Assembly (NCBI RefSeq): GCF_000471965.1
Contig: NC_022550.1
Coordinates: 434,001-498,000 of the forward strand
Direction of reading: 5' to 3'
DNA: 64,000 bases
Source: Blattabacterium sp. (Nauphoeta cinerea)
GTDB lineage: Bacteria; Bacteroidota; Bacteroidia; Flavobacteriales; Blattabacteriaceae
This document shows positions 1 through 64,000 of this stretch, one piece after another (the stretch's first letter is position 1; each line of letters opens with the position of its first letter). The notes beneath the pieces were generated by a model. It saw only the letters and a list, made by a program, of their open reading frames with translations. It ran no database searches and was not told where the DNA came from. Both the position numbers and the translations under genes were made by a program.

Positions 1-1
1 A

Positions 2-439
2 AATAGGTTACATCAATTTGAAAAAGTGGAAATTATTCAAATAACTACCCCAGATTCTTCATCTTATTTTTTAGAAGAAATGATTTCACACGTAAAAAAT
101 ATTTTAAGATCTTTAAACTTACCTTTTCGTTTGATTCGTTTAAGTGCTACAGATCTTGGATTTTCTTCTGCTATAACTTATGATTTTGAAGTTTATTCTA
201 TGGCACAAAAAAAATGGCTAGAAGTAAGTTCAATATCTAATTGTACTGATTTTCAATCTAATAGATTACATCTCAAATATAAGACTATTACAGGGAATAT
301 AAAATTCTGTCATACTCTTAATGGGAGTGCCTTAGCTTTGCCCAGAATTATGGCTGCTTTACTAGAAAATAATCAAACTAAAAATAAAATTAATATCCCT
401 AAGGTTTTGATTCCTTATACAGAATTTGATCATATTTAA
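2..439 (+). CDS. serS: Seryl-tRNA synthetase, C-terminal part (5' end outside window)
   Basis: Class II synthetase that charges tRNA-Ser with serine in the cytoplasm. Only the last 145 or so residues are in the window; the frame is open from base 2, so the GTG at 26 is an internal Val codon and not a start. The visible part begins with the HQFEKVEI stretch, followed by the GFSSA/TYDFEV region, SNCTDFQ, and class II motif 3 as HTLNGSALALPR followed by the LLENNQ helix. The end at IPYTEFDHI is at the usual place for the family. metF follows after 16 bases on the same strand, so co-transcription is likely. Assignment is by recognised family motifs. Confidence 0.95.
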   Translation, partial: NRLHQFEKVEIIQITTPDSSSYFLEEMISHVKNILRSLNLPFRLIRLSATDLGFSSAITYDFEVYSMAQKKWLEVSSISNCTDFQSNRLHLKYKTITGNIKFCHTLNGSALALPRIMAALLENNQTKNKINIPKVLIPYTEFDHI

Positions 440-455
440 GTAAAAATTTTATGTT

Positions 456-1418
456 ATGAAAGTGACGGAGCACATAGCTAGAGCAAAAAAAAGTTTATTT
501 TCTTTTGAAATCTTACCCCCTTTAAGAGGACGTGATATAAAAGATATTTTTTCTACCTTAGATCCATTAATGGAATTTTGTCCTCCCTTTATTGATGTGA
601 CTTATCATCGTGAAGAATTTATCTATGTAGAAAAAGATAATGGACTTTTACAAAGAAGAAAAATTTCAAGACGGCCAGGAACAGTAGGGATCTGTGCTGC
701 TATTATGAATAAATATGGAATTGATGCAGTTCCTCATCTAATTTGTGGAGGGTTTAGCAAACAAATGACTGAAAATGCTTTAATAGATCTAAATTTTTTA
801 GGAATCGATAATGTTTTAGTTCTAAGAGGGGATCCATTAAAATCAGAAAAAAATTTTATTGCACAAAAAGATGGACACAAACATGCAATAGAATTAGTGA
901 AACAAGTTCAAAATTTGAATATAGGAAAATATATTGATAAAACTTTTGTAGAAGAAAAAAAATCTACATCATTTGATTTCTGTATTGGAATCGCAGGATA
1001 CCCAGAAAAACATTTAGAAGCTCCAAATATAGAAAGTGATTTATTTTTTCTGAAAAAAAAAGTAGAAGCAGGAGCTGACTATATTGTGACTCAAATGTTT
1101 TTTGATAATAAAAAATTTTTTTCTTTTGTGGAAAGATGTAGATTAGAGGGAATTTCTGTCCCAATCATTCCTGGTATTAAACCTATTTCTTCTAAAAAAC
1201 AATTAAACGGTCTTCCATCTCGTTTCTATTTAAATATACCTAATGAATTAGTAAAAGAAATAGAAAAAGAAAAAGATAAAAAAAATATATCTCATATTGG
1301 AATTGAATGGGCGATTCATCAATCTCAAGAATTAAAAAATTCTGGGGTAGAAGTCATTCATTATTATACCATGGATAAACCAGAAAATATTTACAAAATT
1401 GTTCAAGCTATTTATTGA
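456..1418 (+). CDS. metF: Methylenetetrahydrofolate reductase
   Basis: Reduces 5,10-methylene-THF to 5-methyl-THF with FAD, supplying methyl groups for methionine. The 320-residue TIM-barrel enzyme is of normal bacterial length. It has FSFEILPP near residues 16-22 (the Glu is the family's catalytic acid), DVTYHRE at 47-53, LVLRGDP at 121-127 and the GIAGYPEKH block in the middle. The start ATG lies 16 bases after serS. The 3' end faces pdhB across 22 bases with no clear hairpin. It belongs with folA and thyA elsewhere in the window to the folate one-carbon cycle. Confidence 0.95.
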   Translation: MKVTEHIARAKKSLFSFEILPPLRGRDIKDIFSTLDPLMEFCPPFIDVTYHREEFIYVEKDNGLLQRRKISRRPGTVGICAAIMNKYGIDAVPHLICGGFSKQMTENALIDLNFLGIDNVLVLRGDPLKSEKNFIAQKDGHKHAIELVKQVQNLNIGKYIDKTFVEEKKSTSFDFCIGIAGYPEKHLEAPNIESDLFFLKKKVEAGADYIVTQMFFDNKKFFSFVERCRLEGISVPIIPGIKPISSKKQLNGLPSRFYLNIPNELVKEIEKEKDKKNISHIGIEWAIHQSQELKNSGVEVIHYYTMDKPENIYKIVQAIY

Positions 1419-1440
1419 TATTATCTTTATACATTATATA

Positions 1441-2424
1441 TTAAATATTTAAATAAAGAGTTTTTTTTATAACATTGATTATTTTTTTTTCGTCAGGAAA
1501 CCAGTTGTTCACTAAATTATAAGCATAAGGAGCAGGAGCATCTAACAAAGTGATTCTGTTAATAGGAGCATCAAGGTAATCAAATGCTTTTTTTTGTATA
1601 AAATATGAAATTTCAGAAGCAATAGATGAAAAAGGCCATGATTCTTCTAAAATAACTAAACGATTAGTTTTTTTTACAGAAATAAGAATAGATTCATAAT
1701 CCAACGGACGAATGGTTCGAATATCTATGACCTCTACACTAATATTTTCTTGATCCAGTTTATATGCTACATCTAAAGCTATTTTCATAACCTTACCAAA
1801 AGATACTAAACTGATGTCAGTTCCTTTTTTTTTAATATCTGCTTTTCCAATGGGTATAATATATTCTTCATCAGGAATCATCATTCTATCTCCATACATT
1901 TGTTCAGATTCCATAAAAATTACTGGATTGTTATCTCTAATAGAAGATTTCAAAAGACCTTTCGCATCATAAGGATTACATGGAATGACTACTTTTAATC
2001 CAGGACAACTTGCATACCAACTTTCAAAAGATTGAGAGTGTGTAGCCCCTAATTGTCCGGCAGAACCAGTGGGCCCTCTAAAAACAATGGGAATATTCCA
2101 TTGACCTCCACTCATATAACGTATTTTTGCTGCATTATTAATAATTTGATCCATGGCAACTAAAGAAAAGTTAAAAGTCATGAATTCAATAATAGGTCTA
2201 CATCCATTCATAGCAGAACCTATGCCTATTCCAGAAAATCCTAATTCTGATATGGGTGTATCAATAACTCTTTTTGGTCCAAATTCTTTTAACATTCCTT
2301 TAGAAGCTTTGTAAGCTCCATCATATTGAGCCACTTCTTCCCCCATGAGATAAACAGTATTATCTCTTCTCATTTCTTCACTCATAGCTTCTGCTATAAC
2401 TTCACGAAAACTCTTCTCTTTCAT
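1441..2424 (-). CDS. pdhB: Pyruvate dehydrogenase E1 component, beta subunit
   Basis: Beta subunit of the thiamine-dependent E1 that decarboxylates pyruvate and passes the acetyl group to lipoylated E2. The 327 residues match the stand-alone PdhB length. A GEEVAQYDGAY motif near 28-38 carries the TPP-binding Glu, followed by DTPISELGF near 55-63 and the FNFSL/MDQIINNAAK region typical of PDH beta chains. The C-terminal transketolase-like domain ends with DAPAPYAYN. The alpha subunit is not in the window. Pyruvate specificity is inferred from close resemblance to flavobacterial PdhB, as opposed to the separate fused E1 at 9.1 kb. Confidence 0.93.
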   Translation of the reverse strand: MKEKSFREVIAEAMSEEMRRDNTVYLMGEEVAQYDGAYKASKGMLKEFGPKRVIDTPISELGFSGIGIGSAMNGCRPIIEFMTFNFSLVAMDQIINNAAKIRYMSGGQWNIPIVFRGPTGSAGQLGATHSQSFESWYASCPGLKVVIPCNPYDAKGLLKSSIRDNNPVIFMESEQMYGDRMMIPDEEYIIPIGKADIKKKGTDISLVSFGKVMKIALDVAYKLDQENISVEVIDIRTIRPLDYESILISVKKTNRLVILEESWPFSSIASEISYFIQKKAFDYLDAPINRITLLDAPAPYAYNLVNNWFPDEKKIINVIKKTLYLNI

Positions 2425-2470
2425 ATAAAATAGATGTTAATTTTTTTTGTAAAGAAAATAAATAAAAAAC

Positions 2471-2504
2471 AACGGAAAAGAAAGGATTTCCTTTCTTTTC
2501 CGTT
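2471..2504 (-). terminator. Intrinsic terminator downstream of the lipoprotein gene
   Basis: A perfect 16-bp inverted repeat (arms 2471-2486 and 2489-2504, two-base loop) lies 16 bases beyond the lipoprotein stop codon. On the minus strand it is followed by a T-rich run (complement of 2461-2470), the arrangement of a factor-independent terminator. It is the strongest hairpin I saw between genes in the window, and it would insulate pdhB from the lipoprotein transcript. Confidence 0.75.
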
Positions 2505-2520
2505 AGTCAAAAATATTTGA

Positions 2521-3147
2521 TTAATTATTTTTTTGTTCTTTTTGTTCTTTTTGTTCTTTTTGTTTTTTTAAAAAATATTTTTGTTGTTTTTGTAAAACAG
2601 ATTTTTCTTCTCTTGCTTTTGTTAGAGACTTCGATAGATTATGCAAAATAGTGTTTTTTTCTTTAATAACTTCTAATTTTTCTTTCCCCAATTTTTTTTG
2701 ATCTTCAAAATCTTTTTGAGCTTTTGCTTGCTCTTCTGAACCTACAGGTTTAGATCTCATGATCATTTTTTTTCTTTTCATTTCTTCCAGAATTTCTTTT
2801 TGAATGTCCGATAATTTATAGTATTCATCAAAATGTTTTGTGTTTTCTTGTTCTAACTTTTTTATTGTTTCTTCTATTTTTTGTATTTTTCTGGATAAAT
2901 CTTCTGGATCTATATTATTTATATCAAAATCTGGATTTTCTTCTTTGTTAGTGTCTGAATTTTCTTCTTTGTTAGTAGTAGTAGGAGGAGGGGGATTGGA
3001 GATAGGAGGGGTTGAAGCTACGGTTGCAGGGGGGGTATTATTATTTCCGTCAGGTTCCTCTTCTCCTGCTATATCATCATTGCAAGAAGTGATAAATCCT
3101 AACGTGATGAAAATTGTTGGGATCAAAAATTTGAAAGAAGTATTCAT
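2521..3147 (-). CDS. Putative lipoprotein with coiled-coil body and short tandem repeats
   Basis: No family recognised. The 208-residue product starts with a hydrophobic stretch ending in a lipobox-like ITSC, with the Cys at residue 22, so a lipid-anchored envelope protein is likely. Next comes a low-complexity acidic/Asn/Pro linker with two copies of an NKEEN motif and a PPPPTTT run, then a long charged helix region rich in Lys, Glu and Gln that looks coiled-coil. The C-terminus is a run of KEQ triplets encoded by 9-bp DNA repeats. It has its own terminator and a 150-base upstream region shared with the divergent DUF151 gene. The linker DNA is G-rich on the + strand, including a G7 run at 3029-3035, unlike its neighbours. 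Confidence 0.75.
   Translation of the reverse strand: MNTSFKFLIPTIFITLGFITSCNDDIAGEEEPDGNNNTPPATVASTPPISNPPPPTTTNKEENSDTNKEENPDFDINNIDPEDLSRKIQKIEETIKKLEQENTKHFDEYYKLSDIQKEILEEMKRKKMIMRSKPVGSEEQAKAQKDFEDQKKLGKEKLEVIKEKNTILHNLSKSLTKAREEKSVLQKQQKYFLKKQKEQKEQKEQKNN
2530..2565. repeat. 9-bp tandem repeat, four copies
   Basis: The unit TTTTTGTTC is repeated three times perfectly (2530-2556) and a fourth time with one mismatch (2557-2565). It encodes the Lys-Glu-Gln triplets at the lipoprotein C-terminus. The unit is a multiple of three, so a change in copy number would keep the frame. Confidence 0.85.
2931..2978. repeat. 24-bp tandem duplication inside the lipoprotein gene
   Basis: Copies at 2931-2954 and 2955-2978 share an 18-base identical core (2935-2952 and 2959-2976). 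They encode the two NKEEN-containing octapeptides in the linker after the lipobox. The duplication is in frame. Confidence 0.8.
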
Positions 3148-3242
3148 AATAAAAATTTTTAATATTATTATTAAATATATAAAAAAAATTATTACATAGA
3201 ATTAAGAATTTTCTTATATTATTATACATACAAAACATTCTT

Positions 3243-3261
3243 CCAAATTTAGTATATTTGG
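3243..3261. promoter_or_regulatory. Palindromic divergent promoter or operator candidate
   Basis: The 19-base sequence CCAAATTTAGTATATTTGG is a near-perfect palindrome (8 of 9 pairs). It contains a TAnnTTTG -7 box on each strand: TATATTTG at 3253-3260 pointing to the DUF151 gene, start 3298, and TAAATTTG (complement of 3244-3251) pointing to the lipoprotein gene, start 3147. No convincing -33 TTTG accompanies either box. It may be two back-to-back promoters or a dimer-binding operator. The rest of 3148-3297 is plain AT-rich spacer. Confidence 0.45.
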
Positions 3262-3297
3262 ATTATCAGTTATATTTATTATAATTTATATATTCCT

Positions 3298-3942
3298 ATG
3301 GATCAATTTATTAGATTAACTATACGGGGAATATCCTTAAGTCAAATACAATCTGGTATATATATTTTGTTGCTTGAAGAAGAATCTGGAAGAATAAAAC
3401 TTCCGATTATTATAGAGAGTTTGCAAGCACAGTCTATTGCTTATGCTTTAGGTAAAAGAGATCCATCAAGATCTTTTACACATGATTTATTTTTTTCTTT
3501 TGCAAAAGAATTTCATATCAGATTAAAAGCGGTAGTTATATATAAACTGATAAATGGAATATTTTTTTCTTATATCTTGTTCGAAGGTGATCACATAAGA
3601 GAAGAAGGAAAACAAATAGAAAAAAAAGAACATAGAATAGATTCAAAAACATCAGACGCCGTTGCTTTAGCAGTCCGATTTCAAGCTCCTATTTACACAA
3701 CAAGGGAAATTTTTGATAAAGCTGGGATTTATTTTGAGAATGGATTTCCTATTGATAAAGAAAATGATACTTCTGAAACAGGAATAGAAAATACTGGTTT
3801 TATTTTTTTTAAGGAAAAGAGTCAGCAAGATTTAGAAAATATGACAGAAAAAGATTTAAATGCTTTATTAAATCATGCGGTAGTTAATGAGTGTTATGAA
3901 CTTGCAGCACGAATAAAAAAAGAGTTAGACAGAAGAGAATAA
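3298..3942 (+). CDS. DUF151/BFN-family protein with C-terminal UVR motif
   Basis: The N-terminal two-thirds match the bifunctional-nuclease (DUF151) family: a short beta-rich start, the KLPIIIESLQAQSIAYAL block near 38-55, and the SKTSDAVALAVRFQAPIY signature near 115-132. The last 35 residues form a UVR-type helical hairpin (LNALLNHAVVNECYELAARI), the usual Bacteroidota arrangement. The family has reported nuclease activity in plants, but the bacterial role is not settled. The 214 residues are about family length. The gene ends one base before the converging folA stop. Transcription probably starts at the palindromic region about 40 bases upstream. Confidence 0.85.
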   Translation: MDQFIRLTIRGISLSQIQSGIYILLLEEESGRIKLPIIIESLQAQSIAYALGKRDPSRSFTHDLFFSFAKEFHIRLKAVVIYKLINGIFFSYILFEGDHIREEGKQIEKKEHRIDSKTSDAVALAVRFQAPIYTTREIFDKAGIYFENGFPIDKENDTSETGIENTGFIFFKEKSQQDLENMTEKDLNALLNHAVVNECYELAARIKKELDRRE

Positions 3943-3943
3943 A

Positions 3944-4441
3944 TTATTTTTTTCTTTCAAATTTAATGAAACTGTAATTAAATAAGTGATTTTTATCTTT
4001 TTTATAAAAAAATTCATATGTTTTTTCCCATTTTTTTGGATCAATTTTTGGGAATTTAGTATCTCCATAAAATTTTTCATGAACTAATGTTAGTTCTATA
4101 GAATGTGCTTTTTCGATTGTATAGGCATATGTTTTTTCTCCTCCTATTATAAATATTTTTTTATACGTTAAATTCTCTATTTCTTTTATAGAAGAAATAA
4201 TATTTACATTTTTTTTATTTTTTAAGTATAAAAAATTTGTTTTATTTCTTGTTAGTATAATATTTTTTCTTTTTGGAAGTATTTTTCCAATGGATTCAAA
4301 AGTTTTTCTCCCCATTATAACTATTTCCCCTATAGTCATATTTTTAAAACGTTTTAAATCATTGGGTAAATGCCACATTAATTGATTATTTTTTCCTATA
4401 AATCCATTTTTTGAAACAGCAGCAATTATAATTATTTTCAT
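3944..4441 (-). CDS. folA: Dihydrofolate reductase
   Basis: NADPH-dependent reduction of dihydrofolate to THF, closing the cycle opened by thymidylate synthase (thyA at 60.8 kb). The 165 residues match the family. Visible elements are the Met20-like loop with MWHLPNDLK (acidic D28, the substrate-protonating position), GRKTFESIGK near 44-53 for cofactor binding, the IIGGEKTY motif, and the C-terminal beta strands. It is divergent from valS across 33 bases and its stop abuts the DUF151 gene, so the locus is very compact. Confidence 0.96.
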   Translation of the reverse strand: MKIIIIAAVSKNGFIGKNNQLMWHLPNDLKRFKNMTIGEIVIMGRKTFESIGKILPKRKNIILTRNKTNFLYLKNKKNVNIISSIKEIENLTYKKIFIIGGEKTYAYTIEKAHSIELTLVHEKFYGDTKFPKIDPKKWEKTYEFFYKKDKNHLFNYSFIKFERKK

Positions 4442-4474
4442 GATTATTCCAATTTTTTTTATATTTTTAAATTT

Positions 4475-7120
4475 ATGGATATTTCAATCAAATATGATCC
4501 AAAATCTGTAGAGAAAAAAATATATCATTATTGGATGAAAAAAAATCATTTTTCGTCTTATCCGGATGATAGGGTCCCTTATGCTATAGTGATGCCTCCT
4601 CCAAATGTAACTGGAGCTCTTCATATAGGACATATGCTTAATAATACTATACAAGATGTTTTAATTAGATACGCTAGAATGAAAGGATATAATGCTTGTT
4701 GGATTCCTGGCACGGATCATGCATCCATTGCTACAGAAGCTAAAGTTGTTCATTATTTAAAAAAAAGAGGATTATCTAAATTTTTTTTAGGAAGAGAGAA
4801 GTTTTTGTGTCATGTAATGGAATGGACTAAAAAACATAAAAACATTATTTTTGATCAACTTAAGAAATTGGGATGTTCCTGTGATTGGAATCGTACTCAA
4901 TTTACGATGAGTCCAAAATTATCTCAGTCTGTAACGAAAGTTTTTATCGATTTATATAATGAAGGATATATATATAGGGGGTATCATGTTGTGAATTGGG
5001 ATCCAGATGCTCAAACTACTCTTTCTGATGAAGAAGTATCCTATAAAGAACATGTTGGAGAACTTTATTATTTAAAATATAAAATAAAAGGAGAAGAAAA
5101 TTATGTGACTGTAGCAACAACTCGTCCAGAAACTATATTTGGTGATACAGCAATTTGTTTTCATCCAAATGATCAACGTTATGATCATCTGAAAGGAAAA
5201 TATGTTAAGATTCCAATAATTAATAGATATATTCCAATTATACAAGATTCATATGTAGATCCAAATTTTGGAACTGGATGTTTAAAAATCACTCCAGCTC
5301 ATGACATACATGATAAAAATATAGCAGACAAACATAAATTAGAAATAATTAACGTTTTCAATCAAAATGCGACTTTAAATGAAAAAGGGCTTCATTATCA
5401 AGGGATGGATCGTTTTAAAGCAAGAAAAAAAATTCTGGAAGAACTTAATAAATTAGAAGTTTTAAAAAATATAGAAAAATATAATCATAAAATAGGTTTT
5501 TCTGAACGGACTTCATCAGTAGTTGAACAAAGACTATCACTTCAATGGTTTTTAAAAATGAAAAAAATATCTCTTCCTGCTATAGAAGCTGTAAAAAATG
5601 GAGATATTAAGTTTTATCCCAATAAATTTCGTAAAACTTATTTAAAATGGATGAGTGAAATTCGTGATTGGAACATATCTAGACAATTGTGGTGGGGACA
5701 TCGTATTCCTGTTTATTATTATGGGACTAAACTTAATGATTTTGTAGTAGCGGAAAATTTAGATAAAGCATTAGAAAAAGCAAGATGTAAAAGTCAAAAT
5801 ATACATTTAAATTATAATGAAATATGGCAAGATCCGGATGTTTTAGATACTTGGTTTTCTTCTTGGTTATTGCCTTTATCTGTATTTGATGGAATTCATC
5901 ATCCTTATAATCATGAAATTTGTTATTATTATCCTACTGAAGAAATAGTAACAGGTTCAGATATATTATTTTTTTGGATTGCACGTATGATTATGTCTGG
6001 TTTTTTATTAAAGAATTATAAACCCTTTAAAAGGGTTTATTTTACTGGAATTGTAAGAGATTATAAGAATAATAAAATATCAAAATCATTAAACAACTCT
6101 CCAAATCCTATAGATTTAATTAATAAATATGGTGCAGATGCTGTTCGTATAGGTCTTATGATTAAAAATAACGCTGGAAAAGATTTTCATTTTGATGAGA
6201 AGATATGTTTACAAGGAAGAAATTTTTCCAATAAAATATGGAATGCTTTTCGTTTAATTCAAGGTTGGAAAGTAGCAAAGAATCAGAACATTCCTGATTA
6301 TTCTTTGCTGGCTATTAAGTGGTTCAAAAATCGTTTTTATTATATTTTGAATGTTTTTGAAAAATATTTTAGAGAATATAAATTGAATGAATCATTAATG
6401 GTTTTGTATAAGTTTATTTGGTATGATTTTTGTTCTTATTTTCTTGAAATTATTAAACCCATTTATGGAAATAAATATATACCAGAAATGGTATATTTAA
6501 ATGTTATTCAATTTTTTGAAAATATATTGAAATTATTACATCCATATATGCCCTTTATTTCGGAAGAAATTTGGAATATTATTAAAAACAGAAAACCGAA
6601 AGAAGCTCTCATTATTTCTACTTGGCCTGAAATGAGATCTTATGATTATGATATTTTAGTCTCTTTCGGAAAAGCTATTGAAATCATATCTGAAATACGC
6701 AATATTAGAAATCAAAATCGTATATCTTGTCAAAAAAGTCTTGTCTTATTTTCTATAAGAAAAAAAGAAGCAAAAGAATATGATTCTATTATATTAAAGT
6801 TGGCTAATTTATATAAAATAATTCCTGTTTCAAAAGAACCTAAAAATGTTCCATTTTTTCCTTTTTTCTTAGATAAAGATCAATTTTTTTTATCCTTAGA
6901 TCAAAAAAAATGTTATAACAAGGATATGGTTAAAATTGAAAATAAAATTCAATATTTTTATAATTTATTGTCCATTATTAGAAAAAATTTATCTAATAAT
7001 AGATATGTGACTTCTGTTCCTAAGGATTTACTTTTAAAGGAAAGAAAAAAAGAAAATGATACATTAAATAAAATTGCTAGACTCAAAGAATATTTAAAAT
7101 ACTTAAAAAAAGTAAGATAA
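4475..7120 (+). CDS. valS: Valyl-tRNA synthetase
   Basis: Class I synthetase that charges tRNA-Val. At 881 residues it is full length. HIGH is at 50-53 after PPPNVTGAL; the CP1 editing domain is intact with TTRPETIFGDTA and GTGCLKITPAHD; the KMSKS loop is KISKS at 534-538. The anticodon-binding domain and a short Lys-rich C-terminal coiled coil are present. Unlike ThrRS in this window, the proofreading domain has been kept. An 11-bp-arm palindrome at 6018-6040 lies inside the coding sequence. The stop is two bases from the converging TPM-domain gene. Confidence 0.97.
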   Translation: MDISIKYDPKSVEKKIYHYWMKKNHFSSYPDDRVPYAIVMPPPNVTGALHIGHMLNNTIQDVLIRYARMKGYNACWIPGTDHASIATEAKVVHYLKKRGLSKFFLGREKFLCHVMEWTKKHKNIIFDQLKKLGCSCDWNRTQFTMSPKLSQSVTKVFIDLYNEGYIYRGYHVVNWDPDAQTTLSDEEVSYKEHVGELYYLKYKIKGEENYVTVATTRPETIFGDTAICFHPNDQRYDHLKGKYVKIPIINRYIPIIQDSYVDPNFGTGCLKITPAHDIHDKNIADKHKLEIINVFNQNATLNEKGLHYQGMDRFKARKKILEELNKLEVLKNIEKYNHKIGFSERTSSVVEQRLSLQWFLKMKKISLPAIEAVKNGDIKFYPNKFRKTYLKWMSEIRDWNISRQLWWGHRIPVYYYGTKLNDFVVAENLDKALEKARCKSQNIHLNYNEIWQDPDVLDTWFSSWLLPLSVFDGIHHPYNHEICYYYPTEEIVTGSDILFFWIARMIMSGFLLKNYKPFKRVYFTGIVRDYKNNKISKSLNNSPNPIDLINKYGADAVRIGLMIKNNAGKDFHFDEKICLQGRNFSNKIWNAFRLIQGWKVAKNQNIPDYSLLAIKWFKNRFYYILNVFEKYFREYKLNESLMVLYKFIWYDFCSYFLEIIKPIYGNKYIPEMVYLNVIQFFENILKLLHPYMPFISEEIWNIIKNRKPKEALIISTWPEMRSYDYDILVSFGKAIEIISEIRNIRNQNRISCQKSLVLFSIRKKEAKEYDSIILKLANLYKIIPVSKEPKNVPFFPFFLDKDQFFLSLDQKKCYNKDMVKIENKIQYFYNLLSIIRKNLSNNRYVTSVPKDLLLKERKKENDTLNKIARLKEYLKYLKKVR

Positions 7121-7122
7121 AA

Positions 7123-7878
7123 TTACCAACTACTACTACTCCCTCCTCCTCCAAAATTCCCCCCCCCGCCAAATCCATCAAAATTGTCATCATTATGATC
7201 AGAATTTTGATTTCTAAATAAAAAATTTGTTAAAAACAAAGCACTTAATAATGAAGAAAATGAAGAATTTGTTGTTTTTTTTATCAAAAAAAAATAAAAT
7301 AAAAAAAACATAATTAAAAAAACACTAATGTTGGTTAATAAATTCCATATGGAAAAATTTTTTTTATTTTTGTTTTTTTTATATTTATCTTTATCCTTTA
7401 ATATTTTGAATATTTCTTGAGTTCCATAATCTATAGCTTTATAATAAAAATTATTTTTTAGAAAAGGTTTTATTTTTTCAATAATCTCCATAGTTAAAAA
7501 ATCGGTCATATAAGGTTCTATTCCATATCCGTTTTGTATAGATATTTTTCTATCATAAATGGATAATAATATAATTATTCCATTATTTTCATGATATTGC
7601 CCAATTTTCCATTTTTCCCCCCATCGTGAAGCCAATAGATTTGGATCTTCGCCATGAAGATCCTGAATAATGGAAACTAAAATTTCTGTTGATGTAATTT
7701 TAGAATATGAAATAAGTTTTTGATTTAATTTTTCCACTTGTTTTTTAGACAAAACCCCTGCATAATCCTGTACAGGATATATTTTTTTTGGTACTTCAGG
7801 GATATAAAATTGTCCCTGCATAAAATTTGAACAAAAATAAATCAAAATAATAGAAATAGACTGTATTATTTTTTTCAT
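7123..7878 (-). CDS. TPM-domain (YgcG-type) membrane protein
   Basis: A 251-residue envelope protein: an N-terminal signal-like hydrophobic segment (about 4-20), a TPM/phosphatase-like fold starting at PVQDYAGVLSKKQVE with the WGIGQ-like WGEKWKIGQ and NGIIILLSI strands, then a transmembrane helix (about 178-200) and a Gly/Ser-rich tail ending GGGGSSSSW. This is the classic YgcG layout. It lies just downstream of a LemA gene, a very common pairing in bacteria, suggesting a shared but unsettled envelope function. The tail is encoded by a G9 tract (C9 on the + strand, 7159-7167), striking in such AT-rich DNA. Confidence 0.88.
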   Translation of the reverse strand: MKKIIQSISIILIYFCSNFMQGQFYIPEVPKKIYPVQDYAGVLSKKQVEKLNQKLISYSKITSTEILVSIIQDLHGEDPNLLASRWGEKWKIGQYHENNGIIILLSIYDRKISIQNGYGIEPYMTDFLTMEIIEKIKPFLKNNFYYKAIDYGTQEIFKILKDKDKYKKNKNKKNFSIWNLLTNISVFLIMFFLFYFFLIKKTTNSSFSSLLSALFLTNFLFRNQNSDHNDDNFDGFGGGGNFGGGGSSSSW

Positions 7879-7954
7879 GATATTTTTGAATTATTTTTAT
7901 TTCAAATCAATTTGTTTGATTATTCCATGTTTTGTTTAAAAAAAACATGAAATA

Positions 7955-8557
7955 TCAGCTAGAAAAATCTATAATTGGAGACTTTTTTGATCCTATTTTA
8001 GATTGGAAATATCCTTTTTCTTGAAATTGAGAAAAAAAGTTTGCAATTATAATTTTGGGAAACTGATTTCTATAAGTATTGAAATTATTCACTTCTTCAT
8101 TAAAACGATTTCTTTCTACATTGATACGGTTTTCTGTTCCTTCTAATTGATTTTGTAATTCATAAAAATTTTGTGTTGATTTAAGATTAGGGTAATTTTC
8201 TACAATTAAGAGTAATCTACTAACAGAATCATTTAAATGATTTTGGGCTTGTTGAAATTTATTTATTTGATTTTGATTTAAATCATTTCTATTTATGGAA
8301 ATAGAAGTAGCTTTTGCTCTGGCATCTATAATCTGATTTAATGTATTTTTTTCAAAATTTGCAGACCCTTTGACTGTATTTACTAAATTTGGAATTAAAT
8401 CAGTTCTACGTTGATAAACATTTTCTAATTGCCCCCATTGTGTTTTAATATTTTCGTTAAGTTTGACTAAATGATTGTATGTATTAGCTATCCATAATAT
8501 AGTTATGAATATAAAAATCAAAACAAAAGAAATAGATATTATAAAACTTTTTTTCAT
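7955..8557 (-). CDS. lemA: LemA family protein
   Basis: LemA proteins are membrane-anchored helical-bundle proteins of unclear function. This 200-residue copy has an N-terminal transmembrane helix (about 6-24), followed by the family hallmark NTYNHLVKLNENIKTQW and QRRTDLIPNLVNTVKG, then QLEGTENRINVERNRFN. Length is normal. The TPM-domain gene follows on the same strand after 76 bases, which contain a weak hairpin (7926-7949) with no T run. The order lemA then TPM gene is conserved in many Bacteroidota. Confidence 0.93.
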   Translation of the reverse strand: MKKSFIISISFVLIFIFITILWIANTYNHLVKLNENIKTQWGQLENVYQRRTDLIPNLVNTVKGSANFEKNTLNQIIDARAKATSISINRNDLNQNQINKFQQAQNHLNDSVSRLLLIVENYPNLKSTQNFYELQNQLEGTENRINVERNRFNEEVNNFNTYRNQFPKIIIANFFSQFQEKGYFQSKIGSKKSPIIDFSS

Positions 8558-8571
8558 ACTGATAAAAATTC

Positions 8572-9009
8572 TTATTTACAAATCTTTTTAAAAAAAATTT
8601 CTCTATTAGAAAAATAAAATAAACATTCTTGAAAAGCATTTTGATTGCTATCAGATCCATGTATAGCATTTTTTTCTAAAGAGGTAGCATATAAATTTCG
8701 TATAGTTCCTTTTTTTGCATATTCTGGATTTGTATCTCCTATTAAAATTCTAAAATCTCTTACCGCATTTTTTTTTTCTAGCATGACAGATACAATTGGT
8801 CCAGAAGACATAAATTTTACTAAAGATTCGAAAAATAACTTTTTTTTATGTTCTGCATAAAATTTTTTAGCTGATTTTTTAGAAAGTTTTGTCATTTTTA
8901 TCGCTATAATATGAAATCCTTCATTTACTATTTTAGATAATATAGGTATAATATATCCTTTTTGTACCGCATCGGGCTTTATAATAGAAAGAGTGATTTT
9001 TCCAAACAT
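8572..9009 (-). CDS. ndk: Nucleoside diphosphate kinase
   Basis: Transfers gamma-phosphate among NTPs/NDPs through a phosphohistidine. I choose the start at 9009 (MFGKITLSIIKPDAVQKG) because it aligns with the normal NDK start eleven residues before the conserved KPDAV. The frame is open 29 codons further upstream, but that extension is non-conserved and would run into the shared upstream region of the divergent dehydrogenase gene. RNLYATS and the catalytic IHGSDS (His) motif are present. The 145-residue product is the usual size. Together with Prs and the purine genes it completes nucleotide supply. Confidence 0.94.
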   Translation of the reverse strand: MFGKITLSIIKPDAVQKGYIIPILSKIVNEGFHIIAIKMTKLSKKSAKKFYAEHKKKLFFESLVKFMSSGPIVSVMLEKKNAVRDFRILIGDTNPEYAKKGTIRNLYATSLEKNAIHGSDSNQNAFQECLFYFSNREIFFKKICK

Positions 9010-9110
9010 ATGATCAATCATAATTTCTATATCAATTGAAAAACATTTTAAAATTAAATAAAGAAATTCATATAATAAAAATTCCTGTATTTTCATATCA
9101 AAAAAAAATT

Positions 9111-11549
9111 ATGAATTACAACAATAAAAAACATTGTGATGATGAGGAAATTGATTTTGATTCATTTCAAAGAATGGTTTTAAGTGATTACAAATTAGCA
9201 CGAATTAGTCGTGAAACTAGTATTTTAGGTCGTAAAGAAGTTTTGAATGGAAGAGCGAAATTTGGAATATTTGGAGATGGAAAAGAAATTCCTCAATTAG
9301 CTATGGCAAAAATTTTTAAAAACGGAGATTATCGATCTGGATATTATCGAGATCAAACGTTTATGATGGCTATTGGAGTTTTAACTGTAAAAAGTTTTTT
9401 TTCGCAATTATACGCACATTCAGACTTAGAAGCAGAGCCTGTTTCGTCTGGTAGAATGATGACGTCTCATTTTGGGACACGTTTTTTAAATGAAGATGGA
9501 AATTGGAAAAATCTTATTAAACAAAAAAATTCTAGTGCGGATATCTCTTCTACTGCTGCTCAAATGCCTAGATTATTAGGATTGGCTCAAGCTTCTAAGA
9601 TTTATAAAAAATTAAAAAATTTAAAAGAAACACATAAAATATTTTCTCATAACGGAAATGAGGTGGCATTTGGAACTATTGGGAATGCTAGTATTTCTGA
9701 AGGATTATTTTGGGAAACATTGAATGCGGCTTCAGTATTACAAATACCAATTATCATTTCTATTTGGGATGACGAGTATGGAATATCTGTTCCAAATAAG
9801 TATCAATTTTCAAAACGAAATATTAGCGATATTTTGTCGGGTTTTCATAGAAATCAAAAAGAAAAAGGAATAGAAATTATTCGTGTTAATGGATCTAATT
9901 ACATAGATCTTACAAAAACATATATTAAAGCAGACAAAATAGCTCGTGATGAACATGTTCCTGTAGTTATACATGTAACCCATTTAACACAACCTCAAGG
10001 ACATTCTACCTCTTCTTCACATGAAAGATATAAATCAAAAGAACGTATAGAATGGGAAATGAATCATGATGGAATCAAAAAATTTAGAGACTGGATTTTA
10101 AGTTTTAGATTTAAAATCGATCCAAAAAATTGTTATAAAATAGCTAATGTTCATTCTTTAGATAAAATAGATGTAGAAGCTAAAGAATATGTTAAAAATG
10201 AAAAAGAAAAAGCTTGGAAAGGATTTATAGAACCTATTATAAAAATTAAAAATGAAGTAATGAGCATTTTATACAAAATGCAAGATAACTATACGGAAAA
10301 AAAATGGATAAAAAAATATATTAGAGAATTACATGATACAACTAAAAATTATCCTACAAAAAAATCAATATTTCGTATTGCTAGAAAAGCAGCATATCTT
10401 TTATCAGAATCCCAATTTCATTCAAGAAATTTTTTGATAAAATGGATAAATAAAAAATATTATGAAGAACAAAAAAATTATTCTTCACATTTATATAGTG
10501 TTTCTGAAAAATCTTCTGTAAGAATAACAGAAGTTTTTCCTATATATAATCATGATAATTCTGAAGAGGTAGATGGGAGAATTGTACTAAGAGAAAATTT
10601 TGATAAGTTGTTGGAATTCCATCCTGATCTTTTAATTTTTGGAGAAGATGTAGGAAAGATAGGAGATGTCAATCAAGGATTAGAAGGTCTACAAAAAAAA
10701 TATGGTAAAATTCGTGTTTTTGATACAGGAATACGTGAATCAACTATTATGGGCCAAGGAATAGGATTGGCGATGCGAGGTCTTCGTCCTATAGTTGAAA
10801 TTCAATATATAGATTATATCTTATATGCTCTGCAAATTATGAGTGACGATTTAGCATGTTTACAATACAGAACAAGAGGAGGACAAAAAGCTCCTGTTAT
10901 TATTAGGACGAGAGGACATCGTTTGGAGGGAATATGGCATTCTGGTTCTCCAATGGGTGGAATTATCAATTATTTGAGAGGAATTTTAGTGCTAGTCCCT
11001 AGAAATATGGTAAAAGCGGCAGGATTTTATAATACCTTATTATCTGGAGATGATCCCGCTTTAGTTGTTGAATGCCTAAATGGATACAGAATTAAAGAAA
11101 AATTGCCTAAAAATTTAGGTTTATTTAGAACGCCTATTGGAATAGTAGAAATAACTAGGAAAGGAAAAGATATTACTATAGTCACTTATGGATCTACATG
11201 GAGAGTGGTTAGTGAAGCAGCTGAAGAATTATCTAAAATTAATATAGATCCTGAAATAATCGATATTCAATCTTTATTACCCTTTGATTTACAAAAAGAT
11301 ATTGTGAAAAGTTTGCAAAAAACCAATAGATTGTTGATTATAGATGAAGATGTACCAGGAGGTGCTTCTGCTTATATATTACAGAAAATATTAGAAGAAC
11401 AAAATGGATATTATTATTTAGATAGTCCGCCTATGACGATTACAGCTCAAGAACATCGCCCCCCCTATGGATCCGATGGGGATTATTTTTCAAAACCTTC
11501 TGTTGAAAATATTATAGAAAAAGTATTAAAAATAATGCATGATAATTAG
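9111..11549 (+). CDS. 2-oxoacid dehydrogenase E1, fused alpha and beta subunits
   Basis: An 812-residue fusion of the two thiamine-dependent E1 subunits, typical of Bacteroidota and usually annotated as branched-chain 2-oxoisovalerate dehydrogenase. The N-terminal half is alpha-like, with a TPP/Mg motif around GNASISEG and WDDEYGISVPN. The C-terminal half is beta-like: EDVGKIGDVNQG, DTGIRESTIMGQGIG, IQYIDYILYALQ and a terminal TAQEHRPPYG. I take ATG 9111 rather than upstream codons, as the upstream 25 codons look non-coding. The substrate cannot be decided from sequence; its E2/E3 partners are outside the window, and LipA would lipoylate the E2. ilvE follows on the same strand after a gap with its own promoter-like box. 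Confidence 0.88.
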   Translation: MNYNNKKHCDDEEIDFDSFQRMVLSDYKLARISRETSILGRKEVLNGRAKFGIFGDGKEIPQLAMAKIFKNGDYRSGYYRDQTFMMAIGVLTVKSFFSQLYAHSDLEAEPVSSGRMMTSHFGTRFLNEDGNWKNLIKQKNSSADISSTAAQMPRLLGLAQASKIYKKLKNLKETHKIFSHNGNEVAFGTIGNASISEGLFWETLNAASVLQIPIIISIWDDEYGISVPNKYQFSKRNISDILSGFHRNQKEKGIEIIRVNGSNYIDLTKTYIKADKIARDEHVPVVIHVTHLTQPQGHSTSSSHERYKSKERIEWEMNHDGIKKFRDWILSFRFKIDPKNCYKIANVHSLDKIDVEAKEYVKNEKEKAWKGFIEPIIKIKNEVMSILYKMQDNYTEKKWIKKYIRELHDTTKNYPTKKSIFRIARKAAYLLSESQFHSRNFLIKWINKKYYEEQKNYSSHLYSVSEKSSVRITEVFPIYNHDNSEEVDGRIVLRENFDKLLEFHPDLLIFGEDVGKIGDVNQGLEGLQKKYGKIRVFDTGIRESTIMGQGIGLAMRGLRPIVEIQYIDYILYALQIMSDDLACLQYRTRGGQKAPVIIRTRGHRLEGIWHSGSPMGGIINYLRGILVLVPRNMVKAAGFYNTLLSGDDPALVVECLNGYRIKEKLPKNLGLFRTPIGIVEITRKGKDITIVTYGSTWRVVSEAAEELSKINIDPEIIDIQSLLPFDLQKDIVKSLQKTNRLLIIDEDVPGGASAYILQKILEEQNGYYYLDSPPMTITAQEHRPPYGSDGDYFSKPSVENIIEKVLKIMHDN

Positions 11550-11602
11550 AAAATTAAGTATTTTATTAAAAATTTTTGTAAAATACAATAATTGTTTATT
11601 AT

Positions 11603-11610
11603 TATATTTG
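11603..11610 (+). promoter_or_regulatory. -7 promoter box upstream of ilvE
   Basis: TATATTTG matches the Bacteroidota -7 consensus TAnnTTTG and lies 22 bases before the preferred ilvE ATG at 11632. A TTG at 11576-11578 is 24 bases upstream, longer than the usual 19-21 spacer, so only the -7 element is convincing. Confidence 0.4.
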
Positions 11611-11631
11611 TTGTACTAATGTTTTTTGTTT

Positions 11632-12693
11632 ATGAAAATAGAAAAAACCTTACATTCTAGAATTGTAAAAATGGATTTCAACAATATTGATTTTGGAAAT
11701 CAGTATTCGGATCATATGTTTTGTTCTGAGTTCAAGAATGGAAAATGGAAAAATTCTATTATTAAGCCTTTTGGAAAGATAATGTTTTCTCCTATATCTC
11801 TTGTTTTTCATTATGGACAAGCTGTTTTCGAAGGGATGAAAGCTTACAAAGATAAAAACGAAGAAGTTTTCTTATTTCGTCCAGAAGAAAATTTTAAAAG
11901 AATGAATAGATCTGCTGCTCGTTTGGAAATGCCATCCATACCAGAAAATATTTTTATGAATGGATTAAAAAAATTAATAGATATAGATCGAGATTGGATC
12001 CCCAAAAAATATGGTCAATCTTTATACATTCGTCCTTTTCTAATTGCTACAAATGGAGTTTTATCAGCTAAGCCTTCTAAAGATTATATGTTTATAATTA
12101 TATCTACCCCTGCGGACACCTATTACAAACATCCCTTAAAAGTTAAAATAGAAGAAAAATATAGTCGTTCCTCGTCAGGAGGTGTGGGATTTACTAAAGC
12201 TGCTGGGAATTATGCATCTTCTTTTTATCCGACTCGATTAGCTAATGAAAAAGGATTTGATCAAATATTATGGACAGATTCTTCTACACACACAATGATA
12301 GAAGAATCCGGTACGATGAACGTTTTTTTTTATTTAAAAAATAAACTTATAACGCCAAAAGCAAATGATAATATATTGAGTGGGGTTACCTGCAACAGTA
12401 TTCTTTCTATAGCTAAAAAAGAAGGCTTCTTTGTGGAAGAAAGAAATTTAAGTGTTTCAGAAATTATAAAGGGATTACAAACCGGTGAATTAAAAGAAGC
12501 TTTTGGTTGTGGAACTGCAGTCGTTATAAATTATTTTAAAACAATTAGTTATCAAAAAAATGATTTTGGGTTGCCGAATCTTGCAAAAGAAAAAAGAATA
12601 TCTCTTTTTCTAAAGAAAAAATTATTAGATATACAACATAATTTATCAGAAGATCCTTTTAAATGGAGAGTTCCATTAAAAAGATATTCATAA
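11632..12693 (+). CDS. ilvE: Branched-chain amino acid aminotransferase
   Basis: PLP enzyme catalysing the last step of Ile, Leu and Val synthesis. The 353 residues match the class IV aminotransferase family (eukaryote-like length). Visible are VFHYGQAVFEGMKAY near the N-terminus, YIRPFLIATNG, the PLP-lysine region GFTKAAGNYASS, EESGTMNVFF, and LSGVTCNSIL. A TTG six bases earlier is also in frame, but the ATG at 11632 fits better. It is followed by argS after 12 bases. Position next to the 2-oxoacid E1 fusion is consistent with branched-chain substrates but does not prove it. Confidence 0.95.
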   Translation: MKIEKTLHSRIVKMDFNNIDFGNQYSDHMFCSEFKNGKWKNSIIKPFGKIMFSPISLVFHYGQAVFEGMKAYKDKNEEVFLFRPEENFKRMNRSAARLEMPSIPENIFMNGLKKLIDIDRDWIPKKYGQSLYIRPFLIATNGVLSAKPSKDYMFIIISTPADTYYKHPLKVKIEEKYSRSSSGGVGFTKAAGNYASSFYPTRLANEKGFDQILWTDSSTHTMIEESGTMNVFFYLKNKLITPKANDNILSGVTCNSILSIAKKEGFFVEERNLSVSEIIKGLQTGELKEAFGCGTAVVINYFKTISYQKNDFGLPNLAKEKRISLFLKKKLLDIQHNLSEDPFKWRVPLKRYS

Positions 12694-12705
12694 AAAATTA
12701 TTTGT

Positions 12706-14478
12706 ATGTTATCTATGAATGATCATCTTCAATCTATAGAAAAAATAGTTATAGAATCCATATTTGTTTTATATAAAATAAAATCTTGCCCTGAATTGGA
12801 TTTTCAATATACTAAAAAAGAATATCCAGGAGATATTACTTTGGTTTTATTTTCATTATCTAAAAAACTTAAAAAACCTGTAGAAAAAATAGGAAAAGAT
12901 ATAGGAAATTATGTGCAAAATAAACTAAAAGGATTAATTCAATTCTCTATTATTAGAGGTTTTTTAAATTTTATTTTCGAAGATGATTATTATATTTATC
13001 TTCTGAAAAAAATGTTAAATACAAATTTTTATGATTTGAAATATCCTACTAAAAAAATAATGGTAGAATATTCTTCTCCTAATACCAATAAACCCCTTCA
13101 TTTAGGACATATTAGAAATAGTCTTATTGGAGCATCTCTAGCTGAAATATTAAAAATGGTTGGTCATGAAATAATAAGAACTCAAATTATTAATGATAGA
13201 GGAATACATATATGTAAATCTATGATAGCTTGGAAAAGATTTGGAAAAGGAAAAACTCCTGATAGTGCGAAAATGAAAGGGGATCATTTTGTAGGAAAGT
13301 ATTATAGTTTATTTGATAAAATTTCTTGTAAAGAAATCCAAGAATTGGATAATAAATCTTCTAAAGAGGATTATAATCAATATTCAATATTAAATCAAGC
13401 TCGAGAATTATTGAAAAAATGGGAATTAGGAGATTCTGAAATTCGAAATACTTGGAGAACAATGAATCAATGGGTTTATAATGGGTTCGAAGAAACTTAT
13501 AAAAAGTTAGGAATTCATTTTGATAAAATAGAGTATGAAAGTGATATTTATAAAATGGGAAAAGAAATTGTCAAAAAAGGTCTTAAAAAAGGGATTTTTT
13601 TTCAGAAAAAAGATGGATCAATTTGGATTGATTTAACCAAAGAAGGTTTTGATCAAAAACTTTTATTACGATCGGATCAAACTTCTGTATATATTACTCA
13701 GGATATTGGAACAGCTGTAGAACGTTTTAAAAAATATAATATAGACCAAATTATATACATCGTAGGAAAAGAACAAGATTATCATTTCCAAGTTCTTTTT
13801 AATATATTAAAACGTTTAGGATATATATGGGTCAATAAATTATTTCATTTGTCTTATGAAATGGTATATTTACCAAGTGGGAGGATGAAATCTAGGGAAG
13901 GAAATATTGTAGATGCCGATAGTATCATTCTAGAAATGTATTCTATTGCAAAAAAGAATTTTTCAAATAAATTTATAAAAAAAGAAGAACAAAAACAATC
14001 TTCTGAAATCCTAGGATTAGGAGCTTTGAAGTATTTTTTTCTAAAAATAGATCCAAGAAAAAAAATAATTTTTCATCCTGAAAAATCAATAGATTTTAAA
14101 GGAAAAACTGGTACGTATATTCAATATACTTATTCCCGAATTCGTTCTTTGGAACGAAAATTTTTAAATTTGTGTCCCTTACTTAATTATCATTGGTCAA
14201 ATATAAAATTTGATATACATGAAAAAAATATGATCAAAATTCTTCAAAAATATCCATTAGTACTAAAAAAATCAGCAATACAATTAAACCCTTCTTTAAT
14301 AGCAAACTATATTTATGAAGTATCTAAAATTTTCAATCATCTTTATCAATATAAAAGATTAATAGACCCTTTAAACGTAATTCATAGTAATATTTGTATG
14401 AATATTATTCATGTAACAGGGAATGTTTTAAAATCTGGGATGAATTTGTTGGGCATAAAAATGCTTGATCGCATATAA
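12706..14478 (+). CDS. argS: Arginyl-tRNA synthetase
   Basis: Class I synthetase for tRNA-Arg, 590 residues, full length. The N-terminal Add1 domain (DITLVLFSLSKKL) precedes VEYSSPNTNKPLHLGH, with the HIGH motif as HLGH at 132-135. YQDIGTA-type ITQDIGTAVERF, the MKSREGN motif in place of KMSKS (usual for ArgRS) and a helical anticodon-binding DALR domain are present. An alternative ATG three codons downstream of 12706 is possible. It sits 12 bases after ilvE and 20 bases before ffh, so it is probably in a longer + strand transcript. Confidence 0.96.
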   Translation: MLSMNDHLQSIEKIVIESIFVLYKIKSCPELDFQYTKKEYPGDITLVLFSLSKKLKKPVEKIGKDIGNYVQNKLKGLIQFSIIRGFLNFIFEDDYYIYLLKKMLNTNFYDLKYPTKKIMVEYSSPNTNKPLHLGHIRNSLIGASLAEILKMVGHEIIRTQIINDRGIHICKSMIAWKRFGKGKTPDSAKMKGDHFVGKYYSLFDKISCKEIQELDNKSSKEDYNQYSILNQARELLKKWELGDSEIRNTWRTMNQWVYNGFEETYKKLGIHFDKIEYESDIYKMGKEIVKKGLKKGIFFQKKDGSIWIDLTKEGFDQKLLLRSDQTSVYITQDIGTAVERFKKYNIDQIIYIVGKEQDYHFQVLFNILKRLGYIWVNKLFHLSYEMVYLPSGRMKSREGNIVDADSIILEMYSIAKKNFSNKFIKKEEQKQSSEILGLGALKYFFLKIDPRKKIIFHPEKSIDFKGKTGTYIQYTYSRIRSLERKFLNLCPLLNYHWSNIKFDIHEKNMIKILQKYPLVLKKSAIQLNPSLIANYIYEVSKIFNHLYQYKRLIDPLNVIHSNICMNIIHVTGNVLKSGMNLLGIKMLDRI

Positions 14479-14498
14479 ATAAAAAAAAACTTGTATTT

Positions 14499-15848
14499 AT
14501 GTTTGAACATTTACAAAATAAACTTTCTGAAGCTCTTCATGTTTTGAAGGGGCACAATACAATTACAGAAATTAATATAGCATCTTCTTTGAAAAAAATT
14601 GGACGAGCACTTATTGATGCAGATGTTAATCATAAAATAGTTAAAAGTTTTATTCAAAGAATTCAAGAAAAATCTATTGGAAAAAAAGTGCTAACTTCTT
14701 TAAATCCAAAACAATTAATTACAAAAATTGTATATGATGAGCTCGTTTCTCTTATGGGAGAAAATAATGTAGAAGTCAATCTTTCTAAAAATCCTACTAT
14801 TATTGTAATTTGTGGATTACAGGGAAGTGGAAAAACTTCTTTTTCTTCTAAACTTGCTTTTTTTTTTAAAAAAAAGAATAAATATCCTTTATTAGTCGCT
14901 GCAGATACTCATCGTCCTGCAGCCATAGATCAATTGGAATTCATTGCGAAAAAAGTAAATATTCCTGTTTTTTCTTTAAAAGAAAGCAAAAATGTTATAG
15001 AAATTGTGGATAAATCTATTATTCATGCTTATAAACAAAAGAAAAATATAATTATCATTGATACAGCTGGTAGATTAGCAATAGATGAAATTATGATGGA
15101 AGAAATTAAAAAAATCAATCAATATTCTCATCCAAATGAAGTTTTATTTGTTGTTGATGCTATGACAGGACAAGATGCTATAAATACGGCTCAATCTTTC
15201 TCAAAGGTATTGAATTTTGATGGCATTGTAATAACAAAGTTAGATGGAGATAGTAGAGGGGGTGTTGCTATAACTATGTCTAGTGTAGTAAAAAAACCTA
15301 TAAAATTTATTAGCAATGGAGAAAAAATAGAAGATTTAGAAGTTTTTCATCCAGACAGAATAGCTAATAGAATATTAGGTATGGGTGATATAGTTTCTTT
15401 AGTTGAAAAAGTACAAGAACAATTTGATGAAAAAAGAACTAAAAAAATTTATCATAAAATTTCAAAAAATCGTTTCGATTTTAACGATTTATTTGAGCAA
15501 ATCCAACAAATCAAAAAAATAGGAAATATAAAAAATGTTATTTCTATGATTCCTGGAATTGATAAGTATTTTTCATCTTATGAAAATAAAAAAGATTCTA
15601 TAACAAGAATAGAAGCGATGATTCGTTCTATGAGTCCTTATGAAAGGAATCATCCTCAAATTCTTACTGATGAAAAAAGAAGAAAAAGAATATCTAAAGG
15701 ATCTGGGATAGCATTAAATCATATAGATATTTTTTTGAAACAATTTTATAATATGAATCAAATCATGAAAAAAATTCATGCTCATTCAGGAAAAAAAATG
15801 GTCAAAGATTTTATATATCATATAATGAATAAAACAAATAATGTATAA
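14499..15848 (+). CDS. ffh: Signal recognition particle protein Ffh
   Basis: GTPase that binds 4.5S RNA and delivers nascent membrane proteins to FtsY/SecYEG. The 449 residues include the N domain, the G domain with P-loop GLQGSGKTS (about 105-113), DTHRPAAIDQL, DTAGR (about 188) and TKLDGDSRGG (about 247-256), and a Met-rich M domain with RRKRISKGSG and C-terminal helices. All expected elements are present. The 4.5S RNA gene is not in the window. A 109-base gap to glpD follows. Confidence 0.97.
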   Translation: MFEHLQNKLSEALHVLKGHNTITEINIASSLKKIGRALIDADVNHKIVKSFIQRIQEKSIGKKVLTSLNPKQLITKIVYDELVSLMGENNVEVNLSKNPTIIVICGLQGSGKTSFSSKLAFFFKKKNKYPLLVAADTHRPAAIDQLEFIAKKVNIPVFSLKESKNVIEIVDKSIIHAYKQKKNIIIIDTAGRLAIDEIMMEEIKKINQYSHPNEVLFVVDAMTGQDAINTAQSFSKVLNFDGIVITKLDGDSRGGVAITMSSVVKKPIKFISNGEKIEDLEVFHPDRIANRILGMGDIVSLVEKVQEQFDEKRTKKIYHKISKNRFDFNDLFEQIQQIKKIGNIKNVISMIPGIDKYFSSYENKKDSITRIEAMIRSMSPYERNHPQILTDEKRRKRISKGSGIALNHIDIFLKQFYNMNQIMKKIHAHSGKKMVKDFIYHIMNKTNNV

Positions 15849-15883
15849 TTTTAATTAAAATTTTCTTTTATTGAAAATATTTT

Positions 15884-15891
15884 TAATTTTG
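15884..15891 (+). promoter_or_regulatory. -7 promoter box in the ffh-glpD gap
   Basis: TAATTTTG matches TAnnTTTG and lies about 66 bases before the glpD start. No suitable -33 element is at the expected distance. The rest of the 15849-15957 gap is AT-rich with no clear hairpin or repeated operator. This would be the likely promoter for the glycerol block. Confidence 0.35.
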
Positions 15892-15957
15892 TTCATTTAA
15901 CATTTTAAAAATCCCAATAGTATGTATGTTTCATTTGAAATTTGATATGAGCGAAAA

Positions 15958-17580
15958 ATGATGAAAGGTTTTTTAAATAGAGATAGATTTTTAGACATTT
16001 TAGAAAATGTTAATATTTGGGATGTTATCATTATTGGAGGAGGAGCGACAGGGTTAGGAATAGCTTTGGATTCTTCTTCAAGAGGATATAAAACTCTTCT
16101 ATTAGAACAGTCCGATTTTTCTAAAGGAACTTCTAGTAGAAGTACAAAATTAATTCATGGAGGGATTCGGTATTTAGCTCAAGGAAATATAAAATTAGTT
16201 TATGAAGCATTACAAGAAAGAGGTTTTTTATTAAAAAATGCTCCTCATTTAGTAAAAAAACAAAAATTTATTATTCCAGTCTTCAATTGGAAAACGGGAA
16301 TCATGTACTGGGCTGGTTTGAAATTGTATGAGTGGCTATCTGGTTCTTTAAGTTTTGGAAAATCTAGATTTTTATCCCAAAAGGAAATAATTAGAGATTT
16401 TCCAGAAATTCAAAGTAAAAAGTTAAAAGGGGGGATTTTATATTATGACGGACAATTTGATGATGCACGTTTAGCCATAAATTTAGCACAAACTTGTGTT
16501 CAAAAAGGTGGGATATTATTAAACTATTTTAAAGTCAAAAGTTTACTAAAAAAAGTTGGAAATAAAGTTTCTGGAGTCATTGCTTGTGATCTTGAAACTA
16601 AAAAGAAATATTCTATTTATTCGAAAATAGTTATAAACGCTACTGGAGTTTTTTCTGATTCTATTTCAAAAATGGATGAATCTTCATGTCCTATTTTTAT
16701 CAAACCGAGTCAAGGAACACATATTGTGTTAGATAAATATTTTTTTAGAAGTTCAAATGCTATAGTGATTCCAAAAACTACAGATGGTCGAGTATTATTT
16801 TGCGTACCATGGTACAATCATGTTTTAGTAGGAACTACAGATACTTTTTTGGAAAAAAGTGTCCTCGAACCAAAACCTTTAGAGGAAGAAATAGATTTTA
16901 TATTACAAACTTTTAACAAATATTTTATACTTCACATAAAAAAAAGTGATATATTAAGTGCATTTTCTGGATTACGTCCTCTTTTTGTTTCTAATAATAA
17001 TTATTGTTCCGATCCTATTCAAACTAAAGATATTTCTAGGTCTCATAAACTTATAATTAGTTCCTCTGGACTCATTAGTATTATAGGAGGAAAATGGACA
17101 ACATATAGAAAAATGGCAGAAGACACTGTAAATAAAGCTATTGAAATAGGAAATCTACATAATGTACCTTCTGTCACAAAAAATTTAAAAATTTATGGAT
17201 CCTATTCTTCATATGATAAAAAAAGCCAGAATCTTTATTGGAATAAATATGGGGAAGATGAATATCATATAAAAAAATTGATTGAAAAAAATCCCCTTTT
17301 AGGGGTTTCCTTAATTTCAAAAGATGCCTTAAATGCTTCTTATTATACCGAAGCAGAAGTGATTTGGATGGTTCGTTATGAAATGGCAAGAACAATTGAA
17401 GATGTTTTAGCGAGAAGGTTCCGTTTATTATTTTTAAATGCTAAAAAAGCAATAGATATAGCACCTAGAGTAGCTGCATTAATGGCTAAAGAACTTTCTA
17501 GAGATGATAAATGGGAAAAATCACAAATAGATGCTTTCAAAAAGTTAGCTATGCAATACTATTATCCAGCAGTTTGCTAG
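15958..17580 (+). CDS. glpD: Glycerol-3-phosphate dehydrogenase (aerobic, FAD)
   Basis: Membrane-associated flavoenzyme oxidising glycerol-3-phosphate to dihydroxyacetone phosphate and reducing quinone. The 540-residue protein has the FAD Rossmann motif IIGGGATGLG at about 25-34, SSRSTKLIHGGIRYL, a GTTDT motif and GGKWTTYRKMAEDTV, all diagnostic for GlpD/GlpA. The C-terminal helical domain is intact. Two consecutive ATGs (15958, 15961) make the start ambiguous by one codon. It is first of a glpD-glpK-glpF block, spaced by 24-30 and 6 bases, that takes glycerol to glycolysis; DHAP enters near FbaA. Confidence 0.96.
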   Translation: MMKGFLNRDRFLDILENVNIWDVIIIGGGATGLGIALDSSSRGYKTLLLEQSDFSKGTSSRSTKLIHGGIRYLAQGNIKLVYEALQERGFLLKNAPHLVKKQKFIIPVFNWKTGIMYWAGLKLYEWLSGSLSFGKSRFLSQKEIIRDFPEIQSKKLKGGILYYDGQFDDARLAINLAQTCVQKGGILLNYFKVKSLLKKVGNKVSGVIACDLETKKKYSIYSKIVINATGVFSDSISKMDESSCPIFIKPSQGTHIVLDKYFFRSSNAIVIPKTTDGRVLFCVPWYNHVLVGTTDTFLEKSVLEPKPLEEEIDFILQTFNKYFILHIKKSDILSAFSGLRPLFVSNNNYCSDPIQTKDISRSHKLIISSSGLISIIGGKWTTYRKMAEDTVNKAIEIGNLHNVPSVTKNLKIYGSYSSYDKKSQNLYWNKYGEDEYHIKKLIEKNPLLGVSLISKDALNASYYTEAEVIWMVRYEMARTIEDVLARRFRLLFLNAKKAIDIAPRVAALMAKELSRDDKWEKSQIDAFKKLAMQYYYPAVC

Positions 17581-17610
17581 TAAAGTAAGTAGAAAAGTTA
17601 TTATATGTTT

Positions 17611-19107
17611 ATGAAAAAATATGTGCTATCATTAGATCAGGGAACTACCAGTTCTAGAGCTATTATTTTTGATAAAATTGGAAATATTATTTCTGTAGCT
17701 CAAAGAGAATTTACGCAAATTTATCCTCATCCTGGATGGGTAGAACACAATGCAGAAGAAATATGGTCGACGCAAGCTTCAGTTGCTTTAGAAGCTATTT
17801 TAAAGGCAAATTTAGAAGGAGAAAATATTGTTTCTATAGGTATTACCAATCAAAGAGAAACTACTGTTGTATGGGATAAAAGAACTGGAGAACCTATTTT
17901 TAATGCTATAGTGTGGCAAGATAGACGTACATTTAAATATTGTGATCAAATTAAAAAAGAAGGATTAACCGAAATGATTCGAAAAAAAACAGGTTTAATT
18001 ATAGATCCTTATTTTTCCGCTACGAAAATTAGATGGATATTAGAAAATGTACCCGGAGCTAAGGAAAAAGCTCGTTCTGGATTTTTAGCATTTGGAACTA
18101 TAGATTCATGGTTAATATGGAATTTAACTGGGAAAGCAACTCATGTCACAGATGTGACTAATGCTTCTCGTACTATGTTATTTAATATTCACACACTTAA
18201 TTGGGATAAAGAGTTGATAGATTTATTTAATATTCCAATAACTATGCTTCCAGAAGTAAAATCATCTAGTGAAATTTTCGGTTATACAACAGGACATATT
18301 TTATCGCATAAAATTCCAATATCTGGAATTGCTGGAGATCAACAAGCTGCTCTTTTCGGTCAAATGTGTACTAAAATTGGTATGGTTAAAAATACTTATG
18401 GAACAGGATGTTTTATGTTAATGAATGTAGGAGATCATCCTGTATTTTCTCAAAATAATTTAATCACTACTGTAGCTTGGAAAATACAAAATAAAGTTCA
18501 ATATGCATTAGAAGGAAGTGTTTTTATTGCAGGAGCTGTCGTTCAATGGCTTAGAGATGGGTTAGGATTACTTTTATCTTCCAATGAAGCGGAAACATTA
18601 GCTTCTTCTGTTGAAAATACGGAAGGTTTATATATGGTTCCAGCTTTTTCAGGTTTAGGTGCTCCTTATTGGGATCAAAAAGCGAGAGGAACCATTGTAG
18701 GGATAACGAGGGGAACTTCTTCTGCTCATCTTGTTAGAGCAGCATTAGAAAGTATCGCTTTTCAAAATATGGACGTATTGAAAGCTATGGAAGCAGATTC
18801 GGGGATTTCTATAAAAGAACTTCGTGTAGATGGAGGAGCTACGGTAAATAAATTGTTAATGCAATTTCAATCTGATATTTTAAATGTGAAAGTTGTAAAA
18901 TCTAGAATTTCTGAATTAACAGCAGCTGGAGCTGCTTATTTAGCGGGATTAGCTGTAAATTATTGGAGTAGTCTTGAAGAAATTCAAGATAAATGGCAAT
19001 TAGAACAGATTTTTGAACCCCAAGAAATGTCTAGTAGATTGGAAAGAATACAAGGTTGGAAAAAAGCGATTAAAACAACACGTTCTTGGTCAAATCAAAT
19101 CAAATAA
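17611..19107 (+). CDS. glpK: Glycerol kinase
   Basis: Phosphorylates glycerol with ATP. I prefer ATG 17611 ([17 protein letters not shown]), which matches the family N-terminus; the in-frame ATG at 17605 would add two residues. The 498 residues carry the FGGY-kinase pattern: [42 protein letters not shown], and [11 protein letters not shown]. No truncation or missing motif seen. It lies between glpD and glpF in the glycerol block. Confidence 0.96.
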
Positions 19108-19113
19108 AATATA

Positions 19114-19860
19114 ATGACAAAAATATATGCAGAAATCATAGGAACAATGATTTTGGTATTTTTAGGAAATGGGGTGGTAGCAAATGTTATTTTATCGAAA
19201 ACCAAAGGTCATAGCAAAAGTGGAGAATGGTTAATTATTACTATAGGATGGGCATTAGCTGTTTTTATGGGTATAACAGTTTCTGCACCTTATAGTGGAG
19301 CTCATTTAAATCCATGCGTTACAATAAGTTTTGCCATAATTGGAAAATTTAATTGGGGAATGGTCCCTTTTTATATTTTATCTCAATTTATTGGAGCTAT
19401 GTTAGGATCTTTCTTTGTCTGGCTTTTATACAAAGATCATTTTTTTGAAACTCAAGGAAAAGAAGAAAAATTATCTGTTTTTGTGACTGTTCCTTCTACA
19501 AAAAATTTATTTTCTAATTTTAGAAGTGAAGTATTTACTACTTTTATTTTTATATTGATTTCTTTATATCTTTCTACAGAAGGAACTCTTTTTTTTAAAG
19601 AAGAAAAATATCCTATAGGGTTAGGGTCTTTGGGGGCGCTTCCTTCCTCTCTGGTCGTATTTGGAATTGTTTTATCATTAGGGGGAGTTACAGGCGCTGC
19701 ATTAAATCCTGCTCGTGATTTAGGTCCAAGAATTATATATTCTATTATCCCCATTCCAGGAAAAGGAAAAAGTAATTGGGATTATGCATTGATTCCAGTT
19801 TTGGGGCCAATAGTAGGATGTGTAATGGCAGCAACATTATATCTATTTTTATCATCATAA
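19114..19860 (+). CDS. glpF: Glycerol facilitator / aquaglyceroporin, MIP family
   Basis: Six-helix channel that lets glycerol equilibrate across the inner membrane. The 248 residues show alternating hydrophobic segments and the two half-helix motifs. The first is NPC (residues 66-68, bases 19309-19317) instead of the usual NPA, in SGAHLNPCVTISFA. The second is NPA (198-200) followed by RDLGPR, the glycerol-channel type. The gene starts six bases after glpK, and that context supports glycerol as the substrate. The Ala-to-Cys change in the first motif is unusual. Confidence 0.92.
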   Translation: MTKIYAEIIGTMILVFLGNGVVANVILSKTKGHSKSGEWLIITIGWALAVFMGITVSAPYSGAHLNPCVTISFAIIGKFNWGMVPFYILSQFIGAMLGSFFVWLLYKDHFFETQGKEEKLSVFVTVPSTKNLFSNFRSEVFTTFIFILISLYLSTEGTLFFKEEKYPIGLGSLGALPSSLVVFGIVLSLGGVTGAALNPARDLGPRIIYSIIPIPGKGKSNWDYALIPVLGPIVGCVMAATLYLFLSS

Positions 19861-19889
19861 AAATAAAAAACTTGTAACTTATTTTTTTT

Positions 19890-21173
19890 ATGAATAAAAA
19901 GAATAAAAATAAGCTGTTTCCTCTTTTAAAAGAAAATTCGAATAGAGATCATAGAAAAATAGGAAAAAAACTTAAATTTTTTATTTTCTCTGATCGAGTA
20001 GGAACTGGATTACCTTTATGGTTACCTAGAGGAACAGTTTTTAGAAAAAAGTTAGAGGAATTTTTAATTGATGTTCAAGAAAAATCAGGATACGAAATGG
20101 TTGTAACTCCACATATTGGTCATAAAAAATTATATGTAATAAGTGGTCATTGGAGTAAATATGGAAAAGATCATTTTAAACCCATTCATACTCCTCGTCA
20201 AGAAGAAGAGTATCTTTTAAAACCTATGAATTGTCCTCATCATTGTGAAATCTATCGTTCTCAAGAATGGTCTTACCGCGATCTTCCTAAGCGTTTTGCA
20301 GAGTTTGGAACAGTATATCGTTATGAACAAAGTGGAGAACTTCATGGTTTAACTAGAGTCAGATGTTTTACTCAAGATGATGCACATATTTTTTGTACTT
20401 ATGATCAATTGTTAGAAGAATTTAAAAAAGTGATTAATTTAGTATTTTATGTTTTTCGTTCTTTAGGTTTTTTTACATATACAGTTAGAATCTCTCTTAG
20501 AGATCCTAAAAGAATAGACGGTTATATAGGGTCAGAAACAAATTGGAAAAAAGCTGAAAACACTATCCTACAAGTAGTCAAAGAAGAAAATATAGAAGCG
20601 TCTGTTAATTATGGAGATGCAGCTTTTTATGGCCCAAAATTAGATTTTCTCATTCAAGATTCTTTAGGAAGAAATTGGCAACTTGGAACAATTCAAGTAG
20701 ATTATAATTTGCCTGAAAGATTTGATTTATATTATAAAGGAAAAAATAATGAAAAATGTCGTCCAGTAATGATACATAGAGCTCCTTTTGGTTCATTAGA
20801 ACGTATTATTGCTATTATGATAGAACATACAGAAGGGAATCTTCCACTATGGTTGGTCCCTAATCAAGCAGTTATACTTCCTATAAGTGATAAATATGTA
20901 GTTTATGCAAAAAAAATTTTAAATTTAATGTTGAATTATAATATTCGTGTATTTATTGATAATAGAAACGAAAAGATTAACAAAAAAATTAGAGATTCTG
21001 AAGAAAATAAGATCCCTTATATGATTATTTTGGGAAATAAAGAAGAAAAAAATGAAACGATGTCATTACGACGTCATGGATTAGGACATATAGGAGTATT
21101 TTCTATTTCCAATGGAATAGAATCTATTTTGAATGAAACAAATTTCAAAACTAAAACTATAAAATTATTATAA
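19890..21173 (+). CDS. thrS: Threonyl-tRNA synthetase lacking TGS and editing domains
   Basis: Class II synthetase for tRNA-Thr. It has only 427 residues against about 640 for the usual bacterial enzyme. Residue 1 corresponds to a point just before the catalytic domain (DHRKIGKKL), so the N-terminal TGS domain and the N2 domain that clears mischarged Ser-tRNA-Thr are absent. The preceding gap is only 29 bases, so there is no remnant. The catalytic core is intact: zinc ligands in MNCPHH (Cys about 115), DDAHIFC and IHRAPFGS; the C-terminal anticodon-binding domain is present. It heads thrS-infC-rpmI-rplT. Confidence 0.95.
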   Translation: MNKKNKNKLFPLLKENSNRDHRKIGKKLKFFIFSDRVGTGLPLWLPRGTVFRKKLEEFLIDVQEKSGYEMVVTPHIGHKKLYVISGHWSKYGKDHFKPIHTPRQEEEYLLKPMNCPHHCEIYRSQEWSYRDLPKRFAEFGTVYRYEQSGELHGLTRVRCFTQDDAHIFCTYDQLLEEFKKVINLVFYVFRSLGFFTYTVRISLRDPKRIDGYIGSETNWKKAENTILQVVKEENIEASVNYGDAAFYGPKLDFLIQDSLGRNWQLGTIQVDYNLPERFDLYYKGKNNEKCRPVMIHRAPFGSLERIIAIMIEHTEGNLPLWLVPNQAVILPISDKYVVYAKKILNLMLNYNIRVFIDNRNEKINKKIRDSEENKIPYMIILGNKEEKNETMSLRRHGLGHIGVFSISNGIESILNETNFKTKTIKLL

Positions 21174-21739
21174 AAAAGAAATATCCAAAAGGTAATAAAA
21201 AAAAACACCGACCATTACCGCAAAAAAAAGAAAAACATCGTATTAATGATGGTATTATTAATACACCAAAAGTTCGTTTAGTCGGTGATTCTTCCATAGA
21301 AAATGGAATCTATTCCATACAAGAAGCACTTCAATTTTCTAAGAAAAGAGAGCTAGATTTGGTTGAGATTAATCCTAAATTAATTCCTCCAGTATGTAAA
21401 ATATTGGATTACAAGAAATTCTTATATGAACAAAAGAAAAGAAAAAAACAATTTAAAGCAAAACAAATTAAAGTAAATACTAAAGAAATCCGATTCGGTC
21501 CACAAATTGGAGATCATGATGGGAAAGTAAAAATTAAAAGTGCAGAGAAATTTTTAATGCGTGGAGATAAAGTAAAAGTATTTGTTTTTTTTAAAGGACG
21601 TTCTATAGTATATAAAGATCAAGGGAAAATAAAATTATTAAAATTTGCAGAAGAAATTGAGGAATATGGAAAAGTAGAGCAAATGCCGGTAATGGAAGGA
21701 AAGAGAATGTATATGATATTAGCTCCAAAAAAATTTTAA
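21167..21739 (+). CDS. infC: Translation initiation factor IF-3, non-AUG start
   Basis: IF-3 binds the 30S subunit and checks initiator tRNA and start codon. The N-domain ([17 protein letters not shown]), linker and C-domain ([33 protein letters not shown]) are all recognisable. No ATG, GTG or TTG lies in frame between the thrS end and the TTG at 21359, and starting there would delete the N-domain. The start must be ATT or ATA within 21164-21172; I give ATT 21167 (190 residues), overlapping the thrS stop. AUU initiation is the classic autoregulatory feature of infC in other bacteria. Confidence 0.9.
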
Positions 21740-21749
21740 AGTCATATTT

Positions 21750-21938
21750 ATGCCTAAATTAAAAACAAAATCAGGATCGAAAAAAAGATTTAAAAAAACG
21801 GCTCATGGATATATCAAAAGAAAACATGCATTTAAGAATCATTTATTAACAAAAAAGTCTAAAAAAAGAAAACGGAATCTTTCCGTATTCACTTTATTAA
21901 AAAAATCAAATCAAAAAAATATAGAAATGCAAATTTAG
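21750..21938 (+). CDS. rpmI: 50S ribosomal protein L35
   Basis: A 62-residue, Lys/Arg-rich protein with the L35 pattern [28 protein letters not shown] and [13 protein letters not shown]. It is of normal length. It lies in the conserved infC-rpmI-rplT order, 10 bases after infC and 6 bases before rplT. The last 15 residues are less conserved than usual. Confidence 0.96.
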
Positions 21939-21944
21939 AAATTT

Positions 21945-22295
21945 ATGCCTAGATCTACAAATGCGGTTTCCTCTAGACGAAAACGTAAAAAAATACTGAA
22001 ATTAGCTAAGGGGTTTTATGGTTCTAGAAGTAAAGTTTATACAGTCGCTAAAAATGCTGTAGAAAAATCTTTTCTTTATTCTTTTTCAGGAAGAAAAAGA
22101 AAAAAAAGAAATTTCAAGTCTCTTTGGATTCAACGTATTAATGCAGGAGTACGTCAGTATGGAAAATCCTATTCCGAGTTTATGAATAAATTATCGGAAA
22201 AAAAAATCAAAATCAATAGGAAAATTCTTTCATATATATCTATGAATGATCCTGATGTTTTTAAAAAAATGATAGATGACGTTTATTCAAAATAA
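21945..22295 (+). CDS. rplT: 50S ribosomal protein L20
   Basis: A 116-residue rRNA-binding assembly protein of the large subunit. MPRSTNAVSSRRKRKKILKL, GFYGSRSKVYTVAKNAVEKS and RKRKKRNFKSLWIQRINAGVR match the family. L20 represses this operon in some bacteria, but there is almost no leader here in which to see such a site. The 3' end overlaps the converging def gene by 13 bases. Confidence 0.96.
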   Translation: MPRSTNAVSSRRKRKKILKLAKGFYGSRSKVYTVAKNAVEKSFLYSFSGRKRKKRNFKSLWIQRINAGVRQYGKSYSEFMNKLSEKKIKINRKILSYISMNDPDVFKKMIDDVYSK

Positions 22296-22792
22296 ATTTT
22301 TTTTAAGTTCATTAATTTTTTCTCTATCATTTTTTTTTTATGTGTAGAAAAATAATCTATAAAGAGTTTTCCTTCAATATGATCATATTCATGGAAAATG
22401 ACTCTTGCACATATACCTGTTAAGGTCCTTTTTTGTTTTTTCCAATTTTGATCATAATATTCAATTATAACATTAGATTTTCTTTTAACATCCCCCATGA
22501 TTCCAGGAAGACTAAGACATCCTTCATTAAATTTACATTCTTTTCCATGAATTTTTAATATCTTAGCATTAATAAAAACCTCCTTAAAATAAGGAGTTTC
22601 TACTATAAAAAGTCGAATATTTTTCCCAATTTGGGGAGCGGCTAATCCTAATCCTTTTACTTTTTGTACAGTTTCAAACATATCTTGAATCAATTGATTG
22701 ATTTTATTTTTGTTTTCATGAGAATAAAAATCTATATTTAAACACTTTTTTCTCAAAATAGGACTTCCATAAAGAACTATAGGTAATACCAT
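22283..22792 (-). CDS. def: Peptide deformylase
   Basis: Metalloenzyme that removes the formyl group from nascent proteins. All three motifs are present in 169 residues: GLGLAAPQIG (47-56), EGCLSLPG with metal-ligand Cys92, and HEYDH with His134, Glu135, His138. The start ATG at 22792 lies three bases past the end of the restored ruvX frame, so ruvX and def appear co-transcribed. The C-terminus overlaps the end of rplT on the other strand. Confidence 0.96.
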   Translation of the reverse strand: MVLPIVLYGSPILRKKCLNIDFYSHENKNKINQLIQDMFETVQKVKGLGLAAPQIGKNIRLFIVETPYFKEVFINAKILKIHGKECKFNEGCLSLPGIMGDVKRKSNVIIEYYDQNWKKQKRTLTGICARVIFHEYDHIEGKLFIDYFSTHKKKMIEKKLMNLKKIYFE

Positions 22793-22795
22793 GAA

Positions 22796-23220
22796 TTAAT
22801 TTTGTTTTTCTTTTTTTGTAAGATAAGACTGTAAAATTATAGTAGCACTAATTTGATTTAAAATTACTTTTTTCTTCTTTTTTTTTTACCTAAACCCAAT
22901 TTGATCATAGTATCAAAAGCTATTTTTGATGTAAAACGTTCATCTAATCTTTCTATAAGAATTTTAGGATATTTTATATGAAATTTATAAATAAATTTTT
23001 GAATTTCTGCTTCTATTGAAATTTCTTTTTGATTATTCAATTTTTTAGGTAATCCTATAACGATTTTTTCTATTTTCTCATCAACTAAAAAATATTCTAG
23101 AAAATTCATCAATTTTATAGTGGGAACGGCGTTTAATCCAAACGCAAATATTTTTTTAGTATCTGTTATAGATAAACCAGTAATAATTTTCCCATAATCC
23201 ATTCCTAATATTTTTGCCAT
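22796..23220 (-). CDS. ruvX: RuvX/YqgF, RNase H-fold protein, frameshifted in an A10 tract
   Basis: Putative Holliday-junction resolvase/rRNA maturation factor. The first 118 residues read MAKILGMDYG, IVIGLPKKLNN and ERLDERFTSKIAF, then stop at 22864-22866 just after the A10 run (T10 on the + strand, 22878-22887). One extra A, or two fewer, restores the frame and adds the conserved C-terminal helix ISATIILQSYL, ending at 22796, three bases before def. In that restored helix the expected acidic pair (DE before ISAT in relatives) reads NQ, so a catalytic carboxylate may be lost. Either transcriptional slippage makes some full-length product or the gene is decaying. Confidence 0.82.
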
Positions 23221-23227
23221 TATATAC

Positions 23228-23258
23228 TTGTTATCTTATTTTATTTTTACTACTTTTG
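23228..23258 (+). promoter_or_regulatory. Promoter of dapD, Bacteroidota type
   Basis: TTG at 23228-23230, a 20-base spacer, and TACTTTTG at 23251-23258 match the sigma-ABfr consensus TTTG-N19-21-TAnnTTTG. Transcription would start near 23265, some 20 bases before the dapD ATG. It is the best two-element promoter seen in the window. Confidence 0.55.
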
Positions 23259-23286
23259 TTTTGTTTCTTATTAAGCAATATATATA

Positions 23287-24105
23287 ATGAATAGATTAAA
23301 ACTAGAGATAGAGAAATTTTGGAATAATAAAAATATATGGACGACTGATGCAAATATAAAAAATATAGTTCTTCAAATTATTGAACATTTAGAAATTGGT
23401 TCAATCAGAGTAGCTAATTTTTTGAATGAAAAATGGGTTGTCAATGAATGGGTTAAAAAAGCTATTATTATGTATTTTTCTATTCAAAATATGAATACAG
23501 TGGAGTTAGGCCCATTAGAATTTTATGATAAAATTCCTATAAAAAATAAATTTAAGGAAAAAGGAATTCGTGTCGTTCCTCATGCTATAGCACGTTACGG
23601 ATCATATATATCGCCTGGAGTTATTCTTATGCCTTCTTATGTAAATATAGGTGCATATATAGGAAAAAATACAATGATAGATACATGGGCGACAGTAGGT
23701 AGTTGCGCTCAGGTTGGGAATTGTGTTCATGTAAGTGGAGGAGTAGGAATTGGAGGAGTTTTAGAACCATTACAAGCTCATCCAGTTATTGTAGAAGATG
23801 ATGTTTTTATTGGATCTAGATGTATTTTAGTAGAAGGAGTTTTGATAAAAAAAGGAGCTGTTTTAGGAGCAAATGTAGTTCTCACAGCGTCTACTAAGAT
23901 TTTTGATGTAACTCATGATAAACCTATTGAAATAAAGGGGATAATTCCAAAATATTCTGTGGTTATACCTGGATCTTATCCCAAAAAATTTCCTTCAGGT
24001 ATATATCATGTTCCATGTTCTATAATTATAGGGAAAAGGAAAGAAAGCACAAATAAAAAAGTTTCTCTTAATGATGCATTAAGAACCCATAATTTAGCAA
24101 TTTAA
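23287..24105 (+). CDS. dapD: Tetrahydrodipicolinate N-succinyltransferase
   Basis: Succinylates 2,3,4,5-tetrahydrodipicolinate in lysine and meso-diaminopimelate synthesis. The 272 residues begin with a helical N-domain (KLEIEKFWNNKNIW) and continue with a left-handed beta-helix of hexapeptide repeats: GVILMPSYVNIGAYIG, MIDTWATVGSCAQVG and HVSGGVGIGGVLEP. Length and motifs are as in the DapD family. It is divergent from ruvX and probably drives the + strand run dapD-tsaC-cca-nrnA, with gaps of 2-6 bases. Confidence 0.96.
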   Translation: MNRLKLEIEKFWNNKNIWTTDANIKNIVLQIIEHLEIGSIRVANFLNEKWVVNEWVKKAIIMYFSIQNMNTVELGPLEFYDKIPIKNKFKEKGIRVVPHAIARYGSYISPGVILMPSYVNIGAYIGKNTMIDTWATVGSCAQVGNCVHVSGGVGIGGVLEPLQAHPVIVEDDVFIGSRCILVEGVLIKKGAVLGANVVLTASTKIFDVTHDKPIEIKGIIPKYSVVIPGSYPKKFPSGIYHVPCSIIIGKRKESTNKKVSLNDALRTHNLAI

Positions 24106-24107
24106 AA

Positions 24108-24686
24108 ATGTCTTTTTACGGAGAAATAGAAAAAAGTGTAGAGATTTTGAAAAAAGGGAAAGTTTTGTTGCACCCCACAGATACTGTGTGGGGATTGGGA
24201 TGTGATGCATTTAATATACAAGCTATAAAAAAAATATGTGAAATAAAGAATAGAAATATTTCTAAATCTATGATTCTTTTGGTAGAAAGTATGGATCGTT
24301 TACATCAATTGGTAGGAAAAATTTCTTTTTTTACTCAAAAAATAATTTTTGATAATCTTGTGAAAAAGGATAAACCTATTACTATAGTATATGAAAATGA
24401 AAAAAAAATGGCATCTCACTTTTTTAAAAAAGATAGGACTTTAGCCGTTCGTTTAACATATGATCCATTTTGTATTTGTTTGATCAGAAATTTGGATAGA
24501 CCTATTGTTTCTACTTCTGCTAATCTGTCAGGATTTGTCTCTCCTAAATCTTTTTCAGAAATTAGTCCTTCTATTTTAGACAAAACAGATTATGTTGTAA
24601 ATTTTCGTAGAGAAGAAAAAGCTATTTATAGTGGTTCTTCTATTATAAAAATTGTTGCCAATCAGGTTAAAATATTACGTATGTAG
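24108..24686 (+). CDS. tsaC: Threonylcarbamoyl-AMP synthase, Sua5/YrdC family
   Basis: Makes threonylcarbamoyl-AMP for the t6A modification at position 37 of ANN-decoding tRNAs. The 192 residues include HPTDTVWGLGCDA (about 22-34), the Lys/Arg-rich IKNRNISKSMILLV loop and RPIVSTSANLSG, all diagnostic. It is a YrdC-only form without the extra Sua5 domain. The start is two bases after the dapD stop. Confidence 0.94.
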   Translation: MSFYGEIEKSVEILKKGKVLLHPTDTVWGLGCDAFNIQAIKKICEIKNRNISKSMILLVESMDRLHQLVGKISFFTQKIIFDNLVKKDKPITIVYENEKKMASHFFKKDRTLAVRLTYDPFCICLIRNLDRPIVSTSANLSGFVSPKSFSEISPSILDKTDYVVNFRREEKAIYSGSSIIKIVANQVKILRM

Positions 24687-24692
24687 ATTGAC

Positions 24693-26110
24693 ATGAATTT
24701 ATCATCTGCTATTCATAAAAAAATATTTTATATTGTAAGTATTTCTGCTCAAAGGATAAAACAAAATAGCTATGTAATAGGAGGTTATGTTAGAGATTTT
24801 TTGCTAGGAAAAATAGAATCGAAAGATTTAGATATTTTAACTATAGGGGAAGGAATAAAATTAGCTAAAGAGGTTTCTAAATATATTGAACCTTCTCCTA
24901 AAATAAGAATATTTAAACGTTTTGGTACAGCTATGTTGGAATACGATAATCAAAGAATAGAATTTGTAGGATCTAGAAAAGAATCTTATCACTTTTCCAG
25001 TAGAAAACCCGTTATAGAGTTAGGATCATTACAAGATGATCAAAACAGAAGAGATTTTACAATTAATACTTTAGCTGTAAGTTTAAATCGTAATAATTAT
25101 GGAGAATTGATAGATCCATTTGGAGGATTATCTGATTTAAAAAAAAAATATTAAGAACTCCATCAGATGCAGATATTACTTATTCTGATGATCCATTACG
25201 AATGATGAGAGCTATACGATTTGCTACTCAATTACAATTTGATATTGAAAAATATTCATTTCAATCCATTCAAAAAAATAAGAATAGGATAAATATCGTT
25301 TCTATAGAAAGAATTGTCGAAGAATTTAATAAAATTTTATTATCTCAAAAGCCTTCTATAGGATTGTTTTTATTATATAAATCTGGATTATTGTCAATTA
25401 TATTACCAGAATTAGTTTCGTTAAAAGGAATAGAAGAAAAAAATGGATATAAACACAAAGATAATTTTTACCATACTTTACAAGTAGTAGATAATATTAG
25501 TAAAGAAAAAAATAATTCTCTTTGGTTAAGATGGGTAGCATTGCTTCATGATATAGGAAAAGCTAATACCAAAAAATTTTTACCTAGAGCAGGATGGTCT
25601 TTCCATGCTCACGAATTGGTAGGATCTAAAATGGTTGCAAATATATTCCACCGTTTAAAGCTTCCAAAAAATTATTCTATGAAATATGTAAAAAAAATGA
25701 TTCAACATAGTTATAGACCTATTGCATTAATAGGAAATAAAACTAGTGATTCTGCTATACGTAGATTATTATTTGATATAGGAAACGATTTAGAAGATTT
25801 GATGAAATTATGTATCGCAGATATTACTACCAATAATATAGATAAAAAAAATCAGTATAAAAAAAATATTTATCTTCTTATAAAGAGAATTCAAAAATTA
25901 GAAGAAAAAGATAAAATTCAAAATTGGAAATCACCTATATCAGGAAATGATATCATGAAAGCCTTTCATATTAATCCATGTAAGGAGATAGGTATCATAA
26001 AAAATTTTGTTAAAGATTCTATTTTAGAAGGGAAAATATCTAATAATTTTCATTCTGCTTATGTTCTTATGTTAAAAAAAGGAGAAGAATTAGGTTTTAA
26101 AAAAAAATAA
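24693..26110 (+). CDS. cca: CCA tRNA nucleotidyltransferase, frameshifted in an A10 tract
   Basis: Adds or repairs the CCA 3' end of tRNAs. Two adjacent frames together form one normal enzyme of about 472 residues. The first (24693-25154) has the nucleotidyltransferase motifs YVIGGYVRDFLLGK, DLDILT and RRDFTINTLAV. The second carries DDPLRMMRAIRFATQ and the HD-domain LLHDIGKA. The break is at A10, 25139-25148: adding one A (or removing two) turns DLKKKY-stop into DLKKKILRTPSDADITYSDD, the expected linking sequence. The enzyme should be essential, so slippage on the A tract or an assembly error is more likely than a dead gene. Confidence 0.9.
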
Positions 26111-26113
26111 TAT

Positions 26114-27148
26114 ATGTTATTCTCTAATATAAATGGAATAAATAAAAAAAAAATTGTGCTGTTACCTCATAATAAACCAGATGGAGATGCTTTAGGATCT
26201 TCTTTAGCTCTTTTATTTTATTTTAGAAAGTTAAAACATGATGTAGATTTAATATCTCCAACAGAATATTCTGAATCTTTTCAATGGCTTCCTGGAAGCA
26301 AGGATATTCTTGTATTTTCTAAACATACAGAATCTTTAGTAAAAAGAAAAATTGTCAACTCTGATTATGTCTTTTTTATAGATTTCAATAATTTATCAAG
26401 AATCAATAATATAAAAGATTTTTTTTTATATTCAAAGGCAAAAAAAGTACTAATTGATCACCATCCTTTTCCATTTTATTTTGATTTTATGTTTTCAGAT
26501 CCTACAGTAGCAGCTACCAGTGTTTTAGTCTTTCGATTCATATCCAATATGAATAATTTAGATAAAATAGATCAAGAAATAGCTACATGTTTATACGTAG
26601 GATTAATGACTGATACAGGATTTTTTCGTTTTCCTTCTGTTACTTCAGAAACTCATTTTATTGCCGGAAAATTAATAGAAAAAGGAATTAACATAGATTA
26701 TGTTTATGATCATTTACAAGAAAAATACAATGAAAGTAGATTAAAATTATTATCTAAAGCCTTAAAAAAATTAAAAATCATTCAAAAATATCGTACAGTT
26801 TACACAAGCATTAAAGCTTCGGATGTAAATAAAAATTTATATAAACAGGGAGATACAGAAGGTATTACTACTTATGGATTAGGTATAAAAAATATTGTTT
26901 TTTCCGTTTTCTTTTTTGAAGAAAAAGAAAAACATCCCATCAAAATTTCCTTTCGTTCGAAAGGAAATTTTTCAAAATTTCCTTTCGTACGAAGAATTTT
27001 GATGTATATGTTTGCTAGAAAACATTTTTGTGGAGGAGGGCACAAAAATGCGGCAGGAGGAATATCAGAAAAAAGTCTATCTGAAGCTATAGAATATTTT
27101 TTAAATATAATCCCCAATTATTATAATAATCTTATGTTTTCCATTTAA
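26114..27148 (+). CDS. nrnA: DHH/DHHA1 phosphoesterase, NrnA type
   Basis: NrnA-like enzymes degrade short oligoribonucleotides and dephosphorylate pAp. The 344 residues contain the HNKPDGDALGSS motif (about 19-30), FIDFNNLSRI, the namesake DHH in VLIDHHPFP, and the DHHA1 GGGHKNAAGG motif. Between FRSKGNFS and FARKHF about nine residues are inserted compared with relatives, coded by a palindromic/direct-repeat segment at 26941-27004. The 3' end overlaps the converging thioredoxin-fold gene by 17 bases. Confidence 0.9.
   Translation: MLFSNINGINKKKIVLLPHNKPDGDALGSSLALLFYFRKLKHDVDLISPTEYSESFQWLPGSKDILVFSKHTESLVKRKIVNSDYVFFIDFNNLSRINNIKDFFLYSKAKKVLIDHHPFPFYFDFMFSDPTVAATSVLVFRFISNMNNLDKIDQEIATCLYVGLMTDTGFFRFPSVTSETHFIAGKLIEKGINIDYVYDHLQEKYNESRLKLLSKALKKLKIIQKYRTVYTSIKASDVNKNLYKQGDTEGITTYGLGIKNIVFSVFFFEEKEKHPIKISFRSKGNFSKFPFVRRILMYMFARKHFCGGGHKNAAGGISEKSLSEAIEYFLNIIPNYYNNLMFSI
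26941..27004. repeat. Hairpin plus 32-bp direct repeat inside nrnA
   Basis: A perfect inverted repeat with 14-bp arms (26942-26955 and 26958-26971, loop TT) is followed by a second copy of its first half: a 16-base identical block at 26941-26956 and 26973-26988. This suggests a duplication with a 32-base period. It is in frame and codes for residues absent from related NrnA proteins. Confidence 0.7.
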
Positions 27149-27686
27149 TGTTACACCCATAACTTAATTTTCCTGTTGGAAATATTTCTTTTCCATTCAA
27201 AATGTTTTGTAATACATTTCTCACATCAAAACCTGTAACAGGAATATTATTTCCAGGTCTAGAATCATCTAATTGACCATGATAACATAAATTTCCTTTT
27301 CCATAAAAAATAAAAAATTCAGGAGTACATTTTACACAATAATATTTAGCAACTTCTTGTGTTTCATCAAAAAAATAAGGGAAAGGGTAACCTAATTTTT
27401 GATGTACTTTTTTCATATTTTCTGGAGAATCTTCCGGATATCTTTCGGCATCATTAGAATTGATTGCTATAAATGAAATTTTTTTCGGTAAAAAATCGTT
27501 AGATAAACGAATTAATTCTGTATTAATATGTTTAACGTACGGACAATGATTACAAATAAACATTATTACAGTTGCTTTACTTGAAAAATAATCTCTTAAA
27601 AATTTCTTCTTTCCTGAAGAAACTTCTAATAATTCAAAATCTTGAATTTGAATTTTAATTTCATTAGAAGAATAAGTTCGTACCAT
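27132..27686 (-). CDS. Thioredoxin-fold protein (AhpC/TSA-like, CxxC)
   Basis: A 184-residue cytosolic-looking protein without a signal peptide. It resembles the AhpC/TSA-Redoxin group: a two-Cys CNHC motif at 45-48 (FICNHCPYVKH), a SFIAINSNDAERYPEDS block, and a C-terminal CTPEFFIF segment with the cis-Pro region. Bacteroidota have many such thioredoxin family proteins; the partner and substrate are unknown, and peroxide detoxification or disulfide exchange are possible. It follows the coiled-coil protein gene at 27.7 kb by three bases. Confidence 0.85.
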   Translation of the reverse strand: MVRTYSSNEIKIQIQDFELLEVSSGKKKFLRDYFSSKATVIMFICNHCPYVKHINTELIRLSNDFLPKKISFIAINSNDAERYPEDSPENMKKVHQKLGYPFPYFFDETQEVAKYYCVKCTPEFFIFYGKGNLCYHGQLDDSRPGNNIPVTGFDVRNVLQNILNGKEIFPTGKLSYGCNIKWKT

Positions 27687-27689
27687 GAT

Positions 27690-28487
27690 TTATAATTTTT
27701 TTTTAGAACAAAAAACAAAAGATTTTTTCTTTTCTTCCTCAGCCAATTCTGCATCTATTAATATCCTTCCACTATGTTCATCTATTAAAAGTTTATTTCT
27801 CTGTATTAATTCAGAATATTTTTGAGGGGTTATTGCTAAATAAGAACCCAACGGGGCTCCTCTTTGTACTGGAGCAACAGCTACTCCATTTTTAACTCCA
27901 TTCCTGATTCTTTTATAAGTTTTTAATAAACTATTATCTATTTTTTTAGAAAAACATAAAAATTTTTCTAATAAAATTTTTTCTTCTTTTTCGTTTTCTA
28001 AAAGAATATTATTTAATTCTTTTTTTTTATGAAAAAGGTGTTCTTCTTTATTTTGTAATATATTTTCTTTTTTTTTTATGATCTCTTCCTTTTTATATAT
28101 TTGAACATTCAATTCTTTAATTCTTTTTTTAGCCAATTGAATTTCTAATTTTTGATAATCAATCTCTTTATCTAGCGAATATAATTCTTTATGATTTTTG
28201 ATATAATCTTTTTGTTTTTCATATTTATTGATCAAAATCTCTGAAGACTTAATATTTTTATTTTGTTTGTTTATATTTTCTTTTAGATAAAGAACATCAT
28301 CATGATGATATTCTAACTTTTTTTTTATTTGATCTAGTTCTTCTTCTAGATTGTTTATTTCTACAGGAATGTTATTGCGAAATTTTCGTATTTCATCCAT
28401 ACGAAAATCTATTAACTGAAGATTATATAATACTCTTAATTTATCTACTACAGTGATTGCCTCTTGTATTTTATCTCCCATAATCAA
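27690..28487 (-). CDS. Coiled-coil, zinc-ribbon family protein lacking the zinc-binding cysteines
   Basis: A 265-residue protein with a long helical hairpin (about 30-180, alternating Lys/Glu) and a C-terminal domain of the C4-type zinc-ribbon family (CdsZ/HP0958-like). The C-terminal domain is recognisable from RGA, the ITPQKYSELIQRNK region and SGRILIDAEL, but the two CxxC pairs expected there read PLGS (212-215) and DEHS (236-239). All four metal ligands are gone while the surrounding fold is kept. Its function is unclear. The start overlaps the Nif3-like gene by four bases, a common gene pair in Bacteroidota. Confidence 0.8.
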   Translation of the reverse strand: MIMGDKIQEAITVVDKLRVLYNLQLIDFRMDEIRKFRNNIPVEINNLEEELDQIKKKLEYHHDDVLYLKENINKQNKNIKSSEILINKYEKQKDYIKNHKELYSLDKEIDYQKLEIQLAKKRIKELNVQIYKKEEIIKKKENILQNKEEHLFHKKKELNNILLENEKEEKILLEKFLCFSKKIDNSLLKTYKRIRNGVKNGVAVAPVQRGAPLGSYLAITPQKYSELIQRNKLLIDEHSGRILIDAELAEEEKKKSFVFCSKKKL

Positions 28488-29587
28488 TAAAAATATTTAA
28501 CTGGATTAGTATGAACTTCGGATTCATAAACATGAATTGAAGTAAAATTTTTGTCTAGAAAAGATTTCACTAAATTTTTATTGAACTTTTCTGATTCATA
28601 ATGTCCAATATCCACAATTAATATTTTTTTTTCACATTTAAAAAAATCATGATATTTCAAATCAGAAGATATAAAAACATCAGCTTCTTCTTTTACAGCA
28701 GTTTCTATACCAAAACGCCCTGAACCTGTGATCATAGCTATTTTTTTAATTTTATTTCCCGTAAAATCAGAATGTCTAATACAAGGAACATTCATTTTTT
28801 TTTTTATAAAAAGAAGAAAATCATACTCATTCATTTTTTTCATAATATTTCCTATAAAACCTATTCCTATATAAGGATTTATATTTTCAATATTATAAAT
28901 TTCGTAAGCGACTTCTTCATAAGGATGATTTTTAAATAATGCATTTTTTATTATATCTAATTTATAATTAGGAAAAACAACATTAATACAAATCTCTTTT
29001 TCCATATGAAAAACTTCTTTTTTTCCAATAAAAGGTTTAGTTTTTTCGTTTCCCATATAACTTCCAAATCCATCAAAATTATAACTACAATGACTATAAT
29101 TAGAAATATTTCCAGCTCCTGCCTCAAATAAAGCATTTCTTACTTTATTTTCATAATTCATTGGAACATAAGTCGTTAATTTTTTAATACTTTCTTTTTT
29201 TGGAAAAAGAACTTTTTCTCTGTTAATTTGTAGTAATTTAGATATGTAAGAAGAAGTCCCTTTCCATACAACATCTAAATTTGTATGAATGACATAAATA
29301 GATATGTCATTTTTTAATGCATGAATCATGACTCTTTCTGAAAATGTTTTTCCAGTTATATTTTTAATGGGTTTAAAAATGACAGGATGAAAAGAAATTA
29401 TTAAATTGCATTTTTTTTTTATAGATTCATATAAAACTTTTTCAGTAAGATCTAAAGTAATCAATACATTTTTTACTCTTTGAGAAAATGATCCCACTAT
29501 TAATCCAACGTTATCATAAGAATATGCATATTCTAGAGGAGCTATATTTTCTAATACATTAGCTATATCTCTAACAAACACTTCCAT
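28484..29587 (-). CDS. Nif3-like dinuclear metal centre protein (GTP cyclohydrolase I type 2 family)
   Basis: A 367-residue YbgI/NIF3 family protein of the long form with a central inserted domain. N-terminal LENIAPLEYAYSYDNVGLIVG and ISFHPVIFKP contain the metal ligands; HTNLDVVWKG and the C-terminal MITGSGRFG, DIGHYESE complete the site. The family forms hexameric rings; the biochemical role is not established. It heads a short minus-strand operon with the zinc-ribbon-family gene and the thioredoxin-fold gene. Confidence 0.9.
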   Translation of the reverse strand: MEVFVRDIANVLENIAPLEYAYSYDNVGLIVGSFSQRVKNVLITLDLTEKVLYESIKKKCNLIISFHPVIFKPIKNITGKTFSERVMIHALKNDISIYVIHTNLDVVWKGTSSYISKLLQINREKVLFPKKESIKKLTTYVPMNYENKVRNALFEAGAGNISNYSHCSYNFDGFGSYMGNEKTKPFIGKKEVFHMEKEICINVVFPNYKLDIIKNALFKNHPYEEVAYEIYNIENINPYIGIGFIGNIMKKMNEYDFLLFIKKKMNVPCIRHSDFTGNKIKKIAMITGSGRFGIETAVKEEADVFISSDLKYHDFFKCEKKILIVDIGHYESEKFNKNLVKSFLDKNFTSIHVYESEVHTNPVKYFY

Positions 29588-29612
29588 ATAAACAAAAAAA
29601 TACCCATTTTTA

Positions 29613-29644
29613 CAAATTTATCAAAAAAAGTATAATAACAAAAA
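29613..29644 (-). promoter_or_regulatory. Promoter of the Nif3-like operon
   Basis: On the minus strand TTTTTG (complement of 29639-29644), an 18-base spacer and TAAATTTG (complement of 29613-29620) resemble the Bacteroidota consensus. Transcription would start about 20 bases before the ATG at 29587. The spacer is one base shorter than the usual 19-21. Confidence 0.5.
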
Positions 29645-29655
29645 TTAAAAAAAAC

Positions 29656-30510
29656 ATGAATGTCGTTCAAAAAAAACCAAAATGGATAAAAGTAAAATTA
29701 CCAATGAGTAAAAATTATCATGAATTGCAAAAGTTAGTTTCTTTGCACAAATTGAACACAATTTGTCAGAGTGGAAGTTGTCCCAATATAGGAGAATGCT
29801 GGGATAATGGGGTTGCTACTTTTATGATATTGGGAAATGTTTGTACAAGATCTTGTAGATTTTGTGGAGTCAAAACAGGACGTCCTAATGAAATAGACTG
29901 GAAAGAACCAGAAAAAGTAGCAAAATCTATAAAAATATTAAAAATAAAACATGCTGTACTGACTTCTGTGAATAGAGATGATTTACAGGATATGGGTTCT
30001 GATATATGGATTCAAACTATACAAAAAATACGATATTTTAATCCCAATATTACAATAGAAGCTTTAATTCCAGATTTTAAAGGAGAAAAAAAAATAATAG
30101 ATAAAATAATTGGAATCAAACCAGAGGTTATTTCTCATAATGTGGAAACGGTTTCTAGATTAACAAAAAAAGTTCGTGTTCAAGCTAAATATGATCGTAG
30201 TCTTGAAGTCTTACGATATATAAAAGAAAAGGATAAAAATATACGGACAAAAACAGGAATTATGTTGGGATTAGGAGAAAGAAAAGAAGAAATCATAGAA
30301 ACTATGAAAGATATTAGAAAATCTAAAGTAGATATTCTGACAATGGGACAATATTTGCAACCTTCCTTGAAGCATTATCCTGTTCATTTTTTTATTTTAC
30401 CAGAACAATTCAAAGAATTAAAAAAAGTGGGATTAAAAATGGGATTTAAATATGTAGAAAGTGGACCATTAGTTAGATCTTCTTATCATGCAGAAAAACA
30501 TGTTAAATAA
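29656..30510 (+). CDS. lipA: Lipoyl synthase
   Basis: Radical-SAM enzyme that inserts two sulfurs into octanoyl groups on E2 and GcvH proteins. All six cluster cysteines are present in 284 residues: auxiliary cluster C37, C42, C48 (CQSGSCPNIGEC) and radical-SAM C63, C67, C70 (CTRSCRFC). ETMKDIRKSKVDILTMGQYLQPS and the C-terminal GPLVRSSYHAE are also diagnostic. It would serve the PDH and the fused E1 complexes encoded earlier in the window. The 3' end abuts the converging helicase gene by one base. Confidence 0.96.
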   Translation: MNVVQKKPKWIKVKLPMSKNYHELQKLVSLHKLNTICQSGSCPNIGECWDNGVATFMILGNVCTRSCRFCGVKTGRPNEIDWKEPEKVAKSIKILKIKHAVLTSVNRDDLQDMGSDIWIQTIQKIRYFNPNITIEALIPDFKGEKKIIDKIIGIKPEVISHNVETVSRLTKKVRVQAKYDRSLEVLRYIKEKDKNIRTKTGIMLGLGERKEEIIETMKDIRKSKVDILTMGQYLQPSLKHYPVHFFILPEQFKELKKVGLKMGFKYVESGPLVRSSYHAEKHVK

Positions 30511-30511
30511 A

Positions 30512-33091
30512 TTAAGAATTTATTTCTTTTTTTCCGAAAATATATTTACGTTTTCTTTCATTCCACATTTTTTTTTTACATAAAAAATTTTTAATATAAA
30601 ATGATATAGATTGATTATTTTTAAGTTTAGAAAATAAAATGAGTTGTTCAATAGGACGTGTGGTTGCTACATATAATAAATTGATGTTATCAAACATTAT
30701 ATTTGATATATAATTTTCATAAAAATTACGAATATTATTATCATGCTTGATATGTTTAAAATAAGTTTCTATTTCTAAATAAATAGTATTTAATCCATTA
30801 TATAAACGAGGATTTACATCTATCCAAACTTCCTCTTTATTTTTATAAGAATAAATATTCCAATCTGTGAAAGGAATAAGGACCACAGGAAATTGCAATC
30901 CTTTAGATTTATGAATGGTCATAACACGAATAGCATTAATGTGATCAGAAATCACGACACTTTCTTTTTCTTTTTTTAATTCCCAATAATCTAAAAAATC
31001 TGTAATAGAATTACCCACCTTTTTCATAGATCTATAAACAAAATCCAAAAAAGAATAGATATATGTAGAATTTTGTTTGTTTAATAGTCCAAAAGATTCA
31101 ATGATTTCTTCTGAAATATTATATATAGATTTATTATATAATTTGTTTAATGTTAATGAATTTTTAAACAAAATCTTTTTTATAAATAGATTTAAAGGTA
31201 AAAAAAGTATTTTCATAATGAAATCATGATCATTTTTATTAGTGCGAATGAATTTTTTTAATAAAAGAATTAACACAACTCTCTTTTGATAACAATAAGG
31301 ATAAGCAACAATGTAAAAAAAATTTATTATAATTTGTATTTCCAAATGATTTTTTATTAATAAAGAAACAGAAGTATTCACAGGAATGCCATCTCTTACT
31401 AATTGTTCAGATAGAAAATGACCTTCTTCATTAGTCCTAACTAAAATAGCAATATCTGATAATGCATATTTTTGTTTTAATAATTTTTCTATTTTATTTT
31501 TTACATTTGAATAAACATGTTCTTTGTAATTTTTCTTAGAATCATTAAGAAAATTTATTTCTACATATCCACCAGATTTTTTTTGTATTTTTTGTTGGTA
31601 ATTTTTATATATCTCTTGGTAGATAGTAGAATTGAATATTTTAGATATAGATTGATAAAACAAATTGTTAAATTTTACAATTTCTTTATAACTACGGAAA
31701 TTATTTTCTATAGTTTCTATATTTTTTTTATAATTATTTGATTTAGAATATATTAATTTTATAAATTGTTTCGCATCACCACCGCGCCATCTATATATTG
31801 ATTGTTTAGGATCTCCTACTATCATAGCTGATCCATTTTCTGATAATGCGTTTTCAACTAAAATTCTAATATTTTGCCATTGTAAAAATGAGATATCTTG
31901 AAATTCATCTATCAAATAATATTTATATTGCATGCCTATTTTTTCATATATTTTTGGAAATGTTCCTTTAATAATTTTTTCATAAAGAATTTTATTTAAT
32001 TCTGTATTTAGAATAATTTTTTTTTCATTTTTTATAGAACGAAATTCTTTTTCTATTTCATGTATTATTGATAATATGTTTATGTTTTTTAAAAAAAGTT
32101 TGTCCAAAAGATAATCGCATATATTTTTTTCATATATATATTTTGTTTTTTCGTATAAAAAAATTATTTTATTAATATTTTTTTTTATTAATGTTTTTTG
32201 ATTTTCATCGGAAAAAAATTTAGAGTAAAATATTCTATTTTGAACGTATTTTTTAATACGTTTATTAAAAGGATTAAAAAATATATTCCCATTTTGTAAT
32301 TTTTTAAATAATCTTGGTAAATCTAAATGAATAAATGAATATTTTTGAATAGAACTTTTTTTTAAAAGTTCAAAAAATTCTTCTCCTTTTTTTTCGCATA
32401 TTTTTTCAAATATTTTAGTTCTTTTTATTAGAATATTTTTTAATCGCATAAAATCTTCCAAAGAATAATTCATAATTTTTTTTACATAAAAAAAATTATT
32501 TTCTTCAATCATTATATGAGCTATTTTGAATAACTCTTTTTTTAAGTCCCAGTTTTCTCCTTTTTTTAGTTTTTCTAAAGAAGATTGAATTAAAATCTTT
32601 GACCATTTTTCAGAATTATTTAATCTGTATAATATATTTTCTACAATTTTTGATAAAAATTGATCTATATCCATTTCCAAATTTACCTCTCTTTCTGAGT
32701 AAAAAGATTTTATAATATTATAAGTAAATTTATCTATTGTGCTTATGTTTCTAGAAAAACAATAGAAATCATGTAATATGGAAAATAATATTTTTTCAGA
32801 TCGCTGATACAATTGATGTTTTGTTAAGTTTAAATTTTTTTTTATATAATCGAACAAAAAATGATATTCTTTTTTGATTTTTTTATTTGAAAATTCTTTT
32901 ATGCACTGTAAAATGCGATTTTTCATTTCTTCAGAAGCCTTTTTGGTGAAAGTCAAAACTAAAACTTTTTTAAACTCATCAGGATAAGGGCTTTTTAATA
33001 AAACATAAAGATAATTAATTACCAAAAAAGTAGTTTTTCCTGAACCTGCTGAAGCATTGTATATTTTTAATGTAGATGGAATAATTAACAT
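30512..33091 (-). CDS. UvrD/Rep-family (AddA/RecB-like) helicase, no nuclease domain seen
   Basis: SF1 helicase of 859 residues. Walker A ASAGSGKTT is at about 15-23, QxxxLIDEFQDIS is motif II, VGDPKQSIYRWRGGD motif III, MTIHKSKGLQFPVV motif V and LLYVATTRPIEQL motif VI. RecB/AddA-type proteins of free-living Flavobacteriia are typically longer and continue into a PD-(D/E)XK nuclease; this one ends 45 residues after motif VI with a Lys-rich tail. The next gene begins immediately, so there is no room for a remnant. A helicase-only role in repair or recombination is inferred. The central part is very Lys/Asn/Ile-rich. Confidence 0.85.
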   Translation of the reverse strand: MLIIPSTLKIYNASAGSGKTTFLVINYLYVLLKSPYPDEFKKVLVLTFTKKASEEMKNRILQCIKEFSNKKIKKEYHFLFDYIKKNLNLTKHQLYQRSEKILFSILHDFYCFSRNISTIDKFTYNIIKSFYSEREVNLEMDIDQFLSKIVENILYRLNNSEKWSKILIQSSLEKLKKGENWDLKKELFKIAHIMIEENNFFYVKKIMNYSLEDFMRLKNILIKRTKIFEKICEKKGEEFFELLKKSSIQKYSFIHLDLPRLFKKLQNGNIFFNPFNKRIKKYVQNRIFYSKFFSDENQKTLIKKNINKIIFLYEKTKYIYEKNICDYLLDKLFLKNINILSIIHEIEKEFRSIKNEKKIILNTELNKILYEKIIKGTFPKIYEKIGMQYKYYLIDEFQDISFLQWQNIRILVENALSENGSAMIVGDPKQSIYRWRGGDAKQFIKLIYSKSNNYKKNIETIENNFRSYKEIVKFNNLFYQSISKIFNSTIYQEIYKNYQQKIQKKSGGYVEINFLNDSKKNYKEHVYSNVKNKIEKLLKQKYALSDIAILVRTNEEGHFLSEQLVRDGIPVNTSVSLLIKNHLEIQIIINFFYIVAYPYCYQKRVVLILLLKKFIRTNKNDHDFIMKILFLPLNLFIKKILFKNSLTLNKLYNKSIYNISEEIIESFGLLNKQNSTYIYSFLDFVYRSMKKVGNSITDFLDYWELKKEKESVVISDHINAIRVMTIHKSKGLQFPVVLIPFTDWNIYSYKNKEEVWIDVNPRLYNGLNTIYLEIETYFKHIKHDNNIRNFYENYISNIMFDNINLLYVATTRPIEQLILFSKLKNNQSISFYIKNFLCKKKMWNERKRKYIFGKKEINS

Positions 33092-33175
33092 ATTAAATTC
33101 ATTATGAAAATTTTTTCATATATTTTTATAATATATAGAAAATACTTTTTTTTAATTAAAATAAATTTTAAACAC

Positions 33176-34243
33176 ATGTATAAAAAATTTCCTTTTGGGG
33201 TAGCTACTGGGAATCTTGTGAGAGAAATATTTGAATACGCTAAGAAAAACATGTTTTCCATACCTGCTGTGAATATTATTGGATCTAATACTATGAATGC
33301 TGTAATGGAAACTGCTGCAGAAGTAAATTCTCCTGTTATTATTCAATTATCTAATGGAGGTGCTGTTTTCAATGCCGGAAAAGGATTATGTAATGATAAC
33401 CAAAAAGCAGCAATTCAAGGAGCAATAGCTTCTGCTATGCATGTTCATGAATTAGCCTCATATTATAAAACTACGGTTCTTCTGCATACAGATCATTGTT
33501 CTAAATCTAATCTTCCATGGATAGATGGATTAATAGAAGCTAATGAAATATATTATAAACGTTTTGGAAAAACGTTATTTAGCTCACATATGTTAGATCT
33601 TTCTCAAGAATCTTTAAAAGATAATATTAATATTTGTGAGCAATATTTTGATAGAATGAATAAAAGTAAAATGACTATTGAAATAGAGCTTGGCGTAACT
33701 GGAGGAGAAGAAGACGGGATAGATAATTCAAATATAGAAAACAATAAACTTTATACTCAACCAGAAGAGGTAGCATATGCCTATGAAAGATTAATAAAAA
33801 TTAGTGATAATTTTATTATAGCAGCTTCTTTTGGAAATGTACATGGAGTTTATAGACCTGGAAATGTCTCCCTTCGTCCTGAAATTTTAAAAAATACACA
33901 AAAATACATCCAAAAAAAATTTAATACTGATATCAAACCAGTTTCTTTAGTATTTCATGGTGGATCAGGATCTTCAGTAAAAGAAATACAAAAAGCGATT
34001 AGCTATGGAGTTGTGAAAATGAATATAGACACAGACTTACAATATGCTTTTACTTGTGGAGTTCGGGATTATATGAATAAAAATAAGGAATATTTAAAAA
34101 AGCAAATAGGGAACCCAAAAGGGAAACATATTCCTAATAAAAAATATTATGATCCTAGAGTATGGTTAAGGAAAGGAGAAGAATCTTTTAAAATTACTTT
34201 AAAAAAATATTTCGAATTCATGAATAATATTAATACTTTATAA
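33176..34243 (+). CDS. fbaA: Class II fructose-bisphosphate aldolase
   Basis: Zinc-dependent cleavage of fructose-1,6-bisphosphate to DHAP and GAP. I start at ATG 33176 ([12 protein letters not shown]), giving 355 residues; the frame is open 24 codons upstream but that part is hydrophobic filler. Motifs: [22 protein letters not shown] (zinc His), [40 protein letters not shown] and [11 protein letters not shown]. All class IIA features are present. It may run gluconeogenically from glycerol-derived DHAP. Confidence 0.95.
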
Positions 34244-34251
34244 AAACGACC

Positions 34252-35091
34252 ATGGCTTGGTTTTTAAGAAAGAAAAAAAATATTTTAACATCTATAGATG
34301 ATAGAAAAGATTTTCCAAAAGGAATTTGGTATAGGACTCCTAGTGGAAAAATTATAGATACAGAAGAATTAAAAAAAAACGCTTATGTTAGTCCAGAAGA
34401 TGGATATCATGTAAGGATTCATAGCAAAGAATATTTTGAAATTCTTTTTGATAACGGTAAATTTTTAGAAATGAATGTCAAAATAATGAGCAAAGATCCT
34501 ATAAAATGGAAAGATTATAAAAAATATACAGAGAGAATTCAAGAAGCAAGAAAAAAAACAAATTTATATGATGCGATTAGAACAGGAGTTGGGAAAATTA
34601 AAACTATAAATGTTGTGATATCTTGTATGGATTTTTCATTTATAGGAGGATCAATGGGATCCGTAGTAGGGGAAAAAATATCTAGAGCTATAAAATATTG
34701 TATAAATAAAAAATATCCATATATATTAATTTCTAAATCTGGAGGAGCAAGAATAATGGAATCTTCTTTTTCATTAATGCAAATGGCTAAAACTATAGCT
34801 AGATTAACCCAATTACGTGATGCTAAAATTCCTTATATTTCTGTTTTAACTGATCCAACTACGGGAGGGGTTACAGCTTCTTACTCTTTACTTGGAGATA
34901 TCAATATAGCTGAACCAGGAGCACTTATTGGATTTGCTGGGCCTAGAGTGATTAAGGAAATAATAGGAAAAGATCTTCCAAAAGGATTTCAAACAGCAGA
35001 ATTTTTGATGGATCACGGATTTATAGATTTAATTTCTCCTAGGACAGAATTAAAAAAAAATATATATAATTTGATTTCTATGATGATATAA
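34252..35091 (+). CDS. accD: Acetyl-CoA carboxylase, carboxyltransferase beta subunit
   Basis: Beta half of the carboxyltransferase that makes malonyl-CoA for fatty acid synthesis. The 279 residues include [45 protein letters not shown] and [12 protein letters not shown]. The N-terminal segment ([17 protein letters not shown]) occupies the place of the Cys4 zinc ribbon found in many bacteria but contains no Cys; as far as I recall flavobacterial AccD proteins look the same. It starts nine bases after fbaA and converges on guaA with a three-base gap. Confidence 0.95.
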
Positions 35092-35094
35092 AAA

Positions 35095-36645
35095 TTATTC
35101 CCATTCAATAGTAGATGGAGGTTTAGATGTTATATCGTATGCTATTCTATTAATTCCATCGACTTCATTAGTAATTCTATTTGATACTTTTTCCAAGAAA
35201 TCGTAAGATAAATGTGAGAAAGTAGCAGTCATAAAATCCTCGGTGTTTATTACTCGCAATATAGCAGCATATTCATAAGTTCGTTTATCTCCTTTGATTC
35301 CTACAGATCTTATAGGTAATAAAACAATGAAAGCTTGACTAACAGAATCGTAAATATCATAAGTTTTTAATTCTTGCAACAAAATATCCTCTGCTTTGTT
35401 TAAAATATAAATTTTTTTTTCATTTATTTCTCCAATAATACGAATCCCTAAACCAGGTCCAGGAAATGGATGACGATATAAAATATCTTTTGGAAGTCCT
35501 AATTTTTTTCCTATTTTTCTAACTTCATCTTTAAATAATTCTTTTAATGGTTCAATGAGTTTCAATTTCATTAATCTTGTTGGAAGCCCTCCTACATTAT
35601 GATGAGATTTTATAGAATGACTTATTGAATTTTTTGAAATAACAGAAGATTCAATAATATCTGAATAAATAGTCCCTTGTGCTAAAAATTCAACATTTTT
35701 AATTTTTTCTGATTCTTTTTGAAAAATATATAGAAATTCTTCTCCTATAACTTTTCTTTTTATTTCAGGATCAAGGATTCCAGTTAACTTAGATAAAAAA
35801 CGATTTTTAGCATCTATTATTTTTATAGAAAAATTCATTTTTTTACATAAAAAAGATATTTTTTCTTTTTCCGTTTTCAACAATAACCCTGTATCTACGA
35901 AAATACAATTTAAAGAATTCCCAATAGCTTTATGAATAATATAAGCAGCGACAAAAGAATCTACTCCTCCAGAAAAACCTAGTATCACTTTTTTTTTATT
36001 TACACGTTTTTTAATATTATCTATCGTTTTTTGTACAAAATTATTTAGTTTCCAATTAGAACTACATTTGCAAATGTGAAAAACAAAATTTTTTAACATA
36101 GATATTCCATATTCTGTATTTCTCACTTCTGGATGAAATTGAGTTGCATAAATTTTTTTATTGAGATGACTAAAAGCCGCAATCTTACAAGATGGGGTAT
36201 TCCCTATGACTTGAAATTCTTTAGGAATATTTTTTACTTCATCAAAATGACTCATCCAAACAATAGATTTATCGGGGATTCCATAAAATAGATTGTTATT
36301 AGCATCATTTATGATCAAGTATGATTTTCCATATTCTTTATATTTTGATTTTTTTATTTTTCCCCCAAATAGAAAAGAAATCAGTTGCATTCCATAACAA
36401 ATTCCGAATATAGGTATATTTAGTTGAAAAATATTTTTAGATATTAATGGAGAATTTTTTTCATAAACAGAAAAAGGTCCTCCTGATAAAATCAATCCTT
36501 TAGGTTTTTTTGACATAATATGAGATATAGAAATATTATTATAATGATATAATAAAGTATATACTCCTATATCTCTAATTCTTCTAGCAATCATATGACT
36601 ATATTGAGATCCAAAATCTAGTATGAGTATAAAATCTTTTTTCAT
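35095..36645 (-). CDS. guaA: GMP synthase (glutamine-hydrolysing)
   Basis: Converts XMP to GMP using glutamine. The 516 residues contain a class I glutamine amidotransferase (ILDFGSQYSHMIARRIR at the start, nucleophile in GICYGMQ, HPEVRNT) and an ATP pyrophosphatase with the P-loop GFSGGVDS, then the dimerisation domain with RHPFPGPGLGIRI and the usual C-terminal KPPSTIEWE. It is the last gene of the minus-strand purine block, 20 bases after purD. Confidence 0.96.
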   Translation of the reverse strand: MKKDFILILDFGSQYSHMIARRIRDIGVYTLLYHYNNISISHIMSKKPKGLILSGGPFSVYEKNSPLISKNIFQLNIPIFGICYGMQLISFLFGGKIKKSKYKEYGKSYLIINDANNNLFYGIPDKSIVWMSHFDEVKNIPKEFQVIGNTPSCKIAAFSHLNKKIYATQFHPEVRNTEYGISMLKNFVFHICKCSSNWKLNNFVQKTIDNIKKRVNKKKVILGFSGGVDSFVAAYIIHKAIGNSLNCIFVDTGLLLKTEKEKISFLCKKMNFSIKIIDAKNRFLSKLTGILDPEIKRKVIGEEFLYIFQKESEKIKNVEFLAQGTIYSDIIESSVISKNSISHSIKSHHNVGGLPTRLMKLKLIEPLKELFKDEVRKIGKKLGLPKDILYRHPFPGPGLGIRIIGEINEKKIYILNKAEDILLQELKTYDIYDSVSQAFIVLLPIRSVGIKGDKRTYEYAAILRVINTEDFMTATFSHLSYDFLEKVSNRITNEVDGINRIAYDITSKPPSTIEWE

Positions 36646-36665
36646 TTTTGTATATTGTATAAAAA

Positions 36666-37901
36666 TTATAAACCAATATCTTTCCTGAAATACAAATTGT
36701 CAAATTGAATTTTTTTAACTTGATCATAAGCCTTTTTTCTGGATTCTTGAAGAGTATTTCCTATCCCTACTATATTAAGAACTCGTCCACTTGATGTCAT
36801 CCACTTTTTTTGTTCTTGTTTTGCTCCAGCAATATAAAAAGGTTCTTTTAAAGAATCTAAACCTGTTATAATTTTTCCTATTTCATATTTTTCAGGATAC
36901 CCTACAGACGATAAAACCACACAGCAAGAACATAATTTTTTCCAATCAATATATATTTCTTTATGTTGATAAGAATATTGAATAATATTTAAAAAATTAC
37001 TTTTCATCAATGGGAATAAGGCTTGAGCTTCAGGATCTCCGATCCGAGTGTTGTATTCTAATAAGTAAACTTTATTATTAGTTATCATTAATCCAAAATA
37101 TAAAAATCCCAAAAATGTTAATTTTTCTATCATTAATCCTTCTAAAGTAGGTTCTAAAATATTTTTTATAAAATCTATCCAAATAGAATTTGTCATATAT
37201 GGATTTGGAACAATAGCCCCCATTCCTCCTGTATTCAATCCTTTTTCATTTTCTCCAATTTTTTTATAATCTTTAGCTGATAAAAAAGGTATAATATTTT
37301 TTCCATTGAAAAAAGATATAATAGAAGCTTCTTTTCCTTGTAAAAATTCTTCTATAATAATCTGATTACCAGATTTTCCAAATTTTTTTTTTATCATAAT
37401 ATTTTTTAAAGCTTTTTTTGCGTCATTTTGATTATGAGCTATAATCACCCCTTTTCCTGCAGCTATTCCATTCGTTTTAATAGCTACAGAATTCGTATTT
37501 TTTTTTAAAAAATTCATAGCCTCTTCATAAGAATAAAAAATATCATACTTAGGAGTGCGAACTCCATATTTTATCATGAAAGATTTAGCAAAAATTCTAT
37601 TTCCTTCAAGTTTAGCAGCTGAATAATGTGGACCAATTATTTTTAATCCCATATTTTTAAAAATATCTACAATTCCTTCTAATAAAAAAAATTCAGATCC
37701 TACAATAGTTATATCTATTTCATTTTTTTTAGCAAAAAAACTTAAATCTAACGGAGAGTGATGATTTTCAATATTTTTTCCTATTAAGCTTGTCCCTCCA
37801 TTTCCAGGATAAAAATAAAGTTGTATAAAATGATTGTCTTCTAATAATTTTTTTCCTATAGCATGTTCTCGTCCTCCTCCTCCAATAATTAAAACTTTCA
37901 T
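36666..37901 (-). CDS. purD: Phosphoribosylamine-glycine ligase
   Basis: Second step of purine synthesis: PRA + glycine + ATP to GAR. I take the start at 37901 (MKVLIIGGGGREHAIG), the family N-terminus; the frame is open 19 codons upstream but those overlap the purH stop. The 411-residue ATP-grasp enzyme has YFYPGNGGT, IKTNGIAAGKGVI, GLNTGGMGAIVPNP and EYNTRIGDPEAQ. It is slightly shorter than many homologues but has all domains. Confidence 0.95.
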   Translation of the reverse strand: MKVLIIGGGGREHAIGKKLLEDNHFIQLYFYPGNGGTSLIGKNIENHHSPLDLSFFAKKNEIDITIVGSEFFLLEGIVDIFKNMGLKIIGPHYSAAKLEGNRIFAKSFMIKYGVRTPKYDIFYSYEEAMNFLKKNTNSVAIKTNGIAAGKGVIIAHNQNDAKKALKNIMIKKKFGKSGNQIIIEEFLQGKEASIISFFNGKNIIPFLSAKDYKKIGENEKGLNTGGMGAIVPNPYMTNSIWIDFIKNILEPTLEGLMIEKLTFLGFLYFGLMITNNKVYLLEYNTRIGDPEAQALFPLMKSNFLNIIQYSYQHKEIYIDWKKLCSCCVVLSSVGYPEKYEIGKIITGLDSLKEPFYIAGAKQEQKKWMTSSGRVLNIVGIGNTLQESRKKAYDQVKKIQFDNLYFRKDIGL

Positions 37902-37905
37902 TATT

Positions 37906-39432
37906 TTAATGTTTAAAATGTCTCCTCCCAGTAAAAGCCATTGCAATTCCATGATCATTACAAGCTTTCACAGATTCTTCATCACGTATAGATCCTCCTG
38001 GTTGAATAATAGCACGTATAGCACCAGAACGAGCCGCCTCATCTACAACATCTCTAAAAGGAAAAAATGCATCAGATACAAGTACTAATCCTTCTTTACT
38101 TTTTTCTATAGCCCTTTCTATAGCTTGACGAGCCGCCCAAATTCTATTAGTCTGACCTCCAGAAATCCCTAAAGTTTGCGTATTTTTAGCCACTACAATA
38201 GCATTAGATTTTACATATTTGACTACTTTTTGAGCAAAGAATAAAGATTTTAATTCTTGATCAGTGAATTTTTTTTCAGTTACTATTTTGTAATTTTTAT
38301 CATAAGGAAAAAAATAATCTGATTCTTGCACTAAAATTCCTCCGTCTATTTGGACATATTCTAATTGATCTGAAATAGGTTCATTAATACTAATAATTCT
38401 AAGATTTTTTTTAATTTTTAAAATATTCAAAACATCTGTTTCGTAATTTGGTGAAAGGAGGACTTCTAAAAAAATATGATTAATCTCTTTTGCTAATTCT
38501 TTTGTTATTGGAACATTAACAGCCATTATTCCTCCAAAAGATGAAATAGTATCTGCATAATAAGTTTTTTGAAAAGCTTCAATGATATTTTTTCCCAACG
38601 CCACTCCACAAGGAGTAGAATGTTTCACTGTACAACAAGCTGGTTCAGAAAATTGAGAAACAACTTTCCACGCTATATCCATATCTCTTAAATTATTAAA
38701 TGATAATTCTTTTCCATGGAATTGATGCAAATTTCGCATTGATCCTTTATGGATTGTATTAACATAATAAGCGGCTTTTTGATGAGGATTTTCTCCATAA
38801 CGGAGATTCATTTTTTTTTCATAAGAAGAATGTAAATAAACAGGAAATTTATCATCTAAAAAGGACTGAGAAATAGCAGAATCATAAGCAGAAGTAAAAT
38901 TAAACGCTTTTCCTGCCAATTTTTTTCTCAATTTTAATGAAGGAAATCCATAATGTTCAATTTCATATTGAACTAATTCATAATCATTATTATCTGTAAT
39001 AGCAGTTACATGGAAAAAATTTTTTGCGGCTGCTCTAAGCATAGATGGACCTCCAATATCAATAAATTCGACTAATGAATCAGCATTGATAGATTTTTTA
39101 CGTTTTTTGTCAAAGAATGGATAAAAATTAACTAATACAATATCAATGAGATGAATATTATGAGAACGTACGTATTTCATATGTTTTTCAATAGAACGAT
39201 TGGCTAAAATCCCAACATATATATTAGGATGAATCGTTTTCACTCTTCCATCTAAAATATCAGGAAAAGAAGTAAAATCAGAAACCTCCACAAGGTTGGA
39301 TAATCCTTTTTTGATAAAATATTGATAGGTCCCTCCGGTAGAAACAATTTGATATCCTTTTTTATCTAAAAAATTGACGAAATTAAACAATTTTTCGTGT
39401 TTTTCATAAACACTAATCAAAGCTCTTTTCAT
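37906..39432 (-). CDS. purH: AICAR transformylase / IMP cyclohydrolase
   Basis: Bifunctional enzyme for the last two steps to IMP. The N-terminal MGS-like cyclohydrolase domain (LISVYEKHEKLFNFV, STGGTYQYF, GGPSMLRAAAKN) is followed by the transformylase domain with RYGENPHQKAAYY, TVKHSTPCGVA, SFGGIMAVN and the C-terminal GSIRDEESVKACND, GIAMAFTGRRHF. Its 508 residues are full length. It uses 10-formyl-THF, linking the pathway to the folate genes of this window. Confidence 0.96.
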   Translation of the reverse strand: MKRALISVYEKHEKLFNFVNFLDKKGYQIVSTGGTYQYFIKKGLSNLVEVSDFTSFPDILDGRVKTIHPNIYVGILANRSIEKHMKYVRSHNIHLIDIVLVNFYPFFDKKRKKSINADSLVEFIDIGGPSMLRAAAKNFFHVTAITDNNDYELVQYEIEHYGFPSLKLRKKLAGKAFNFTSAYDSAISQSFLDDKFPVYLHSSYEKKMNLRYGENPHQKAAYYVNTIHKGSMRNLHQFHGKELSFNNLRDMDIAWKVVSQFSEPACCTVKHSTPCGVALGKNIIEAFQKTYYADTISSFGGIMAVNVPITKELAKEINHIFLEVLLSPNYETDVLNILKIKKNLRIISINEPISDQLEYVQIDGGILVQESDYFFPYDKNYKIVTEKKFTDQELKSLFFAQKVVKYVKSNAIVVAKNTQTLGISGGQTNRIWAARQAIERAIEKSKEGLVLVSDAFFPFRDVVDEAARSGAIRAIIQPGGSIRDEESVKACNDHGIAMAFTGRRHFKH

Positions 39433-39481
39433 ACTACTAATTAATTGTTACTTTTTGTATGGTATTATTAATTCATTATTA

Positions 39482-40057
39482 TTAATTATATAAAAAAAAT
39501 TGATTAATAGATTGAATTAATATTTGTTTTTCTATCATAGATACTTTTTTTGATAAAGATATTGGGGTATCCTCTGAATCAATTTCACATGTTTGTTTTA
39601 ATATTATATCTCCTAAATCCACATTTTGGGTGACATAGTGAACTGTAGCTCCTGAGATTTTATCTTTATTTTTTATAACTTCTTGATGAACTTTCATTCC
39701 ATACATTCCTTTTCCCCCGTATTTAGGTAACAAAGAAGGATGAATATTTATAACCTTTCTTGCCCATTTTTTACAAAATTCTGCATCAAGTATAGAAAGA
39801 AACCCTGAAAGAACTATAATATCTGGAACATATATTCCAAGTATATTGTCTATTTCTTTAGAAAGAAATTTTTTATTAGTTTTTATGAAAGAAAATACTA
39901 TGATATTTTTTTTTAATGCGTATTGGATTGCTACACACCATCTATCAGAAATTACTAAATTAACCACAAAATTGTGAAGTATTCCGCTTTCTATTGCTTC
40001 TAAAATATGCTTCATATTGGTCCCCTTTCCGGAAACTAAAATAGCTATTTTTTTCAT
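39482..40057 (-). CDS. purN: Phosphoribosylglycinamide formyltransferase
   Basis: Formylates GAR with 10-formyl-THF. The 191 residues show ILVSGKGTNMKHIL at the start, VVNLVISDR, the catalytic INIHPSLLPKYGGKGMYG (Asn-His) and SGATVHYVTQNVDLGDII with the catalytic Asp. It lies between purM (10 bases) and purH (49 bases). Confidence 0.95.
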   Translation of the reverse strand: MKKIAILVSGKGTNMKHILEAIESGILHNFVVNLVISDRWCVAIQYALKKNIIVFSFIKTNKKFLSKEIDNILGIYVPDIIVLSGFLSILDAEFCKKWARKVINIHPSLLPKYGGKGMYGMKVHQEVIKNKDKISGATVHYVTQNVDLGDIILKQTCEIDSEDTPISLSKKVSMIEKQILIQSINQFFLYN

Positions 40058-40067
40058 GGAGATATTT

Positions 40068-41051
40068 TTATTTCAAAAATACTTTTTTATTTCCTTTTAT
40101 AATTTTTCCCAAAATAAAAGGTTTTTCTCCTATAGTATGTAGTTTTTTCAAAACGGAATCTTTTTCTTCAAAAGACACAGCCACAATCATTCCTACACCC
40201 ATATTAAAAGTATTCCACATTTTATTTTCTGATAAATTTGCTTTTTTTTGAATATAATTGAAAACAGGTTGAATAGGGATTTTTTCTTTTTCTACTACAG
40301 CTGATAAATTTTGTGGTAAAATTCGATATAGATTATCGTATATCCCTCCTCCAGTAATATGAGATAATCCATGAATCATAAATTCTTTTAATAAAACATG
40401 AATAGGAAAATGATAAATTCTAGTTGGAATTAAAAGTGTTTCATAAAAGGGTTTTTCTTGAAAATATTTCATAAAATCTTCTGTAGAAAAAATATTTCGA
40501 ATTACAGAAAAACCATTACTATGCACCCCTGAAGAAGGAAGACCTATTAAAATATCTCCTTCTTGAATTAATTTTTTTCCATCTACAAGATGATCTTTTT
40601 CTACAATACCTATACAAAATCCAGCTATATCATAATCATTATTTTGATAAATTCCAGGCATTTCCGCTGTTTCACCACCAATAAGACAGGTATTTGTTTT
40701 TTTACAAGAATTAGCTATTCCTTGCACAATTTTTTCTACAATAATAGAATCTAATTTTCCACAAGCTAAATAATCTAAAAAAAATAAAGGAATAGCACCA
40801 TGACATAAAACATCATTTGCACACATTGCAAAACAATCTTCTCCAATCACATCATATTTTTTGTAATCTATAGCTAAACGTAATTTCGTTCCTACTCCAT
40901 CAACGCCAGATACTAAAATAGGTTCCTTATATCCACATTCGTATATTTTATAAAAACCAGCAAAATGATCTAACATACTCATTACTCTATTATTATAAGT
41001 ATTTTTTAAAATCTTATTCATTTTGCATATAGTCATGTTTATTTTTTTCAT
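40068..41051 (-). CDS. purM: Phosphoribosylformylglycinamidine cyclo-ligase
   Basis: AIR synthetase, fifth step of purine synthesis. The 327 residues have SGVDGVGTKLRLAID, ANDVLCHGAIPLFFLDYLA, CLIGGETAEMPGIY, LPSSGVHSNGFSVIR and ITGGGIYDNLYRILP, all in family order. No anomalies seen. Ten bases separate it from purF upstream. Confidence 0.96.
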   Translation of the reverse strand: MKKINMTICKMNKILKNTYNNRVMSMLDHFAGFYKIYECGYKEPILVSGVDGVGTKLRLAIDYKKYDVIGEDCFAMCANDVLCHGAIPLFFLDYLACGKLDSIIVEKIVQGIANSCKKTNTCLIGGETAEMPGIYQNNDYDIAGFCIGIVEKDHLVDGKKLIQEGDILIGLPSSGVHSNGFSVIRNIFSTEDFMKYFQEKPFYETLLIPTRIYHFPIHVLLKEFMIHGLSHITGGGIYDNLYRILPQNLSAVVEKEKIPIQPVFNYIQKKANLSENKMWNTFNMGVGMIVAVSFEEKDSVLKKLHTIGEKPFILGKIIKGNKKVFLK

Positions 41052-41060
41052 ATTAATTAA

Positions 41061-42527
41061 TTAATGAGTTTTTTGAATTGGATAATTTCCAGTGAAACAA
41101 CCAAAACAATAGTGAATACTTCCTAAAATATCTATCAAATTCTCCATGCTTAAAAATTCTAAACTATCCACATTTAGAATTTTTGCTATATTTTTTTTAT
41201 CAATATGATTATATGATATAAGATCTTTTTTACTTGGAGTGTCTACGCCTAAATAACATGGTCCTATAATAGGAGGAGAAGCACTTCTAAAATGAATTTC
41301 TTTAGCTCCGGCTTTTCTTAATATGTAAACTAATCTACGACTGGTAGTTCCACGAACTATAGAATCATCAATAATAACAACCCGTTTTCCTTTGATTTCA
41401 TATAATATAGGATTCAATTTCAAGTTGACCATTTTTTCACGCATTTCTTGTTTAGGTAAAATAAATGATCTTCCAATATATTTGTTTTTTACTAAAATTG
41501 GTTTAAAAGGAATTCCAGAAGCTTTAGAATATCCAATAGAAGCTGGAACTCCAGAATCAGGAACTCCAATTACTACATCGGCTTCTACTGGATGTTGCTC
41601 ATAAAGTTTTTCTCCACTTTTCTCGCGGATTTTATAAACATTTATATTTTCAATTAAGGAATCAGGACGAGAAAAATAAATATATTCAAAAGAACATATT
41701 CTTCTTTTTGTGTTTTTTCTTTCTCTAAGTATAGAGAATTGAACCGACTTTTTATCCACAATCATAATTTCTCCTGGAAATAAATCTCTTATATAAAATC
41801 CTCCAACAGAATCTATTCCACAAGTTTCAGAACTAAATATATAAGTTTCTTCATTCAACATTCCATAACATAAAGGGCGTATTCCGTTTGGATCTCTAAA
41901 TGCGGCCATTTTATTATCCATAAGCACAATGACAGAATAAGCGCCTTTGATATCAATAGTTGTTTTTTGAATAGCTTTTTCTAAGCTATTATTAGATTCT
42001 GGTAAATATTTTTGTATTAAACGTAAAATTACTTCCGAATCTGAATATTCGGATATAAAATTTATTCCTTTAGATTCTAGTTTTTTACGAATATATTGCG
42101 CATTAACCAAATTTCCATTATGAACTATAGATATGGTACTTCTTCCATAGGAATCTTCTCCAAAAAAAGGTTGAATATTTTTTTTACTTTGTCCTCCTTC
42201 TGTAGAATAACGAGTATGTCCAATTACGGCATTTCCATGATAACATTCAGAATGGGAAATTTTTCTAAAAAAATCCAAAACAAGCCCTTCACTTTTATGT
42301 GAAATAATAAATCCATCTCGTAAAACAGAAAAACCACAAGCTTCTTGTCCTCTATGTTGTAGTGCAAATAAACCAAACTGAATCAAAGAAAAGGTATCTA
42401 TTTTATAAGGAGAATAAATCCCAAAAATGCCACATTCATCATGAAACTTATCCAAACAATTATTTTCCAGAATAGAAGGGGATAATTGAGATATCATTTT
42501 TTTGAAAAAAGAATATCTTTGTCCCAT
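41061..42527 (-). CDS. purF: Amidophosphoribosyltransferase
   Basis: Committing step of purine synthesis: PRPP + Gln to phosphoribosylamine. The 488 residues carry a propeptide-like leader before the N-terminal nucleophile Cys32 (HDECGIFGIY), suggesting self-cleavage after residue 31. LQHRGQEACGF, HTRYSTEGG and the PRPP loop VVIIDDSIVRGTTSR are present, as are Cys residues near the C-terminus (HYCFGCFTG) that fit the Fe-S-containing B. subtilis-type enzyme. It is a natural point of feedback control by AMP/GMP. Confidence 0.96.
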   Translation of the reverse strand: MGQRYSFFKKMISQLSPSILENNCLDKFHDECGIFGIYSPYKIDTFSLIQFGLFALQHRGQEACGFSVLRDGFIISHKSEGLVLDFFRKISHSECYHGNAVIGHTRYSTEGGQSKKNIQPFFGEDSYGRSTISIVHNGNLVNAQYIRKKLESKGINFISEYSDSEVILRLIQKYLPESNNSLEKAIQKTTIDIKGAYSVIVLMDNKMAAFRDPNGIRPLCYGMLNEETYIFSSETCGIDSVGGFYIRDLFPGEIMIVDKKSVQFSILRERKNTKRRICSFEYIYFSRPDSLIENINVYKIREKSGEKLYEQHPVEADVVIGVPDSGVPASIGYSKASGIPFKPILVKNKYIGRSFILPKQEMREKMVNLKLNPILYEIKGKRVVIIDDSIVRGTTSRRLVYILRKAGAKEIHFRSASPPIIGPCYLGVDTPSKKDLISYNHIDKKNIAKILNVDSLEFLSMENLIDILGSIHYCFGCFTGNYPIQKTH

Positions 42528-42539
42528 TATTTTAATGGA

Positions 42540-43256
42540 TTAACTTACATTTAACCTTTTTAATACCTCCATATAAATATCAAATATTTTTTCTTTTAAT
42601 CCGATTCTAAATGAATCTTTATCCAACTTTTTCATTGTTTCTTTATCCCATAAACGACAAGTATCTGGACTGATTTCATCTGAAAGGAGAATTTCTTTCT
42701 TATGATTTTTACCAAATTCTATTTTAAAATCTACCAATATAATATTTTTATCCGAAAAATATTGTTTTATAAAACAGTTAATTTTCGATGTCATATCATA
42801 AATGGTATTTAATTCTTCATAAGAAATAATTTTTAAAAATACTGCATGATGATCATTAATTAAGGGGTCTTTTAACTTATCATTTTTATAAAAAATCTCA
42901 AAAATAGGATTATCTAAATAAGTTCCTTCTTTAATTCCCAAACGTTTAGACATACTTCCTGCAACGATATTACGAACCACAAATTCCAAAGGGATCATAT
43001 CTACTTTATGACATAATTGTTCTCTATTATTGATTTTTCGTATAAAATGAGTTTTAATTCCACAAGAGTTCAAAAATTGAAAAATCAATGTAGTAATTTC
43101 ATTATTCAAAACACCTTTATCTTGCAATATATTTTTTTTCAATCCATTCAAGGCCGTTATATTATCTTTATGATGAATTAATATTTCAAGTGGATTATTC
43201 GTCGTATATATTTTTTTTGTTTTTCCTTCTGATAAAAGATTTTTTTTAATTATCAT
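42540..43256 (-). CDS. purC: SAICAR synthetase
   Basis: Ligates aspartate to CAIR. The 238 residues show LLSEGKTKKIYTT, FVVRNIVAGSMSKRLGI, LVDFKIEFGK and SDEISPDTCRLWD, all family signatures. The start overlaps the purE stop by four bases (ATGA type), which suggests translational coupling. Confidence 0.96.
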   Translation of the reverse strand: MIIKKNLLSEGKTKKIYTTNNPLEILIHHKDNITALNGLKKNILQDKGVLNNEITTLIFQFLNSCGIKTHFIRKINNREQLCHKVDMIPLEFVVRNIVAGSMSKRLGIKEGTYLDNPIFEIFYKNDKLKDPLINDHHAVFLKIISYEELNTIYDMTSKINCFIKQYFSDKNIILVDFKIEFGKNHKKEILLSDEISPDTCRLWDKETMKKLDKDSFRIGLKEKIFDIYMEVLKRLNVS

Positions 43257-43750
43257 GATAATAAATGTTGCTTAATTTCACTTGTTAATTTTTTCTTTTT
43301 ATCCATTCTGAATTTTAGCAATAATTTTCTTATATCTTTATACTTTATAGCTAAAATGTGAACGGCAAATAAAGCAGCATTATAGGAATTATTTATTCCG
43401 ACTGTAGCAACTGGAACATCTTTTGGCATTTGCACCATAGAAAAAAGAGCATCTATTCCGCCTAAAGATCCATAATTGTTATTATTGCAATGGATTGGAA
43501 CACCAATAACAGGTAAAATCGTTTTAGAAGAAATGAATCCAGGTAAATGAGCGGATAATCCAGCTCCTGCAATAATTACATCTGTTCCTTCAGATTCTAT
43601 TTCTTTTATAGTATTTGATAAAATATCCGGCAATCTATGTGCGGAAATCAAATAAGATTTATAACTTATGTTAAATTTTTTAAGGACCTCCGCTATTATT
43701 TTCATAATTGATTTATCAGAAATACTTCCAAAAAATATAGCAACTTTCAT
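43253..43750 (-). CDS. purE: 5-(carboxyamino)imidazole ribonucleotide mutase, class I-like
   Basis: Interconverts N5-CAIR and CAIR. FFGSISDKS, SAHRLPD, AGAGLSAHLPG and MVQMPKDVPVATVGIN resemble class I PurE, which needs PurK to make N5-CAIR. No purK is present in this window although every other de novo step is. The 165 residues are of normal size; the C-terminal 25 are a Lys-rich extension. Confidence 0.93.
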   Translation of the reverse strand: MKVAIFFGSISDKSIMKIIAEVLKKFNISYKSYLISAHRLPDILSNTIKEIESEGTDVIIAGAGLSAHLPGFISSKTILPVIGVPIHCNNNNYGSLGGIDALFSMVQMPKDVPVATVGINNSYNAALFAVHILAIKYKDIRKLLLKFRMDKKKKLTSEIKQHLLS

Positions 43751-43761
43751 AATTATAACTT

Positions 43762-46700
43762 TTATAAGAAATATTGTACTGCATTTTTAAAAATAGAATG
43801 TTTACGAATATTAGGTATATTTTTTAATAAACCATGATCATAACGTTCTGGATGGGTCATTCTTCCATAAATTTTCCCATCTTCACTTAATAAGCCTTCA
43901 ACTGCTTCAACAGATCCATTCGGATTATAGGATCTTTTTAAACTAGGTTCTCCTTTTAGATCTACATATTGTGCAGCAATTTGGCCTCTATTAAATAAAA
44001 TATTTATTGTTTCTTTGTTCGCATAAAATCTTCCTTCACTATGAGATATGGGAAGAGTGTATATCTTATTTTTCATCCCATTTAACCATGGAGAATGATC
44101 AGAAATCACTTTAATATGAACACATTGAGATATATGTTTTTCAATTTTATTGTAGGTTAATGTAGGGGAATTATGATTTCTAAAACAAATTTTCCCATAA
44201 GGTAATAATCCTGATTTGATCAAACCTTGAAATCCATTGCAAATTCCTAAAATTAATCCATCTTGATCTAAAAAATGTTTAATAGCATCTTGTATATATG
44301 GGTTGTGTAATATAGATACAATAAATTTGGCAGAACCATCTGGTTCATCTCCAGCACTAAAACCTCCACAAAGCATAAATATCTGTACAGTTTCTATATA
44401 TTTTTGAAAATGATATATAGATTCCATAATATCTTTATCATATAGATTTTTAAATACTAAAGTATTTACTGTAGATCCTTCTTTTTCAAATGCACGAACC
44501 GATTCTAATTCACTGTTTGTTCCAGGAAATATAGGAATAAATACACGAGGTTTTCCTTTTTTTTTAAATTTACATTTCCATATCATGGAATTATGTTTTC
44601 CTTCTTGTTTAATATTTTCTACTTTGGGAATCTTATTTTCTCCTTCATTTGTATAGGAAAAAATAGGATAAAAAGTTTTTAACCAATTTTTTATAGATTC
44701 ATCTATATCAATAAAAATTCCATTAAAATTTAAATACTTATAAGAAATGACTTCTCCTATCGGAATAAAATTATTATATGAAATAGAAGATGAAGATTCT
44801 ATAATTAAGGACCCTATATTTGTTTCCAGTAAATGATCATTATAATCAATAACTGCTCCTAAACGATTTCCAAAAGACATGTTAGCAATAGCAACAGAAA
44901 TCCCTCCATCTTTTACTGTTTTAACCGAAACAATTTTTCCTGAACAAATCCCTTCATAAATTTGATCATAGGCTTTTTTGATAGAATTAAAATCAGGCAT
45001 TTCGTTATCCAATGGATTATGATAATACAAATAAATTTTATTTCCTTCTTTTTTAAATTCAGGAGATATAATATTGAAACATAAACCTGTAGAAACGCCA
45101 AAAGCGATAAATGTTGGTGGAACATGCAAATTTTTATATGTTCCAGACATAGAGTCTTTTCCTCCTATAGAAGCTAATTCTAATGACATTTGAGCATGAT
45201 AAGCTCCTAGCAAAGCGGAAAAAGGTTTTCCCCAGTTTTCTGAATCATTATCTAATTTTTGATAATATTCTTGAAAACTAAAATAAGTATTTCTATAATT
45301 TCCTCCCATAGAAACAATTTTAGAAATACACTCTACAATAGCATAAGCACCTCCATGAAAAGGACTCCAAATCGAAACTTCAGGATGAAATCCCCAAGAT
45401 GCCAAACTGACTGTATTTGTGTTTCCTTTTAAAACAGGTATTTTCTGTACACTCCCTTCAGATGGAGTCATTTGATATCTTCCTCCAAAAGGCATTAAAA
45501 CTGTAGTTCCGCCTACAGTACTATCAAACATTTCTACTAAACTTTTTTGAGAAGCTATATTCAATTCAGAAAGAGTATTCAAAAATGTTTTTTTGCTGAA
45601 AATAATTTTTTTTGATTTATTAAAAGGGGAAACTGAAATAGGAGAATTCACACGAACAGCTTTTTCTTTATGAGATCCTTTTGTATTCAAAAAAGAACTT
45701 TTTACATTAAAAATTTCTTTTTTTCTATAATAAAAAATAATACGTTTATTATCAGTGATTTCCCCAATAGGCACAGACATTATGTTTTCTTCACGAGAAA
45801 AAGAAATAAATTTTTTAACGTCTTTGGGATCTAATATTACGGCCATACGTTCTTGGGATTCAGAAAGTGCAATTTCTATGTCTTTTATATTTTTTGTCTC
45901 TTTATCTTTTATTGGAATTTTATCTAAATAAAGAATTAAACTATCGCTTAATTCGCTTATAGCCACAGCTGCTCCTCCTGCCCCAAAATCATTGCATTTT
46001 TTTATTAAAGAAATAACTTCTTTTTTTCTAAAAAGTCTTTGAATTTTTCTTTCTATTATTGGATTTCCTTTTTGTTGTATATAATTTTTTAAATTATCAT
46101 CCTGTTCCTGAGAAGAATCCGTTGCCCCTCCAATTCCTTCTTTTCCTGTCATCCCCCCAATTAACAAAATAACATCTCCTTCTTTAGGTTTCTCCTGTTT
46201 GACAAAATCAACAGGGACTGCTCCAACAACCATACCAATTTCCATTCTTTTAGCTCTATATCCTTCATGATAAATTTCATGTACATGAGTTGTTGATAAT
46301 CCTATTTGATTTCCATAAGAACTATATCCACATGCGGATTCAAAACAAATTTTTTTTTGTGGTAATTTTCCATAAATAGTTTTTAAATTCATAGGGTTAG
46401 CAGCCCCACTCAATCTAAGTCCTTGATAAACAAAAGCTCTACCAGATAAAGAATCACGAATGGCACCTCCTATACAAGTCGAAGCTCCTCCAAAAGGATC
46501 AATTTCAGTAGGATGATTATGAGTTTCATTTTTAAATAATAAATACCATTTTTCTTTTTCATTTTTGTCTGTAAAATCTACATTTATCATTATCATACAC
46601 GCATTATGTTCATCTGACGAAACATAATTCGTTAATTTTCCTTTTTTGTAAAGAATTTTAGCAGGAAGACTAGATAAATCCATAAAATTTATAGGGGATT

Positions 46701-47445
46701 TGGATCTTCCTATTAAATCTCTATCCTTTAAATATTTTCTAAAAATATTTTGATATGTTTGTTTTAATGATCCATAAAAAGATATATTTTTCAATGTAGT
46801 AAAAAATGTTGTATGACGACAATGATCAGACCAATAAACATCAAATATACGTAATTCTGCTGGTGTTGGATTTCGTTTTTCTTCAGAAAAATATTTCTGT
46901 ATGAATAATAAATCATTCATATTCATAGAAAGATTCCACTTATGATGGATTTTTTTTATTTCTTCAACAGAAAAATTAATAAAATTATTTATAATTTTGT
47001 CCTCATTTTTATGATTTTGTGTATTTTGTCCACTTAAGCAGGACTTGATATAATATTTTTTAATTTTATAAAAATCTTGTTTCTTTTTCATCCCAATCAA
47101 TTTAATTAATTGACCAGTTTTTACAGAAACCTTAGTAGATTTAGGATCTATTATTTTTATGCATTGTATCGCGGCATGAGCTCTATCATCATCATACTTT
47201 TCTGTAAAATATTCTATATATGAAGTATTTAAATGCATATTTCTATGCAAAATATCTGTAACAGGATCGACAAAAACCTTTGATAAACTTTCTAAAAATA
47301 GTTTTTCATTTATATTCAATATATCATATATATGATAAATCACTACATTAGACAATGAAATCTTCATATGTTTTAATTCATTGTATAATTTTCTAGAATC
47401 AATATCAAAAGGACTTCTTTTTTGTATATAAATTCTAAAATTCAT
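43762..47445 (-). CDS. purL: Phosphoribosylformylglycinamidine synthase, single-chain
   Basis: Converts FGAR to FGAM with glutamine and ATP. At 1227 residues it is the large single-polypeptide form (PurL plus PurQ fused), unlike the three-protein form of Gram-positives. VYWSDHCRHTTF, ETHNHPTEIDPFGGASTCIGG, MTPSEGSVQKIPV and SLELASIGGKDSMSG are in the synthase part. The C-terminal amidotransferase has the nucleophile in GICNGFQGL and a terminal MTHPERYDHG. No break seen despite the length. Confidence 0.96.
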   Translation of the reverse strand: MNFRIYIQKRSPFDIDSRKLYNELKHMKISLSNVVIYHIYDILNINEKLFLESLSKVFVDPVTDILHRNMHLNTSYIEYFTEKYDDDRAHAAIQCIKIIDPKSTKVSVKTGQLIKLIGMKKKQDFYKIKKYYIKSCLSGQNTQNHKNEDKIINNFINFSVEEIKKIHHKWNLSMNMNDLLFIQKYFSEEKRNPTPAELRIFDVYWSDHCRHTTFFTTLKNISFYGSLKQTYQNIFRKYLKDRDLIGRSKSPINFMDLSSLPAKILYKKGKLTNYVSSDEHNACMIMINVDFTDKNEKEKWYLLFKNETHNHPTEIDPFGGASTCIGGAIRDSLSGRAFVYQGLRLSGAANPMNLKTIYGKLPQKKICFESACGYSSYGNQIGLSTTHVHEIYHEGYRAKRMEIGMVVGAVPVDFVKQEKPKEGDVILLIGGMTGKEGIGGATDSSQEQDDNLKNYIQQKGNPIIERKIQRLFRKKEVISLIKKCNDFGAGGAAVAISELSDSLILYLDKIPIKDKETKNIKDIEIALSESQERMAVILDPKDVKKFISFSREENIMSVPIGEITDNKRIIFYYRKKEIFNVKSSFLNTKGSHKEKAVRVNSPISVSPFNKSKKIIFSKKTFLNTLSELNIASQKSLVEMFDSTVGGTTVLMPFGGRYQMTPSEGSVQKIPVLKGNTNTVSLASWGFHPEVSIWSPFHGGAYAIVECISKIVSMGGNYRNTYFSFQEYYQKLDNDSENWGKPFSALLGAYHAQMSLELASIGGKDSMSGTYKNLHVPPTFIAFGVSTGLCFNIISPEFKKEGNKIYLYYHNPLDNEMPDFNSIKKAYDQIYEGICSGKIVSVKTVKDGGISVAIANMSFGNRLGAVIDYNDHLLETNIGSLIIESSSSISYNNFIPIGEVISYKYLNFNGIFIDIDESIKNWLKTFYPIFSYTNEGENKIPKVENIKQEGKHNSMIWKCKFKKKGKPRVFIPIFPGTNSELESVRAFEKEGSTVNTLVFKNLYDKDIMESIYHFQKYIETVQIFMLCGGFSAGDEPDGSAKFIVSILHNPYIQDAIKHFLDQDGLILGICNGFQGLIKSGLLPYGKICFRNHNSPTLTYNKIEKHISQCVHIKVISDHSPWLNGMKNKIYTLPISHSEGRFYANKETINILFNRGQIAAQYVDLKGEPSLKRSYNPNGSVEAVEGLLSEDGKIYGRMTHPERYDHGLLKNIPNIRKHSIFKNAVQYFL

Positions 47446-47454
47446 ATCTATGTA

Positions 47455-48894
47455 TTAAATTTTTCTATCCATATTAGATATATCATAATCAATTAAATGA
47501 TGAAAACGATTTAATATAGGATTAACTTTTGTATCAATAAATTCTAAAGTTTGATCTGAAGAAAATCCTATAAAATTCTTAGGATTCATAATTGTTTTCA
47601 TTTTTTTTTCATCATGAATCGGAATTTTTTGATCATCCAAGATACGTTTGATAAAATCATTTTCCATTCCTTTTAATTTAATTTGATCATTTGTAGCCAT
47701 AGAATGAATTCTTATCCTTTCATGAATATCTTGTCTATCTGCTCCCTTTTTCACACATTCTACAATAATATATTCAGTAATTAAAAAAGGTAGTTCTTCT
47801 CTTATATGTTTATCAATAATCTTGGGATATACAACAATATTTTCTAATATATTATTCCAAATCATCAAAATAGAATCTACAGCTAAAAATGATTGTCCTA
47901 TAACTAATCTTCTGTTTGCAGAATCGTCTAAAGTCCGTTCTAACCATTGAGTTGCTGCAACTAAAGCTGAACTATTAGATAAAGAAATAACATATTTGGC
48001 TAAAGAAGCTATACGTTCACTACGTATTGGATTTCGTTTGTAAGCCATAGCACTAGATCCAATTTGTTCTTTTTCAAATGGTTCTTCCATTTCTTTTAAA
48101 TTTTGTAACAACCGTAAATCATTGCTAAATTTATGAGAAGATTGAGATATATTAGATAATAAATTTAATATCTGAGCATCAACTTTTCTATCGTAAGTTT
48201 GTCCTGTTATAGCAAAAACATTTTTAAATCTAAATTTATTAGATAACTTTTTTTCTAAATCTTTTACTTTTTGTAAATCTCCATCAAATAATTCTTTGAA
48301 ACTATCTGCTGTTCCTACAGTTCCTTTAACTCCTCTAAAATGAATATTTTTTAATCTAAATTCTAATTCTTCTAAATCTAAAAGAACGCTTTGTAACCAT
48401 AAAGAAGAACGTTTTCCTACAGTAGTTAATTGTGCAGGTTGATAATGAGTAAAAGCTAAAGTAGGAGTATTATGATATTCTAAAGCAAAATTTCTAAGAC
48501 GAAAAATAATATTAATCAATTTTTTTAATAAAATTTCCAAACCGTCACGAATTAGAATAATATCTGTATTATCTCCTAAAAATGCACTTGTAACACCCAA
48601 ATGTATAATAGGTCTAGCTATAGTTGCTTTTTCTCCAAAAGCATATAAATGAGCCATAACATCATGACGAAATTTTTTCTCATAAAAAGAAACTCTATCC
48701 CAATCAATGTTGTGTAAATGACTTTTTAAATCAGATATTTGTTCTTCGCTAATGTTTAATCCTAATTTTTTTTGAATTTCTGCCAAATATAACCATAATT
48801 TTCTCCAAATAAGAAATTTTTTTTTCGGAGAAAAATTATATAACATTTCTTTACTGCTATATCGTTCTACTAAAGGATTTTTATATTTTTCCAC
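47455..48894 (-). CDS. purB: Adenylosuccinate lyase, long (eukaryote-like) type
   Basis: Acts twice in purine synthesis, releasing fumarate from SAICAR and adenylosuccinate. The 479 residues include the fumarase-superfamily signature GSSAMAYKRNPIRSERI, VMAHLYAFGE, HLGVTSAFLGDNTD and THYQPAQLTTVGKR. Length and sequence style (starting KYKNPLVERYSSKEM) resemble the ADSL type of animals more than the roughly 450-residue bacterial type. It is nine bases from purA and ten from purL. Confidence 0.95.
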   Translation of the reverse strand: MEKYKNPLVERYSSKEMLYNFSPKKKFLIWRKLWLYLAEIQKKLGLNISEEQISDLKSHLHNIDWDRVSFYEKKFRHDVMAHLYAFGEKATIARPIIHLGVTSAFLGDNTDIILIRDGLEILLKKLINIIFRLRNFALEYHNTPTLAFTHYQPAQLTTVGKRSSLWLQSVLLDLEELEFRLKNIHFRGVKGTVGTADSFKELFDGDLQKVKDLEKKLSNKFRFKNVFAITGQTYDRKVDAQILNLLSNISQSSHKFSNDLRLLQNLKEMEEPFEKEQIGSSAMAYKRNPIRSERIASLAKYVISLSNSSALVAATQWLERTLDDSANRRLVIGQSFLAVDSILMIWNNILENIVVYPKIIDKHIREELPFLITEYIIVECVKKGADRQDIHERIRIHSMATNDQIKLKGMENDFIKRILDDQKIPIHDEKKMKTIMNPKNFIGFSSDQTLEFIDTKVNPILNRFHHLIDYDISNMDRKI

Positions 48895-48902
48895 AAAATT
48901 TT

Positions 48903-50198
48903 CTAAGTAAAAATTTTTAAAAATAAAGGCTTATTTTTAATAATATTTTGATTTCTTTCAGAACCCACAGAAATTAATATAATTTCCAAATTCAGATAAT
49001 TTTCAATAAATTTAATATATTTTATACAATTTTTAGGTAAATCTTCATACTCACAAATATGTGATATATCTTCTTTCCATCCAGGTAAATCTAAATAAAT
49101 TCCTTTTACATTTTTTTCTATATTTGCTGGAAAATATTGAATAATATTATCATCATATTTATATTTTACACATATTTTAATAGTCTTTAATTCACTTAAA
49201 ACATCAAGTTTTGTAATTATTAAATAATTAATTCCATTAATCATACAAGAGTATTTCAGGGAAATTAAATCTAACCATCCACATCGTCTGGGACGTTTTG
49301 TCGTAGCTCCATATTCATTCCCTTTCTGACGGATTATATTCCCAATTTCATTTTCTATTTCCGTAGGAAAAGGACCAAATCCAACACGAGTACAATATGC
49401 TTTTGTTATTCCTATAAAGTTTTTTAAAAAGTATGGAGGAATCCCGGTTCCTGTACATACACCTCCTGTAGAAGTAGAAGAAGTGGTTACATATGGATAT
49501 GTTCCATAATTTATATCCAATAACATAGCTTGAGCTCCTTCAAATAAAATCTTTTTTTTGTTACGAAAAGCATGATGAATTTCATAAACAGCATCTACAA
49601 TACGATTGGAAATTATTTTTGCATATTCTACATATTCTTCATAAATAGATTGAAAAGAAATAGGTTTTTTTTGAAAAATTTTTGTAAAAATCTGGTTTTT
49701 AAAATCAATATTATATTTTAATTTCTTATAAAAAACTTTTAAATTTAATAGATCTAAAATACGAATTCCTGTACGGGCAATTTTATCTACATAAGTAGGG
49801 CCGATCCCTTTATGTGTGGTTCCAATAGATTTATCTCCTAAAGCTTCTTCTTGATATTGATCTAACAAACGATGATAAGGCATAGTTAGGTGTGCTCTTT
49901 TTGATAAAAAGACTTTAGATGTGCTGACGCCCATTAATTCTAAATTCTGTATTTCTTGTATAAAAGATTTGGGATCAACTACAACTCCAGGACCAATGAT
50001 ACATTTTACATCAGAATAAATAACTCCAGAAGGAACTAAGTGAAGAATAAAATGACGGTTTTTAATATGAATAGAATGACCTGAATTATTCCCCCCTTGG
50101 TAACGAATTACATAATCCGAATTTTTAGAAAGTAAGTCTGTAATTTTTCCTTTTCCCTCGTCACCCCATTGGAGGCCCACAATAACATTTGAAGGCAT
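48903..50198 (-). CDS. purA: Adenylosuccinate synthase
   Basis: GTP-dependent first step from IMP to AMP. The 431 residues contain GLQWGDEGKGKITD (about 8-21), NNSGHSI, GTTHKGIGPTYVDKIAR, FEGAQAMLLDINYGTYPYVT and TTKRPRRCGWLD. It is the promoter-proximal gene of the purine block, with a -7 box 30 bases upstream. Having an IMP-to-AMP gene first in the de novo cluster is unusual. Confidence 0.96.
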   Translation of the reverse strand: MPSNVIVGLQWGDEGKGKITDLLSKNSDYVIRYQGGNNSGHSIHIKNRHFILHLVPSGVIYSDVKCIIGPGVVVDPKSFIQEIQNLELMGVSTSKVFLSKRAHLTMPYHRLLDQYQEEALGDKSIGTTHKGIGPTYVDKIARTGIRILDLLNLKVFYKKLKYNIDFKNQIFTKIFQKKPISFQSIYEEYVEYAKIISNRIVDAVYEIHHAFRNKKKILFEGAQAMLLDINYGTYPYVTTSSTSTGGVCTGTGIPPYFLKNFIGITKAYCTRVGFGPFPTEIENEIGNIIRQKGNEYGATTKRPRRCGWLDLISLKYSCMINGINYLIITKLDVLSELKTIKICVKYKYDDNIIQYFPANIEKNVKGIYLDLPGWKEDISHICEYEDLPKNCIKYIKFIENYLNLEIILISVGSERNQNIIKNKPLFLKIFT

Positions 50199-50227
50199 GA
50201 TATATTGATTTTATTAACAATTTTCAA

Positions 50228-50235
50228 CAAAGTTA
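50228..50235 (-). promoter_or_regulatory. -7 promoter box upstream of the purine block
   Basis: TAACTTTG (complement of 50228-50235) matches TAnnTTTG and would start transcription about 25 bases before the purA ATG. No TTTG -33 box is obvious. The 71-base gap shows no purine-riboswitch-like structure or other operator, so the block may be constitutive. Confidence 0.45.
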
Positions 50236-50269
50236 ATTCTTATGAATGAATATATAATAAAAATTTAAT

Positions 50270-51232
50270 CTATTTTTTTTTAGAATTTCGTTTAATATGC
50301 TGATAAGCTAATTCTGTTACTTTTCTTCCTCTAGGTGTTCTAATTAAGTATCCTTCTTGAATAAGAAAAGGTTCATAAACTTCTTCTATAGTATCTGAAT
50401 TTTCACTAACAGCTGTTGCTATAGTATTAATTCCTACAGGTCCTCCCTTGAAATAATTTATGATATATGAAAGAATTCTGTTATCCATTTCATCTAATCC
50501 ATGTTTATCTACATGAAGGGCTTGTAAGCCTAAATTGCATATGTTAATATCTATAGTTCCATTTCCTTTAATTTGTGCAAAATCACGAATTCTGCGTAAT
50601 AAAGCATTAGCTATACGTGGAGTTCCACGGCTTCTGTTAGCAATTTCATAAGACGCTTCTTCCGTTATTGGGGTGTTCAATAATCTTGCACTACGATTTA
50701 CAATATCATTATAATTTTTTTTATAATAACTAAGACGAAAATTAATACCAAATCTAGAACGCATAGGAGCTGTAAGTAAACCGGATCTTGTGGTGGCTCC
50801 TATTAAAGTAAAAGGAGATAAATCTATTTGTACTGATTTTGCATTAGATCCAGAATCTATGATAATATCTATTTTATAATTTTCCATAGCTGAATATAAA
50901 TATTCCTCAACTGTTGGAGAAAGACGGTGGATTTCATCAATGAAAATAACATCATTTATCTTTAAATGAATCAGTAATCCAGCTAAATCTCCAGGTTTAT
51001 CTAAAACAGATCCTGAAGTAACCGTAATGTTCACAGACAATTCATTGGCTACAATATGAGCAAGTGTTGTTTTTCCCAATCCTGGAGGTCCATGAAATAA
51101 AATATGATCTAAAGCTTCTTTTCTTTTTTTAGCAGCCTGAATAAAAATTTTTAGATTATTCAATATATCATGTTGTCCAATAAAATCACGAATTTTTTGA
51201 GGAGTTAAAGATCTCTCTAAAAAGGATGACAC
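50270..51232 (-). CDS. ruvB: Holliday junction branch-migration ATPase RuvB
   Basis: AAA+ motor that drives branch migration with RuvA. The 320 residues have Walker A GPPGLGKTT (about 48-56), Walker B IDEIHRLSP (D99, E100), GATTRSGLLTAPMRSRFG and the C-terminal winged helix with FLIQEGYLIRTPRGR. The N-terminal leader is about 20 residues shorter than in free-living relatives. The start lies inside the 3' end of surE (47-base overlap). Confidence 0.95.
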   Translation of the reverse strand: MSSFLERSLTPQKIRDFIGQHDILNNLKIFIQAAKKRKEALDHILFHGPPGLGKTTLAHIVANELSVNITVTSGSVLDKPGDLAGLLIHLKINDVIFIDEIHRLSPTVEEYLYSAMENYKIDIIIDSGSNAKSVQIDLSPFTLIGATTRSGLLTAPMRSRFGINFRLSYYKKNYNDIVNRSARLLNTPITEEASYEIANRSRGTPRIANALLRRIRDFAQIKGNGTIDINICNLGLQALHVDKHGLDEMDNRILSYIINYFKGGPVGINTIATAVSENSDTIEEVYEPFLIQEGYLIRTPRGRKVTELAYQHIKRNSKKK

Positions 51233-52073
51233 TATATATTATATTTTGACATTTAAATTGAGAATAAATTGGTGTATACCAAATAAAAATAAATAATACA
51301 ATAAAATTCCAAGATTTTAAAATATTTAAAATAGTGTGATTTGTAAAATCAAATTGAATAGGAACAATAGATACATATCCATTTTTTAACGCCCATTCAT
51401 CTGTATCCACTTTTTCATCCCAATTTACAAAATCTCCTACTAACCAATAGTAAGTTCTTCCTTTAGGGTTGTAGCGTTTATCAAAACTCTCTTTCCACTT
51501 AGATTCCGCTTGTCTACATATTTTAATTCCTTTGATTTCTTCTTTTTTTAATTTAGGAATATTGACATTCAAAGTAATTGTTTGTTCCGGAATAGGATTG
51601 CAAAGAATTTTTTTAACGATTTGAGATACATATTTTTTAGATGGTTCAAAATCAGCATTCCAATCGAAATCTAAAAGAGAAAATCCTACAGATGGGATTC
51701 CCTCTATACTTGCTTCAATAACAGCGGATACAGTTCCAGAATACATAATATTTATAGAAGAATTTGATCCATGATTAATCCCTGATACACAAATATCAGG
51801 TTTTCTTGGAAGAAGATCACTAATTGCTAATTTGACACAATCAACCGGAGTCCCAGAACATTCCCATTCTTTTTGATTCCCATTATCTATTTTTACTGAA
51901 TCACAATATAATATTGTATTCATTGTAATTCCATGTCCTACTCCAGATTGAGGTTTATTTGGCGCGACCACATATACATCCCCTAAAAGATTCATAGAGT
52001 GAATGAGCGCTCTAATACCTGGAGCTATGATTCCATCATCATTTGTGACTAAAATAATTGGTTTTTTATTCAT
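51186..52073 (-). CDS. surE: 5'-nucleotidase SurE with a C-terminal run-on extension
   Basis: Metal-dependent nucleoside monophosphatase of stationary-phase survival type. VTNDDGIIAPGI (metal Asp-Asp) opens the protein, followed by SGINHGSNSSINIMYSGTV and a C-terminal domain with YYWLVGDFVNWDE and DEWALKNGYVSIVPIQFD. SurE normally ends near the SWNF at residues 254-257; here a further 38 hydrophobic residues follow, running into the first 47 bases of ruvB. Loss of the original stop codon is the likely cause. The enzyme core looks intact. Confidence 0.93.
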   Translation of the reverse strand: MNKKPIILVTNDDGIIAPGIRALIHSMNLLGDVYVVAPNKPQSGVGHGITMNTILYCDSVKIDNGNQKEWECSGTPVDCVKLAISDLLPRKPDICVSGINHGSNSSINIMYSGTVSAVIEASIEGIPSVGFSLLDFDWNADFEPSKKYVSQIVKKILCNPIPEQTITLNVNIPKLKKEEIKGIKICRQAESKWKESFDKRYNPKGRTYYWLVGDFVNWDEKVDTDEWALKNGYVSIVPIQFDFTNHTILNILKSWNFIVLFIFIWYTPIYSQFKCQNIIYSVILFREIFNSSKNS

Positions 52074-52120
52074 TTTATATAAAATATATAAAAAAAGCTA
52101 TTTAATTTATATATTATATA

Positions 52121-52128
52121 TAATTTTG
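52121..52128 (+). promoter_or_regulatory. -7 promoter box upstream of prc
   Basis: TAATTTTG matches TAnnTTTG and lies 23 bases before the prc GTG start, in the 78-base divergent gap with surE. No clear -33 element is present. Confidence 0.4.
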
Positions 52129-52151
52129 CTAAAATTTTTCAATTCAACATT

Positions 52152-54269
52152 GTGAATATTAAAATAAAAAAACTGAATGATATTAAATACATAATAATTG
52201 GTTTTTTTCTTGTTTTTTCATTAAGTTTTTGTTCTCCATTAGGAGAAGGAGAACAGAAAAAACATCGTGTAATACTCAAAACAATATATAAAACACTTTA
52301 TTTTTTACATCCAAATTCTATTTCTATAGATAATAATTTTTCACAGAAAGTATATAATAAATATTTTGAAAAATTAGATAATCAAAAACGTTTTTTTTTC
52401 CAAAAAGATGTAGAAGATCTTTCTTTATATAAAGAAAAAATAGATGATTTTTGGATTTATGGAGATCCTACTTTTTTTAATGTTATTATGAAACGTTTTT
52501 TTCAAAGAATAAAAGAAGCAGAATTTATATGTTTTAAAATATTAAAGACATCTTTTGATTTTAATAAGAAAGAAATGTATCCTATTATAGAACAAAAACT
52601 TTTTTATCCAAAAAATAAAAAAGAATGGATTGAAAAATGGAGAAAGTACTTGAAATATATGACTTTATTAGAAATCATCACTTCCACGAATCAAAAACAA
52701 ATTCCTTTCATAAAGCAGAAAAAGATTTGGAAAAATGCATTTTTTCATAACGAAAGAAAATCAAGAAAAAAGGTGGAAGAATATATTCAGGAATATTTCA
52801 GGAAATTAAAAATAAGAAAAGAATCCGATTGGTTTTCTATATATGTTAATACTATAACTTCTCAATATGATCCTCATACTAATTATTTTTCACCTAGGGA
52901 GAAAGAAATTTTTGATTTTAACATATCTGGACAAACTGAAGGTATTGGTGTAGAATTACAAGATGAAAAAGGATATCCTACTGTTGTTAAAATCATTCCT
53001 GGTGGACCTGCATGGAAAAATAAAAAAATAGAAATAGGAGATAAAATTATACGAGTAGCAAAAAATGTAAACTCAGAATCAAAAAATATAGTAGGCATGT
53101 TATTAGAAAATTCAATTTTTTTGATAAGAGGAAAAAAAGGAAGTAAAGTCAAATTAACAATTCAAAAGAAAAATGGATCTATAGAAGAAGTGATTATTAT
53201 TAGAGATATAATTGAAAAAAAAGAAATTTTTGCAAAAAGTGTTATAATTTTGGACAAAAACAAAAATAAATATGGTTTGATTTGTTTACCAGAATTTTAT
53301 TTTCATCCTGAAAATAAAAATGGTAGAAATGCAGCTAAAGATATGAAACAAATTATTCAAAAACTTAAAAAAGAAAATGTAAAAGGAATCTTGATTGATA
53401 TCAGAAATAATGGAGGAGGATCTTTAGATGCTGTAATAGAAATTGCAGGTTTTTTTTTAGGAAAAGTTCCTATTCTACAAATAGGAAAACCTCATAAAAA
53501 AAAAATATACTTAAAAGTCACGAAAAAAAATTTTATGGACAGGACCTATTGTAGTTCTTGTAAAGAATTGTCTGCTTCTGCCTCTGAAATTCTTGCTGCT
53601 GCTATAGCAGATTATAAAAGAGGGATTATCGTTGGAAGTGCTCAAACATATGGGAAGGGAACTATACAAACTGTTTATCCATTAAACAGATTTTTATTTT
53701 ATAATGATAAACTAGGAGCATTAAAATTTACTATTAATAAATTTTATCGTGTTAATGGCGGTTCTACTCAATTAAAAGGAGTGAACTCCGATATTGTTAT
53801 TCCAAGTAATACGACAAGTCGATTATCAAAATATATGGAAAAAAATCAAGAAAATCCTATGAAATGGGACTATACAGATCCCATTTCCTCTATTCATTTT
53901 TATTATAATAATTTATATTTAGAAAATATTAAACATAAAAGTGTAAAACGTTTAAAAAAAAATAACAATTTTATTAATACTTATAAAAAAATACAATTAT
54001 TAGAAAAAAAATTCTCTAATGAGAAACAATTTTCTTTGAATTGGAAAGAATTTTATTATGAAAATTTAAAAATAAAAAAAATAAATGAAAATTTTAAAAA
54101 ACTTAAAAATTGTCTAGATATATATGGAGAACAAGCTTTTACTCCTTATCAAAAAATCATTTTCAATACAATATCAGAAGAACAAAAAGAATGGATAAAA
54201 AATATAAAAAAAGATTTTTATATAGCAGAATGTATTAATATATTACGAGATTTTAATGAAATTCCATAA
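52152..54269 (+). CDS. prc: Tail-specific (C-terminal processing) protease Prc, S41 family
   Basis: Periplasmic Ser/Lys protease that trims C-termini of envelope proteins. It starts at GTG with a hydrophobic signal/anchor. A PDZ domain begins near residue 264 ([13 protein letters not shown]), the protease core has [13 protein letters not shown], and the catalytic Ser lies in SASASE (474-479) and Lys in TYGKGT (about 503). Just before the Ser loop, residues 461-471 read [11 protein letters not shown]; the expected GPIVVLV strand is encoded there in another frame (53535-53562), indicating two opposite one-base indels. It overlaps gyrA by 17 bases at the 3' end. 705 residues, otherwise full length. 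Confidence 0.92.
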
Positions 54270-56718
54270 TCGGTTTGTAAACTTTAGCCACATCAGCTAT
54301 GGCATCGTTTTCTTTTAAATTTATTAATCTTACTCCTTGAGTCGTTCTTCCCATAACTCTTATGTCTGATATAGGAATACGTATAATAATCCCTGATTTT
54401 TTAATAATCATCAAATCGTCTTGATCTGTAACATATTTTACAGAAATTAAATTTCCTGTTTTTTGAGTTATATTTATTGTCTTAATTCCTTTTCCACCAC
54501 GATTGGTTATACGATAATCTTTTATATGAGATCTTTTTCCAAATCCTTTTTCAGAAACCACTAATAAATGTCCTTTTTCTTTTCTTTCTACATCTACACA
54601 TATCATTCCAACAACTGAATCTTTATGATTCATATTAATTCCTATAACCCCCGAAGAAGTTCTTCCAGTGGAACGAACTTTTTTTTCTGAAAAACGAATA
54701 ATTCTCCCACTTTTTACAGCAATAAAAACATGACTATCACCCTTAGTGAGAATCGCTTCTAATAAAGAATCTCCTTTACGAATAATAATAGCATTGATTC
54801 CATCTTTTCTGGGACGAGAATAATTTTCTAAAGATGTTTTTTTTATAATACCTTTTTGCGTAATCATCATTACATAATAATCTTTGATATACTTTTTATT
54901 AGTAAGATCTCCTGTTAATATATAAGCGTTTACTTTATCATCTTGTTGAAGATGAATGATATTTTGTATAGCTCTTCCTTTAGAAATTTTAGACCCTTCT
55001 GGTATTTCATATACTCTTAACCAAAAACATTTTCCTTTTTCCGTAAAAAAAAGTAGATATTGATGATTAGTTGCTATAAGCAAATGCTTAAAAAAATCTG
55101 ATTCTCTAGCAGTAGCGCCTCTATTTCCTACTCCTCCTCTTCCCTGACGTTTATATTCTGATAAAGATGTTCTTTTAATATAGCCAGCGTGGGAAATAGT
55201 AAGTACGACTTGTTCGTTTTCAATTAAATCTTCTATGTTTACTTTATTTCCTGAATAATCAATTTGTGTACGACGTGTATCTTGGTATTTTCTTTTAATA
55301 TCTAAAAGTTCTTCTTTGATAATTTTGGTTCTTGTAGAATGCTCTTTCAAGATAGTTTTAAAAAATTCTATTTTTTTAATAAGTTCATCATATTCTTTTT
55401 GAAGTTTATCAATTTCTAAAAATGTCAGACTTTGTAGTTTCATATCTAAAATAGATTTAGATTGATTTTTAGATATTTGAAATTTGTGAGTCAATCTATC
55501 ACAAGCATCATAATGATTTTTTGATTTTTGAATTAATTGAATCATGAGATCTAAATGATCCAATATTTTCAAAAAACCAGACAAAATATGAACACGATTT
55601 TGACACTTTTTTAGTTCGTATTTAGTGCGACGAATAATAACATTGTGTCTATGATTTACAAAATATCGTATAAAACTTTTTATATTTAATTGAACTGGTT
55701 TTCCATCGACTAAAGCTATATTATTTACATTAAAATAAGTTTGTAAAGGAGTATATTGAAATAATTTGTTCAATAATATATTAGGATTTGTGTTTTGTTT
55801 CAAAATGTAAACAATACGTAGTCCATTTCTATCTGATTCGTCACGAATTTGATTAATTCCTTCCATTTTTCCTTCTTTCATTAATTCCACAGTTCGAGCA
55901 ATCATGTCAGCTTTATTGACTTGATAAGGAATTTCATCTACAATAACACATTGTCTTCCATGAATTTCTTCTAAATGTATTTTTGCACGCAAAACAATAC
56001 GTCCTTTCCCAGTATGAAAAGCATTTTTAACTCCGTCATATCCGTAAATGATTCCGCCTGTAGGAAAATCAGGGGCTTTGATATATTTTATGATTTCTTC
56101 TATAGATATCTCATTATTGTCTATATAAGCACAAATGGCGTTGATAGTTTCTTTTAAATTGTGAGGAGGTATATTAGTCGCCATTCCAACTGCAATTCCA
56201 GAAGAACCATTAATCAAAAGATTAGGAATTCGTGTTGGTAATACGGTTGGTTCTTCTAAAGAATCATCAAAATTTGATTGCATATCTACCGTTTCTTTTT
56301 TGATATCTAACAACATTTCTTCAGATATCTTTTGCATTCTTACTTCTGTATAACGCATAGCTGCCGGAGGATCTGCATCCAATGATCCAAAATTTCCTTG
56401 CCCATCTATTAATGGATAACGTAATGTCCATTTTTGAGTCATACGAACCATAGTATCATAAACAGAAATATCTCCATGCGGATGATATTTCCCTAATACT
56501 TCTCCAACAATACGAGCAGATTTTTTATAAGAACTGTTAAAAAGAATTCCTAATTGATACATTCCATAAAGAACTCTTCTGTGTACAGGTTTTAATCCAT
56601 CTCTAACATCAGGAAGAGCTCTGGATATAATAACAGACATAGAGTAATCTATGTAAGAAGACTTCATTTCATCTTCAATATTAATGGAAATCAATTTTTC
56701 TCCTTCACTTTCATTCAT
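54253..56718 (-). CDS. gyrA: DNA gyrase subunit A
   Basis: Type II topoisomerase subunit that breaks and rejoins DNA. At 821 residues it is full length. The N-terminal [40 protein letters not shown] (QRDR region) and [11 protein letters not shown] with the active-site Tyr are present. The C-terminal beta-pinwheel contains a GyrA-box-like KRQGRGGVG segment, which distinguishes it from ParC. It is downstream of aroB by about 20 bases when aroB's frame is restored. Confidence 0.96.
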
Positions 56719-56738
56719 TTTTAATCTGAATTATAATT

Positions 56739-57802
56739 TTAGTTTAAAAAACTTTCCTTAATCAAAGAATATGGGACTTGACAATTATACGAACATTTTC
56801 CTATCTCCTTTAATAAAGAAAATTGAATTTTATTTTTTCATTTTTTTTATCATGTTCCATGATTCGCAATAATTTCTCAATTTCTAATTGAGATATTTGA
56901 TTTTGTATTGGGTATAATGTATAAAATTTAGATCTAATTTCTCTATAATCAGATAAAGATAAACCATTAATTTTGAAAGAAATCCATGATTCATAAATCA
57001 TTCCCATAGTTACAGCAACTCCGTGTAACATTTCTTTTATACTCATAAAATAACTCTCTAAAGCATGTCCAATAGTGTGTCCAAAATTTAGAATTTTTCT
57101 CAATCCTTTTTCTTTAGGATCTTGATCTACTATTTTTTGTTTAATTAATATAGATTTCTGAATTAGATGTATCCATTCGTTTTCATTTTTAATGATATCT
57201 GTTTGTATTTTATCCATTTCTTTCCAAAAATTCTTATCAGCTATCAATCCATGTTTAAACATTTCTGCCATTCCAGAAAGAATTTCTTTATTTGGAAGTG
57301 TTTTTAAAAAATTTGGATCAATGATTAAAAATTTTGGAATATAAAAAGACCCTATTTCATTTTTTATAGAACCTAAATTCACACCTGTTTTATATCCTAT
57401 AGCGGCATCAACCATTCCTAATAAAGTTGTAGGAATATTAACAAAACGAATCCCTCGTTTAAATATAGATGCGACAAAACCCCCAATATCTGTTATAACT
57501 CCCCCTCCTAAATTTATTATTAAACTTTTTCTAGTCGCCTTAAGTTTTTCTAGATCTTTACAAATTTGAATACATGTATAAATATTTTTTTCTTTTTCTC
57601 CTGATTTTATCTTAATAAGATTCGATTTTTTTAAAAAATTTATATGTCTAAAAAGAACAGGAATACAATGTACACTGGTAATATCATCTACTAGAATAAA
57701 TATATTTTTTATGGAATCTACTTGATAAAGTAAATAATTTTGAAGTACATCATAAGCTTCTTCATGAAAATATATGAATTCTTCCTTTTTTTTCATTTTC
57801 AT
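56739..57802 (-). CDS. aroB: 3-Dehydroquinate synthase, frameshifted near the C-terminus
   Basis: Second shikimate-pathway step, NAD-dependent cyclisation of DAHP. Start taken at 57802 (MKMKKKEEFIYFHEEAYD); an upstream in-frame extension looks non-coding. LGGGVITDIGGFVAS, PTTLLGMVDAAIGYKTGVN, KHGLIAD and LNFGHTIGHALE are intact. The frame ends early at 56810, after HDKKNEKIKFNFLY. One added A in the A6 at 56833-56838 gives HDKKNEKNKIQFSLLKEIGK and a normal C-terminus ending at 56739. Whether full-length enzyme is made is uncertain; the lost part is about 25 residues. Confidence 0.9.
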
Positions 57803-57839
57803 AAATTTATCCTTGATAACAAAATTAACCAATTTTTGA

Positions 57840-57959
57840 TTAATCAATAAAATAAAATATTTTATATAACCAAAAAATGATAAAAGCAAAACCTATTATG
57901 AAAAAAAATATGTTAGGAATCCATCCTAGAATATTAATAAATTTAAATAAACATTTCAT
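57840..57959 (-). CDS. Small single-membrane-helix protein (39 residues)
   Basis: A 39-residue frame starting MKCLFKFINILGWIPN and ending FYFID, with one clear hydrophobic helix (about 15-33, NIFFFIIGFAFIIFWLYK). It lies on the same strand, 37 bases upstream of aroB, in a 210-base gap that otherwise holds nothing. The WIPN-helix-W-L-Y-K pattern recalls short flavobacterial membrane proteins of unknown function (DUF6341-like), but that comparison is from memory. It may be a real small gene or chance. Confidence 0.45.
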   Translation of the reverse strand: MKCLFKFINILGWIPNIFFFIIGFAFIIFWLYKIFYFID

Positions 57960-58012
57960 AAAAAAAACAATATTATTATACATAAATATGAAAATAAATA
58001 TTTTTATAAAAA

Positions 58013-58708
58013 ATGGAAATATTTAACTTTGACTTTCATTATCATATTTGTCAAATGTCAGATATTTGGGATGTTTTTCAACATTTATTTAATCCTAGAT
58101 GGATATTTTTATATTTCGGAAATGCGGCTTTATTTATTCTCTTAGCTATTATTTTTGCAGAAACGGGATTTTTTATTGGTTTTTTCTTACCTGGAGATTC
58201 TTTATTATTCACTGCTGGAATTTTTGGGAAAGATTTATGCAAAAATTTTTATAATGTTCCTTTTTTTGTGATCATTTTAATCGTATCAGGTGTAGCTATT
58301 CTTGGAAATATGCAAGGATATTGGTTCGGATATAAATCAGGAAAACTCTTATATAAAAAGAAGGATTCCTTTTTTTTTAAAAAAAAACATTTAATTTTAG
58401 CAAAATTGTTTTATAATAAATATAAAACTACCGCTCTTATCATGAGTCGTTTTTTACCTATGTTTCGTACTTTTGCTCCTATTGTTGCAGGAGCAATTCG
58501 TATAGAATTTAAAAAATTTATGATATATAACATTATTGGAGCACTTGCTTGGACTTTTTCTATCATGTCAGCTGGACATTATTTAGATAAAAGTTTTCCA
58601 GAATTAAAAAATCATCTTGAATGGATTATTTTATTAATTGTATTGATTACAACTTTGCCAATTTTAGTGAAACTAAGAATAAATAAGAATAAAAAAATAT
58701 TTATCTAA
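58013..58708 (+). CDS. DedA family membrane protein
   Basis: A 231-residue polytopic inner-membrane protein with four to six hydrophobic segments. Family markers are the FAETGFFIGFFLPGDSLLFTAG motif region (with FLPGDS), GNMQGYWFGYKSG, and the SRFLPMFRTFAPIVAGA segment with the conserved R and P. DedA proteins act in lipid-carrier (undecaprenyl phosphate) flipping and membrane homeostasis in other bacteria; the substrate here is not known. The last eight bases overlap the converging tadA gene. Confidence 0.92.
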   Translation: MEIFNFDFHYHICQMSDIWDVFQHLFNPRWIFLYFGNAALFILLAIIFAETGFFIGFFLPGDSLLFTAGIFGKDLCKNFYNVPFFVIILIVSGVAILGNMQGYWFGYKSGKLLYKKKDSFFFKKKHLILAKLFYNKYKTTALIMSRFLPMFRTFAPIVAGAIRIEFKKFMIYNIIGALAWTFSIMSAGHYLDKSFPELKNHLEWIILLIVLITTLPILVKLRINKNKKIFI

Positions 58709-59165
58709 ATTTTTTAAATTTATGTTTACAAATTCTTTTATAAAAAAAGAATTCTTGTATAATAGCTTTACATTGGTTTTTCATAATTCCAGATACAAAT
58801 TCTGTTTTAGGATGTAATTTAACACCCGAACACAAGAACCCTCTTTTTGAGGGATTGGTAGCCCCACAAACAACTCTTCCTATTTGAGACCAAAACAAAG
58901 CTCCAGCACACATCACACATGGTTCTAAGGTTACATATAAAGTACATTTTTTTATATATTTTTTTTTAAAATAATCAGATGCCAAGTTGATTACTAACAT
59001 TTCTGCATGTGCAGTAATATTACATAACGTTTCAGTTAAATTATGAGCTGTTGCTATAACCATATTTTGATATGTAATTGCAGCCCCTATGGGGATCTCA
59101 TTTTTATGAAAAGCAATAAAGGCCTCTTTTAAAGCTATTTTCATAAAATCAAAATCTAAAGACAT
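58701..59165 (-). CDS. tadA: tRNA-specific adenosine deaminase
   Basis: Deaminates A34 to inosine in tRNA-Arg(ACG). The zinc site is complete in 154 residues: HAEMLVI (His ligand, catalytic Glu) and EPCVMCAGA (two Cys). IPIGAAITYQN and RVVCGATNPSKRG also match the TadA group more than other cytidine deaminase-like proteins. The start lies three bases downstream of the rplY stop. Confidence 0.93.
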   Translation of the reverse strand: MSLDFDFMKIALKEAFIAFHKNEIPIGAAITYQNMVIATAHNLTETLCNITAHAEMLVINLASDYFKKKYIKKCTLYVTLEPCVMCAGALFWSQIGRVVCGATNPSKRGFLCSGVKLHPKTEFVSGIMKNQCKAIIQEFFFYKRICKHKFKKFR

Positions 59166-59168
59166 TAT

Positions 59169-59777
59169 TTATTTTATTTTTGTTTTATCATCTTTTTCTT
59201 TATTCTCTTCTTCTTGAGCCCCTTTCACAATTGTACGAGTATTTTTTACATTTGCTATCAATGTATGAGAAGGATGTAATATAGTATATTGATTATTATA
59301 TAAATCTCCAACTGTTATTTTATCTCCTATATCTAAAGAATCAATATTAAATTGAATATATTCTGGCATATTATCTATACTTGCTTTCACCTTTAATTTT
59401 CTAACAGGAGAATAATATTTTCCTCCTTTTGCTACTCCAATAGGTCTTCCAAAAGATTTTACAGGAATTTCCAATGTCATAGATTTTGATTTATCAATTT
59501 TATAAAAATCTACATGTAATATTTTTTCATTAACAGGATCAAATTGGATTTCCTTTCGAATAGCATTGATACTTTTATCGTATCCCTCTATTTTTAAAAT
59601 AACACCATATATTTCTATAGTGTAGACTATTTTTCTCAAATTTTCTAGTGAAGAATAAAACGGGATATTCATGTTTTTTCCGTATAAAATGCATGGTATG
59701 TTTCCGGAAAGTCGAATGGAACGAACTGCTTTTTTTCCCAAATCTCTTTTATGTCCGTATATATTTACATATTTCAT
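59169..59777 (-). CDS. rplY: 50S ribosomal protein L25, CTC form
   Basis: 5S rRNA-binding ribosomal protein with the extra C-terminal TL5/CTC domain; the 202 residues match this long form. KRDLGKKAVRSIRLSGNIPCILYG is the L25 N-terminal pattern; HVDFYKID and IPVKSFGRPIGVAKGG mark the domain junction. The C-terminal tail is Glu/Lys-rich. The start overlaps the prs stop by four bases (ATGA), a conserved prs-rplY pairing. Confidence 0.95.
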   Translation of the reverse strand: MKYVNIYGHKRDLGKKAVRSIRLSGNIPCILYGKNMNIPFYSSLENLRKIVYTIEIYGVILKIEGYDKSINAIRKEIQFDPVNEKILHVDFYKIDKSKSMTLEIPVKSFGRPIGVAKGGKYYSPVRKLKVKASIDNMPEYIQFNIDSLDIGDKITVGDLYNNQYTILHPSHTLIANVKNTRTIVKGAQEEENKEKDDKTKIK

Positions 59778-60712
59778 ATTATAAATTTATTACTAATGGA
59801 TTCATCTTTATGGACTGATTGCATCACTTCTGCAAAAAGTGGAGCGCAAGACAAAACTTTAATCTTATCATGAATTTTATTTTTATTTATAGGAATCGTA
59901 TCAGTCACCACCAATTCTTCAATCGCCGATTGGTCTATTTTGTCATATGAATTCCCTGATAATACAGGATGAGTAGCTATAGCACGTACACTTTTAGCTC
60001 CCTGTTTCTTTATTAAATTAGCTGCTTCTGTTAAAGTTCCAGCCGTATCTACCATATCATCTATGAGGATAATATTTTTTTTTCTTACATTTCCTATAAG
60101 ATTCATAAATTCTATTTCATTTGCTTTTTTTCTTTCTTTATAACAAACGACAACGTCTGTCCCCAAATAACCTGCATAACTCCTAGCTCTTTTAGCACCA
60201 CCCATATCTGGAGAAGCTATGGTTAATTGATCTATGTTTAATTTTTTAATATAATCAATAAATATTCTAGATGCATATAAATGATCTACAGGTATATCAA
60301 AAAATCCTTGAATTTGATCTGCATGTAAATCCATAGTCATAACTCTAGTTGCTCCTGAAGCTACAATCAAATTTGCCATAAGTTTTGCGGCTATAGGAGT
60401 TCTAGGTAGATCTTTATGATCTTGTCTTGCCCATCCAAAATACGGAATCACAAGTGTAATGTTATAAGCTGAAGCCCTACTAGCAGCGTCGCACATTAAT
60501 AATAATTCCATTAAATTATCTACTGGAGGAAAAGTTGACCCAATTAAAAATACTTGAGATCCACGAACAGATTCTTCGAAACAAGGAATATATTCTCCAT
60601 CACTAAATTCTAAGAATCGTACTTTACCAAGAAAATTTCCATAATAAAAAGCTATATTATTTGATAATTTTAACCCGCTTCTTGTAGAAAAGAAGAGAAC
60701 CTTTTGATTCAT
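59774..60712 (-). CDS. prs: Ribose-phosphate pyrophosphokinase
   Basis: Makes PRPP from ribose-5-phosphate, feeding the purine block, pyrimidine, His and Trp synthesis. I choose ATG 60712 (MNQKVLFFSTRSG), since the -7 box at 60731-60738 would otherwise lie across the upstream ATG at 60733. Motifs: FSDGEYIPCFEESVRG, PYFGWARQDHKD, TMDLHADQIQGFFDIPVDHL and the PRPP loop IILIDDMVDTAGTL. 312 residues, normal length. It is divergent from thyA. Confidence 0.95.
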   Translation of the reverse strand: MNQKVLFFSTRSGLKLSNNIAFYYGNFLGKVRFLEFSDGEYIPCFEESVRGSQVFLIGSTFPPVDNLMELLLMCDAASRASAYNITLVIPYFGWARQDHKDLPRTPIAAKLMANLIVASGATRVMTMDLHADQIQGFFDIPVDHLYASRIFIDYIKKLNIDQLTIASPDMGGAKRARSYAGYLGTDVVVCYKERKKANEIEFMNLIGNVRKKNIILIDDMVDTAGTLTEAANLIKKQGAKSVRAIATHPVLSGNSYDKIDQSAIEELVVTDTIPINKNKIHDKIKVLSCAPLFAEVMQSVHKDESISNKFII

Positions 60713-60730
60713 AGTTATATTTTTTTTATG

Positions 60731-60738
60731 CAAAAATA
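60731..60738 (-). promoter_or_regulatory. -7 promoter box upstream of prs
   Basis: TATTTTTG (complement of 60731-60738) matches TAnnTTTG and lies 19 bases before the preferred prs ATG at 60712. No clear -33 element. It supports the shorter prs start. Confidence 0.4.
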
Positions 60739-60774
60739 CTCTAAATTAAAAAAGAAATATATAATTATGTGATT

Positions 60775-61569
60775 ATGAAACAATATTTAAATTTATTAAA
60801 AAACGTATTAAAAAAGGGCGTAAAAAAGAAGGACAGAACTGGTGTAGGAACAATAAGCCTATTTGGATATCAAATGAAATTTAATTTAGAAAAAGGCTTC
60901 CCTCTTTTAACTACTAAAAAATTAAATATACGATCTATTATTTACGAATTATTGTGGTTTTTAAAAGGAGAAACAAATATTAAATTTTTAACAAATAATA
61001 AAGTTAATATTTGGAAAAATTGGTCGGATAATAATGGAGAATTAGGACCAATATATGGATTCCAATGGAGAAAATGGCCCACTTACGATGGACATTTTTT
61101 TGATCAGATAGTTCATATTATAAAAGAAATAAAACTCAATCCCGATTCTAGACGTTTAATTGTTTCTTCTTGGAATGTGGGGATGATTCAAGATATGGCA
61201 TTACCTCCTTGTCATTTATTATTTCAATTTTATGTATATAAAAAAAAATTATCGTTACTTTTATATCAAAGAAGTGCAGATATTTTTATTGGATTACCAT
61301 TTAATATCGCTTCTTATGCTTTGTTGCTAACCATGTTCGCTCATACTCTTAATTTAAAAGAAAAAGAACTCATTCATACCATAGGAGACGCTCATATTTA
61401 TAATAATCACATTGAGCAAGTGAAACTCCAAATGAAAAGAACTCCAAGACCACTTCCTATAATAAGACTCAATTCTTCTGTGAAGAATATTTTTCAATTT
61501 CGTTTTGAAGATTTTGAATTAAAGAATTATAACCCTTTTCCTCATATTAAGGGAGATGTAGCCATTTGA
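60775..61569 (+). CDS. thyA: Thymidylate synthase
   Basis: Methylates dUMP to dTMP using methylene-THF, yielding dihydrofolate recycled by FolA. From ATG 60775 it has 264 residues, the same as E. coli ThyA; a GTG two codons earlier is in frame. [15 protein letters not shown] (phosphate Arg), the catalytic Cys in [32 protein letters not shown] and [12 protein letters not shown] are all present. It converges on thrC with a four-base gap. Confidence 0.96.
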
Positions 61570-61573
61570 AAAT

Positions 61574-62902
61574 TCATTTTATTTTCTTTCTTTCTAATAA
61601 CCAATTTTTGAAAACATTGAAATCATTGGATAAAGATATTTTTTGACTTATATTTTTTTTCTTCAAAAAAATGTCTAGTTCTGGAGTTGAAACTATTTTT
61701 TTTTGTAAAAAAAAAGGCATATGATCTAAAAATTTAATAGGATGAGCTGTTTCTAAGAAAATAGCTGGTTCTGAAGTGTTATTCATTTCTTGTAAATATT
61801 GTCTAAGACCTAAATACCCAATAGCTCCATGTGGATCTAGTATATATTTATATTTTTCCCATACCATTTTTATAACTGTCAAAGTTTCTTCATCCGTGAA
61901 TTTATAAGAAGATAATTTTTTTCTTAATTGAAAGATATTTTTTTTATATAAATGCCATATTCTAGAAAAATTACTGGGATCAGCTATATCCATAGCATTT
62001 GATATAGTTTTTTTTACCGGAAGAGGATTATATTTTTCAGATTTTAAAAATCTAGGTATAGTATCATTAATATTTGTAGATGCAATAAAAAATTTTATAG
62101 GTAATCCCATTTTTTCAGCTATCATTCCTGCGCAAATATTACCAAAGTTTCCACTAGGAACTGAAAAAATTAATTCTATCGGATTTTTTACGATTATTTG
62201 TTTATAAGCTAAAAAATAATAAAACATTTGAGGGAGCCATCTCCCTATATTAATAGAATTTGCAGAAGTTAACGTATATTTTGTGTTCACATCCTTGTCT
62301 AAGAAAGCTTTTTTGACCATATTTTGACAATCATCAAAACTTCCATGTATTTCCAAAGCTAATATGTTATCACCTAATGAAGTGATTTGTTGTTTTTGTA
62401 AACAACTAATCCTATTATATGGATATAAAATAATGACTTCTATCCCATGTTTTTTATGAAACCCTTTAGCAACAGCTCCTCCGGTATCCCCTGAAGTTGC
62501 GACTAAAACCGTAATATTTTTTCCTAATTTTTCAGAAATAAAACTTAAGCATCCAGCCATAAACTGAGCTCCTACATCTTTAAAAGCTAAAGTAGGACCA
62601 TGAAAAAGTTCTAATACGTGAATATTATCATGTATTTTTATCAATGGAAAAGAAAAATTTAAAGTATTATGAATAATGCTTTCGATAAATTTATTGGGGA
62701 TATCTTTTCCAATATAAGGTTTTATAACATCCATTGCAATTGTATGAATATCATAAATCGGAAGTTTATGAAAAAATTGAGTTTTTAATTTAGGAATACA
62801 TTGAGGCATATATAAACCACCATCAGGCGATAATCCCCTTAAAACAGCATATTCGAAGGAAACTAGATCTTTTTTATAATTTTTTAAACTGTAATATAAC
62901 AT
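61574..62902 (-). CDS. thrC: Threonine synthase
   Basis: PLP enzyme converting O-phosphohomoserine to threonine. The 442 residues begin with LRGLSPDGGLYMPQ, carry the PLP lysine in GPTLAFKDVGAQFM, the phosphate-binding VATSGDTGGAVAKGF and SVPSGNFGNICAGMIA. This is the long (E. coli-like) class. It is eight bases after thrB in a thrA-thrB-thrC operon read leftwards. Confidence 0.95.
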   Translation of the reverse strand: MLYYSLKNYKKDLVSFEYAVLRGLSPDGGLYMPQCIPKLKTQFFHKLPIYDIHTIAMDVIKPYIGKDIPNKFIESIIHNTLNFSFPLIKIHDNIHVLELFHGPTLAFKDVGAQFMAGCLSFISEKLGKNITVLVATSGDTGGAVAKGFHKKHGIEVIILYPYNRISCLQKQQITSLGDNILALEIHGSFDDCQNMVKKAFLDKDVNTKYTLTSANSINIGRWLPQMFYYFLAYKQIIVKNPIELIFSVPSGNFGNICAGMIAEKMGLPIKFFIASTNINDTIPRFLKSEKYNPLPVKKTISNAMDIADPSNFSRIWHLYKKNIFQLRKKLSSYKFTDEETLTVIKMVWEKYKYILDPHGAIGYLGLRQYLQEMNNTSEPAIFLETAHPIKFLDHMPFFLQKKIVSTPELDIFLKKKNISQKISLSNDFNVFKNWLLERKKIK

Positions 62903-62909
62903 ACTTATT

Positions 62910-63866
62910 TTATAATTTTATTTGATTCCACTTTACACCTTGTTGATTGATAGGAGAAGTATAAGTTTTATAATCCACTTTTAACGGAGAATATACTCTA
63001 TTCATGATCTCAGTAACTTTTTGGGCTGTATGATTTCCTTTACTGAGCATAAAAACAGAAGGTCCTGAACCAGAAATTCCCCCCCCCAAGGCGCCTATTT
63101 CTTTACATCTTATTTTTAATTCATAAAAAGCTGGTATTAGTATAGCTCGTATAGGTTCTACAATAACATCTTCTAATGATCTACTTATTAATCTATAATC
63201 TTCTTGATATAAACCAGCTACTAACGCTCCTACATTCCCCCATTGTTTAATAGCATCTGTCATTAATATTTTTTGTTTTAAAATTTCTCTAGCATCTGAT
63301 GTTTTCACTTCGATTTGTGGGTGTATAATGCTGACCCATAATTCATTAGGAGTATGAAGTTTGGTAATATCCAATGGTTGATAACTTCGAATCAATGTCA
63401 TTCCTCCCATAATGGCAGGTGCAACATTATCAGCATGAGCGGTTCCACTTGCTACACGTTCTCCTTCCATTGCAAAACGAATTAATTGTATAGTGCTAAA
63501 AGGGTTTCCTAATAAAATATTAGCTCCATAAACAACTCCAGCTGCACTAGCTGCACTAGATCCTATTCCACTTCCAGGATGAATATTTTTAATTAATTCG
63601 ATTTCAAATCCTATTTCTTCTTCATTATCATATCTTTGTATTTGTTTATATTTTTTCAACAAAAATTGTAAAGCAACAAAAGCTACGTTTTTTCTTGGAT
63701 CATTAGGCAATGATGATCCATATATTCTATTAATACGTATTCCTGGATTATTAGATTTATATAAAAAAATTTCATCTTTTGGTAAATCTAAAGCTAATCC
63801 AATAACATCAAAACCACAAGCCAAATTAGCTACAGTAGCTGGAGAAAATATTTTGATTCCTTTCAT
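62910..63866 (-). CDS. thrB: Homoserine kinase
   Basis: GHMP kinase phosphorylating homoserine. The 318 residues include SPATVANLACGFDVIGLAL, the ATP-binding loop HPGSGIGSSAASAAG and the C-terminal GGGISGSGPSVFML. The GGG of this last motif is encoded by a G9 tract (C9 on the + strand, 63079-63087), a notable homopolymer in this AT-rich DNA. It sits between thrA and thrC. Confidence 0.95.
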   Translation of the reverse strand: MKGIKIFSPATVANLACGFDVIGLALDLPKDEIFLYKSNNPGIRINRIYGSSLPNDPRKNVAFVALQFLLKKYKQIQRYDNEEEIGFEIELIKNIHPGSGIGSSAASAAGVVYGANILLGNPFSTIQLIRFAMEGERVASGTAHADNVAPAIMGGMTLIRSYQPLDITKLHTPNELWVSIIHPQIEVKTSDAREILKQKILMTDAIKQWGNVGALVAGLYQEDYRLISRSLEDVIVEPIRAILIPAFYELKIRCKEIGALGGGISGSGPSVFMLSKGNHTAQKVTEIMNRVYSPLKVDYKTYTSPINQQGVKWNQIKL

Positions 63867-63871
63867 AACTT

Positions 63872-64000
63872 TTATTTAGTCGCTTTAATAATATCTGAAA
63901 AAACTCCAGATGCAGTAACTTCTGCACCTGCTCCTGCTCCTTTTATAATAAGAGGTTGTTCCGCATAACGATATGTGTTATATAAAACCATATTATCTTT
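63872..64000 (-). CDS. thrA: Bifunctional aspartokinase/homoserine dehydrogenase, C-terminal end (partial)
   Basis: Only the last 42 codons are in the window, read leftwards from the right edge. They encode the homoserine dehydrogenase C-terminus, with [20 protein letters not shown] and [13 protein letters not shown], ending at TAA 63872-63874, five bases before thrB. The gene order thrA-thrB-thrC supports the bifunctional ThrA form, but the aspartokinase part is outside the window, so a monofunctional Hom cannot be excluded. Confidence 0.85.

Follow-up and report, generated by a model that had tools for sequence, protein, structure and literature searches.

Replacement of a catalytic aspartate in the RuvX homologue of Blattabacterium, and a probable one-base frame break of its gene in the symbiont of Nauphoeta cinerea

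Results

The ruvX (yqgF) gene of the Blattabacterium of Nauphoeta cinerea encodes asparagine where RuvX proteins outside the symbiont family have the catalytic aspartate of helix α3, and its reading frame is broken just before that helix. The loss of the aspartate is the stronger of the two findings. On balance, we lean slightly towards an account in which an ordinary ruvX lost its α3 aspartate early, later lost a single base, is rescued by slippage, and is kept for 16S rRNA maturation with altered catalysis. The window analysed is a stretch of 64,000 nucleotides from the 622,952-base chromosome of strain BNCIN (PMC6039017; G000 in our genome comparisons).

Identity of the gene

A whole-genome search found ruvX to be single-copy in G000, located on the minus strand with def and dapD as neighbours. 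The gene for peptide deformylase, def (window positions 22283–22792, minus strand; ORF list and Pfam), lies directly downstream. The zero-frame ORF of ruvX (22864–23220, minus strand), identified from the ORF list, Pfam and the whole-genome search, encodes 118 amino acids and ends before helix α3. This truncated product scores 68.9 bits against Pfam PF03652 (RuvX; cutoff, 29.2 bits), and full-length orthologues score 85–102 bits.

The gene shares with the YqgF/RuvX family (putative pre-16S rRNA nucleases; PDB entries 1vhx, 1nmn and 7ess) not only a Pfam match above the cutoff, but also the motif-I aspartate in GxDxG (D8; codon 23197–23199, minus strand), the DER motif with its β5 glutamate (E94; codon 22939–22941, minus strand), a segment ISATIILQSYL that aligns to all three structures, and the def neighbourhood. 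E94 is the motif equivalent of E106 in Deinococcus YqgF (DrYqgF; PMC9601230). Two features set the gene apart: asparagine (histidine in some other genomes) replaces the α3 catalytic aspartate, and α3 itself is out of frame in the Nauphoeta symbiont. Judged by its sequence, the gene is a RuvX homologue by every test but the α3 aspartate, and falls outside the catalytically complete kind.

The frame break

Translation in the zero frame gives MAKILGMDYG...LGLGKKKRRKK and ends, after 118 codons, at a premature TAA stop (22866–22864, minus strand). Helix α3 survives in the next frame, as had been noted in the initial annotation: the tail VILNQISATIILQSYLTKKEKQN (22796–22867, minus strand), which is conserved in 48 of 48 readable Blattabacterium genomes, carries ISATIILQSYL and reads on to a TAA at 22798–22796. 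That annotation had placed the break at an A10 tract. The tract is there, as T10 of the plus strand at 22878–22887, and the break is real in the sequence, but the missing base most likely belongs elsewhere. In-frame relatives read ...KKKKRRKKVILNQISAT in this region, and the zero-frame codons agree with in-frame orthologues through ...RRKK. GGT plus A10 is precisely as long as the first tract of the long-tract relatives, and the A10 tract is in frame with the orthologues. The second tract, an A6 run at 22868–22873 (minus strand), is A7 in G005, G022, G035, G036, G045 and the sister genome G020, and the gap in a blastn alignment against G036 falls within it. Since the relatives have A7 here, the first tract is full-length and blastn places the gap in this run, one base has most likely been lost from the A6/A7 run. 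Counting the tracts and aligning the region pairwise with G020 and G036 led us to reject A10 as the lesion site.

The A10 tract appears to be a better slippage site than the A6 run and is the likely place of rescue. RNA polymerase slipping by +1 on A10 may still give some full-length RuvX. Such a slip would produce an all-lysine loop, GKKKKKKVILNQ..., and the frame-restored protein would contain ILNQISATIILQSYL; an all-lysine loop close to the predicted slipped product occurs naturally in G012. Slippage rescue of homopolymer frameshifts has been published for Buchnera and Blochmannia (reviewed in PMC5009743; PMC3017870), and corrected transcripts amount to 12–50% in other insect symbionts with slippage rescue (PMC5009743; PMC3017870). 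Our literature search found no report of slippage rescue for Blattabacterium in the library searched. The ruvX gene has the sequence hallmark of slippage-rescued genes, a single-base indel beside a long poly-A tract in a gene that is otherwise conserved. As in Buchnera and Blochmannia, the indel arose in an AT-rich reduced genome, and essential genes are among those affected. There are also differences: rescue was observed in those symbionts, whereas for Blattabacterium ruvX it is a prediction from sequence; the A6 run with the ruvX lesion is situated downstream, 4 nt past the A10 tract likely to slip; and ruvX breaks recur at one loop.

Frame breaks across Blattabacterium

We compared 49 Blattabacterium genomes, in 48 of which the C-terminal helix is readable; G010 has a ruvX without a recognisable helix. 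The gene is in frame in 40 of the 49 and broken at the Lys/Arg-rich loop in nine. The nine breaks lie on scattered branches of an eight-gene Blattabacterium tree built with FastTree. G021 has N in the loop stretch, which may be an assembly gap. The ruvX lesion of the sister genome G020 lies in the first tract, and its second tract is A7, so G000 and G020 most simply broke independently.

Other genes are broken in the same manner. The initial annotation had drawn attention to a similar break in cca, 2.3 kb away, and we confirmed it: cca (24693–26110, plus strand; ORF list, Pfam and relatives) lacks one base at A10 (25139–25148), a tract one base short against two relatives, and is thereby split into two ORFs; G020 reads AAATAAAAAAA in frame at this position. 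An aroB-like gene (3-dehydroquinate synthase, judged by eye; 56745–57892, minus strand) has lost a base at about 56833–56838, where G000 has A6 and both G020 and G036 have A7, splitting off the last ~60 codons. Genes recognised by sequence in a 191 kb sample of the same chromosome (G000:200001–391000) include nadD-, rplO- and rnr-like genes with homopolymer breaks and an obg-like gene broken at a G9 run. In the 191 kb sample of G020, a murE-like gene, likewise recognised by sequence, has a homopolymer break, and murD- and topA-like genes show two-base frame changes. Essential genes (rplO, cca, aroB, murE) are also struck by single-base homopolymer breaks, and the breaks in the rplO-, nadD-, rnr- and obg-like genes raise the question of sequencing error versus slippage genome-wide. 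Because similar homopolymer breaks occur in other genes, the ruvX break is ordinary for Blattabacterium.

The same observations bear on whether ruvX is in fact intact and its A7 run was read as A6 through sequencing or assembly error. We regard this as rather unlikely, even though every lesion is in a homopolymer, the window holds an aroB break of the same A7-to-A6 type, and rplO and obg, whose loss would not be expected, are likewise broken in the 191 kb sample. Among the nine broken genomes, some breaks, as perhaps that of G021 with its N, may be assembly errors. Error would have to account for breaks at the same loop in eight other genomes, the sister genome having a lesion of a different kind; single-base breaks number only about three in the 64 kb window; and genuine, rescued homopolymer breaks have been published for other insect symbionts (PMC3017870). 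Taken by itself, the ruvX break is a known endosymbiont phenomenon, probably tolerated, or partly a sequencing error.

The missing catalytic residue

Ahead of ISAT, the window reads Asn-Gln (AAT, 22856–22858; CAA, 22853–22855; both minus strand), as the initial annotation had stated in contrasting it with a flavobacterial Asp-Glu and concluding that the restored end lacks acidic residues. The asparagine pairs with aspartate in PDB alignments to the proteins of B. subtilis (1vhx), E. coli (1nmn/1nu0) and M. tuberculosis (7ess). By position, the aspartate before ISAT is the α3 catalytic carboxylate, D122 of Deinococcus YqgF. The putative catalytic carboxylates of that enzyme are D22, E106 and D122, which we placed on β1, β5 and α3, respectively, from the description in the paper, and D122A or E106A blocks its RNase activity (PMC9601230). 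Given that the lost aspartate is the α3 catalytic position, a frame-restored protein would still be without one of its three catalytic carboxylates.

Outside the symbiont family, inspection shows the α3 aspartate in 70 of 70 Flavobacteriales whose end is readable, and it is likewise present in 17 Aquimarina and in 20 out of 20 families elsewhere in Bacteroidota. Among relatives, the residue next to it varies (K, E, Q, A, M, V, P or S), and Aquimarina RuvX has Asp-Gln before the helix, so only the change from Asp to Asn needs explaining. A glutamate forming part of an acidic pair is ruled out by this variability; the aspartate of the proposed Asp-Glu holds, and its loss with it, but the glutamine occupies a non-catalytic position.

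The initial annotation had allowed that the active-site acid might sit at a different conserved position. We searched an alignment of 157 sequences for an acidic residue common to all non-Asp sequences and found none. Position 90 was considered as a compensating site, being acidic in 79% of the Asn/His sequences versus 16% of the Asp sequences, but it is lysine in 8 and was rejected. D8 and E94 are 100% conserved in both groups of the alignment, and Asp8, Asp93 and Glu94 are invariant in all Blattabacterium read.

Age of the aspartate loss

Among the 48 readable Blattabacterium genomes, the α3 site is asparagine in 42, histidine in five (three lineages) and aspartate in one. Most of the Asn-bearing genomes have intact frames, which rules out an aspartate loss private to the broken gene; the connection between break and loss implied in the initial annotation is not supported. 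The alignment with other Blattabacterium and Flavobacteriales that it had proposed puts the aspartate loss in the ancestor of the genus, before the breaks, which are recent and scattered. The sole Asp form, G007, is nested among Asn-bearing genomes and is an apparent reversion to the catalytic residue.

Elsewhere in the family, G064 and G257 have asparagine, five g84 genomes asparagine or histidine, and G270 histidine; seven other members, including the 1.3 Mb G258, keep the aspartate. A DnaE tree indicates at least two aspartate losses and one reversion in the family, with the losses in the G064/G257 lineage and in a clade of Blattabacterium and g84/g85 (support 0.62; three losses if this clade is wrong). 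No ruvX match is present in four of the nine g84 genomes (G263, G264, G266 and G267; 200 kb genomes), the other five having the Asn/His form; from these matches, ruvX loss is in progress in this lineage.

All four exits from asparagine at the α3 site lead to histidine or aspartate, with an empirical chance of ~0.016, and only 2 of 56 Asn-majority columns with at least four changes stay within Asn, His and Asp. This restriction is moderately significant and suggestive only, because it was tested after the pattern had been seen and Asn to Asp is the commonest exit from asparagine anyway.

Selection on ruvX

The N-terminal part of ruvX has dN/dS values of 0.11–0.50 between close pairs. In the helix segment, I124, S125, A126 and I129–Y133 are invariant in all 48 readable Blattabacterium, broken ones included. 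This conservation fits continued use of the helix, or recent lesions, in which case it may merely reflect selection before the break. An early pseudogene, with a non-functional 118-residue product and a helix bound to decay, would explain the stop codon before α3, and the absence of a ruvX match from some g84 genomes could be taken in the same sense. We consider it quite improbable: broken and nearest in-frame genomes differ in the helix segment by 2 nonsynonymous and 14 synonymous changes, dN/dS of the N-terminal part is 0.27 between G000 and G020, and the lesions of these two genomes appear separate and recent.

Discussion

What might RuvX do without its α3 aspartate? RuvC was sought in the 49 Blattabacterium genomes and found in none; the five genomes tested for RuvB and RecA have both. 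A role for RuvX as the sole Holliday-junction resolvase is nevertheless disfavoured: RuvX persists in G064, in which a RecA match was not found, and in G262, which has only weak RuvB-like matches. RuvX retention does not follow recombination and therefore fits a role in rRNA maturation, which is known for E. coli YqgF (PMC9601230). RuvX would accordingly be expected to serve not Holliday-junction resolution but 16S rRNA maturation, in a capacity that is possibly non-catalytic or attenuated.

Histidine and asparagine can also ligate metals. A neutral or imidazole ligand in place of an α3 active-site carboxylate has a precedent in the RuvC of Deinococcus-Thermus: DrRuvC has a natural α3 histidine (H139) and works with Mn2+, and EcRuvC D138H has only weak Mn2+ activity (PMC9601230). 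The parallel is incomplete, in that RuvC has two α3 ligands and keeps the other aspartate, whereas YqgF has a single one and none is left on α3. The enzyme may be inactive, given that DrYqgF alanine mutants at the aspartate are dead and EcRuvC D138H is weak.

If RuvX were a non-catalytic scaffold binding pre-16S rRNA or the 30S particle, the α3 aspartate would be free to go. Consistent with this, one of three carboxylates is gone genus-wide and in other lineages, its alanine substitution abolishes the RNase activity of DrYqgF, and RuvX is still under purifying selection. Yet a scaffold has no need of Asp8, Asp93 and Glu94, which are invariant in Blattabacterium, and the aspartate has been replaced solely by possible metal ligands and has once reverted. 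We judge a pure scaffold unlikely. Since the remaining carboxylates are constant throughout, we prefer an attenuated or metal-shifted enzyme, whose chemistry would be attenuated or Mn-like, using Asp8, Glu94 and the Asn/His ligand.

YqgF/RuvX is essential in several bacteria. The natural Asn and His orthologues, in which the rest of the active site is kept, together with the G007 reversion, form a series for testing the need for catalysis, and this series is equally suited to testing which metal RuvX uses. The recurrent breaks at one loop provide up to nine natural replicates for tests of slippage rescue in Blattabacterium. Tentatively, and at somewhat less than even confidence, the sequences suggest that ancient insect symbionts, namely Blattabacterium together with the g84/g85 lineages and, independently, the G064/G257 lineage, may mature their rRNA with an altered RuvX whose sole α3 carboxylate has become Asn or His, a metal-switched enzyme or a pseudo-enzyme, selected across deep divergence to stay within Asn, His and Asp and with one reversion to aspartate.
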